Source: Ascidia mentula
Lineage: Eukaryota > Chordata > Ascidiacea > Phlebobranchia > Ascidiidae
NCBI GenBank assembly: GCA_947561715.1
Contig: OX387202.1
Coordinates: 12,723,001 to 12,787,000 of the forward strand
Reading direction: 5' to 3'
DNA: 64,000 nt
The translations under genes were made by a program, and so were the position numbers. Shown in pieces: positions 1-64,000 of the stretch. Positions within the stretch are counted from its first letter, which is position 1. Every line of letters begins with the position of its first letter. The notes beneath the pieces are model-generated. The model was not told the origin of the DNA. It worked only from the letters and a program-made list of their open reading frames with translations, and did no database searches.

Positions 1-3000
1 ATAGCCCAAACTAACGCCTTCCATTGCCATATAAGGTAAAAGTTTTTTGTGCCTAAAGTCGTATGGGCGGTGCAAGTTGTAAAACAAAAAAGTAGCACCT
101 CGATGTCATGCTGTTAAATATTTCATGTAAAACCAAGTGTTCCGTTTTACCTGCAGTTTAAGCTTCAATGCGTTTGCCAAATCAGCATTCCTTGCATAGA
201 TGAACGTCAACAAAAAAAATTTTGCGCCGCAGGCCCGGTTTCCCGGTTGGCTTGTAGCTTGCCGCTCCCGTTTTGTAATTGAAATCTAAGGAAAAAATCC
301 GGCTTAATTTACCATCGTTTGTTGCAGAAAAGTTGCGCAATACTTTTCGAACGTTTTTCGAACCAGTCATCGTGGCGTGTAGGGCTTACGTTCCACGAAG
401 AAGTCCCTTCTGTAGCCATGCAGTGTTGTTGTTTTTCTGCCTAGTCATTGTGCCGCCGTTGGTGGCCAGTAGCCGATTGATGTCATTGTTTGAGTGTGAT
501 CGAACAATGCTCGTTCGTTTTGTTACGTAACAATGCTTCGATCAGTCACGTGAAAGTTACCCTTGTGCCATAACACGTCGACTGTAGTCAAAAAAACTCT
601 TAAAATACAGCGTTAATTTAGCATGCCAATACATGAAGCTCCGACATCAGTTTTGAAAATCACTTATTTCAACAATACTGTGATGACAAACAGCATTTTT
701 CCACAAAGCTTTTAAATTTAAGTTGGTGCTGTACGAGTTTATCCTTGAAAAAGTCGGTTTAACTAGTTCCAATAGTGCTTGCAACGCGTTTATATCACGA
801 TTAAATCCGACCCAGTCGCAAATGCCTAAAACGTGGCAGGAACAGATTAATCAAATGTTCCCGAGTAATTTATTCAAAAATGCCGGTTGCGAACAGCTAG
901 ACTGCTATTCTATGTAATCACATACGACTGTTGAAGAGATACCATAGCCTCAGAAAGGATTGCAATATGATAAAATGAACCTCGTAATATTGAATTCGCT
1001 GATATGGAGACAAACCTTTAACTCTTTCAGTGCAGACATAATAGCCAACAGAAAAAGTTCTGTCCCATGCAAATTTGGCGTCATATTTGAAGCTGAGGTG
1101 AAGAATGGTAAGCCGGTATGACGTAATGTATTGTCCCAAACGAAAGCAATTGTTTGATGTTTAACAAAAAGGAAATTTTCAAACCGACATATAACGTCTT
1201 TTTTTCCGAATTTGGACTTGATGATTTAAAGGAGAAACGAACATATTTGAGTTACGTATGTTTGCCTTTGGAACAATACGCAACCCAGCCCTTGCTTGTC
1301 TACAGTGAGTCACGGCACACAAATACTACGATGATTGAAAAAATACCCCCTTTCGTGGATGAAAGACTAAACTGGAACTGCAGACGGCGTATTGATCCAT
1401 TACTAAAAGTGTCACAAGCAAAACAAAAATCGTGTCCTTTGCCGCAAGCAAAAAATAGCCCCCGGCCTTTTAAAACTTAAAACAATGATCAGTATTTACG
1501 GATATGAAGCTGCAGTTCGTGTTTTGACTTAACGGGAGATTTTTTGCGTAATTTATTGATACGTGGTGTTGTTAAGAAAACGAAGAACCTAAAATAATGT
1601 CACGATTCCGTTACACATTTAGGTCTCAAATTTGCGGTTCAATCAAGGTTATGTCGTTGCACTGTCGATTGTTTGTTGTATGGACATACACACTCAGAAA
1701 TCGTGAACCTCCCTCTAATCATTAAATTTACCAGTGTGGCGTTCCTGTTCTTGTCGCTTTCAGCAGAAAACGAACCGGTCAACACTGGTTGCGGAACATG
1801 ATACCCGTAAGTGCCTTGCGTCTTGTGATTTTGGAATTGTTGGAATGTCTGAGTGCATCCGCGTGTAAGTAATGGTGCATATCAGCTGTCCGAAATCTTA
1901 TGTAAATGGGTTTAGTACAAGCGAATATTGATCTGCAAGGTGTAAGGAATTGTGATACGGCATAAGAAGTGTGGTTGCATTACGCAATTGGAAATGTTGA
2001 GATGCCTTTTTAGTTTGTTTTTTTTTTACTTGAGCATGTCCGATAAAACGAGCGAATTTAACTTTGCGAAGTTATTTGTGTTTTTTTAAGCCCAAGTTTC
2101 AGTGGCTTCAATTAACTAAGCCTTATTTTAACGTCTTAAAATTTTTTTTATGTTACATATCAGTTGGTAATGGAATATATTGTAGTCTACACTAACATGA
2201 ACGAATTGCGGCACGAAATTATTTTCTCCGTTTCTCGACGAAAAAACCCCATCACATGCTTAAATCCGCATGCAGTAATTGGCCCGCGGCAAACACAATT
2301 TGGTTTGATTTCCATTTTTGGAACGATAATTTGAAGTTATTTTAATTATTTTAGGTTCAAAAATGTTTACTCTTTATACACACAGCAGTTTCTTTTTACA
2401 GTTTTCTATAAACATGAACTTCATGATGCAAACCACATATATGAACAGAAAAAAATTCCTGCATGTAAAACTATATTATCGTGTGTAATCAGAACAGTTT
2501 GTAGACAGCAGGACTTGACCGTTGGCTATTATCGAAACCAAAAGCATGTTACTGCGTTTACGAAAGATTTAATCTTTTGTATGCCTTTTATTCGTATCGA
2601 GCGATACCCGTTGCAAATCAAAAAGGCGACCTTCTCTATCGTGTGTTAAGGTAGTTCATCGTGGTTGTATCGTTGTATGTTTCTGCGATTCCGGACGAAA
2701 AAAACCCTCCGTATGTATTCAGGACGCAAAATTACATTTCTTACATTTGCATAGAATGAGTTCTGTCACAAGATCTCACAACAGCACGTGATGGTCGTCA
2801 CAGTTGGGCGCACAAGGTTCCAGTGTCGTTTCGTCATTGCCTACACGTGGCAAGTCGACGCCTGTCTTGATCAGTTTTAAGCGGTTTGGTTGCCGGTCTC
2901 TTGCGCAACCCGGTAGTCATAATCTGTGGTTGTGTTTTTCCCGCCGTGCAAGGACGTCATTGAGAAAAATCCGCCAACGCGGCGTTTCGTCATTTCCGGA

Positions 3001-3660
3001 AACGCTCCCATGTGTTCGATTTGGATTGCAGAATGCGATGCAAGAGACTTGTTTTTGTTAGTGATGTTAATGCAAGTGAACTTTTGTAAACGCTTGCCAT
3101 TTTACTCATGTTCAACCGGCTCTGTATTTTCATTGCGAATCAATTAAAAAGGTCCCACCCAAAAACTTTGAGATTATTTTGCTGATATTTTTTTATACTT
3201 TTCACCTATCAAATGTCCATATTCATAATCACAAGTTTAAATCCTCTAACGTTTGCTTACAGTAAATGCTTTGGATTCGACACTATAACATTATTTCCTT
3301 TTATGGGGTCACGTTCTGACAAGGCATATCTATTATTTAATGTTTGGCTTGCTGCTCGACGAACTTTGCCTGACTTTAGGACCAAGTCGGCTTCTGACCA
3401 AATACGGCACAAGGTAGAGTAATCTAACGCGACCCTTTTGTCGGAGCCGACTTTACAACGTATTGTTCGAGCGTTCGACGCTTAACAATAGATACCCGGG
3501 CTCAGAAAGAGAACTTGTTTACTGAGTTGCAAAAAAAAGTTCTACCCCACGTGATAAAAATCGTGTTTTGCGCTTTCGCGTCCATTTCTTCTGGGCGTTG
3601 AGTCGTTTCTGTTGTTCTGGTTGGTAAAGTGACGCAACATGCCGACAACTTTGCCCCCGG
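1..3660. other. Upstream intergenic region, no gene recognised
   Basis: AT-rich sequence with many homopolymer runs. The longest open frames (1154-1480 and 723-917, both plus) have no recognisable motif, no matching splice neighbours and ordinary background composition. I see no RNA gene or mobile element here. A CACGTG E-box lies at about 3548-3553. The last few hundred bases are probably the distal promoter of the ABC transporter gene that follows. Confidence 0.5.
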
Positions 3661-3676
3661 CGTTGTGAAACGGACA

Positions 3677-3727
3677 TTTATAAATGAGGCAGCAAGCGAG
3701 AAATCAGCTCAATTGAAGGACAGGCAG
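3677..3727 (+). promoter_or_regulatory. Putative core promoter and noncoding first exon of the ABCB gene
   Basis: A TATA-like TTTATAAAT at 3677-3685 is followed about 40 bases later by a good splice donor (GTAAGT starting at 3728). A pyrimidine-rich acceptor ending TTCAG lies at about 4101, just ahead of the coding exon at 4161. This suggests a short 5' untranslated exon and a 5' UTR intron of about 370 bases. It rests on motif spacing only; no transcript evidence is available. Confidence 0.35.
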
Positions 3728-4160
3728 TAAGTTGGGATGGACGAAGCATGTCTTTGCTTGCAGATGGTGTTTACTAGACAGGCACATGCAAATGGGCTTG
3801 CATATGAAAAGGTAGTCACAGTTTGAAAGCAGAACGTGCAGTGCTGCGTTTGAGACCCAGACAGGAAGGGAAACAAATGCTGGTTGGTCCTAACATTGCG
3901 AATATAAGTTGTATCTATTAGTTTTCATGCGCCAATAAACCCGCACTTCGCTTGAATCGTCATGCACAGAGACTTTTTTCCAACAGTAAATGCGCGTTGT
4001 GTTCTCACAAAGCAACCTGGCTACATAGTTTTGTGATGTAACAGAACTTTGTGGTTAAACTTGTCCAGGCTGGTAGTAACTTAAGTTATTTTTTGCCTTC
4101 AGCGATTTGTTTAGGGTAAAATTAATAAATCAAAAAAACTAAACGGTTTGGCGGCCGAAG

Positions 4161-16983
<12,823 letters not shown>

Positions 16984-18040
16984 TGTGTAATATACTTGTT
17001 TACAGCTAATATAAGTGAGTATTGGGAATACTGTCGTATCCAAAGTGTTTGGTTTTTGTATTTTTCCACGCACCCGCTGACATTTTAGGCTAATGTGTTT
17101 ACCGTTTTCTACGACTTCCAACAAGACGAGATAAGTATTATTTGCATAACACATCTGACACAAACGCAAAAAGTTCCAAAAAGGCAAAAAAACGTATTAA
17201 CTCATTAAGCAACATTTGACCACGTATACGCATACATAGTAATACATAACTTGTTTTATCAACCACGAAGGAACGGAACATTGAAGTCCATAGCCGCCTG
17301 GTTGATTTTGTAAGTAGGCAAATTATACGTCCGAGCGATACTTCAATTGAACTCAATGCACCACCGAAAAGTTTCATACTTAACACTGTACCCCCGTAAG
17401 TTTACTTGCGTTAAAATCTTTCACTTCTTTTCTCCAGCAAGTATTGCGTTTCCCATTCGTTACCTCAAAGCCGTGTATAGTGGTAATACTGCAGCAAGCA
17501 CTTCTTACCGTTGGTTCTGCATCGAAGCTGTGTTTTGGATCAAAAAAAATTTGAACGGAGCGGTGGCGAATATAGGTTTAGGTCGGTTGCCGGTTTCGAA
17601 ATAGTTTGACAACATGTGCTGATACGTTCGCAATTTCAACCCAGTGATCTGGTGTATCCTCATGAAGTGCGAATGCCTGTAATTGTGAGCTGTTCAGTTC
17701 CTGTCATCCTGTTTTGTTTTTTTGAGAAAGACGTTTGATTTTCATTCCCCACAAACTTGTAGGTTTTTACTGACAACGTTGTATGTCATGTTTGGGCTAA
17801 AGAGTTTGTATGTTGCCACAAATGTTTTCCTATTTTCAATTTCCTAAAATTCCATTCTTTAGGCAAACCTGAACTGAAATCTTTGCCTGACTTTTCTGTT
17901 TTGTATTTAGCCAAAAGTTTCATCGGTTCGTTCGCTTATTAATTTTTGCTTTTAACGCGCCTCCATTTGTAACAACGCAATAACCACCATAAAAATTGCC
18001 AATTTACTCGTGTCACAACCAACGTTGACTCTGCTTGTAA
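16984..18040. other. Intergenic, 3' flank of ABCB
   Basis: The stop codon TAA ends at 16983. No recognisable gene follows. The open frame at 17347-17604 has no motif and no splice support. The 3' UTR and polyadenylation site of the transporter presumably lie here, but I found no clear AATAAA close to the stop. Confidence 0.4.
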
Positions 18041-18240
18041 ACACGCTTGTAAGTCGTCAGCGCAAAGTTGCCGACAAGTTCGCTTTTTGGTGTAAATAAA
18101 ATACTTTCCCTGAAGACAAGTTTGTGGTTTAAAGGCTGTGGAATTAGTGTTTGCTGTTATACAATAGTGGTTATCTTTATATGGTAGTGGTTAAGGTTAT
18201 ACTGTATAGTGGTTGAGGTTACACCGCAGCATGTTTGACG
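18040..18240 (+). repeat. Dispersed repeat R1, copy 1 (unique part plus short GTGGTT minisatellite)
   Basis: From ACACGCTTGTAAGTCGTCAG through TGGTGTAAATAAAATAC to a tail of GTGGTTA/GAGGTTATA units. The same block recurs at about 23797-23930 with only a few mismatches. In reverse orientation its minisatellite and neighbour recur at 44240-44720. The AATAAA in the body could serve as a poly(A) signal, but the shared copies argue it is part of a repeat. Confidence 0.75.
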
Positions 18241-18800
18241 GTTATTCATACAAACCGCGGGTGCCTATATTTGCCTTTTGTGGCGTAAGCATTCAGACTC
18301 GCTTGTGTGGGCAGAACTGTGTGACTAATATCACTGGTGGGGGACTTATATCATCTGGTATGAATTACACACGCTTAAAGTAAATGAAAACTTGCAGCTA
18401 TATGCTCATTAATAATGTTAATGGAACCGTGCCTAATGTTGGTTACTTTTAGTTGTATGATTCGAGGTATTGGTGAAGTCACTTTCCGCCTCCACTACGA
18501 GGCTAACTGCAATGATCAGATAAAATCACTGCTTTATAGCGACAACGCGATTTCAGAGTGGCATGCGTTGATGTAATTTATTCGATTATATCTCAATATT
18601 AAAAATCATTATCAAACGATTACCATTAACACAAGTTGCTTTTTGCTGCATAAGAAATCAAATCATATTTACTTTGCCCGGGAAGATACTACGCACATGA
18701 GCAATAAACGTGAAACATAAAGTGGTATTACATCACTGTATGCACGTTCTATTTGATTTTTTTCGGTAATTTGTTAATTAGTTAGATGAAATTATTTATC
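18241..18800. other. Intergenic, nothing recognised
   Basis: AT-rich sequence without an open frame of note, RNA gene or transposon termini. Confidence 0.4.
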
Positions 18801-18977
18801 TGTTAATTGGGCAAATAAAACGTATACATTACGGTTCAGAAGCGCCTTAGTTGATGTGGTTGCATTTTGCATCATAACTGATTGATTTTTTGTTAATTGG
18901 GCAATTAAAACGTTTGTACTACGCTTCAGAAGCTTCTTTGGTTGATGTGGTTGCGTTTTTTATTATTACTGATTGAA
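18801..18977. repeat. Tandem duplication, two 90-bp units
   Basis: Units begin at 18801 and 18891 with TGTTAATTGGGCAA and both run through TTCAGAAGC and TTGATGTGGTTGC to ACTGATTGA. They differ by scattered substitutions, so the duplication is not recent. No coding potential. Confidence 0.75.
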
Positions 18978-19306
18978 AACATTGAGCTAAAGTAAAAAAA
19001 AATGGACAAATGTGTAGAGTGGGCTGTTTCAAACAACTTTTGTGTTTTAGGATTTCGTCTAGCGTCTATAGAAATAAAGTTATAGGCGGTTAAACTTGGT
19101 GGCCGTAAAAAGCAACACCTGTTTGATTTGCGCTATATGAGCGCGGCAAACAAATATTTCACGTCAAGGTGTCAAGAAGGCAAAATGCCGCTGTTTACAT
19201 AGTAGCTACGTAACCCGCGTCACCAACAATATCTACAAATGAAGCAAACAACAATCACTTACAAACCTAACAAGTTCACTAAATAGGGCAGGTGAAAATT
19301 CAAGAC

Positions 19307-22039
19307 ATGTTTTTCGCCAAAACTGTTGGGAACAACATATTGTGGAAAGGTGGTGCATTGCGGAGATGCTTTTCGTCGTCAAAACATCTCCCGGCGAATG
19401 CGAGTGTTGAAAAGATGAAACGACAGATCAGCAGTATTGTTGGAAAAATGATGAACGTTGAGGTGTTCGAGGAACATGTATCAACAAGGAAACAAGGTAT
19501 ATTAAAAACGGTAGTTTTTTCAAACACTACTTTTTAAGAACACAAAGTTTTTAGAATACTACACGCAGATTTACTGTTCTTATAATTTTAATGACAAAAT
19601 GACAGGTCCATAAAGGACATTGGGGAAATTAGCCAGGTCAGCAACAAAACCGTGCAGGACAAGCCATGCCATTTTATTGAACTTGCAAGCCAAAACGTGT
19701 TAATTAAATAAAACATGTATGTGGTTTTACAATACAGGCCAGTCATTTTGTTTTCAGAATTTGAAGGTTATGGTTAAGTATTTTTTAAAGAAACGTGAAA
19801 CGCGGTTTTTCAGTTAAAAGAAAAGTAAAAAGGTTTATGAAAATGAACGCATAAAGGTTGTATTTTCCGAATACGGTGCAACATTTCACCAAGCGCACTG
19901 CTTCTATTATTACGTCACTGCGTGCATCAACAATTAGTCGAACACCCTGATTATCACAAGCAAACGTATTTACAGGTGCGGTATTGCGATTGGAAAATAG
20001 CGGCCGGGAGTTGATAAATTTTTGTGGTACTGATTACCTGGGTTTGTCCTGCCACCCTGATGTATTGGCAGCTGGAGAACAAGCTTGGAGAGATTACGGT
20101 GTTGGCGCAAGTTCTGCTCGGTAAGTCAGTCAGTCTTTTATGTAAAAAGATTTCATAGGCTTTAATAAGAAACATCAATTTACCAAATTTACACTTCATA
20201 GTCTTATTGGTGGAACTAATCCAATACACAAAGAGTTGGAAGATAAGATTTCCGAATTTCATGGTACAGAGGAAACAATGTTGTACATAAACTGCTATTC
20301 AGCCAATATTGGATTGTTTCAAACACTATTGTCTGAGGTATTGCGTTTAGACGACTGCAATATTCTGAAGACATAATTATGGCTCGGTTAGTTTATTAAC
20401 AAGGTCACACTTTGTTTTCGCTATATGTATAAAACAAGCCAAAGCAATTAAGATGATGCTGATTTACATGTTAGGGAATGGATTTGTGATTCCTACTTTT
20501 TCAGCCAAATGTTTGTAAACATTGCGGCCCAAAATCGGTGACAGAAATACGAAACACTCATCCTAAATACGGGAGAAAATAGAAACTTTACGGTTGCAAA
20601 TCATTATTAGGAAGATGCTGTTTTTTCTGATGAGCTAAATCATGCATCCATCATCGATGGCATTCGCCTTTGCAAAGCCACCAAGTACAAGTATAAGCAC
20701 CGCGACATGGAGGATCTCGAACAAAAACTAAAGGATGCAGAAAAATGCAGTCATCGTCTAATTGCAACCGATGGTATTTTTTCTCTGGATGGTGATTTTG
20801 CTCCGTTGGAGGAAATATGCAATTTGGCAGACAAATATGAGGCTCTGGTGTTTATTGATGAATGTCACGCTACCGGTTTGGTCGGAGACACTGGCAGGTA
20901 ATTTTTTAAATTTTAATTAAGGTTATGAACGAACCTGGCAAAGGCTGACGGACCTTCGACACGAGAGATTTTAGAGAATACTGTAGAAAAATTTTGTTGG
21001 TATTATTTACTAAAAAAAATTCTTTCAATCAGTACATGGTGGAAAACGAAAAGTGCTGCAAAACTTTGCTTAATTTGGTCATCATTTTTTGCAGAGGAAC
21101 GTATGAACTGTTTGGCGTTAATGACAAAATAACTTTAATCAATTCGACTCTGGGAAAGGCTATCGGCTCCGGAGCGGGTAGGAAACGAATTCTGTTAACT
21201 TAACACAATGTCACCAGTAAAAATTTACTCTTAGGCGGATACACAACGGGGCCACGGCCAATAATAGAGTATTTGAGAAAAAGATCCCGATCCTATTTCT
21301 TCACAAACACTCTGCCGCCGATAATCGCAGCTTGTGCTAGCAAAAGTATCGACATACTCATGGAAAACCAGGAACTTGCAAAAGATGTTTTAGAAAAGAC
21401 CGAAAGGTTGGCTGTCAATGTTGGCAGGACTGACGTAAAATTGTTCATGTATGCATCGTTTTAAAGGTTTAGACACCAAATGAGTGAAGCAGGATTTACA
21501 ATCCGCGGTAGTAGTCATCCGATATGCCCAGTGATGATTGACGAAAAAAGAATTAATAATGTGATAAACGACCTCCACAATGAGGGTTTGTCTTTGAATT
21601 TTTAGTGGTGTTTTTATTATAATTTTCGTTAGTAAATATTGGTGTATTGTTGCAAAATACGTCACTTACGCGAACGGCAGGAATGTAATAAAAGTTACAA
21701 AAGGCACATTTTAATGTCCGCACGACAAAAACACTGATCTTCATCTGGTGCTGCCAGGCATGTTCACGATATGTTCATTATAGGTACTGCAACAACATTC
21801 ATCACGAATACTTCATAAATGTACTTGCTTTTTTTTATAGTACGATTTTAAATATCGTCAACTTTTAAACGTTTTTGGTGTGTTCAGGTATTTATACAAG
21901 AGCCGCCTGTTACCCCATAGTACCACAAGGAGAGTCGAGAGTCCGTGTCCAAATCTCTGCGCTGAATACATTGGAAGATATCGACAAAGCTGTTGGCACA
22001 TTCATCAAATCTGGAAAAAAACATGGAGTCGTGCCATGA
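19307..22039 (+). CDS. GCAT-like PLP enzyme, paralog A (427 aa, mitochondrial)
   Basis: Alpha-oxoamine synthase family, closest to glycine C-acetyltransferase (2-amino-3-ketobutyrate CoA ligase), which in mitochondria makes 2-amino-3-oxobutanoate from glycine and acetyl-CoA or runs in reverse. Exons 19307-19496, 19976-20120, 20202-20337, 20611-20897, 21095-21177, 21235-21406, 21467-21585, 21888-22039 sum to 1284 nt in frame. The start is the ATG followed by an Arg-rich, acid-free leader (LRRCFSSSK), a likely mitochondrial presequence. PLP-site features: [19 protein letters not shown], and INSTLGK with the Schiff-base lysine at about K274, then GGYTTGP. It departs from canonical GCAT in the N-terminal half: CGTDYLG for [19 protein letters not shown] for AGLSSVRFICGT, NCYSAN for SCFDAN. 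These changes lie near the substrate-binding region, so its substrate may differ. A poly(A) signal AATAAA lies near 22418. Nearly identical in exons 5-8 to the truncated copy at 32775-33575. Confidence 0.9.
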
Positions 22040-23105
22040 TTTCCACAATGTGGTGTTCTCATCAGTGTTGTATTAAGGTTTTTTTTAGCCCCAAAACACA
22101 TTGTAATAAGTGGACTTAAATGTATGTCTCGTCCAACATTAGTGTACAAAACTAAAGAACACAGTAACAGATTGGAATTAACTGTTGATGCAAAGAAAAC
22201 GTTGTTGACCGTTTGACCTCGTTAATCCAGAACTTACGTCACAAAGTTTTTTGGGTGGCCTTGATTTTTGGCCGACCCTAATAAGGCCTTGTTTGTCTAA
22301 TTTAATCCGACATTGGAGAACTGCTTACATCAACTATGTGATATTTTTTAAACATTTATTTTTTAGAAAAGTGACACCATCTCTTACGATACTGACCAGC
22401 CAAATTGTACAAAACAATAATAAACGTTAAGCTGTCGTGTCTTTTTTGTATTATGCAGCCGCATCCAGGGATAGCCGGAGATACCCATTCGCTGTCAGCC
22501 GTAATCAAAAAAGACCTGCCCTATTATGCACTGTAAACCAAAAAGGCGAAAAATGTTCAGAATTTTCCATCCAACCACAGTTTTTGCATGGTTAATTTCA
22601 TTGCTTAAAACCACCCCTTTAGTAACTAACACCTGGGGTGTTTTCATACCATCATTTAGATTATGGTATATTAAAGAATTCAACCTTTCGCCATATTGAC
22701 CTATTAGCGTTTTTGTGCTATATTGACATTCAAGCGCGCTAGTGCTTAATAACTATTAACAGGTAGTAACTGTACAATAATGTGTGTAAGACAATGAAAA
22801 TCGCCAAATGACAAGTGGATAAATTTTAATGGGGTTTGTTGTTTTGATATGTACAATGTAGTTTTAAAACACAAAGTATGTTGAATTCTATGACGATAAC
22901 GTTGGGGTTACGTGATAATGGTTGGTTTGGTTCACAAACAATGGTTGTTTTAAAATTGATCAAAACTGTTATCTCTGTGAGTGCAATGGTTTTAAAAGTA
23001 ATGATGAGAAACAGTGACGTAACAATAGATTTGGTTTCGAATATAGACACGCTTCACTGAATGACAAGAAAGAGCTTGTTGGGCAAGCGGGAAATCTTAA
23101 TTGTG
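22040..23105. other. Intergenic, 3' flank of GCAT paralog A
   Basis: Contains a candidate poly(A) signal near 22418. A block around 22950-22975 (TTTTAAAATTGATCAAAACT and onward) is matched near 39645, downstream of GCAT paralog B, supporting an old shared origin of the two flanks. The open frames here are short and unsupported. Confidence 0.4.
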
Positions 23106-23510
23106 GCTTGCGAAGGTCGTTGTATGCTCACACCTACGCTTTTTTAATCAGAAAACGATTTCCCGGAACATCAGGACGGTTACGAAATTAGGTATGCTGA
23201 CTCGCTTTATGTACAAATATTGACGAAATATAAAAAAAGTAATAGAGAATTTTCTACGAAGAGAGGTCTTCTATGGCATGAAAAAGACCGCCATGATAAT
23301 AACTGTAAATATGTATATATATAAGCAGGGTGTCTATTTATGCCTTTTTCGCCATTCTAAATGTTCGACACGCGACGTCACTGTTCGCTTGCGAAGGTCG
23401 TTGTATGCTCACGCCTACGCTTTTTGATCAGAAAACGATTTCCCGTAACATCAGGACGGTTACGAAATTAGTTATGCTGACTCGCTTTATGTACAAATAT
23501 TGACGAAATA
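23106..23510. repeat. Pair of 125-bp direct repeats flanking a 156-bp spacer
   Basis: 23106-23230 and 23387-23510 both run from GCTTGCGAAGGTCGTTGTAT to TACAAATATTGACGAAATA with about four differences. The spacer is AT-rich with no coding potential. The arrangement could be a solo element with short terminal direct repeats or a segmental tandem duplication; I see no LTR-type TG...CA ends. Confidence 0.75.
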
Positions 23511-23796
23511 CACAAATAGGCGTGCGATTAATGTACATTAAGGTTGCAGGGACCTGAGGTTTGCAGAAAGAAACACTGCCGTTTATCTGACTCTTAACAC
23601 TATTAAGAACATCTGCCAAAGAAAACCTTTGCGACTTTTAATCCAAACATAAAACGTTAAACAAACATACCTTGATTCAAAACAAACAACATAAAATGCA
23701 GCGTCTAGAGCGTAGTTCTATCGCTTCCCCAGTGTTCTCGCTTCGTCCCCCCGTGGCTTACGGCCATCGATATATATACGGTTATTAAGATTATTA

Positions 23797-23930
23797 CACG
23801 CTTGTAAGTCGTCAGCGCATAGTTGCCGACAAGTTCGCTTTTTGGTGTAAATAAAATACTTTCCCTGGAGACAAGTTTGTGGTTTAAATGCTGCGGAATT
23901 AGTGTTTGCGGTTATACAATAGTGGTTATC
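23797..23930 (+). repeat. Dispersed repeat R1, copy 2, cut by the transposon end
   Basis: Matches 18047-18175 closely, ending in GTGGTTATC, where copy 1 continues TTTATATGG. The sequence switches at 23931 to the transposon terminus TATGGTGGCC. The junction is a boundary of the inverted duplication, not a normal insertion site, because no target duplication matching the other end is present. Confidence 0.75.
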
Positions 23931-24445
23931 TATGGTGGCCTATGAGTGCCACCTAAAAAATCAGCAATGGACATCAAAATAAAATGAGAAATGATTTGCA
24001 AACAAAAATTAATTTGCAAACAAAAATCAAATTGCAAATGAAAAGTAATTTGCCAACGAAAAGTAATTTGCAAATAAAAATCAAATTGCAAATAAAAAGT
24101 AATTTGCCAACGAAAAGTAATTTGCAAACAAAAATCAAATTGCAAATGAAAAGTAATTTGAAAATGAAAATGATTTGCAAATGAAAAGTAATTTGAAAAT
24201 GAAAATGATTTGCAAATGAAAAGTAATTTTGAAATGAAAATGATTTGCAAACGCAATGTGATTTGAATTTTTTTTTCGCTGTCTCGACGTGGCCGAGACG
24301 TGCCAGTGCCAGAAGTGTTTCCCAAAGCAAAACACTCACTTGCACTTTTTCCCTAAAGTCAACAAAATTTAAAATGTATTTAATGTCATATTTATTTGAA
24401 GTTAAAGAAGATTGATAAGTGAAAATATACAATTTAACGTTTAGT
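23931..24445. repeat. Long terminal inverted repeat of transposon L, left
   Basis: After the 23-bp terminus come alternating blocks such as AAAAGTAATTTGCCAACG and AAATGATTTGCAAATG, then a GC-rich palindrome-like block GTCTCGACGTGGCCGAGACG at about 24281-24300. A promoter-proximal part similar to the other end follows (CCCTAAAGTC, then TTATTTGAA, then AAAATATACAATT). The whole unit is repeated inverted at 28260-29022. The repeated ATTTGCAAAT words are plausible transposase-binding sites. Confidence 0.8.
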
Positions 24446-24624
24446 GATAAAGCTTTACGATGTCTGTGACTAAAATAGTTTGAAAACACTATCGCGCGTT
24501 ATGGTCGGTTGCGTCGGGCTTAAACTTTGACCGCTTTGACACAGTTATATTGGAAAATACAAAACATATAGTTATTGGCGATTTACTAATGTTGCGGGTT
24601 ATCTGTCATTAAGGAAAATTGACA

Positions 24625-26073
24625 ATGTCTTCGCAAGATTATGATTGGAAAGACAACGCGGTGTTGGCAAAAACGTTGCAGGATTATGTAAGAAAATCTA
24701 TCAAAAGAGAAGAAATTCTAGATTTTGTGAAACGAGATTTTCCTCGATATGCTTGGAGCTTGCGAACGTTATGTCGCAGACTCAAGCATTTTGACATTTC
24801 TTACACCGATCATTCAGTTGGTGTACATGAAGTAGTGACAGCCGTAAATATGGAAGTAAGTGGCCCAGGAAAGTGTTTGGGATATAGAGCCATGCACCAG
24901 AAGTTGAGGAAACAACATGGAATGAATGTGCCTAGAGATTTAGTGTATGCTGCCATGTCTGAATTAGATCCTGAAGGTCTTCAAACCAGGAATCCATGTA
25001 ACGCAAGAAGAAAAACAAAAAAAGGTTATTTTACAAGCAAATGATCTGATTGGGTGCATTCTCTGGATGGACATTGCAAGTTAATGGGATTTCAAAGAAG
25101 CACTTTTCCTTTAGCTGTGTATGGCTGTATTGACACAGCAAGTCGAAGAATTTTGTGGCTCAGAGTGTGGACTGATAATTGTGACCCTAAGTTAATAGGT
25201 CGTTTTTATTTGGATTATTTGTATGAAACAAGAACTATGTCATCATATATTAGACTTGACAAAGGTACAGAGACTGGTATAATGGCAACAATGCATGCAT
25301 ATCTAAGAAATTTTCATGGTGACATCAGTGATGCAAGTACTACTGTCATTTATGGAAAATCAACTTCCAATCAGGTGAAATTTATCATTGTAATTAGGTT
25401 AAGAGTTTATGAAATGGACATGTGATATATATATTTAATTACAGATTGAGAGATGGTGGAAAGAATTGCATGAGAGACTTGAAAAATATTTCAAAAGTCA
25501 GTTAATGTATTTGAAGGATAGGGGTCATTACAACCCTGAAATGGCTTTGGATAGGTAATGATATTCTTGGTTGTTTTTGTTTGTGACAAAAACAAAATAA
25601 TTGTGTGTGTTGTGTTAACAGAGATGTACTTGCATTTGTGTATATACCTGTCTTAAAAAAGGAAATGGAAATATTTGTGGAAAACTGGAACACACATAGA
25701 ATTCGATACCAAAAAGACACCTATCTCCCTGATGGTGTTCCTGATCACATTTATAACTTTCCAGAAAAATACGGGCTTGAAAAATGTGGTAAGGCAACAA
25801 TCAATGTTTTGGATTTCCTTATATATATATATCCAAATCCACAAGGAACTATCTGCAGGCTTGACTGTAAGTGAACAACAACTAAAAGAAGTTGCTGAGT
25901 TATCAGGAGTACTGGATGTTCCTACAGAATATTTACTTTCCCGCCAGCAGGATTTACTACAAACTTACATACCCAATCCTGAAAAGTTGCATGCGTCAGA
26001 TTGCACAGATGCATACTTATTCTTGAAGGAAAAGATTGTTTCTCATTTAAACAGAGATCCTTTGTGTTTTTAA
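24625..26073 (+). pseudogene. Integrase-fold (DDE) transposase, 4 exons, one in-frame TGA (copy L)
   Basis: Cut-and-paste enzyme of the surrounding element. Exons 24625-25374, 25445-25554, 25622-25788, 25859-26073 sum to 1242 nt (413 codons plus stop). The rve/integrase core shows D148 in HSLDGH, D212 in IRLDKGTETG and E252 in QIERWW, a D-39-E spacing; the loop YGKSTSNQ precedes the Glu. The N-terminal part (aa 1-130) is probably a DNA-binding region. The only visible lesion is TGA at 25042-25044 (codon 140), eight residues before the first catalytic Asp, where the reading frame continues uninterrupted on both sides. The same TGA is in copy R. Either the gene is dead, or the downstream part is made by readthrough or internal initiation. 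A poly(A) signal AATAAA is near 26194. Confidence 0.82.
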
Positions 26074-26958
26074 ACTTTGTACAAGGTTGCATTGAACTAT
26101 AATGAGGTATTTGCTACCAACAGTGTTTTTTTTTAATATGACCATCGGTTGCGACTGATTGCTAAATGCAAACATTATCTTTTGTATTGTCTCAATAAAA
26201 AGCGCCACTGTCACCATCAACTGACTGTGCTAATATAGTATTGTCTAACTCATATTGCCAGTATCAATCATATTCTACCACTATCAGATCATATTGTACC
26301 ACTAACAGACCAATCGGTCGAAGGAATGACATGATTGAATTCGCTGAAATGAGAGAGTGAACATTGAATAATATATTGCATAAGTTGGTCTGAAACATGC
26401 AAGTACAAAATATATTTACATGGGTAATTGGGTATAACATTGAAGTTGGGCTTCTTGGTTGATAATGGAATAGCAAGAAAGGGAACATGCTACAAACTAG
26501 GATAAATAAAGTCTTTAGACAATGAATAATGTACACAATGAGGCAGTGGTTTCATGCAAGGTCACTCACAGGCAAAAAGTAAAGTACTACATTTATAGTT
26601 TTGTTGTACCAACAAATATGCTGTCATGTGAGGTAAAAACACTATATACAAGCTAATACCAAACTAACTAATCATACTTCACAGTTAACAAATTTGTTTT
26701 AGTACCAAAAATACTAATTAGGTTACAAAAAACACTGAAACTGAAGATGGCAGGATTTACTTTACATACAGTGAGTGAGTACAAAGAAGTTCCATGATAA
26801 TTGTAAATGCTACAACAAAAAGTGAAGACAAATCGAAGAATCATTTTACATTTGACAAATTTAGGAGCCTACAAAAATCATTACACTCTTGCTGATCTAT
26901 AAAATTTGAAATTGCTACTTTTGATAAGTTTCTAGTGCAAAACAAACAAGCTCCATTT
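26074..26958. other. Intergenic between the two convergent transposon genes
   Basis: Noncoding AT-rich sequence holding the 3' ends of both genes. The open frame at 26264-26536 (-) has no motif. I looked for a further 3' exon of the kinase gene coding for the usual zinc-binding tail and did not find one. Confidence 0.45.
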
Positions 26959-28126
26959 TCATGTTTGTTCAAGTGATGCAATCTCTGGGTCAGTGTACAC
27001 TAGTGTTCCACCTTGAATGTCAGTCAAAAGAAGCTGCTGACCAGACTGTTGATAGCTGTAATGAGCCAAGCTGCAAGCTTTTTGCCAGACAATTAATTGC
27101 TTGTTGCCACATACAGTACCATCATTTGATGTGTACTTATGAAAGTTTTCAGAAATGTACTCTTCCAAAGTGACAAACTGTTCATCTTTTTCACAAATCT
27201 TACCCAAGAAAATTTTTGTGTATGATGGCACGTATCCAAAAATACAAGTCGGCAAGCCTTTTACTGTTTGAGCAAGTTGTGCTGCAAAATTCGCTGCTAG
27301 CATATGGGACTGCACAATCTTACGAGTGTGTTCTTCAGGAGTTTGATTTGTTTCCTTTATTGCTTCTATAGTGGCAGGCAGATACTTTTTTAAAACCCAA
27401 GTCCCGGGCAAAATGTCACTTGGAGAATGAACTTTAAAAGTTTTTCTGAAGCCACCTTCACTAAAACTATTTTTTTCAACTTGAATATCAACTTCCTTTT
27501 CGGTACTCCACATGAAATTGGAAATATGGAATTCTGAAAGTTTAATTCTAGTGGTGGTTGCTTCCATTGCACAACCTAATTTGATCATATCTAATACTGA
27601 GAGGCTTTTTGGAATGATAGATTCATTTTTCACACATGGTTTAGGGTTATTTGTAGCCCCACTTACTATTTTCCTTCTTTTCATGCTTGGTAACTCTACA
27701 CTGTCATTTGATGACAAGTTTAAAACTTCATCATCATCATTGCAGGACAACTTTGTTTGCTTGCAAATTGCTCTTATGTGTAGAACTCGAAAATTAGGAA
27801 GTTGATTCAACAATATACATGAAGGGCCTTGCTCTCCAGCTAAAATGTCACAAGTCAAACCTTGATCTTCAAAGGAAAAATGTCTGTTACAAGCCTCTTT
27901 AATGTTTTCAATGGTGATTTCGTCGAACAAGTAAGGAACAAATTCCCGAGCTCCAATCTTGGAATATTTTTGGGCTTTTCCCGAAACTTCAGGGCTACAT
28001 CTTTGTACTGTTAAACATTTTCTGTTCCACAATCTGTGCGTAATTACCCTTTGGTGCCTTATTTTCGGGATCCTTCGACCGCCTCTGCTTCATCTCTTCT
28101 TTAAACTTATGCCATGCATTGGCCAT
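26959..28126 (-). CDS. Alpha-kinase-like protein encoded by transposon, copy L (375 aa)
   Basis: Atypical (MHCK/EF2K-type) protein kinase-like domain. The long exon is 26959-28007; a first exon at 28048-28126 starts with ATG (MANAWHKFKEEMKQRRSKD) and joins in frame across a predicted 40-bp GT-AG intron. Family features by residue: FSEGGFRKTFK (about 207-218, nucleotide-binding loop), TWVLKKYL (229-236, the lysine strand), EEYISENFHKYTSNDG (308-323), AHYSYQQSGQQLLLTDIQGG (341-360, with the catalytic D-x-Q-G) and TDPEI (365-369). The protein stops right after, so the C-terminal zinc-binding Cys/His tail of canonical alpha-kinases is missing. A basic KRRK at about 136-139 could be a nuclear signal. 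Activity is uncertain. The gene faces the transposase gene and its promoter would lie in the right long inverted repeat. Confidence 0.8.
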
Positions 28127-28259
28127 TTTTAGACAATTAAGCAGAAGAAAAATACATACGATGATGTAGAAAAATCAAGAAATAACCTTCGCGCGTAACA
28201 CGCACTTCACCATATCGTGTTTCCAAATTATTTTAGATTTAGGTTAAGGTTAAGGCACA

Positions 28260-29022
28260 GTCAGCACAAAAACATTATAAATAAATGTTGAATTGTATAT
28301 TTTAACTTTAATAGCTATCACTGCTCGTTCAAATAAATATCGCATTCAATAAACTTCCAACTTGTTCGACTTTAAGGGAAAAATGGCAAGTGAGGGTTTT
28401 GAATTGGGAAACACTTGGCACTGGCACGTCTCGGCCACGTCGAGACAGCGAAAAAAAAAATTCAAATCACATTGCGTTTTCAAATTACTTTTCATTTGCA
28501 AATCATTTTCATTTAAAAATTACTTTTCATTTGCAAATCATTTTCATTTAAAAATTACTTTTCATTTGCAAATCATTTTCATTTTCAAATTACTTTTCAT
28601 TTGCAAATCATTTTCATTTTCAAATTACTTTTCATTTGCAAATCATTTTCATTTTCAAATTACTTTTCATTTGCAAATCATTTTCATTTTCAAATTACTT
28701 TTCATTTGCAAATCATTTTCATTTAAAAATTACTTTTCATTTGCACATCATTTTCATTTTCAAATTACTTTTCATTTGCAAATCATTTTCATTTTCAAAT
28801 TACTTTTCATTTGCAATTTGATTTTCATTTGCAAATTACTTTTCGTTGGCAAATTACTTTTCATTTGCAATTTGATTTTTGTTTGCAAATTACTTTTCGT
28901 TAGCGAATTACTTTTCATTTGCAATTGGATATTTACAATTTATTTTTCATTTGCAAATCATTTTTCATTTTGTATTTATGTCCATTGTTGTTTTTTGGGG
29001 GTGGCACTCATAGGCCACCATA
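28260..29022. repeat. Long terminal inverted repeat of transposon L, right, with expanded 35-bp units
   Basis: Inverted relative of 23931-24445. About ten head-to-tail 35-bp units (containing TTACTTTTCATTTGCAAATC) lie between 28487 and 28810, against about four in copy R. After the array come ATTTGCAATTTG-type variants, then the terminus ending GGCCACCATA at 29022. Confidence 0.85.
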
Positions 29023-29644
29023 CATGAGCCTCCATAGCCGATATTTTCATAGAGTTAAGAATTATGTAATGGATTTTGATATATGTAATTAGCCTCTTGT
29101 ACCATATTAGTTTTGTGTATTTATAAACGGATCTGTATGTTAAAACCTGAAATTAAAACCTGTTTATCAAATTTTCAAAAACTGATTTTCTGGCACAAAA
29201 ACCAACTTACATTGTAGTAAACCAAAAGTTTGTCTGCGATGCGGCGAGTCTTCATCAGGGCTGTGGCGCTGTGATTCAAAAATGGATTACACAAAACACC
29301 GAAAACACAAGGATAATGAGCGCACACACTTGCACGGACACAAGTTAGGGAAAATTGCACAAAGGCGAAACATTTGCAACAAGTTGTTGTAAAATACAGG
29401 AAAATAAACACATTCTTATTATGCCTGTTTTTTTGCTCTCCTATTTATAGAATTAATTTTTTTTTAGTACGCAATATTCATGATACAATTGCATATTGAA
29501 AAAGGCTTAGGTACGTTGTGCTCGTTGCATTGAACGAAAAGCAATTACCCTATTGTTGTCATGAGCAGTTTTGCACAATTGTTAGTCGTATATTAATACT
29601 AGACTGTCAGATTGTGGAACGGTACAACAGGACGAATTGGAAAG

Positions 29645-31552
29645 ATGAAAATAATTATCAGCACAATATTATTGCTGATTGCGTTGACAGAAAAAATTAA
29701 GTACGTTTTCGCTAATACATTTTCGACTCACCGATTTGTAATGTTTAGTACATAAGGCTGCAAATGTCTAAAATGTAGTATTGCCTTCTTTGTGCAAAAC
29801 GCTTTTGTGTTCCACTGAGCAAAAATATTAAACAGGTTCTTCCACGGTTTGTGAAATTCCTACAAGATATGCGTCCATGTGCTAAAACTGTTACGACTTG
29901 TGCAACCGTTCGATGGACTTTTAACAGCACCACAAGCAACAACGTTCGCGCTTCTATCCAGGATGGGGAAATGGCACCGGGGGATTATTGCAATGTAAGT
30001 TTTTAGTGCAGGTTCTCTTAACTTGTTAACTTTACAGATAAAAAGTTGTACTAAGCTGCATACAGTGCATACTATTTCGACCTGCGAGGCAATAACATGA
30101 ATATCCTCTCAAGAGTTCGCAAACGTTTTACCTGTAGGTTTACGGCGCACCTGACGGAAACTTGCTCGGTCGACTCGAAGGTGACGGTTCAAATGTTGGT
30201 GCACTACTTTCTGATACCGGCATTGTGACGTTTCAATGCAACAATAGTCTCACAGCTGGGTTTTTCAGACTTATAGCATACCCATGTAAGTATGACAAAT
30301 GATTTAGATTACGGTTTGTCAACTTGTTCGTACATTTTTGGGGAAAATCTTCTGGACTTCTTTGCTATAGACAAGTATGGAACTTATGTGTTCGCAGACG
30401 ACCCAGAGGCCTGCGTCACACACGATCCTGTTGCATTCCAGAGTAATATTACCTCTCCTAACTACCCGCTAAATTACGAAAACCACTTATTATGCATTCG
30501 CAAAATATCAACGGGACGGCGACAAACCTTCCAATTTAATGTTATTGACATGGTATTGGAAGATGGTTATGATAACCTATACGTAAGTTCTGCTGATAGG
30601 AAAACCAGCGCAGCTGATACATATCTTGTTGTGTACATGTTTGTTACAGTTTATTTCTGACGAATCAGGTTCCAACTCGATAAAATTGACTGGGGAAGGC
30701 GCCTCTGTTTTTGAGATGACCTGTACTAATATTTCTGTGATGTCTACAACCGACCAGTATACTACAGACACCGGGTTTCGGCTTACTGTTAATACCGGTA
30801 ACGTTTTGGGAGAACAATTGTGGTCTCCATATATGATACAAGCCGTTTTCTTTGGTTTAACATGGCTTTGAGCAGAAATATTTTTACAAATATTCAAGAT
30901 GTTTGACTGTGGCGAAAAAACATATGCATGTACGTATATTGCCAGATACTGAAACAACAGCTGAATGTGCAGAGGAAATGACAATCAAGTAGGCACATAT
31001 TGTTCTATTATTGTTACATATACAGTACGATTGTTTCAGAGAGCCTAATAGTTATCAAACAGTGGGTGTTAATGACTAATAATAAACCAATTCAAGCAAA
31101 CATTTTACACCAGTGCAATCAGACACGTGGAACTTGATGTTTTTAAAAAGGTTAGACTACATGTCGTTGCTGCTTTGCAGTCACCGTTAATACAGTGGTA
31201 ACTTACTGCGGATCATTCTGTATCAAACAATTACAACTAAAGATTATTATTGTCCAATAAGTGCCCTGCTTGCTCCTTATACTTCAAGGTCTAAACTAGA
31301 TCTAGATCGTTCTACAAATGAGTTTTACCCCTAGTGGGTGAAGTACTTCAATAATCTTCAAGCCCGTCATGGATATGCTTCGGTATATGCAATCAATTGT
31401 TATAGCCATGCCAAAAAAGGCTTGGTATGTGTGTAAAATAAAACTTGAGCTTGCGTTTAGAATTGCAAACGCTCAAGACCTTGACTTACGAAAGTGGAGA
31501 TTCTCTCTACATTTCGCCTCAACACAAAAGCAACCTCGATGACATTCTATCA
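29645..31552 (+). pseudogene. Broken 5' copy of the CUB/ZP membrane-protein gene
   Basis: Paralog of the intact gene at 45362-50325, matching its upstream flank and exons 1-7. Counterparts: exon 1 from ATG 29645, exon 2 29836-29994, exon 3 30138-30285, exon 4 30398-30582, exon 5 30650-30797, exon 6 30946-30988, exon 7 31461 to about 31552. Exons 3-6 keep the exact lengths of the intact copy and still spell a CUB domain (SSPNYP-like NYPLNYENHLLC). Three lesions: the exon 1 donor is lost (GTAAGT context became ATTAAGTA), exon 2 is 11 nt shorter with an early in-frame TAA, and exon 7 has an 8-nt deletion. Homology ends inside exon 7; no ZP exons follow. Could be transcribed but cannot make the full protein. 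Confidence 0.85.
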
Positions 31553-32774
31553 CGGTCAACAACGCCTTCTTTGCATCGACAAGTAATTCCTTCACAAGCT
31601 CTACTTTACTAATTTGTTGCTGTGTTCTTTAGTTTTTTTACACTAATGTTTGTTGAGAATGTTTTTTCGTAAACCTTTTTCACTGTAGCGAATTTGACGG
31701 CACACAAGGCGCTCGCGTCAAAAAAATGCATTGTTTACATAGGAGAATCCACAACTTACGTTACCTCAAAGGTCAGGACAAGGTTTTACATCATACAAAA
31801 ATATGTCACTGTGACGTCACAAACCAAAGGCTTATTTGTCCCTGATTATCGGAAGACCATAGGGTATAGCAGCAACGACACTACCCTGCACTTTGATAAG
31901 ACGGGAATGGTGCGTTTCTTTGCTCAGTGACATTACATGACGTCATTTTGGGTGTGATGTCATAACTTTAAGCTCACCTTTGTGTTGACTTTAATTTGAT
32001 GATTCCAACATTTCTAGTTACAACTATATTGCGAAAAATACAGAATTGGTTGATTGTGGCGAATTAATCAAATCACTTATGACGCGAACTCGTAGGCAAT
32101 GCTACTGCCAGGCAAAAAGTGGGATAATGACAGAATAACAGTGTTGCATAATCAGCTAACTTGGTCGGTTTTTCTCGGCGGTCTTTGCCAGCCTCAAAAT
32201 TCAATTCTTTTGTCTTTTGCTGTGAGTGGACAAAACGGCAATGCTTAATTAACAGTTTGTCTCTGTCGTGTTTTCAGAATTTCATGCATCACGTTAGCGA
32301 TCATAAATGCTTTAACAACAAGAACACCCTGCCCCAGTTACTGTTTTATCATTACGCAATAAAAAATAATTGGTCGAAACAGCGACCATCTGTCTGCAAC
32401 TGAAATTAACATCAAAATCCGTTTCTTGCACTTGTTTACTTGTTGTCCCCTGTTTAATGCAATACTATACTAATCCAGTTTTACAGTGTTTTCCATTCCT
32501 ACGCATAAGGCTTGCTGCCAGCACTCGCACGGCTAAAGCGCCTTATATGACGTCACGCAACAATAATTTCGCTTTCTCACGATTTCGTTTGCAGCGGTAA
32601 AAATACGACTTTAATCAGCTTTATCTCAGAAACCAGTCGCCGTGTCAAGCTACTTTTTTTGCCAAAAATGTTTTAAAGTTATGACCATCTCTTAGTTTAA
32701 TTATTATTATGTTTTATTTTTCCGTGACACATGCACTTTAATACAGCACCAACGAGCACACGACATTGTCGAAT
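31553..32774. other. Spacer sequence between the broken CUB copy and the GCAT fragment
   Basis: No recognised gene. An open stretch at 31694-31930 (+) begins after a splice-like CTGTAG and could be an orphan exon, but its product has no motif known to me. Nothing else was recognised. Confidence 0.4.
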
Positions 32775-33575
32775 TCATGGCACGACTCCATGTTTTCTTC
32801 CAGATTTGATGAATGTGCCAACAGCTTTGTCGATATCTTCCAATGTATGCAGCGCAGAGATTTGAACACGGACTCTCGACTCTCCTAGTGGAACTATCGG
32901 GTAACAGATGGCTCTTGTATAAATACCTAAACACACTGAAAACGTTTATAAATCTGACGATAAGGAAAATTACGCGCCGTTCGCATAAGTGACGCCTTTT
33001 GCAATAACAATACGCCAATATTTACTAAAAAAAGTTAAAACAAAATCACCACTAAAAATTCAAAAATTGAAGTCAAACCCTCGTTGTGTAGGTCGTTTAT
33101 CACTTTCATAATTATTTTTTCATCAATCATCACTGGGCATATTGGATGACTACTACCGCGGATTGTAAATCCTGCTTCACTCATTTGGTGTCTAAACCTT
33201 TAAAACGATGCAAATATGAATAATTTTGCTTGCTTCAGGCCTGCCAACATTGAAATCCAACCTTTCGGCCTTTTCCAAAACATCTTTTGCAAGTTCCTGG
33301 TTTTCCATGAGTATGTCGATACTTTTGCTAGCACAAGCTGCGATTATCGGCGGCAGAGTGTTTGTGAAGAAATAGGATCGGGATTTTTTTCTCAAATACT
33401 CTATTATGGGCTGTGGTCCCGTTGTGTATCCGCCTAAGAGTAAATTTTACCTTGTGGCATATTGTGTTATGTCAACAGAACTCGGTTCCTACCCGCTCCG
33501 GAGCCGATAGCCTTTCCCAGAGTCGAATTGATTAAAGTTATTTTGTCATTAACGCCAAACAGTTCATGCGTCCCT
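32775..33575 (-). pseudogene. GCAT-like fragment D: exons 5-8 only, 5' half missing
   Basis: Reverse-strand exons 33493-33575, 33262-33433, 33079-33197 and 32775-32926 correspond one to one in length (83, 172, 119, 152 nt) to exons 5-8 of paralog A and are very similar, with intact splice sites and the final TGA. They encode the lysine-bearing NSTLGK segment through the C-terminus. Homology continues into intron 4 up to about 33680 and then stops at a rearrangement junction; exons 1-4 are absent. Without the first 250 codons it cannot be a working enzyme. Confidence 0.88.
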
Positions 33576-33680
33576 CTGCAAAAAAAATGATGACCAAATT
33601 AAGTAAGTTTTTGCAACACTATGGAAAGAATGTTTTTAGCAAATTATACCAACAACATTTTGTTTCTACGATATTCTAAA

Positions 33681-33704
33681 AGAAAAAATTAAGTACGTTT
33701 TCGC
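33681..33704 (+). other. 24-bp templated insert at the inner junction of the inverted duplication
   Basis: 33681-33704 is identical, in the same orientation, to 29689-29712 (AGAAAAAATTAAGTACGTTT and four more bases). It joins GCAT intron 4 on its left to the inverted arm on its right, whose first bases GCACAAAG complement 29788-29795. The last two bases (GC) are shared with the arm, a 2-bp microhomology. Confidence 0.85.
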
Positions 33705-35160
33705 ACAAAGAAGGCAATACTACATTTTAGACATTTGCAGCCTTATGTACTAAACATTACAAATCGGTGAGTCGAAAATGTATTAGCGAAAACGTACTTA
33801 ATTTTTTCTGTCAACGCAATCAGCAATAATATTGTGCTGATAATTATTTTCATCTTTCCAATTCGTCCTGTTGTACCGTTCCACAATCTGACAGTCTAGT
33901 ATTAATATACGACTAACAATTGTGCAAAACTGCTCATGACAACAATAGGGTAATTGCTTTTCGTTCAATGCAACGAGCACAACGTACCTAAGCCTTTTTC
34001 AATATGCAATTGTATCATGAATATTGCGTACTAAAAAAAAATTAATTCTATAAATAGGAGAGCAAAAAACAGGCATAATAAGAATGTGTTTATTTTCCTG
34101 TATTTTACAACAACTTGTTGCAAATGTTTCGCCTTTGTGCAATTTTCCCTAACTTGTGTCCGTGCAAGTGTGTGCGCTCATTATCCTTGTGTTTTCGGTG
34201 TTTTGTGTAATCCATTTTTGAATCACAGCGCCACAGCCCTGATGAAGACTCGCCGCATCGCAGACAAACTTTTGGTTTACTACAATGTAAGTTGGTTTTT
34301 GTGCCAGAAAATCAGTTTTTGAAAATTTGATAAACAGGTTTTAATTTCAGGTTTTAACATACAGATCCGTTTATAAATACACAAAACTAATATGGTACAA
34401 GAGGCTAATTACATATATCAAAATCCATTACATAATTCTTAACTCTATGAAAATATCGGCTATGGAGGCTCATGTATGGTGGCCTATGAGTGCCACCCCC
34501 AAAAAACAACAATGGACATAAATACAAAATGAAAAATGATTTGCAAATGAAAAATAAATTGTAAATATCCAATTGCAAATGAAAAGTAATTCGCTAACGA
34601 AAAGTAATTTGCAAACAAAAATCAAATTGCAAATGAAAAGTAATTTGCCAACGAAAAGTAATTTGCAAATGAAAATCAAATTGCAAATGAAAAGTAATTT
34701 GAAAATGAAAATGATTTGCAAATGAAAAGTAATTTTTAAATGAAAATGATTTGCAAATGAAAAGTAATTTTTAAATGAAAATGATTTGCAAATGAAAAGT
34801 AATTTGAAAACGCAATGTGATTTGAATTTTTTTTTTCGCTGTCTCGACGTGGCCGAGACGTGCCAGTGCCAAGTGTTTCCCAATTCAAAACCCTCACTTG
34901 CCATTTTTCCCTTAAAGTCGAACAAGTTGGAAGTTTATTGAATGCGATATTTATTTGAACGAGCAGTGATAGCTATTAAAGTTAAAATATACAATTCAAC
35001 ATTTATTTATAATGTTTTTGTGCTGACTGTGCCTTAACCTTAACCTAAATCTAAAATAATTTGGAAACACGATATGGTGAAGTGCGTGTTACGCGCGAAG
35101 GTTATTTCTTGATTTTTCTACATCATCGTATGTATTTTTCTTCTGCTTAATTGTCTAAAA

Positions 35161-36328
35161 ATGGCCAATGCATGGCATAAGTTTAAAGAAGAGATGAAGC
35201 AGAGGCGGTCGAAGGATCCCGAAAATAAGGCACCAAAGGGTAATTACGCACAGATTGTGGAACAGAAAATGTTTAACAGTACAAAGATGTAGCCCTGAAG
35301 TTTCGGGAAAAGCCCAAAAATATTCCAAGATTGGAGCTCGGGAATTTGTTCCTTACTTGTTCGACGAAATCACCATTGAAAACATTAAAGAGGCTTGTAA
35401 CAGACATTTTTCCTTTGAAGATCAAGGTTTGACTTGTGACATTTTAGCTGGAGAGCAAGGCCCTTCATGTATATTGTTGAATCAACTTCCTAATTTTCGA
35501 GTTCTACACATAAGAGCAATTTGCAAGCAAACAAAGTTGTCCTGCAATGATGATGATGAAGTTTTAAACTTGTCATCAAATGACAGTGTAGAGTTACCAA
35601 GCATGAAAAGAAGGAAAATAGTAAGTGGGGCTACAAATAACCCTAAACCATGTGTGAAAAATGAATCTATCATTCCAAAAAGCCTCTCAGTATTAGATAT
35701 GATCAAATTAGGTTGTGCAATGGAAGCAACCACCACTAGAATTAAACTTTCAGAATTCCATATTTCCAATTTCATGTGGAGTACCGAAAAGGAAGTTGAT
35801 ATTCAAGTTGAAAAAAATAGTTTTAGTGAAGGTGGCTTCAGAAAAACTTTTAAAGTTCATTCTCCAAGTGACATTTTGCCCGGGACTTGGGTTTTAAAAA
35901 AGTATCTGCCTGCCACTATAGAAGCAATAAAGGAAACAAATCAAACTCCTGAAGAACACACTCGTAAGATTGTGCAGTCCCATATGCTAGCAGCGAATTT
36001 TGCAGCACAACTTGCTCAAACAGTAAAAGGCTTGCCGACTTGTATTTTTGGATACGTGCCATCATACACAAAAATTTTCTTGGGTAAGATTTGTGAAAAA
36101 GATGAACAGTTTGTCACTTTGGAAGAGTACATTTCTGAAAACTTTCATAAGTACACATCAAATGATGGTACTGTATGTGGCAACAAGCAATTAATTGTCT
36201 GGCAAAAAGCTTGCAGCTTGGCTCATTACAGCTATCAACAGTCTGGTCAGCAGCTTCTTTTGACTGACATTCAAGGTGGAACACTAGTGTACACTGACCC
36301 AGAGATTGCATCACTTGAACAAACATGA
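35161..36328 (+). CDS. Alpha-kinase-like protein encoded by transposon, copy R (375 aa)
   Basis: Exons 35161-35239 and 35280-36328, 1128 nt in frame, mirror of 26959-28126; the main open frame is residue-for-residue identical. The predicted 40-bp intron starts GTAATT and ends TTAACAG. Without splicing, the ATG frame ends at a TAG at 35289-35291, and the long frame alone has no ATG until deep inside, so the splice is the best explanation. Domain content and the missing zinc-binding tail are as in copy L. The 5' region lies in the long inverted repeat. Confidence 0.8.
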
Positions 36329-37213
36329 AAATGGAGCTTGTTTGTTTTGCACTAGAAACTTATCAAAAGTAGCAATTTCAAATTTTATAGATCAGCAAGA
36401 GTGTAATGATTTTTGTAGGCTCCTAAATTTGTCAAATGTAAAATGATTCTTCGATTTGTCTTCACTTTTTGTTGTAGCATTTACAATTATCATGGAACTT
36501 CTTTGTACTCACTCACTGTATGTAAAGTAAATCCTGCCATCTTCAGTTTCAGTGTTTTTTGTAACCTAATTAGTATTTTTGGTACTAAAACAAATTTGTT
36601 AACTGTGAAGTATGATTAGTTAGTTTGGTATTAGCTTGTATATAGTGTTTTTACCTCACATGACAGCATATTTGTTGGTACAACAAAACTATAAATGTAG
36701 TACTTTACTTTTTGCCTGTGAGTGACCTTGCATGAAACCACTGCCTCATTGTGTACATTATTCATTGTCTAAAGACTTTATTTATCCTAGTTTGTAGCAT
36801 GTTCCCTTTCTTGCTATTCCATTATCAACCAAGAAGCCCAACTTCAATGTTATACCCAATTACCCATGTAAATATATTTTGTACTTGCATGTTTCAGACC
36901 AACTTATGCAATATATTATTCAATGTTCACTCTCTCATTTCAGCGAATTCAATCATGTCATTCCTTCGACCGATTGGTCTGTTAGTGGTACAATATGATC
37001 TGATAGTGGTAGAATATGATTGATACTGGCAATATGAGTTAGACAATACTATATTAGCACAGTCAGTTGATGGTGACAGTGGCGCTTTTTATTGAGACAA
37101 TACAAAAGATAATGTTTGCATTTAGCAATCAGTCGCAACCGATGGTCATATTAAAAAAAAACACTGTTGGTAGCAAATACCTCATTATAGTTCAATGCAA
37201 CCTTGTACAAAGT
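36329..37213. other. Intergenic between convergent transposon genes, copy R
   Basis: Mirror of 26074-26958. Contains the inverse of the transposase poly(A) signal near 37088. No gene recognised. Confidence 0.45.
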
Positions 37214-38662
37214 TTAAAAACACAAAGGATCTCTGTTTAAATGAGAAACAATCTTTTCCTTCAAGAATAAGTATGCATCTGTGCAATCTGACGCATGCAA
37301 CTTTTCAGGATTGGGTATATAAGTTTGTAGTAAATCCTGCTGGCGGGAAAGTAAATATTCTGTAGGAACATCCAGTACTCCTGATAACTCAGCAACTTCT
37401 TTTAGTTGTTGTTCACTTACAGTCAAGCCTGCAGATAGTTCCTTGTGGATTTGGATATATATATATAAGGAAATCCAAAACATTGATTGTTGCCTTACCA
37501 CATTTTTCAAGCCCGTATTTTTCTGGAAAGTTATAAATGTGATCAGGAACACCATCAGGGAGATAGGTGTCTTTTTGGTATCGAATTCTATGTGTGTTCC
37601 AGTTTTCCACAAATATTTCCATTTCCTTTTTTAAGACAGGTATATACACAAATGCAAGTACATCTCTGTTAACACAACACACACAATTATTTTGTTTTTG
37701 TCACAAACAAAAACAACCAAGAATATCATTACCTATCCAAAGCCATTTCAGGGTTGTAATGACCCCTATCCTTCAAATACATTAACTGACTTTTGAAATA
37801 TTTTTCAAGTCTCTCATGCAATTCTTTCCACCATCTCTCAATCTGTAATTAAATATATATATCACATGTCCATTTCATAAACTCTTAACCTAATTACAAT
37901 GATAAATTTCACCTGATTGGAAGTTGATTTTCCATAAATGACAGTAGTACTTGCATCACTGATGTCACCATGAAAATTTCTTAGATATGCATGCATTGTT
38001 GCCATTATACCAGTCTCTGTACCTTTGTCAAGTCTAATATATGATGACATAGTTCTTGTTTCATACAAATAATCCAAATAAAAACGACCTATTAACTTAG
38101 GGTCACAATTATCAGTCCACACTCTGAGCCACAAAATTCTTCGACTTGCTGTGTCAATACAGCCATACACAGCTAAAGGAAAAGTGCTTCTTTGAAATCC
38201 CATTAACTTGCAATGTCCATCCAGAGAATGCACCCAATCAGATCATTTGCTTGTAAAATAACCTTTTTTTGTTTTTCTTCTTGCGTTACATGGATTCCTG
38301 GTTTGAAGACCTTCAGGATCTAATTCAGACATGGCAGCATACACTAAATCTCTAGGCACATTCATTCCATGTTGTTTCCTCAACTTCTGGTGCATGGCTC
38401 TATATCCCAAACACTTTCCTGGGCCACTTACTTCCATATTTACGGCTGTCACTACTTCATGTACACCAACTGAATGATCGGTGTAAGAAATGTCAAAATG
38501 CTTGAGTCTGCGACATAACGTTCGCAAGCTCCAAGCATATCGAGGAAAATCTCGTTTCACAAAATCTAGAATTTCTTCTCTTTTGATAGATTTTCTTACA
38601 TAATCCTGCAACGTTTTTGCCAACACCGCGTTGTCTTTCCAATCATAATCTTGCGAAGACAT
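37214..38662 (-). pseudogene. Integrase-fold (DDE) transposase with in-frame TGA, copy R
   Basis: Exons 37913-38662, 37733-37842, 37499-37665 and 37214-37428, mirror images of the copy L exons. The D, D, E catalytic residues are present, and the same TGA at codon 140 lies at 38243-38245. Sharing the stop in both copies means it predates the inverted duplication. Confidence 0.82.
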
Positions 38663-39362
38663 TGTCAATTTTCCTTAATGACAGATAACCCGCAACATTA
38701 GTAAATCGCCAATAACTATATGTTTTGTATTTTCCAATATAACTGTGTCAAAGCGGTCAAAGTTTAAGCCCGACGCAACCGACCATAACGCGCGATAGTG
38801 TTTTCAAACTATTTTAGTCACAGACATCGTGAAGCTTTATCACTAAACGTTAAATTGTATATTTTCACTTATCAATCTTCTTTAACTTCAAATAAATATG
38901 ACATTAAATACATTTTAAATTTTGTTGACTTTAGGGAAAAAGTGCAAGTGAGTGTTTTGCTTTGGGAAACACTTCTGGCACTGGCACGTCTCGGCCACGT
39001 CGAGACAGCGAAAAAAAAATTCAAATCACATTGCGTTTGCAAATCATTTTCATTTCAAAATTACTTTTCATTTGCAAATCATTTTCATTTTCAAATTACT
39101 TTTCATTTGCAAATCATTTTCATTTTCAAATTACTTTTCATTTGCAATTTGATTTTTGTTTGCAAATTACTTTTCGTTGGCAAATTACTTTTTATTTGCA
39201 ATTTGATTTTTATTTGCAAATTACTTTTCGTTGGCAAATTACTTTTCATTTGCAATTTGATTTTTGTTTGCAAATTAATTTTTGTTTGCAAATCATTTCT
39301 CATTTTATTTTGATGTCCATTGCTGATTTTTTAGGTGGCACTCATAGGCCACCATACTCATG

Positions 39363-39955
39363 CGGCTCTTTCATCTTCCGTTTGGGCTCCATAAGGTGGT
39401 AGACTGAGTTAAAAAAAAACAACAATTTGACAATTAACGCTTTGCGTTTGGATGTACTTGAAGGTTTTGTGGGAATTTCATTAATTTTAGTCCTGAAAAT
39501 GTAAAGCGACTAATATTTTGCTTCGCGTGCGTCAAAGGATCAAAATAGCCCCCGCCAAGTTTGGTTTTGCGGCAGCAAGTATGTTTCAGTAAAGACGTTG
39601 TTCACAGACTCTCTACCTTTCTTTTTTAAAAACGGTAGTTTATTTTAAAATTGGTCAAAACTGTTATCTCTGTGATTGGTTTTGGGTACGTATTCTTTGT
39701 ACATGAGTTTAAACGGTTGTCTTCAAAACGTGTAACATGTTAAAAATAAGGATCCCCTTACAATTGCATATTTTGTCAAATTATCTGCAGCAAATCAGTT
39801 GTTTTAAACCTTTTTTGAGTTGTACAGATAAATACCAAGTTATTTTAAAATAAAGTGAAATGCGAGAATGCAAAAAAAATAATATACAACACTTTAACGT
39901 AGCACATTATGATGTACTTGCATGCTACGAAAAATCATAAAACAGGGGTTTAAGT
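39363..39955. other. Intergenic, 3' flank of GCAT paralog B
   Basis: Noncoding. Around 39645 a stretch (TTTTAAAATTGGTCAAAACT and onward) is shared with 22950, downstream of paralog A but in the same plus orientation. No gene recognised. Confidence 0.4.
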
Positions 39956-42900
39956 TTATTTCAAGATTTCTTGATTTCTTCCAGCTTTAATAAAGGCCTC
40001 AATGACTTTGTCAATTTCTTCCGAAGTATGCAACGCTGAGATTTGGACACGGATTCTCGATTTACCAAGAGGTACAACAGGATAGGCCATTCCCACAACA
40101 AAAATACCTGCATATGATAAAACAGTGTTTTAAAGTACTTATTACTGATCGGATACAAACGTAAATACAAACCCTCGTTGTGGAGGTCGTTTATCACATC
40201 AACAATTTTCATTTCGTCAATTATCACCGGGCATATTGGATGATCTGCGCCGAGTATTGTGAATCCTGCTTTGGTCATGCGATGACGGAATCTTTACATA
40301 TGAAAAAATCGTATTTACGATCCGCAGGTTTTCTTATGGCAATTTTTGCAGTAATTAACCTTTTAGAGTTTTCCATAATCACCCTTGCAAGTTCATTGTT
40401 ATTCATGAGCAAGTCGACAGCTTTGCTCGCACAAGCAACCACCACGGGCGGCAAAGAGACTGTGTAGAAATACGAACGGGATCTTTTTCTTAAAAACTCT
40501 ATGATTGGTTTAGGTCCCGTTGTGTATCCGCCTTCAAAAGATGTAATGTTTTTGTTTGTGTTAAGTAACATATCTGAATAAAAAGTCAAAGCTAGAATGT
40601 TGTTGATCATATTACATGAAGTAGTAGACGTTTTGAACTCTAACTGGGTTCATCATCAGTACTAGAATAAGCTACACGTAGCAAAGCGTCGAAAACGTCT
40701 ATACTAGGCTGCTTCATGTAATATGATCAACAGCATATTAGCTTGGGTTTTTTTATTTAGATTAATTAACTCCATGTTTTTTGCACTTATGTAACATAAT
40801 TTTGGCAGTAACCTGCTCCAGAACCAAATGACTTTCCCAAGGTCGAATTGATCAAACTTATTTTCCCATTAACACCAAATAGTTCGTCTGTACCCCTGCA
40901 ATGAAAGCAGAAAATATTGGCCGGAAAGGGTATTATTTGAACTGTTTCATTTTCTGTTTGCACAAAATGTTACATTGTTCACCCAAAATTACGCTTGTAA
41001 AGTAATTTTCTTGTTTTGAAATAAATAACTTGTCTGAAACGGTTTTTGTTTTTGCAAATAGGATTTCATGTAACTCTAATAACTGGTTGTTACGACAAAA
41101 TTAAGTACTTGTCAAATCACGTCACGAATCTTCAGAAATTTGGAAAACCCTCTCCCAAATCTTACAAACTTAACAATTACCTGCCAGTGTCTCCGACGAA
41201 ACCGGTAGCGTGACATTCATCAATAAACACCAGAGCGTCATATTTTTCTGCCAAATTGCATATATCCACCAATGGAGCAAAATCACCATCCATAGAAAAA
41301 ACACCATCAGTTGCAATTAGACGATGACTGCATTTTTCTGCATCCTTTAGTTTTTGTTCGAGATCCTCCATGTCGAGGTGCTTATATTTGTACTTGGTTG
41401 CCTTGCAAAGACGAATGCCATCGATGATGGATGCATGATTTAGCTCATCAGAAAAAACAGCATCTTCCTAATAATGATTTGCAACCGTAAAGTTTCTATT
41501 TTCTCTACGAGGGGCGATTACCATAAAAAAAACACTGTGACGCAAAAACACACTGTGACCCAGACAAAGTACGCTACTAATAAGCAAAATTCAATCTCAA
41601 CACAACACTATACATGCAATGTGTTATGGCATATTTTAGGGTGATGATCGCCCCATTGGCCCCACATGGGGAAACACACACTACAAACATAGCTCAAGAT
41701 ACTGGATCGGATTACGGTCTAGTTTTGTCCTTGAAATAATAACATTCACATTTTATGGGATACATGAATAACGCTAGAAACCCGAATGTACATTTTTGTT
41801 TTACCCGCCGTATTAAGAGCTAATGATTCGTATTTCTGTCCCCAATTTTGGGCCCTACATAAAAGTGGCCAGAAATAAAAAAAAACGCAATGTTTTGAAA
41901 CAATTCTCCGCACCTGTCCACCTGTTGGTTGACTCTCAGCCGTTTGATACTTACACTAACGATGAATACAGGTGTGTTTAAAACGTTTGCCTAACATTGT
42001 AAAGCTGCAGCATCTTGGTTTTGCCTTTTTTACATATACATACAGCGAAAACAAACTATGGTCTTGTTGACAAACAGAAAGGAAAATACAATCTCCCTCT
42101 TTAAAATGTTGTAGTCATCTAAACGCAATACCTTAGACAACAAAGCTTGAAACAATCCAACATTTGCTGAATAGCAGTTCATGTACAACATTGTGTCCTC
42201 TGTACCATGGAACTCGGAAATCTTTCCCTCCAACTCTTTGTGTATACGATGAGTTCCACCTGTAAGGCTACGAAGTGTAAATTTGGTTAAATTTATGTTT
42301 CTTATGAGGCCTATGAAATCACTTTACAAAAAACACTATCAGACTTACCGAGCAGAACTTGCACCAACCCCGTAATCTCTCCAAGCTTGTTCTCCAGCAG
42401 CCAATACATCAGGGTGGCAGGACAAACCCAGGTAGTCACTGCCACAAAAGTTCAAAAACTCACGGCCGCCATTTTCAAATCGCAATACCCCACCTGTAAA
42501 TACGTTTTTCTTGCAATAATCAAGGTATTCGACTATTTGGTGATGCATATTGTGACGTAATAATAGAAGCAGGGCCCTTGGATTCAAAAATATACACTGG
42601 CATATATGTTTTATTTGGACATTCTCATAAAGTAACTGTATTAACTTTAAAGCACTTAAAGTTATTATCATTCGACGACTAGAGATCTGTCGTCTGAAAA
42701 CCCGTCTTTTTTATTTCTGTAAATACCAATTTGCTGTAGTTTTTCCGCAGCTGATTCTGGAAACAAAAAGTCTGGCCCATATTGTCGAAAAAATGTGGAT
42801 GCTTAATTTATTTAGTCTACAACTGATGCCATCATTAGTTCAATAAAATGGCTTGCTCTGTTGCACGGTTTTAACGTTTTGGATGTACCTTGTTTCCTTG

Positions 42901-43078
42901 TTGAAACATTCTCCTCAAATAACTGAACTTGGTTCATCTTTTTAAGAGAACTGCTGATCTGTCGTTTCAACTTTTCCTCACTCGCATTCGCCGGGTGGTG
43001 TTTTGATGAAGAAAAGCATCTCCGCAATGCACCAACTTTCCACAATATGCTGTTCCCAACAGTTTTGTTGAAAACCAT
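39956..43078 (-). CDS. GCAT-like PLP enzyme, paralog B (427 aa, mitochondrial)
   Basis: Exons on the minus strand: 42889-43078, 42349-42493, 42132-42267, 41181-41467, 40813-40895, 40360-40531, 40173-40291, 39956-40107; total 1284 nt, each exon equal in length to paralog A. The leader is [12 protein letters not shown], a probable mitochondrial presequence. PLP lysine about K274 in INSTLGK; DECHATG and [12 protein letters not shown] are present. It shares with A the noncanonical N-terminal substitutions ([25 protein letters not shown]), so the divergence predates the A/B split. B keeps some residues nearer to C than A does (for example [14 protein letters not shown]). The stop codon TAA is embedded in an AATAAA at the end of the frame. 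Function is probably an alpha-oxoamine synthase; exact substrate uncertain. Confidence 0.9.
40600..40733. mobile_element. Small foldback/MITE in intron 5 of GCAT paralog B
   Basis: GTTGATCATATTACATGAAG at 40602-40621 is inverted as CTTCATGTAATATGATCAAC at 40712-40731. Weaker pairing continues inward (AGACGTTTT against AAAACGTCT) and outward. About 134 bp, noncoding, absent from the equivalent intron of paralog A. No clear target duplication was identified. Confidence 0.7.
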
Positions 43079-44239
43079 GTCTCGAATTTCTACCTGCTGC
43101 CCTATGTAAGTTCACTTGTTAGCTTTGTAAGTGACCGTTATTTGCATTTTTTGTAAATAACGTCGGTGCCACCGGCCTACTTATGCATCTATTTGCATCT
43201 GCCTACTTGACACGTTCACGTAGTGTAAGTAAACTAATTAAGTATCGTGTGTAGCCTCACTTTTTAAACTTCTTTTGCGACGTCCGCAAGTAAGTTGAAG
43301 CGTGTTGTTGATCGCATACAAAGCATCAACACGTAGTGAAGCACGCACTTCCTTCTGGGGAAGCACCAACGAATGAAAGAGCCTTTCAGCACATATTTGC
43401 ACATGACGTACTTGATGTATGTTTATAACCATATGCCAGAGGCTTGCGTGACTTGAAAAGCAGTCCGTCTCATCAAAATAAATATGTTTTGATTGATTTC
43501 TTATTCAGCGGAAAGCAACTTGTTTCAATGGTATTCGTTTGACAAGGATTTTTAATGTACAGATGTAGGCTAATCGGATAATTTACTTTGCTTATCCACG
43601 TTTGTCGCCATGAGATCTTTTTTTGCTATAATGCAGTGACTCTCATAGAGGGGCCTGAGGATTTCAAGCACACCCAAGTTGGTATATCGCCAACTGTGAT
43701 ATTTGTCTTAAATACTTTACTTGCTCTTGCTTGACGAGGTGGGTTCGCTAAACCGCAAGCGCCTTTGCTTTGACTATGGCATATACTTACTATAACCACT
43801 GCCTTAGCTGCGATGCCCAAAAAGCCTTAATGCCCAAAAAGCCCATGACCTCGAATCTTACAACTCAGTAACCAACATTAAGCGCAGTTTCATTGACATT
43901 ATTAACGAGCAAAGCTGCAAGTTTTCACATAATCTGAGCGTGAATATTTCATACCAGATATAATTAATAACAATAGTGGGGTCGTGGTCATAATAGTTTG
44001 ACAACAACTGGTCAAAGCATGTGCGAATGTGATTGCAAACCGGATCTGATGAACGCGTTTGATTCATTCGTCCCTATTACCACTAACACGAAAGCTTTGC
44101 GTTAATCAATCACTTGTACGTTTTGTTGTTTTTCGTGCGTAACCATGTCGTGATTTGAACCCCGGATATGCTTGCCACGAATTCCAAATCAGGCTTAATT
44201 GCACCGCCATCAATGCTTACGATACCAAGGGAAGATAGA
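43079..44239. other. Intergenic, upstream of GCAT paralog B
   Basis: Should contain the minus-strand promoter of paralog B near 43080-43250. No TATA or other firm element was seen. The open frames here are short and unsupported. Confidence 0.4.
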
Positions 44240-44740
44240 CACCGCGGTTTGAACGATTAACTTTCAAACCCGCTGAGGCATAACCACATCCACTGATGTA
44301 CAACCTCAACCACTGCTGTATAACCTCAACCACTGCTTTATGCCTCAACCACTGCTGTCTAACCTCAGCCACTGCTTTATACCTCATCCACTGATGTATA
44401 ACCTCAGCCACTGATGTGTAACCTCAACCACTGCTTTATACCTCAACCACTGCTGTATAACCTCAGCCACTGCTTTATACCTCAACCACTGCTGTGTAAC
44501 CTCAGCCACTGCTTTATACCTCAACCACTGATGTATAACCTCAGCCACTGATGTGGAACCTCAGCCACTGCTGTATAACCTCATTACCACCAGCCTTTAC
44601 ACCACAGACTTGCCTTTACACCACAGACTTGTTTACAGGGAAAGTATTTTATTTACACCAAAAAGCAAAACCCATTGACAACTTGCATTTGTGACGTCTT
44701 ACAAGTTGCGCGATCGTGTTTACAAACCGAGTCCACGCCG
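44240..44740 (-). repeat. Dispersed repeat R1, copy 3, with a large minisatellite
   Basis: 44255-44590 is a run of variable units of the type ACCTCAACCACTGCTGTATA, with CAACCACTG/CAGCCACTG alternation, in reverse orientation to the GTGGTTGAGG units of copies 1 and 2. It is followed by CACAGACTTG, GGGAAAGTATTTTATTTACA and GCGCGATCG-containing sequence matching the body of R1. Roughly 350 bp of array against 60-80 bp in copy 1. Confidence 0.8.
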
Positions 44741-44816
44741 GCATATAGACCGCAAAAACTTTCCACCATAGTTATTGCCTTGTTACAACATGGGGACGCG
44801 TTGATCAATTCGGGCC

Positions 44817-44966
44817 TGGAAAAGGTTAGCGGCTCAGTTTCGTTAACTTAACACAATAAATCATAAGGTAACGTTGTAATTTATTCTTAGGCGGATATAC
44901 GACGGGGCCACAGCCAATGATAAACGCTCTGCCGCCTGCAATCGCAGCTTGTGGTAGCAAAAGCAA
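44817..44966 (+). pseudogene. GCAT exon 6 scrap (fragment E)
   Basis: After an intron-5-like stretch ending TTCTTAG, 44891-44964 resembles the start of GCAT exon 6 (GGYTTGPQP), then has an internal deletion of about 40 nt and resumes at ALPPAIAACG. It breaks off at about 44966, where CUB/ZP upstream flank begins (AATTAAAACCTG, also at 29149-29160). Non-functional. Confidence 0.8.
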
Positions 44967-45361
44967 AATTAAAACCTGTATATCAAATTTTGAAAAACTG
45001 ATTTTCTGGCACAAAAATTAATTAGATTTGTAATCAACCAAAACCTCTCTTCAAGATTAGGAAAATTGCACCATGGCGAAACATTTGCAACAAGTTGTTG
45101 TATAAAATGCAGGAAAATAAACACATTCTTATCATGTCTGATGGTTTTGGCTCTTCTATTTACAGAAGCAAATCCTTTTAGTACGCAATATTCCTCATAC
45201 AATTGCATAAATAATAAGGCTTTAGGTACGTTGTGCTCGTTGCATTGGAACGGAAACCAATTGTGCTATTGTTGTCTTGAGCGGTTTTGTACAATTATTA
45301 ATCGCATATTAAATACTAGATTGTAGGATTGTGGAGCGGTTCAACAGGACGAATTGGAAAG

Positions 45362-48300
45362 ATGAAAAGTATTTTCTGTACAATATTATTGCTAATTGCG
45401 TTGACAGAAATATGTAAGTACGTTTTAGCTAATACATGTTTAGTACATAAGGCTGCAAAGGTCTAAAATGTGGTATTGCCTTTTTTGTACAAAACGTGTT
45501 TGAACGCTATATACCCACTCTGCAAAATATTAAACAGGTTCTTCCACGGTTTGTGAAATTCCTACAAGACATGATACCATGTGCTCTACAACAACTGTAA
45601 CGACTTCGACTTGTGCAACCTTTCGATGGACTTTTAACAGCACCTCCAACAACAATGTTCGCGCTTCTATCCGGGAAGGGCAAATGGCACCGGGAGATCA
45701 TTGCGATGTAAATGTTTAGAGCAGGTCCTCTTAACTTGTTACATTTACAGAGAAAAAGTTATACTGAGCTGCAAACAATGTACACTATTTCAACCTGTGA
45801 GGTTTCATATGCTGTGCACTGTCTGCAACTTACTGATCTTCATGGCTCGTATGCTTCTATATCTACATAGTTATGTATCCCACTACTATAAAGCCTCGTT
45901 AGTTTATTGCGCTTGACAATAACATGAATATCCTCTCAATATTTCTCAAACGTTTTACCTGTAGGTTTACGACGCACCTGACGGAAACTTGCTTGGTCGA
46001 CTGGAAGGTGACGGATCAAAAGTTGGTGCGCTACTTTCTGATACCAGCATTGTGACGTTTCAATGCAACAATAGTCTAACAACTGGGTTTTTTAGACTCA
46101 TAGCATGCCCATGTAAGTATGACAAATGATTTAGATCAGGGTTCAATTTGTTCGTATTTGTTTTGAGGAAAATCTTGTGGACTCTTTTGCTACAGACAAT
46201 TAAGTATGGAACTTTTGTGTTCGCAGACGACCCAGAGGCCTGCGTCACACGCAATCCTGTGGCTATTCCAACTAACATTTCCTCTCCTAATTACCCGCTA
46301 AATTACGAAAACCACTTACTATGCATTTGGAAAATATCAACGGGACGGCGACAAACCTTCCAATTTTATTTCATTGACATGGTATTGGAAGATGGTTATG
46401 ATAACCTATACGTAAGTTCTGCTGATAGGATAACCAGCGCAGCTGATACATATCTTGTTGTGTACATGTTTGTTACAGTTTATTTCTGACGAATCAGGTT
46501 CCAACTCGATAAAATTGACTGGGGAAGGAGCTTCTGCCTTTGAGATGACCGGTACTAATATTACTGTGATGTTTACAACCGACCAGTATACTACAGACAC
46601 CGGGTTTCAGCTCACAGTTAATACAGGTAACATTTGGGATTTAAAGAACAATTGTGGTCTCTCTCTCTCTATATATATATAATACAAGCCGTTTTATTTG
46701 GTGTAACATAGCTTTGAGTAAAATGTTTTTTTACAAATATTCAACATGTTTCACTCTGGCGTTAAACATATACACGTACGTATATTGCCAGATACTGAAA
46801 CAACAGCTGAATGTACAGAGGAAATGACAATCAAGTAGGTTTAATCAGTTACCTATTGTTCTCGATTTACTATTTGTTCTCAAAACGATTGTTATAGAGA
46901 GCCTAATAGTTATTAATCAAACAGTAGGTGCTACTGACTAATAGTAAACCAATTCAAGCAAGCAATCAGACAAGTGGAACTAGATATTTTGAAAGACTAC
47001 ATGTCGTTGCGTCGCTGTTAATGCAGTTGGTAACAAGTTACCACAGCATCATCCCTGTATCAAACAAATCAAAACAATTACAACTAAAGATTATTATTGT
47101 CCAACAAGTGCTCTACCTGATACTCATACTTTAAACCAGGGGCGGGCAACTTCTCCAGTCGGCGGGCCTGATATGGATAAATGAAGTACTTGGCGGGCCG
47201 GATTCCTGAATCGATGCATTAATCGCGTATTTATCCACCTATACAAGGAATAAATCGTATTTAACTTTTAGTTAAAAGCATAGAGACCAAAAACAGTATT
47301 TTTTTGACGTAGTAAGCTAGTAGTGGGGGATTGAAGCAGACTGTGGCTGCGGGCCATGTAAGACCGGAAACTGTCTGCGGGCCGCTCAAAATCCGGTCGC
47401 GGGCCGTATGTTGCCCGCCCCTGCTTTAAGGTCTACCCCAGATCTAGACCGTTCTTCAAATAAATTCTACCACTGGGGGGTAAAGTACTTCATAAACCTT
47501 CGGTATATGGAGTCAATTGTTAGAGCCATGTCAAAGAAAGCTTGTTATAAGTGTTTAACATGAAACCTTTGCTTGCGTTTAGAATTGCAAACGCACAAGA
47601 CCTGGTAGACTTGGCTTACGAAAGTGGAGATTCTCTCTATATTTCGCCACAACACGAAAGCAACCTCGATGACATTCCATCGGTTTGCAAGAGCAATGCT
47701 GATATTCCTTCCTTCCACTTCAACCTAACGGAATGCAAACACACCAGCGAGGTTCATACAGTTGTATTGCTTTATTTTTATTGCTTATTAGGTCTCCTGC
47801 GATGTAAGAACGGTCGTGATTTTTTGATGACTTATCGTTTTAATGGTGGGGGAAATAATATGCTACAGTTTAAATATTCAGAATAGGATAATATTCATTT
47901 TATTCGAATTTGTATATCTGGGGATTACGTTAATAATAGGGATGCACCGAAAGTTCGGTTTTCCGAATTTATTCGGCCGAAACTAAGGTTTTTGCAATTA
48001 TTCGGTTTCGGCCGAATATTTCTGCAAAATTCGGCCGGAACCGAAACTTTTTTTACTGCATGTAACGCTGAAGTTTAGAAAAGGTTAATCATTGTTTAAA
48101 CTGTACGAATGTGTTCGTTTCATTTGTTGACTTTCACAAAAACGATGAAAATCAACTTTAAGCAGTTGGCACTGAAGACGACATTATTCTTTATAAAGAA
48201 TATAAGCACCAAAAAAGTCTGCATGATATAGGATTAGACCCAATCCAGTACATGTTTCGTTTAAATTTATTGCGTTTGAAGAGATGGATACCAAAATTAG

Positions 48301-50325
48301 TTTCGGTTTATTCGGCCGAATTGCCGAATATTCGGTTTCGGCCGAATATAAAAATAGCTGTTTCGGTGCATCACTAGTTAATAACTAAAAAATTAACTGA
48401 AAACGTGCGAATTTCTGGGACAGTTCTTATGTCTTCTTGCAACACCCTAATTTGTTGCAACTTAAATATTCAACAAAGTACTTTTTTTTCTAATTTGCCA
48501 GAATGGTGCAGATCACGTAAATATTACATTCACCGTTCGAAACGCAAAGGCACTGGATGTCAGCTCCCCGATACAAGTTTATTCGTCGCGCAGTATCGTC
48601 ATTACCTGCAGATACAAGGGATCTTACACTATTACATCCGAAGGTTTAAAACCAGTTGTTGGGTGAGTTATATAACGCTGTTTCTTTTCCAAGTGTCTGT
48701 AATTTACGTAATGTATGCGATATGATCGTTTGTAGAGTTACTTGACATTCTTTGTGGTAGCAATAAAACATAAATAGTTTTAATGCAAGACCTGTGTTGG
48801 TATTTGGGGGGTAGGCTATAGTCAAAATTATTGCTAAGCTGCTGCCCATAGGCAAATCTGTCTGTTGCTCTTAGGCCAGTGGTTCTCAATCTTTTTTTCT
48901 CCCTACATAACACAAAAAAAATACAGCATAAAAAATGTTTTACTGATTTATTCACATATGTTAACGCACCATTTATATATTTTTTTTTACATCGCTCCAA
49001 ATAATTAGCCTATATGGGGGTTGCGGTTTTTAGGGATCCAAAACTTTCCGGGCTATATTAAATTTCAAAACGACAATCTTATTGGCAGTTTGTTTGATAA
49101 GAGATATTAAAACTTGCAAACTTGTATTGGATCGTCGAAAGACAACATGTAAACAACCTTGCAGAACTCTCGAGGTCAACAAAAAGATCCAGGATGCCAG
49201 GTTTGATTTGACCCTAGCAGTCTACAGCGATGAAGCTTACAGTAGAACTTTGGATGAAAATACCCCCATAACTGTCCCAAATTACCTATTTGTCAAAGTC
49301 ACGATGAACGGAAATTTTGAAGGAAATACTGACCTAATTGTGCAGGTAATCGACCTTTTCACCAACGAATATTTCAAGTTTAGAGATTAACCAAGCACTT
49401 TTTTAAAGGCCGAAGAGTGCTGGGCATCGCATTTGCAAAATTCCAACGATCCATTCTTCCCCATTATTGAAAACGGGTAATGATTGCATATCTTCACGTA
49501 AAACAGCTAACTCTGTGTTTCATACCCATTGAAATAAACACTTGTGTGTTAGTTTGGTTGTGTATCAACCGGAATTAAGACGATTGCCTCATGCTTCAAT
49601 TGCAGGTGCAAAGCTACATCCATGGGAAGTCCCATCAACATAGTGGTAACACGCAACTACCAGGCCATCTATGCCACGTACAAACTACAAAGTTTTGTGT
49701 GGACAAATGTGTCAGACGACCAGCAAGAAACCTTCCTTCACTGCAACATCTCAATCTGTCAAAATTCGACCGGATCATGTCCTGAAAAGGTTATCATTGA
49801 TTTAAAAAAGAATAGTTTAAAAGCATACGATGCATATGGAGTTTTTATAGTATTTCCCGCAATTGGTTTTTGTTGCATCGATACATCGTGCATTAGGTTA
49901 AAATGTAATACCTCTATTTTTTTGGTTTATCTACTCAAAACTTCTTCACATCGCCCTATAAGAAGATATTACGGGACGACTAAGAGCATTAAACAGACGG
50001 CGATATGTGTTTTGTAGATCTGCGACGCTCGCAAGAAACGATCTGTGTATGGAGATCACTACATACATGTTGGATCTGGACCTATTCGTCTGATTAAACC
50101 AGAGTCCATAGAGCTCGAAGGTACCGAAGCACTATATGATATAAGTGTGATTTTAAGCGGATTTCATTAGGTATTGCCTAACAAAATATGTTTGCAGAAG
50201 TAATGGAAAACGGGGTGGATGGCATAGAATCGGAGATCAGCATGTCCGTCGTGACCTTGTCGGTCATTTTTATGATGCTAGTGTTTCTTGTCGGGGTAGG
50301 AATGTACTGGAAGGTTGAGAATTAA
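45362..50325 (+). CDS. CUB and zona-pellucida domain transmembrane protein, 13 exons, 579 aa
   Basis: Type I membrane or shed extracellular protein of the CUB/ZP class (as in CUZD1- and DMBT1-like proteins), able in principle to polymerise through its ZP module. Exons 45362-45413, 45538-45707, 45965-46112, 46227-46411, 46479-46626, 46792-46834, 47583-47751, 48502-48662, 49165-49345, 49409-49476, 49606-49789, 50018-50120, 50198-50325 total 1740 nt in frame. Signal peptide aa 1-17 (ILLLIALT). A Cys-bearing CUB-like region fills exons 2-3; a clear CUB domain in exons 4-5 has ISSPNYPLNYENHLLC and LEDGYDNLY. ZP domain in exons 8-11: ARFDLTLAVYSDEAY, ITVPNYLFVKVTMNGNF, ECWAS, IIENGC, LHCNISIC. A basic RKKRS at about aa 508-512 fits the furin cleavage site after ZP domains. 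One C-terminal membrane helix, about aa 552-573. The small exon 6 is supported by phase and by conservation in the broken paralog. Two MITEs sit in its introns. Confidence 0.88.
47137..47423. mobile_element. hAT-like MITE in intron 6 of the CUB/ZP gene
   Basis: 287 bp with termini CAGGGGCGGGCAAC and GTTGCCCGCCCCTG (14-bp perfect inverted repeat). Flanks CTTTAAAC and CTTTAAGG look like a decayed 8-bp target duplication. The paralogous site at about 31285 lacks the insert, giving an empty-site control. Noncoding. Confidence 0.88.
47937..48376. mobile_element. hAT-like MITE in intron 7 of the CUB/ZP gene, perfect 8-bp duplication
   Basis: 440 bp from TAGGGATGCACCGAAA to TTTCGGTGCATCACTA. Flanked on both sides by GTTAATAA (47929-47936 and 48377-48384). 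The interior is rich in TTCGGCCGAA palindromes. No transposase frame. Confidence 0.92.
48873..49030. mobile_element. Possible hAT-type terminal fragment in intron 8
   Basis: CCAGTGGTTCTCAATCTTTT at 48876-48895 matches the common CAGTGGTTCTCAA start of many nonautonomous hAT elements. I found no matching inverted end downstream, so it may be a one-ended remnant. Confidence 0.35.
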
Positions 50326-50672
50326 AAGTAATCAACAGTTTTTCGCGTGGACACCCAACATCAGATTCACGTTCCTACAATTAAATAAATTACCAACTAA
50401 CCAATACATTGTCGGATTCCGCAGGTTCCCAAACATTGCTAATTACCTTTCTGCAAACAATTGGTGTTTTAAATTTCTTGGAAACTTTATCGCCTTTAGA
50501 GATGGTTGGTTGTATGCGTGTATGTTTGTATATAAATTTGCGCAAAATGCCTATACTGGGGAACTTTTCAATGGGTATTTTGTCCAGAAGTTTCAAAACC
50601 TGACGGCCCAATAAACGGTATTAAATGTTGGTCCTGGTTTTTGGAAGTAGTGGTTTGCAGTTGTGTGGCCAA

Positions 50673-50704
50673 GGAGGGGCCAACTGGGCCATGCTGGCCC
50701 CTCC
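50673..50704. other. GC-rich perfect hairpin, 10-bp stem
   Basis: GGAGGGGCCA and TGGCCCCTCC separated by 12 bases, about 350 bases after the CUB/ZP stop. It is unusual in this AT-rich neighbourhood and could be the end of a small mobile element or an RNA structure; nothing more can be said. Confidence 0.5.
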
Positions 50705-52688
50705 AATATAAATAAATTAAAGATTGACATGCTTGCGATTGGAGTTGAAAATTTGTGGGTAAAACTACCTGCCCCAAGTGCGCCAAATAACGGCAAAAAT
50801 TGCAGGCATTTTCCTACTATCACTACAAATCTACACGCAACAATGTTTTTTACGAGTACCAAAATTGTGCAGCCCGGCGTCAACAAGTGTGTTTTGTCAA
50901 ATACTAAAACAACATCTTAATACAGAGGAAATAACAATGAATTAGTTTTGACAATTACCTATTGTCTTCTTATTGTTCCAACTTTGATTGTTTTCAAAAA
51001 GCTGGGTAAACCAGTTATTGTTGATGATTAAGCAATTAGGAACAAATTTATCGTAATAAAAAGTGTCAAAATAAAGGTAGTTGTGATGAAAAAACATTGG
51101 ACGTGGTTAAGTTTGTAGATTTACAACAGAAGTTTGAAAAATTACCCAATTTCGGAATATGGCATGCAAAAGAGGAGCTTGTATTCTGTGGTCGATGTTT
51201 AAACAAAAAACTAGTTTTCGTAATGGTTAAACTCAATACCACTGTTACGCTGCCCTCGGCAGTGCGGGTGAGCGTGACTCCTGCGCCCGGACACTGCAAC
51301 AGGGGTTTTTCCACAATAGTCGCAACGCGCAACCCACTTCCGAGAAAACGAACAAATCCGCTTTATTTTGAAGGAGCTGCGGTTTCTACATAAACAGTTG
51401 TAGAATTAGCGACCAAAAAGCATACACAGAGAAATAAGCAAATTCTGCTTACCGAATTATAGCACCATGGCAGAGTCACAAATTTCGGGAGGTTTCAGAT
51501 CAACCAGTCAGCGGAAAACAATGGCACTTGAATTATCCTTATGCAATAGGCTCATTCAAATAGAATATAAATTTACAATAGGTCAGCAGCACTGGCAGAT
51601 CATAACAAGTAGACAGCAGTGGCAGGCAGCGGTGTTCCACTAAGACAAATGTTCGTGTGACGCAACAACGGCACATTGAGATGACGTCAAACTATCACAA
51701 CATAGAAAACACACACACATCATACAAGTGGCGATGCAACAACCACCATTAAAACGCAAATATTATTTTGTAGATACCATACTACAGCATAAATTTAACT
51801 TCTCCGTTCAAAATTGCTATCACGTGTAACAAAGCCCATCTTTTGATCCGCCCGCAGACAATAAGATGACGTAACAATGATTCGCGACAACTCGACATTG
51901 TGTCGTTGAATGGAGATGCGCTTTCTCGGTGAAAACAAAGTTGCTGGATCTTGTCAACGGTTTGGCTACTAGCAAATGTATAGTCTACTGCTAAGTTTCA
52001 GCAAAATAACAAACAAACGTTTGAGAAATAATTATTCTTTGAGTCTTGCCAGCTGTTGATTAACTATTAGAAGAAACTGCCACAAAAAATTCAGTTAAAA
52101 GGTAGTGTCGCCTAATTGTTATAAAAAATGTGACACAGGGCAGTCCAGTGTAAAAATTGCAAGCCACTGTGGCCACCGCTTACTCATCATTTGTTTACAC
52201 GCAGTGACGTACCTCTGACTATATGTAATGTTCAGTACGTTAAAGGAAGTTGTCGTTAGTAAAGCTTGCTCGCCTTTGCTACTGGTTGCTTCGTAGGTAA
52301 AAATGTGGTGAAATTTTCATGTGTATCTTTGGTGGAAAATCCTTTTAATAAGAAAAAGTACTGTAGGTTTCACTATTAAGGCTTTACTTGTATACTTAAG
52401 CTTTAGAAAAGGCTTTTTCTAAGTAGCAGGTTTAATGGGTTGCAATTTCTAGCACTTATTGCAGAGACTGCGATTAAAAGATAGCCTTGCACGAACATTT
52501 TCAGTTTTGTGCAAAAGCAAAACGCAAAAAACATGCGTCACTATGCGTGTGTGACAGAATTTCCGGCGTTACTCGAAGCGTACAACGAAACGTCTTCAGC
52601 AGCAAGACATTAAATTTACAATATGTGTAGTTCTTTGCAAAAACAAGCTATAATAAAATGATGAACTGACGACTATGTTATCTCAAAT

Positions 52689-52765
52689 GCTGATTGGTCA
52701 GAGTAAATGGGCGTGTCCAGGTAACGGGAGGCGCGGAATTACAGCTTGGCGCGCCGGCGCGGTTT
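52689..52765 (+). promoter_or_regulatory. Putative GCAT paralog C promoter
   Basis: An inverted CCAAT box (TGATTGGTCAG) is followed by GGGCGTGTCC, a GC-box-like motif, and the GC-rich GGCGCGCCGGCGCGG. The start codon lies about 270 bases downstream. No TATA box is seen, as is common for housekeeping metabolic genes. Confidence 0.4.
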
Positions 52766-53036
52766 TGTCCTCAGTGAAAGCCTAGCTATCTTTTGTCAAA
52801 ACAGCGTCCAAGACATTTAAACCCCGGAGCACTCAATACGTTTAGCCTCGAGCGAAATATGTGCGGTGGCATTTGCTACGGTGCCTGACGGTTATTGATA
52901 GATTTATATACTGAACTAAAAGTACCCGCAGTTATTGCCTTTGCAGGTGTTTTAAGAACGAAGCAATTTAAAGCGAAGTCAAATACAGACCTAATAGTAA
53001 ACAGATATCTTGCAGGTTCAGGGTTACACAAGCATA

Positions 53037-55830
53037 ATGATATCTCAAAAGTTGCTGCAAAACTTATTTCGTCGTGGATTCGTACATAGCCGCTGCTTTT
53101 CTGCAACTCCTTCTGCGTCGAATGCCAGTCTGGATAAGGTGCTGAGCCACGTAAAATCCGAGGTTGAAGCGATCAAAGAAGCCGGATTGTACAAATATGA
53201 GCGCGTAATCACCACAAAGCAAGGTTTGTCCGTTTTTTGAAAGCAAATCAAGTTGAATATTGTAGGCCTGTTATTGTTTTACTCACATGGGTGGGAAAAT
53301 GCATAGTTTTGTTAGATCTACATGATTTCATACTCTACTGCTTGATTTCAAGAGTAGTGTTTTGAAAAAGATAAATGCTTTTTCTGCAAGAAAAAAACAT
53401 TTTATACAACCTGGGGTCAAATGGACTGACGGCCATGGTTATACCCTTCCAGGGATAAAAATAACCTTTAATGCGTTGCAATGAGTTTTGGTCATTAACT
53501 GCACCCTCTAGAGCAGTGCTTCCCAACCAGTGGGTCGCGAAGCATTTCTTAGTGTTACAGTGTTCTATTAGATCATGAAATTATTGCATTATCATTACAT
53601 AACATCGTTTTGGTCAGGGTCGCACAATAAACAATAAAAAACTTGCATTAAAAGTGGGTCGCGAACTAAAAAAGGTTGGGAAGCACTGCTCTAGGTAACC
53701 ATTTGTGATTTACCGTATGCAAATTTTTCTGTGAGGTCCACATTAATTTATCCCAATAATTCAATTGCCACTCGTCTGCTAAACTATATTGTAAAAATAA
53801 AATTTTTTTGTAAATAAAAAATAATGAAAATGGTGTAGTAATCAGAAATGAATTATGGTGCTTAAAATGGTGTAGGTGCATAAAAAAATATTGAAAAAAG
53901 TTTTCTTTAATGTACATATGTTTTCTTTTATAGATACCCATATTAAAATAGAAAATACAGATTCTGATATAATTAATTTTTGTGCCAATAATTATCTTGG
54001 CCTTTCAAGTCATCCTGATGTTGTGGCTGCTGGTAAAAAATGCTTAGATGAATATGGTGCTGGATTAAGCTCTGTTCGGTGAGAAAAACAAATTTGTTTT
54101 TATTTTGTTTGAAAATAACAACAAAGTTAACAGCAGTGTACACAATTAGGTCTAATGAAACATTTTTTATCTCTTGGGATCTCTAGGTGTTAAAATATTT
54201 TTTGAAAATTGTGCCTGTTTTTATACCTAATTAACATAAATGAATTTTCACAGATTTATCTGTGGAACCCAAACCATCCACAAAGATCTTGAGGCTAGGA
54301 TTTCCCAATTCCACGGCAGAGAAGACTCAATTTTATATGCCAGCTGTTTTGATGCCAATGCTGGGATTTTTGAAACTCTTCTGTCTCAGGTTAAATCTGA
54401 TTAGTGAAGCAAATTAAATGGAATATCACTGTTTGATTCATTTCTAATAATTCTTTGTTTTAAATTTTTGTCACAGTTGAATTATGATTTTTCAGGAAGA
54501 CGCAGTTTTATCTGATGAGCTAAATCATGCCTCCATTATCGATGGCATTCGTCTTTGCAAGGCAAACAAGTACAGATACAAGCACCTTGACATGGCTGAC
54601 CTTGAACAAAAATTAAAAGATGCACAGAAATGCAGACATCGTCTAATTGCAACTGATGGTGTTTTTTCGATGGATGGTGATGTTGCTCCATTGGTGGAAA
54701 TATGCAATTTGGCAGAGAAATATGATGCTTTAGTGTTCATAGATGAATGCCACGCTACAGGATTTCTTGGCAAAACTGGCAGGTCAGTGCTTCTTTCTTT
54801 CTTATCACATATTTTATTAAAAATGTCATCTGTTTATTAGAAGGGTATGTTTCCTTCTAAAACATTAATTTTGTCCCTAAGACGGTTTTTGATTTGGATT
54901 CTCTTAATAATCAAGTCAATAACTACAACTTACTATTCATTCACTGTGTTTAGAGGAACAGATGAACTACTAGGTGTCGAAGACAAAGTCGCATTAATCA
55001 ACTCTACTCTTGGAAAGGCCCTTGGTGGAGCAGCTGGTATAAATATTTAGGAAGCATTGAGTAGTGCAGTATAAATTCACTTACCCTTGCAAAATTTCTT
55101 GTCGGAAAAGCCAATTTAATATACATTTGCTTACAGGTGGATACACAACAGGCCCAAAACCAATTATAGAACTGCTTAGGAACCGTTCAAGGCCGTACCT
55201 ATTCTCAAATAGTTTACCGCCTGCAGTTGTTGCTTGTGCAACAAAAGTGTTTGATATTTTAATGGATGGAAGCCCTCTTGCACAAGAGATTAAGGATAAA
55301 ACAGAAAGGTATTATATCAAAATATATAAAAAATCACAGGTCACTAAAATAGGCAAAGCATAATAAAGATTGATTATGCTTCGCCCTTTTGAATGTTTGG
55401 TATTTTTTAGAAAATTTTAAAATTAACACTTGGCCTTAATTCGATGTTTAAGACACAAATTTTAGATTTTTTTTTAATGGTTACTGTATCTTAGGTTCCG
55501 TGGACGCATGACTCAGGCAGGATTTAAAATATCAGGTGACAACCACCCAATATGTCCTGTAATGCTGGGTGATGCCAAACTTGCTGCTGATATGTCAAAT
55601 GACTTGTTGAACATGGGTAAAAAATTTAAATTAAAGCACAAGTTGTTGCTGTTTACCAATGGTTACCTTTACGTGCAGGAATTTACGTAATTGGGTTTAG
55701 CTACCCTGTGGTCCCACTTGGCAAGTCCAGAATTCGGGTACAAATTTCAGCGGGTCACTCCATGGAAGATGTTGACAAGGCTGTTGATGCATTTATAGAA
55801 GTTGGAAAGAAACACAAATTCATATCATAA
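53037..55830 (+). CDS. GCAT: Glycine C-acetyltransferase (2-amino-3-ketobutyrate CoA ligase), paralog C, 427 aa
   Basis: PLP enzyme of mitochondrial threonine/glycine metabolism, partner of threonine dehydrogenase. Exons 53037-53223, 53934-54078, 54254-54389, 54496-54782, 54954-55036, 55137-55308, 55495-55616, 55679-55830 total 1284 nt. Leader [18 protein letters not shown] is a typical mitochondrial presequence. Canonical GCAT motifs are all kept: [84 protein letters not shown] with PLP lysine about K273, [22 protein letters not shown], and RIRVQIS near the end. Exon 7 has one more codon than paralogs A and B. Poly(A) signal AATAAA near 56036. This is the copy most likely to hold the ancestral function. 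Confidence 0.95.
53514..53688. mobile_element. hAT-like MITE in intron 1 of GCAT paralog C
   Basis: 175 bp from CAGTGCTTCCCAACC to GGTTGGGAAGCACTG (15-bp perfect inverted repeat). Flanks CTCTAGAG and CTCTAGGT share six of eight bases, a decayed target duplication. The GTGGGTCGCGAA interior is repeated inward from both ends. Confidence 0.88.
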
Positions 55831-57682
55831 AGTTTTTTTGTTAACTGCAAAATCAGTTTATAAAGTCTGATGTTCACTTTACTGCTCGAAGCAAAATATT
55901 GTAGTATTACTTTTATTCCATTTTAAAAACATTTTTCTGCACTTATCTATTTCTTTTACTCCAAAAAGTTGCATTTGGTTATGTGTTGTTCCTAGCACTT
56001 ACTTTTTGTGAATCATTGTCCCTTTTCATTGCATTAATAAACACAAGAATCATTTTTTGCAAAAAAAATTAACGTATTATCAGATAAGCAGATAAAAGTT
56101 GACCTTGCATGAAATGTTACCTTTACAAATTCACTGCTTTTGTTAACAACTGTTAAACTTCTATTTTATCATTTTACAATACAGTGCAGCAAGCCACTTT
56201 GTCTGAAAGTAAATTGCATTTATAAGATTAATTAAATTATATAGAAACCCATTACTTTTGAAAAAAAAACATCCATGAACTAGCTGGAGTTTGTATCGCT
56301 TTGCAAGAAGTCAAAATAATGTCACCGTATTTCAAATATTCGAAAACGTATTCCGAATAATCCAATATCATTAGTTTAAAAAGCGCCCTTGCAGTCAAAG
56401 CGTGATAAACCTGTCGCAACAATACCTTTTCAACAATTTATTCCTGACAAAATTTACAACAAAAACAGCTTTACCCACGTAAATACATTTACTTCACCAA
56501 AAGTACAGGGAATTATTGGTGATATTGCATAGTCAAGTACCAATTAATATGCGTTGCAACAAAATTAACGCTACAGGTATTGCGCGTTGTAACAAAATTG
56601 ACGCAATGATAAAATTTTAAAGTGACGCAAGTTCGTCAAATGACCAGCAATGCGTATGTAGATCTTTCTTATTACGTCACAATGGAGTTTTAACACATAC
56701 TACCTAGCACGTTGAATTCAACGCACATTTTGAGAATTGGATGGCTGTAACATGTGTTTCAAATGTGTTCCTTTGAAGACAAGTTATACCGATTTTCTGA
56801 AAGGTAAGCTGTGTGTGGTTTTGGTTATAGAGCAGTATCGTGACAATATATACGTCAATGTGTTGGGGTCAACAGAACTGTACATTAGATTAAGTTGATG
56901 AAACCAATGGTCAGTTTAAAATTTATCGATCGAAAACGTAGCGCAATTGCTAAAAATCGCCTTTTTTAGAAAAAGCAAGCCGGCGTTAGTTACCGTTTTT
57001 GGTTAAAACTAGAAATTATTAAACCCTCTACTAATCAGTGGTAGCTCTTATGTAAACCCATGCTGAGAAAGTCTGCTGTGTACAAAGAGAAGATGCGATA
57101 TCTTTATGGTGTTGGTTTCATCGACTCTTTTAAGGGTCAAAATGGCCAGCCAAAGTGCTATGTCGGAAGGTTGCACCTCCTAAAATCTTCACCTCCGGGC
57201 TAGCTTGACATGCGTTCACAGGAGGCGCTGCGCAGAAGTTTTTTATAGTTTTTAAGTGAAAGTGTAATGCGACCTGCTGGGGTAGCAGTTGGGCCAACTG
57301 TTGTATTTCCGTTGGCTAGAAACCAACTTTGTGTTGAAAGTCAAATTGGTCCCTTTGTGCTCTTGCGGTAGCATTTCGTTTGATAACTATTTTACTTATC
57401 AAAACAACGCAATCAACGAACAAAATTGCGCCTTAGTAATATTGGCAAGATATTTAAGTATGATTATTTAATTCCAACATTTTTATACAAATACCGGTAT
57501 TACATTTTCTTGCACAATAGTGGCTGAATTTCTCTCATCAGAAGCAAAATTACAGACTTTCTAAAAACGTCACGTTGATGTCAGTAACAAGTGCGTGGTA
57601 GATTTAAACAAAGGAACTATATTTTATATTAACGATATTGCTCTGTGTATTCACGCAGATTGATGGCGCGACAAACTGCGCA
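55831..57682. other. Intergenic, 3' flank of GCAT paralog C
   Basis: Contains the GCAT poly(A) signal near 56036. Otherwise AT-rich and noncoding as far as I can see. The final part, around 57640-57680, may be promoter or 5' UTR of the next gene. Confidence 0.4.
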
Positions 57683-57755
57683 ATGAAGCGATCATCCTCA
57701 GACGAAAATGACGTCACAGATGACGCGAAGCGCTCGCGGGAGAATTTAGCGGAAG
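57683..57755 (+). CDS. Possible first coding exon of the ZFAND-like gene (low confidence)
   Basis: ATG at 57683 opens a hydrophilic frame (MKRSSSDENDVTDDAKRSRE and a few more residues) ending in a GT donor at 57756. The exon leaves one base; joined to the acceptor at 61329, it enters the A20-finger exon in frame (gaa then atg gaa ggt). The exon overlaps a TGACGTCA site at about 57709. The fit may be chance. Alternatively this is a separate gene or 5' UTR. Confidence 0.3.
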
Positions 57756-60700
57756 GTTTGGACATACGCTATTTCAGAGCAAAGCTCTTGCAATAAAGTA
57801 TTCTAAGCAACCTGTCGTTGCGCGTATTCGCCGTGCGGGTCGCTATCGTATTTTACAGCTTGGCGTTAACGTTCTCCCCGAAGGGCGTTGGTGTGTAATT
57901 GTTGCGCCAAAGAGCAGTATGAGATCGTTCCGTGAAGTGGTAAATGATGTATTATCACCTTCAGCTGACTCCCCTGTGCTAAATCGTTTCTGGATTATGG
58001 TTTGCGCTTGGACTGGCAAAGGAGTGTGTAGATTAGTCTGTCAGCGGTCAACGTCTGTTTCACAGCCAACAGATAAAATCGCGAGCTTTAATAGGACAGA
58101 GTGTTCAGGGCCAATAGAGTTATTGGCAGCAATGTGACTTTAAACAAGTCCAAGTTGCAATCAGACTTTGTAGAAACAGTGCTTTAGTAAAGCAATATAC
58201 ACTTGTTACTGCGGTATCCATACAAGGACTAAACAAAATCGATAATTCAAGTGAGCTGAACAAACAATGTACAGAAAATTGAGGCAAACTTACAAAATAT
58301 TTATGCGATAATGGTTCAGTCATCTGCGATTACCACATTGTCGTGATGTATGGTAATTTTCAACAGATTTATATCACAGAAAAACGTGTCAGAACAAAGC
58401 AGTATCGCGGCAACACATTTGAAGGTCGAATTCGTGCCATACTGTGTTGGCTTGTACTTTGTACAGTGGCCAAAATAATTATCATGGCTGGAATAGGAAC
58501 AGTATTTTTCATGTCATTTTCGACAAAACTGTGCTGTAAGCCAAGTATTTTTGCTGTATGCTAGCTTATAAGTTGCTGATTGTTTTCACGTGAGTCTCAA
58601 ATGAAGTGAATGTGAAAACACTGAGTGAGTATTGGTTGGGAGGTTAGTAAAGTTACAGGCGATTATGACGTGTGATGTCTAATAACAGCTTTTGCTTCGT
58701 CATCAAAACTAAACTGCGACCAGGAACTCATATAATTGCATCACAAATGGCCTTTTCTTCGAACGCCATTACTCAGTGGCACATGACTCGCAGCAACTAC
58801 GACAGTGGTATCGCCTACGTCAACATTAAAGTGAGGAGAACGTGCCGTGACGCTCCCGTCGAACGTGACGTAACTTTGCGCCAAACCATGCGTGACGACT
58901 CTGACACTAAAAGTCCAACTAAGTTATTTCCTTACTAACATGAAATAAAGGTAGCCTTTCAAGAATTTAGGTTGTTTTAAGTGCACACTAGGGTTTGCAA
59001 ACGCCTTCTTAGCAAAATGAAGGGTCAGTTTAGTGCTAAACAGTCATCCGGCGACATCGATTCTCAATTACTTGCGGCGAAATGAATAGTGATAAATTGA
59101 CACTGTGTGACGCTTCGGGACGCATTGTGACGTCACGGGACACAGCGACGGGTAGGCTGGGTTTCTTGAAACAAAGAAATTGTCAGCAAGAAGTCCGATT
59201 CTACCGGCGTTTCGCAAAGAAATTAGTTTTAACTGCGAAAACGGCTGCCTTTGCAGTACTGAGTTACTTTTTCAGTTTGGTTTGTTGTGTTTTTGACAAA
59301 GGATTCGGCCTTTTAACAATATTGAGGAAGTTTGTCTAAAAAATGTCTGTATTATGGGTATGTGAACTTCTGTAACTTATTGTCATCAGTGTGTATATTT
59401 GTGAGACTCAAATTGTAAGTTGTTATAGGCCTATATCTCTTTTAGGCAGGATTTTTATCAGTAGTTGTAGTTTCCTAAGCGAAAGCCTCGTACTGGCAAG
59501 TCAGTTATGTAACAAGAACAAAATTTAGGTTGGTCATTGATTCTGTAGTAAGATTGTTGCCTTCAACATACTAGTTTGTCTACATGATAATACTTGTTAT
59601 TTGTTGATGTAATATATTTCTTTGGAATTTGTCATCTTCAATGTCATTATACTTATTCCCTTTAGTTGTTGTCAGCTGTCTTGTAACAAAGATTTTGCCT
59701 GCATTTGTATGATTATGTTAACAAAAAAATCTTTGAGTTAACTAATTTGTTGATCAAACATTTTGACTTATTTTTTAACTGACATCCTAACCGATGCTAT
59801 TAAAATTGTGTGTTGTTTGGCAAAAGCCTTATGTAAAGTTGTGTTTTATTTTTTATACATGTTATTTTAATGATACATGTTGACTGTGCATCAAGCCGAC
59901 AGTTTTTAGTAACTGTTCCCTTGGCCTCAAGTAATCATAGTGTATATGTGGGTGGTAAATACTGTCTTTTGATACTTTAAACTATAAAACGAACAACAAA
60001 TTATCAACAGCTTAAATTTTTTAAAAAATATTTGTTCGATTCTCTCCAAAGTTTGTGCCGGTTTTCATACTCCTGATTACGTTAATAATGCTTATTGGTG
60101 TTCTGTAAAAAAATAACTTAAAGCAGTCCAGTGAGCAAGGTTTCCAATTTTCTTTAGTGTTGCAAATTTGCTTCAAAATCGTATAACTTCAAAATCAGTT
60201 TAAAATACTAAAAACAATGATTTATTTTGTCTTTGTAATTATTTATGTATTTACTATAGTTAATACTTGGTAAAAAAAATATAAAAAACGCAAAAAATGG
60301 TTACAAACCCTGTTACAAAATTGCTATAGTTACCAAACAGTGCATATTGTGTAACCATTTTACCTGAATTCATTTTTGCATACAATTTAATTTAATTTGC
60401 TGTGATGTGAATTATTATTGATAAATTTTTATGGGACCAGTAAGCTTTTAAACAGGTCTACACCAAATAATCACCCCGCTGGGTCAGCCATTCAGTTCGT
60501 AATATTTCGATTTGGTATATACCTTGTTTAAATTATTATCTGTGTATTCTGTACAGAACAGTTAGAGACACTTTGTGTAGCGTACAAATAGACAGGTTTT
60601 GTTTCTGCAATTTATTGTTTTGTTTATCATTGCCACCTGAATTCCTTGGGACTTGCTGGTCAACAATAAAGGTTTGTAAAATGTGTTTCTCTCGACTTTT

Positions 60701-61329
60701 AGGTATATGTGATTTGAAAGTTATTTCTTGTTTTGCTGGTTTTGTATTCCATCAACTAACCATAATATATGTTAAATAATCATCAAAGAAGAATATTGGG
60801 TGTATAGATGTATTTTGATTGATAGTTTACATTTATATAAATCAATTAAAAAAACTATATTTTGGGCGGTTTGTAGTGTTCAGTAATAATCAGGGATATT
60901 TTTATTGCTGTGAAATACCGAACTGAAAACTGTATTATGTACTTCGTACACGGAAATGTTTTAATAGAATTATATGTGACAAAATTGTCTTTTTTGCCTA
61001 AAATGGCATTTAAGTGTGGTTACACATATTAAATAACTTGAAGTTTTTAATTTGTTTAAACTGTTTGTTCCTCTTTTGTGGATAGAATCAAATGTCCCAA
61101 TCTTGTAATGTATACTTTAAATTGTTGTGTTGTATGATAATTTTTTTGTCATTTGAATCAAATTTCTGCATATTTGTTTATCTTACAAATTGTGGTATGC
61201 ATAAGGTTTGCTTTAAACGTCACACATCAATACCACCCAACAAATTTTGGAAGGTTGTCACTTACTGTCTAGTCCGATTCTGACATTTTCAAACATATAA
61301 TAGATTGTGACACTCTTATGTTTGTGCAG
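57756..61329. other. Region without a recognised gene, probably 5' UTR/intron of the ZFAND-like gene
   Basis: AT-rich throughout, especially 59340-61320. Open frames at 58672-58938 and 59082-59339 lack motifs. A second consensus CRE, GTGACGTCAC, lies at about 59128-59137. No transposon ends were recognised. Confidence 0.4.
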
Positions 61330-61331
61330 AA

Positions 61332-63948
61332 ATGGAAGGTCCAAGTCAGTCAAGTCAAGCACAGCGATGCAGAAACGGCTGTGGATTTTTTGGAAACCCC
61401 AAAACCGATGGAATGTGTTCTATTTGTTATAAAGACACAGTACAGAAAAAGAATAATTCTGGACGAAAATCACCAGGTACAAACTGCCTGAAGTTGTGTA
61501 TAATGTTAACATTGACTTGTGTGGAAAAATAATCATCTTTTCATGATTTTAACAGGTTTTTGATGTGATGTGTTTGTTCGTATTCACGCGCATTCATTTG
61601 TTTCTTTTTAAACATAAATATCAGCGTTAAATATCAAACACATTGAAATTGCTGCTTGTTGACAAATTTTTTAGAAATTCCTTTGGCGAAGCAGACTTTT
61701 CTGTTTAAGTAGCTCTTCATTTGAATAATATAAACTTGCCATTACATGACTGATGGTGAAATGTTGCAGTGACTCATGTGCTATCCTCAATAACCATTTT
61801 TCATGATTTTTGTTCGAGCTTGGGTATTTTGAATGCAGTTATCTAAATATTGCCAGAAATTCACTTCCTTGTTCACAGCTGTAGCAATTCGTAACTTGGC
61901 TATTTAACTAGCAACATTATTGAAAGTCACACCAAAGCTGCACTGAAGAGACCTATCAGCTCCAAACAGTGTCCTTTATGCAGTTAACTTTAAAAAATAT
62001 CATTGGCTCCATTGCTTATACCTAGTAACTTTGTTGCCAGGTTACAGTTGTTTGTTTCTGTGTAAATGTGCTTTTTTGGTGATACAAATTGACTCTTGAT
62101 TGTTTATAACAGTGTCATTTAGCTATTATTTTGCAAATTTCAAACCTCAATTAGCCACAATTAAGCACTTGCCTCGAAACTGACTTAGCGTTATTATAGC
62201 ATGCTGTGCTTGTCGTTACTCAAAAGTGGATGTAAATACCTGTGGTGTAATTTGCCGACTTCAGACACTGATACCATCTTTGCCACTTTTTGTGGGTTTT
62301 TAACAATGTCCAAGGTAATGCCAAGTAATTTGTGAGCAATGGCTTATGAGCAGGTTACTTGGTTTTCCTAATTCTTTTTTCGTAAAATTGAGAAAGACGT
62401 TTTACACATAGGACATAACTGGGTGGCACTTCACACAAGAAGTGGTGCAACATACTGGAGTGGACAGCCTGTGCCCCAGGCAGTACTCTGTGCTACCATG
62501 ATAAATTATTTAACTGGTAAACACTGTAATTTACTGCTAGCACTGCAGTGCTGGGTGATAGCAAGGTCCTCCGGGCAGTACTGGTACAGTTTGTTTATTC
62601 AGCAAATATGTGCATGCGTGCCTGGCAGCTGATGTAAATGCCTGTCATTGACTTTCTTTGGTTCCAGTTTAAAGATCTGTTTTATGTACAGTCGAAACTT
62701 ATCTTACCCACTGAGACCATTTAATTCCTTTTTTTTCTGAACAATATTTGTCAATGTTAAGGATTTTTTTGTTGCTTGTTGTTGGGCACATTCAGTCCAA
62801 GTTTTAAACGTTTTTTTTATGAATTAATTATCAAGAAAATAAAGTGCAACATAAACTATAGTTTGTTTAACATGAAATGAACGGAAAAATCAAAATGTTA
62901 TTCATCCACTTTTATGAATGCTGATCATGTGAATAATTTCATGATTCAAGTAGTTAATGTTTAGATTATCATTGTCTGTGTGTGATTATAAAGTGTAAAA
63001 ACATCAGGTTTTAAAAAGCAAAGGTTGAATATTAGCTGCTGTATTTTCTTTCCATCTGTGTTAAGAAAACATCATGTCTCAAAAGAAACAGATCTCAGTT
63101 GGTCCTACAGTAAGAGATGTTTTGAACTAAAAACAATTTCGTTTTGTGTGCCACATCTTTATGCAAGTAGTTCTTCTGTTTAGTAAATACCTCAATCTCC
63201 ATATGTATGCTAATTTGTAAATTGTATATACTTCTGTTTTTACAGGCATCACCCACGTCGCAAGCAAACCTGTAGAAATGTCAACCAGGTAGGCTTTTAG
63301 TTTGTACACAGTTCCCACTCCCAGCATTATCCATTCATTAACAGTGCAATACGCTGTAATTGTGTTTTTAAGGCGAAACTTTTTCCGGTTACATGCCATT
63401 GACAAACAAAGTAACTGTGCAATGCCAGAGGTGTCACATGTCACACTATAGGCATAACAGTTGGCCAGCAAATGTGCCACTGTTGTTATGACAAAGTCTG
63501 CAAACAGACTAACTGTAACTGGATTGCTAGTATTGGGGTCAATCCCCAATCCAGACAGCCATGGACTCAGAAGTATTGACCAGAAATTCTGCCTTCGAAG
63601 GCTTTTTGCATTCAGTATGTGAAACAATATTGATTGTCAATAAATCCTTCTGTACAGCTTGATTTCACAGTGCTGCCTGTAGTTTTGTTGTTTTCAAGTC
63701 TGCAATTTTTTACCAACCCTGCACTTCACACTTATTTTTTATTTAAAGTTGAGACTAAAAATGCAGAATGTTTCCTGCAAGTCTGTTCTTACATGTTTTT
63801 GATAAGCTAGTTTTTTGTTACCTTAATTCCAAATAACGAGTTTTGTAAAGTATTTTCTCTTCTTTAATAGCCCCGTGACAAGCAGAAATGAAGTGGCCAA
63901 CTCAATGGCTTCCCTTGCAACAAGTGATATCCCAGTAACCTCGATCAG
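61332..63948 (+). CDS. ZFAND5/6: A20-type zinc-finger protein, ZFAND5/6-like, 5' part (gene runs off the window)
   Basis: Exons 61330-61476 (ATG at 61332), 63246-63288 and 63871-63948 join in frame; the last ends at a donor GTAACA, so the gene continues past the window edge. The N-terminus carries an A20 finger, RCRNGCGFFGNPKTDGMCSI followed by CYKD, with C-x3-C-x11-C-x2-C spacing. Known ZFAND5/6 proteins bind ubiquitin through this finger and have an AN1 finger at the C-terminus, which would lie outside the window. The Ser/Thr-rich middle exons fit that family. Confidence 0.88.
61870..62015. repeat. Possible dispersed repeat, second copy, in ZFAND-like intron
   Basis: Shares short ordered blocks (TTGGCTATTTA, CACACCAAAG, GAGACCTAT) with 13085-13200 in the ABCB gene. 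Diverged; ends not defined. Confidence 0.3.
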
Positions 63949-64000
63949 GTAACACCACCTAATTGCATGACACACTACAGTTAAGTTCACTATTGCCAAA

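Follow-up and report, generated by a model that had tools for sequence, protein, structure and literature searches.

The window, the whole 64,000-nucleotide stretch of Ascidia mentula DNA analysed here, contains two copies (L and R) of one DNA transposon, referred to as family A. The host uses the ascidian mitochondrial code, as befits a tunicate. Both copies end on either side in the same perfect 23-bp terminus, TATGGTGGCCTATGAGTGCCACC, and enclose a transposase gene and a convergent alpha-kinase gene (Table 1), as an earlier reading made from the sequence only had proposed. Across the genome of 195.8 Mb, the 19-bp core of this terminus was found at 14 sites and the same pattern read backwards at none. 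The precise 6-bp target duplication reported in that reading for copy R was confirmed to be exact. The flanks of copy L differ (GTTATC and CATGAG) and form no target duplication.

Table 1. Positions of the transposon copies and their features in the window
Feature	Position	Strand	Remarks
Copy L, family A element	23931..29022	+	5092 bp; transposase on +, kinase on -; without target duplication
Copy R, family A element, inverted	34475..39356	-	4882 bp; 99.3% identity to L across 4834 aligned bases
Terminal inverted repeat, L left end	23931..23953	+	23 bp, perfect; with subterminal repeats 338 aligned bases at 90.5%
Terminal inverted repeat, L right end	29000..29022	-	
Terminal inverted repeat, R left end	34475..34497	+	
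Terminal inverted repeat, R right end	39334..39356	-	
Target duplication CTCATG, left of R	34469..34474	.	
Target duplication CTCATG, right of R	39357..39362	.	
Subterminal array, L left side	23982..24251	.	18-bp units; candidate transposase binding sites
Subterminal array, L right side	28477..28971	.	35-bp period, 17+18 spacing; inverted relative to left array
Transposase gene of L	24625..26073	+	predicted exons 24625-25374, 25445-25554, 25622-25788, 25859-26073; premature stop in exon 1
Transposase gene of R, mirror of L	37214..38662	-	
Alpha-kinase gene of L	26841..28126	-	exon 28126-28048, 40-bp intron (predicted from homology), exon from 28007; kinase frame to 26959
Zinc module of L kinase	26841-26969	-	shifted frame
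Alpha-kinase gene of R, mirror of L	35161..36446	+	
Inverted duplication, left arm	23931..29801	+	element L + 779 bp
Inverted duplication, right arm	33696..39356	-	779 bp + element R

Together with its right flank, element L is an inverted copy of R and the left flank of R, with 99.3% identity in the element and 99.8% in the flank. The two copies are thus arms of one inverted duplication and are not independent, so that the presence of the kinase in both, from which it had been argued that the kinase is cargo, counts as a single observation. That argument was ruled out for the window; the conclusion itself stands on independent insertions of related families (see below). A second GTTATC, the trace expected of an aberrant transposition, was sought at the other breakpoint of L and is absent there. 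In L and R alike, the transposase is interrupted by a premature stop and a frameshift throws the zinc module of the kinase out of frame; neither defect is present in other copies that align at those sites. The window copies are inactivated relics that were duplicated as an inverted repeat.

The transposase gene is predicted from homology to consist of four exons separated by GT-AG introns. The core of the protein has 63 residues between its two D and 39 between the second D and the E, in agreement with the D,D39E core proposed earlier. The integrase-type character of this core is upheld, but its assignment to rve is not: the window transposase does not match Pfam rve (PF00665) above the cut-off and matches rva_4 (PF24764) instead, with 30.6 bits at a cut-off of 26. 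A profile of the transposase found no match among solved structures, and searches for relatives confirmed none in viral contigs or in prokaryote genomes.

The alpha-kinases form a small and atypical family among the kinases, and none is known to us to have a demonstrated function in a mobile element. The window kinase matches Pfam PF02816 with an E value of 5.3e-24 (85.8 bits, cut-off 21.3), which bears out its earlier identification from the sequence. Against solved structures, the kinase profile matches the TRPM7 kinase chain at E 2.5e-24, covering residues 61-278 out of 280, and further matches are myosin heavy chain kinase A, eEF2K and ALPK1. The transposon kinase aligns with these enzymes over most of the catalytic domain. 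The lysine, the D-x-Q-G and DPEI motifs and the H/CN..C zinc module of alpha-kinases are found in two of the related families described below, B and C. These two families have the complete domain with its zinc module in frame; in the window copies the module lies in a shifted frame, and in family D its last cysteine is missing. Conservation of these motifs in B and C suggests that the kinase is most likely an active enzyme. It differs from known alpha-kinases in being transposon-borne and in its N-terminal part, a conserved domain of its own of ∼110 residues, which has no match in Pfam. No relatives of the kinase were confirmed in viral contigs. Four Pfam alpha-kinase places in the genome were considered as host genes; a search with the family-B kinase showed that three of them are pieces of transposon kinases, which leaves C69:5.60M as the sole remaining presumed host alpha-kinase gene.

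Three further families, B, C and D, hold the transposase–kinase pair. Identity among the four families is 47%–70% for the transposase and 33%–65% for the kinase. The kinases of B, C and D score 107.6–112.5 bits against PF02816 (cut-off 21.3), and PF24764 is matched above its cut-off in all four families, with the D,D39E spacing in A and B; the transposases of elements C1 and D1 appear damaged. In the transposase tree B and C join first, then D, then A, and kinase identities give a matching order. The two genes are convergent in A, B and C and point in the same direction in D, and opposite orientation is therefore not universal. Families A, B and D have TATGG..CCATA ends, with perfect terminal inverted repeats of 23 bp in A, 603 bp in element B1 and 77 bp in D. 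Exact 6-bp duplications flank nine of the 11 kinase-type elements in which both ends could be read, the exceptions being L and L011.

The kinase is an integral part of these elements and not a passing neighbour: it lies with the transposase between both ends in independent insertions of A, B and D, and beside the transposase in C, where the right end alone was found. At 18 of the 22 Pfam alpha-kinase places, a related transposase match lies at most 5 kb away. Conversely, transposases at least 40% identical to that of family B occur at 31 places, eight of them without a kinase match within 5 kb; these eight are partial or broken transposase matches, including one that is 99% identical to family B and cut short. 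Elements with the same ends that never contain the kinase, which the sequence-only reading had named as evidence against its proposal, were not seen among intact copies, and the short derivative L016 retains a piece of the kinase gene.

The TATGG..CCATA ends and the 6-bp duplication fit an IS3EU-type DNA transposon, whose ends are given as TAYGG..CCRTA (PMC12730594). Whether the architecture had been described before, left open in the earlier reading, is answered for TET-bearing fungal IS3EU families, in which transposase and alpha-kinase genes are oppositely oriented (PMC12730594, 2025, section 4.1). The tunicate elements thus belong to an already known kind and are further members of it. According to that study, the fungal elements have the TAYGG..CCRTA ends, the 6-bp duplications and the opposed transposase and alpha-kinase genes in common with those described here; terminal inverted repeats of over 30 bp are given for the fungal families (PMC12730594), a length also exceeded in B1, in D and, by the 338 aligned bases, in A. 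The differences are the host, here a tunicate, the co-oriented genes of family D, and a TET/JBP gene, which in the fungal elements lies between transposase and kinase (PMC12730594). In L, the two genes are 767 bp apart and the interval contains no frame of 100 residues; in B1 they are ∼100 bp apart, so neither element has a gene of the TET/JBP type between them. IS3EU/GingerRoot elements likewise have TA..TA ends, usually 6-bp duplications and an integrase-type transposase; the word "kinase" is absent from the main text of that paper (PMC10045372, 2023). Among the papers listed in our literature search, PMC12730594 alone paired an alpha-kinase with DNA transposons. The one paper listed for IS3EU in tunicates deals with another transposon family, and PMC4255032 turned out to have no bearing here. 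The 2025 study is reportedly by Kojima, and the 2023 study is said to be by Kojima and Bao.

In a sister lineage, whose ends are almost identical to these (19 of 23 bases), the place of the kinase is taken by a HECT-ligase-like gene. As a single sequence, the 626-residue protein matches E6AP among solved structures at an E value of 4e-4; a profile of four sequences matches HUWE1 at 1.8e-8, and the 52 matches listed with an E value of 1 or less are HECT ligases without exception. Pfam gave no match for the whole protein at E up to 0.1. The N-terminal 269 residues, which stop short of the HECT-like part, had none with the limit raised to 10, and fragments from divergent relatives had no HECT match with a limit of 1. 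An N-terminal domain common to the kinase and the HECT-like protein seemed possible by eye and was rejected, a profile comparison from few sequences giving a probability of 0.3%. No paper joining HECT and IS3EU was found in the literature search.

We consider it highly probable that these are IS3EU-type cut-and-paste transposons of a tunicate, with the window copies as relics, in which the kinase is integral, most likely active and a trans-acting accessory factor. The integrase-type DDE transposase would recognize the ends, probably together with the subterminal repeats, excise the element and insert it with the 6-bp duplication that is observed; the kinase would act in trans and improve propagation of the element. 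Several transposon lineages within a single animal have retained the kinase, and fungal relatives possess it as well, which makes an accident unlikely. That it is a host gene adjoining the transposon, caught between the ends by chance, could be entertained from the window, which offers one independent insertion, but is refuted by seven insertions that enclose both genes and are flanked by exact duplications (C71:17.37M, C1:1.91M, C69:6.92M, C1:14.93M, C2:18.88M, C71:4.87M and C1:14.81M), and its probability is negligible. Transposons do capture host genes, and a functionless passenger of this origin would agree with the broken kinase of the window copies and with dN/dS intervals that mostly contain 1, as they do for both genes in the comparisons with L009 and C1:15.02M; the B1 and B3 kinases are separated by one synonymous and four non-synonymous changes, a number too small for a verdict on their dN/dS of 1.08. 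Against L014, however, dN/dS is 0.37 for the window kinase (95% bootstrap 0.20–0.72) and 0.14 for the transposase (0.06–0.32), so that in the one informative comparison the kinase is constrained. Four divergent families retain it, and among complete family-B copies its frame is open in four of four, that of the transposase in two of four. A passenger is accordingly very improbable.

That the kinase may regulate transposase or chromatin, as the earlier reading suggested, is a possible role. Among targets of an accessory kinase, our first choice is a host nuclear or silencing protein, a reading we hold at slightly below an even chance. Phosphorylation of the element's own transposase is a somewhat weaker candidate. 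The kinase would then act on the transposase or transpososome only, in assembly, nuclear import, stability or timing, and we give this the same lesser weight; transposase and kinase are tightly paired across deep divergence with matching order of relatedness, in four families only, but in the sister lineage the HECT-like enzyme would have to do the same job by different chemistry. Some mobile elements encode their own repressors, and a kinase that limits transposition as a putative self-restraint factor is compatible with the gene pairing and the constraint; selection on single copies for such restraint is generally weak, however, and we regard self-restraint as improbable. The retention of the kinase leads to a testable question: must a transposon phosphorylate something to move or to escape silencing? 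More speculatively, and rather doubtfully, IS3EU-type transposons may depend on a second, protein-modifying enzyme with a host target whose chemistry is exchangeable: one clade would use an alpha-kinase and the sister clade a ubiquitin ligase of the HECT type, each long kept and usually encoded at the opposite end of the element from the transposase and pointing towards it. The HECT-bearing lineage is a natural comparison for the kinase-bearing elements.

The two copies of the family A element in the window, L and R, are 99.3% identical over 4834 aligned bases. Both are bounded by one 23-bp inverted repeat, flawless at all four ends as the sequence-only reading had described it, and AT-rich arrays with units of 17–18 bp lie inward of these ends. 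The 19-bp core of the terminal repeat occurs 14 times in the genome and a reversed control sequence 0 times; three sites with the end pattern (loci L010, L012, and L013) are solitary ends. The window transposase has four exons with GT-AG introns, the introns being inferred from homology. The integrase core proposed earlier kept its D, D-39-E spacing (the full acidic triad is D-63-D-39-E) but not its family: no match to Pfam rve was found, and rva_4 (PF24764) matched above the cut-off. The identity of the convergent gene was borne out by a match to Alpha_kinase (PF02816) at 85.8 bits.

The transposases of L and R share a premature stop, which is absent from three further copies that align at that position (L009, L011, and L014). 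Their kinases share a frameshift directly upstream of the zinc module, absent from all six aligned rows (L009, L011, L014, L019, L041, and L043, of which L019 and L043 overlap at one place). Judged by their reading frames, L and R are relics. The 6-bp target duplication of R, CTCATG, was confirmed; L has none, being flanked by GTTATC and CATGAG. Over 902 aligned bases (99.8%), the right flank of L matches the inverted left flank of R, a match that ends 779 bp past the element. L and R are therefore arms of a single inverted duplication, with a spacer of 3.9 kb, and do not provide the two separate observations of a kinase inside an element for which they had been taken. One breakpoint of the duplication coincides exactly with the terminus of L and resembles what aberrant transposition might leave. 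A 136-bp repeat (96% identity) is also present in the window; its second copy stops exactly at the start of L, and the first continues uninterrupted by an insertion.

Positions of elements and related features in the window (nucleotides) and in the genome (contig:position)
Feature	Position	Remarks
Copy L, family A	23931-29022	perfect 23-bp ends
Copy R, family A	34475-39356	perfect 23-bp ends; inverted relative to L
Inverted-duplication arms	23931-29801 and 33696-39356	about 5.9 and 5.7 kb
136-bp repeat	18041-18176 and 23796-23931	
Family B	C71:17.37M, C1:1.91M, C69:6.92M, C1:14.93M	piece at C69:21.39M
Family C	C71:19.86M	decayed relatives at C1:14.85M, C71:15.42M
Family D (L035/L052)	C2:18.88M	5416 bp; exact duplication CACATG
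HECT-like elements (L064, L065, L068, L069, L075-L078)	C70:18.49M, C70:2.82M, C2:19.13M, C72:10.75M, C71:16.99M, C2:19.30M	
Family B transposase, no kinase match within 5 kb	C52:17296851-17297969	99% identical to family B, residues 1-373 of 396, one stop
Presumed host alpha-kinase gene	C69:5.60M	
334-residue integrase (L066, L067)	C2:2.22M, C71:0.78M	

Two queries were run against the genome: a 132-residue frame from the transposase gene's 3′ part, with 19 matches, and the window kinase frame, with 38. Three divergent families beyond A were found (B, C, and D), with identities among the four of 47%–70% for the transposase and 33%–65% for the kinase. These separate families also pair a kinase with a transposase, which upholds the view that the kinase is a component of the element and not a neighbor. 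Both gene frames are open in copies B1 and B3 (405 and 388 codons); among the four complete B copies, the kinase frame is open in all and the transposase frame in two. The transposases of the family C copy and the family D copy (D1) have segments out of register with the others and look damaged; the left end of the former was looked for and not found. Family D is the sole family here with both genes in the same orientation. Exact target duplications were observed for 9 of 11 elements (R, B1–B4, D1, L009, L014, and L016, the last an internally deleted copy of 1.5 kb), those without being L and L011. Locus L015, left out of this count for its single end, holds around 4930-4960 a tiny remnant, one 23-bp end flanked on both sides by ACCTAG, as left by a nearly complete internal deletion. 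The element limits, the 6-bp duplications, and the gene pairing are direct observations.

In the genome, 23 Pfam alpha-kinase matches fall in 22 places, of which 18 lie within 5 kb of a related transposase match (15 with a smaller set of transposase matches). A transposon kinase matches 21 of the 22, the exception being the presumed host gene. Queried with the family B transposase, the genome gave 94 matches, located at 55 places. Identity reaches 40% or more at 31 of them, and at 23 of the 31 a kinase match lies no farther than 5 kb away. Both tallies used all 94 transposase matches, 40 of the 55 family B kinase matches, and one window-kinase match, the kinase matches outside them being pieces at the same places. 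The eight places that lack a kinase match within 5 kb all hold partial or broken transposases, among them the C52 copy and an N-terminal piece 98% identical to family B. Of elements that never contain the kinase, raised earlier as the decisive counterexample, none was seen with an intact transposase, but broken copies with no detectable kinase exist.

A sister lineage of IS3EU-type elements carries a different partner. Its transposase (433 residues, 27%–31% identical to families A–D) is faced by a gene of 627 codons; when four proteins of this kind were combined into a profile, it hit HECT ubiquitin ligases (HUWE1 at E 1.8e-8), although Pfam gave no HECT match. Two such elements were checked for ends and duplication. 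In h2 (5119 bp), the ends, TACGGTGGCCCACAAGTGCCACC, agree with the window ends at 19 of 23 bases, and GCTGAG is duplicated exactly; h1 is damaged at its left end and shows no exact duplication. A tree of ten transposases, one long-branch row of which is placed unsurely, splits the kinase-bearing and HECT-bearing groups with support of 100/99. The 46 rva_4 matches reduce to 44 places, since two are additional pieces. A transposon alpha-kinase is found within 5 kb of 12 places and a HECT-like match within 5 kb of 20 (26 of 39 HECT matches entered this count; the others were pieces of places already represented), and 13 have neither within that distance; one place counted for both corresponds by its coordinates to two adjacent elements. 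Two of the 13 fall in the kinase-bearing clade, L066 and L067 are a different integrase of 334 residues, and five more are probably of this type by score. At L066 and L067, where no kinase or HECT match was found within 5 kb, the integrase adjoins arrays of short palindromic repeats.

Selection was estimated as dN/dS (Nei-Gojobori counts, bootstrap over codons). Between the window and L014, dN/dS was 0.37 (0.20–0.72) for the kinase and 0.14 (0.06–0.32) for the transposase. L011 gave nearly equal values and, at 99.9% identity, is not independent of L014; both have two stops in each gene. For L009, values were 0.33 (0.08–1.35) for the kinase and 0.74 (0.41–1.45) for the transposase, and for the copy at C1:15.02M, 0.88 (0.35–3.3) and 0.51 (0.16–2.4). 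B1 versus B3 was uninformative (kinase 1.08 from five changes, transposase 0.38 from seven). Between families, dS is at least 1.6, with synonymous sites close to saturation, and kinase dN is 0.28–0.47. Constraint on the kinase is supported by the single informative comparison and by the fact that kinase frames have long stayed open.

When the transposon kinases were combined into a profile, it matched the TRPM7 kinase chain (280 residues) over residues 61–278 at E 2.5e-24; ALPK1, eEF2K, and myosin heavy chain kinase A were hit as well. In families B and C, the alignment includes the lysine region, the D-x-Q-G and D-P motifs, and the H..H-C-N..C zinc module. The ∼110 residues N-terminal to the domain are conserved in all four families and gave no Pfam match at a limit of E 10. 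The transposon kinase is probably an active enzyme and may act in trans as an accessory factor.

The window family has every IS3EU feature checked, except that copy L lacks a duplication. IS3EU elements have been in Repbase since 2013, with TA..TA ends and, usually, 6-bp duplications, according to PMC10045372. In PMC12730594, fungal elements with 6-bp duplications and TAYGG..CCRTA ends are classed as IS3EU; in all TET-bearing families a TET/JBP gene sits between the transposase and an alpha-kinase, which are oppositely oriented. The architecture is therefore already in print, for fungi and in passing. Literature searches found no paper on the animal case or on the role of the kinase, and Repbase may hold animal entries with a kinase. 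The kinase could act on its own transposase or on a host protein. The fungal relatives add a TET/JBP dioxygenase, tied in PMC12730594 to escape from silencing, and the sister lineage has a ubiquitin-ligase-like protein; such varied chemistries fit one fixed partner less well, which makes the transposase the less favored target. A host protein, which differing chemistries would suit better, is weakly preferred.

The mitochondrial contig (C79, L070) reads sensibly under the ascidian code, in which AGA/AGG encode glycine, and this marks the host as a tunicate. The stretch around COX1 contains 17 such codons, including one that precedes the probable start, and many of them sit at glycine positions of well-known COX1 motifs.
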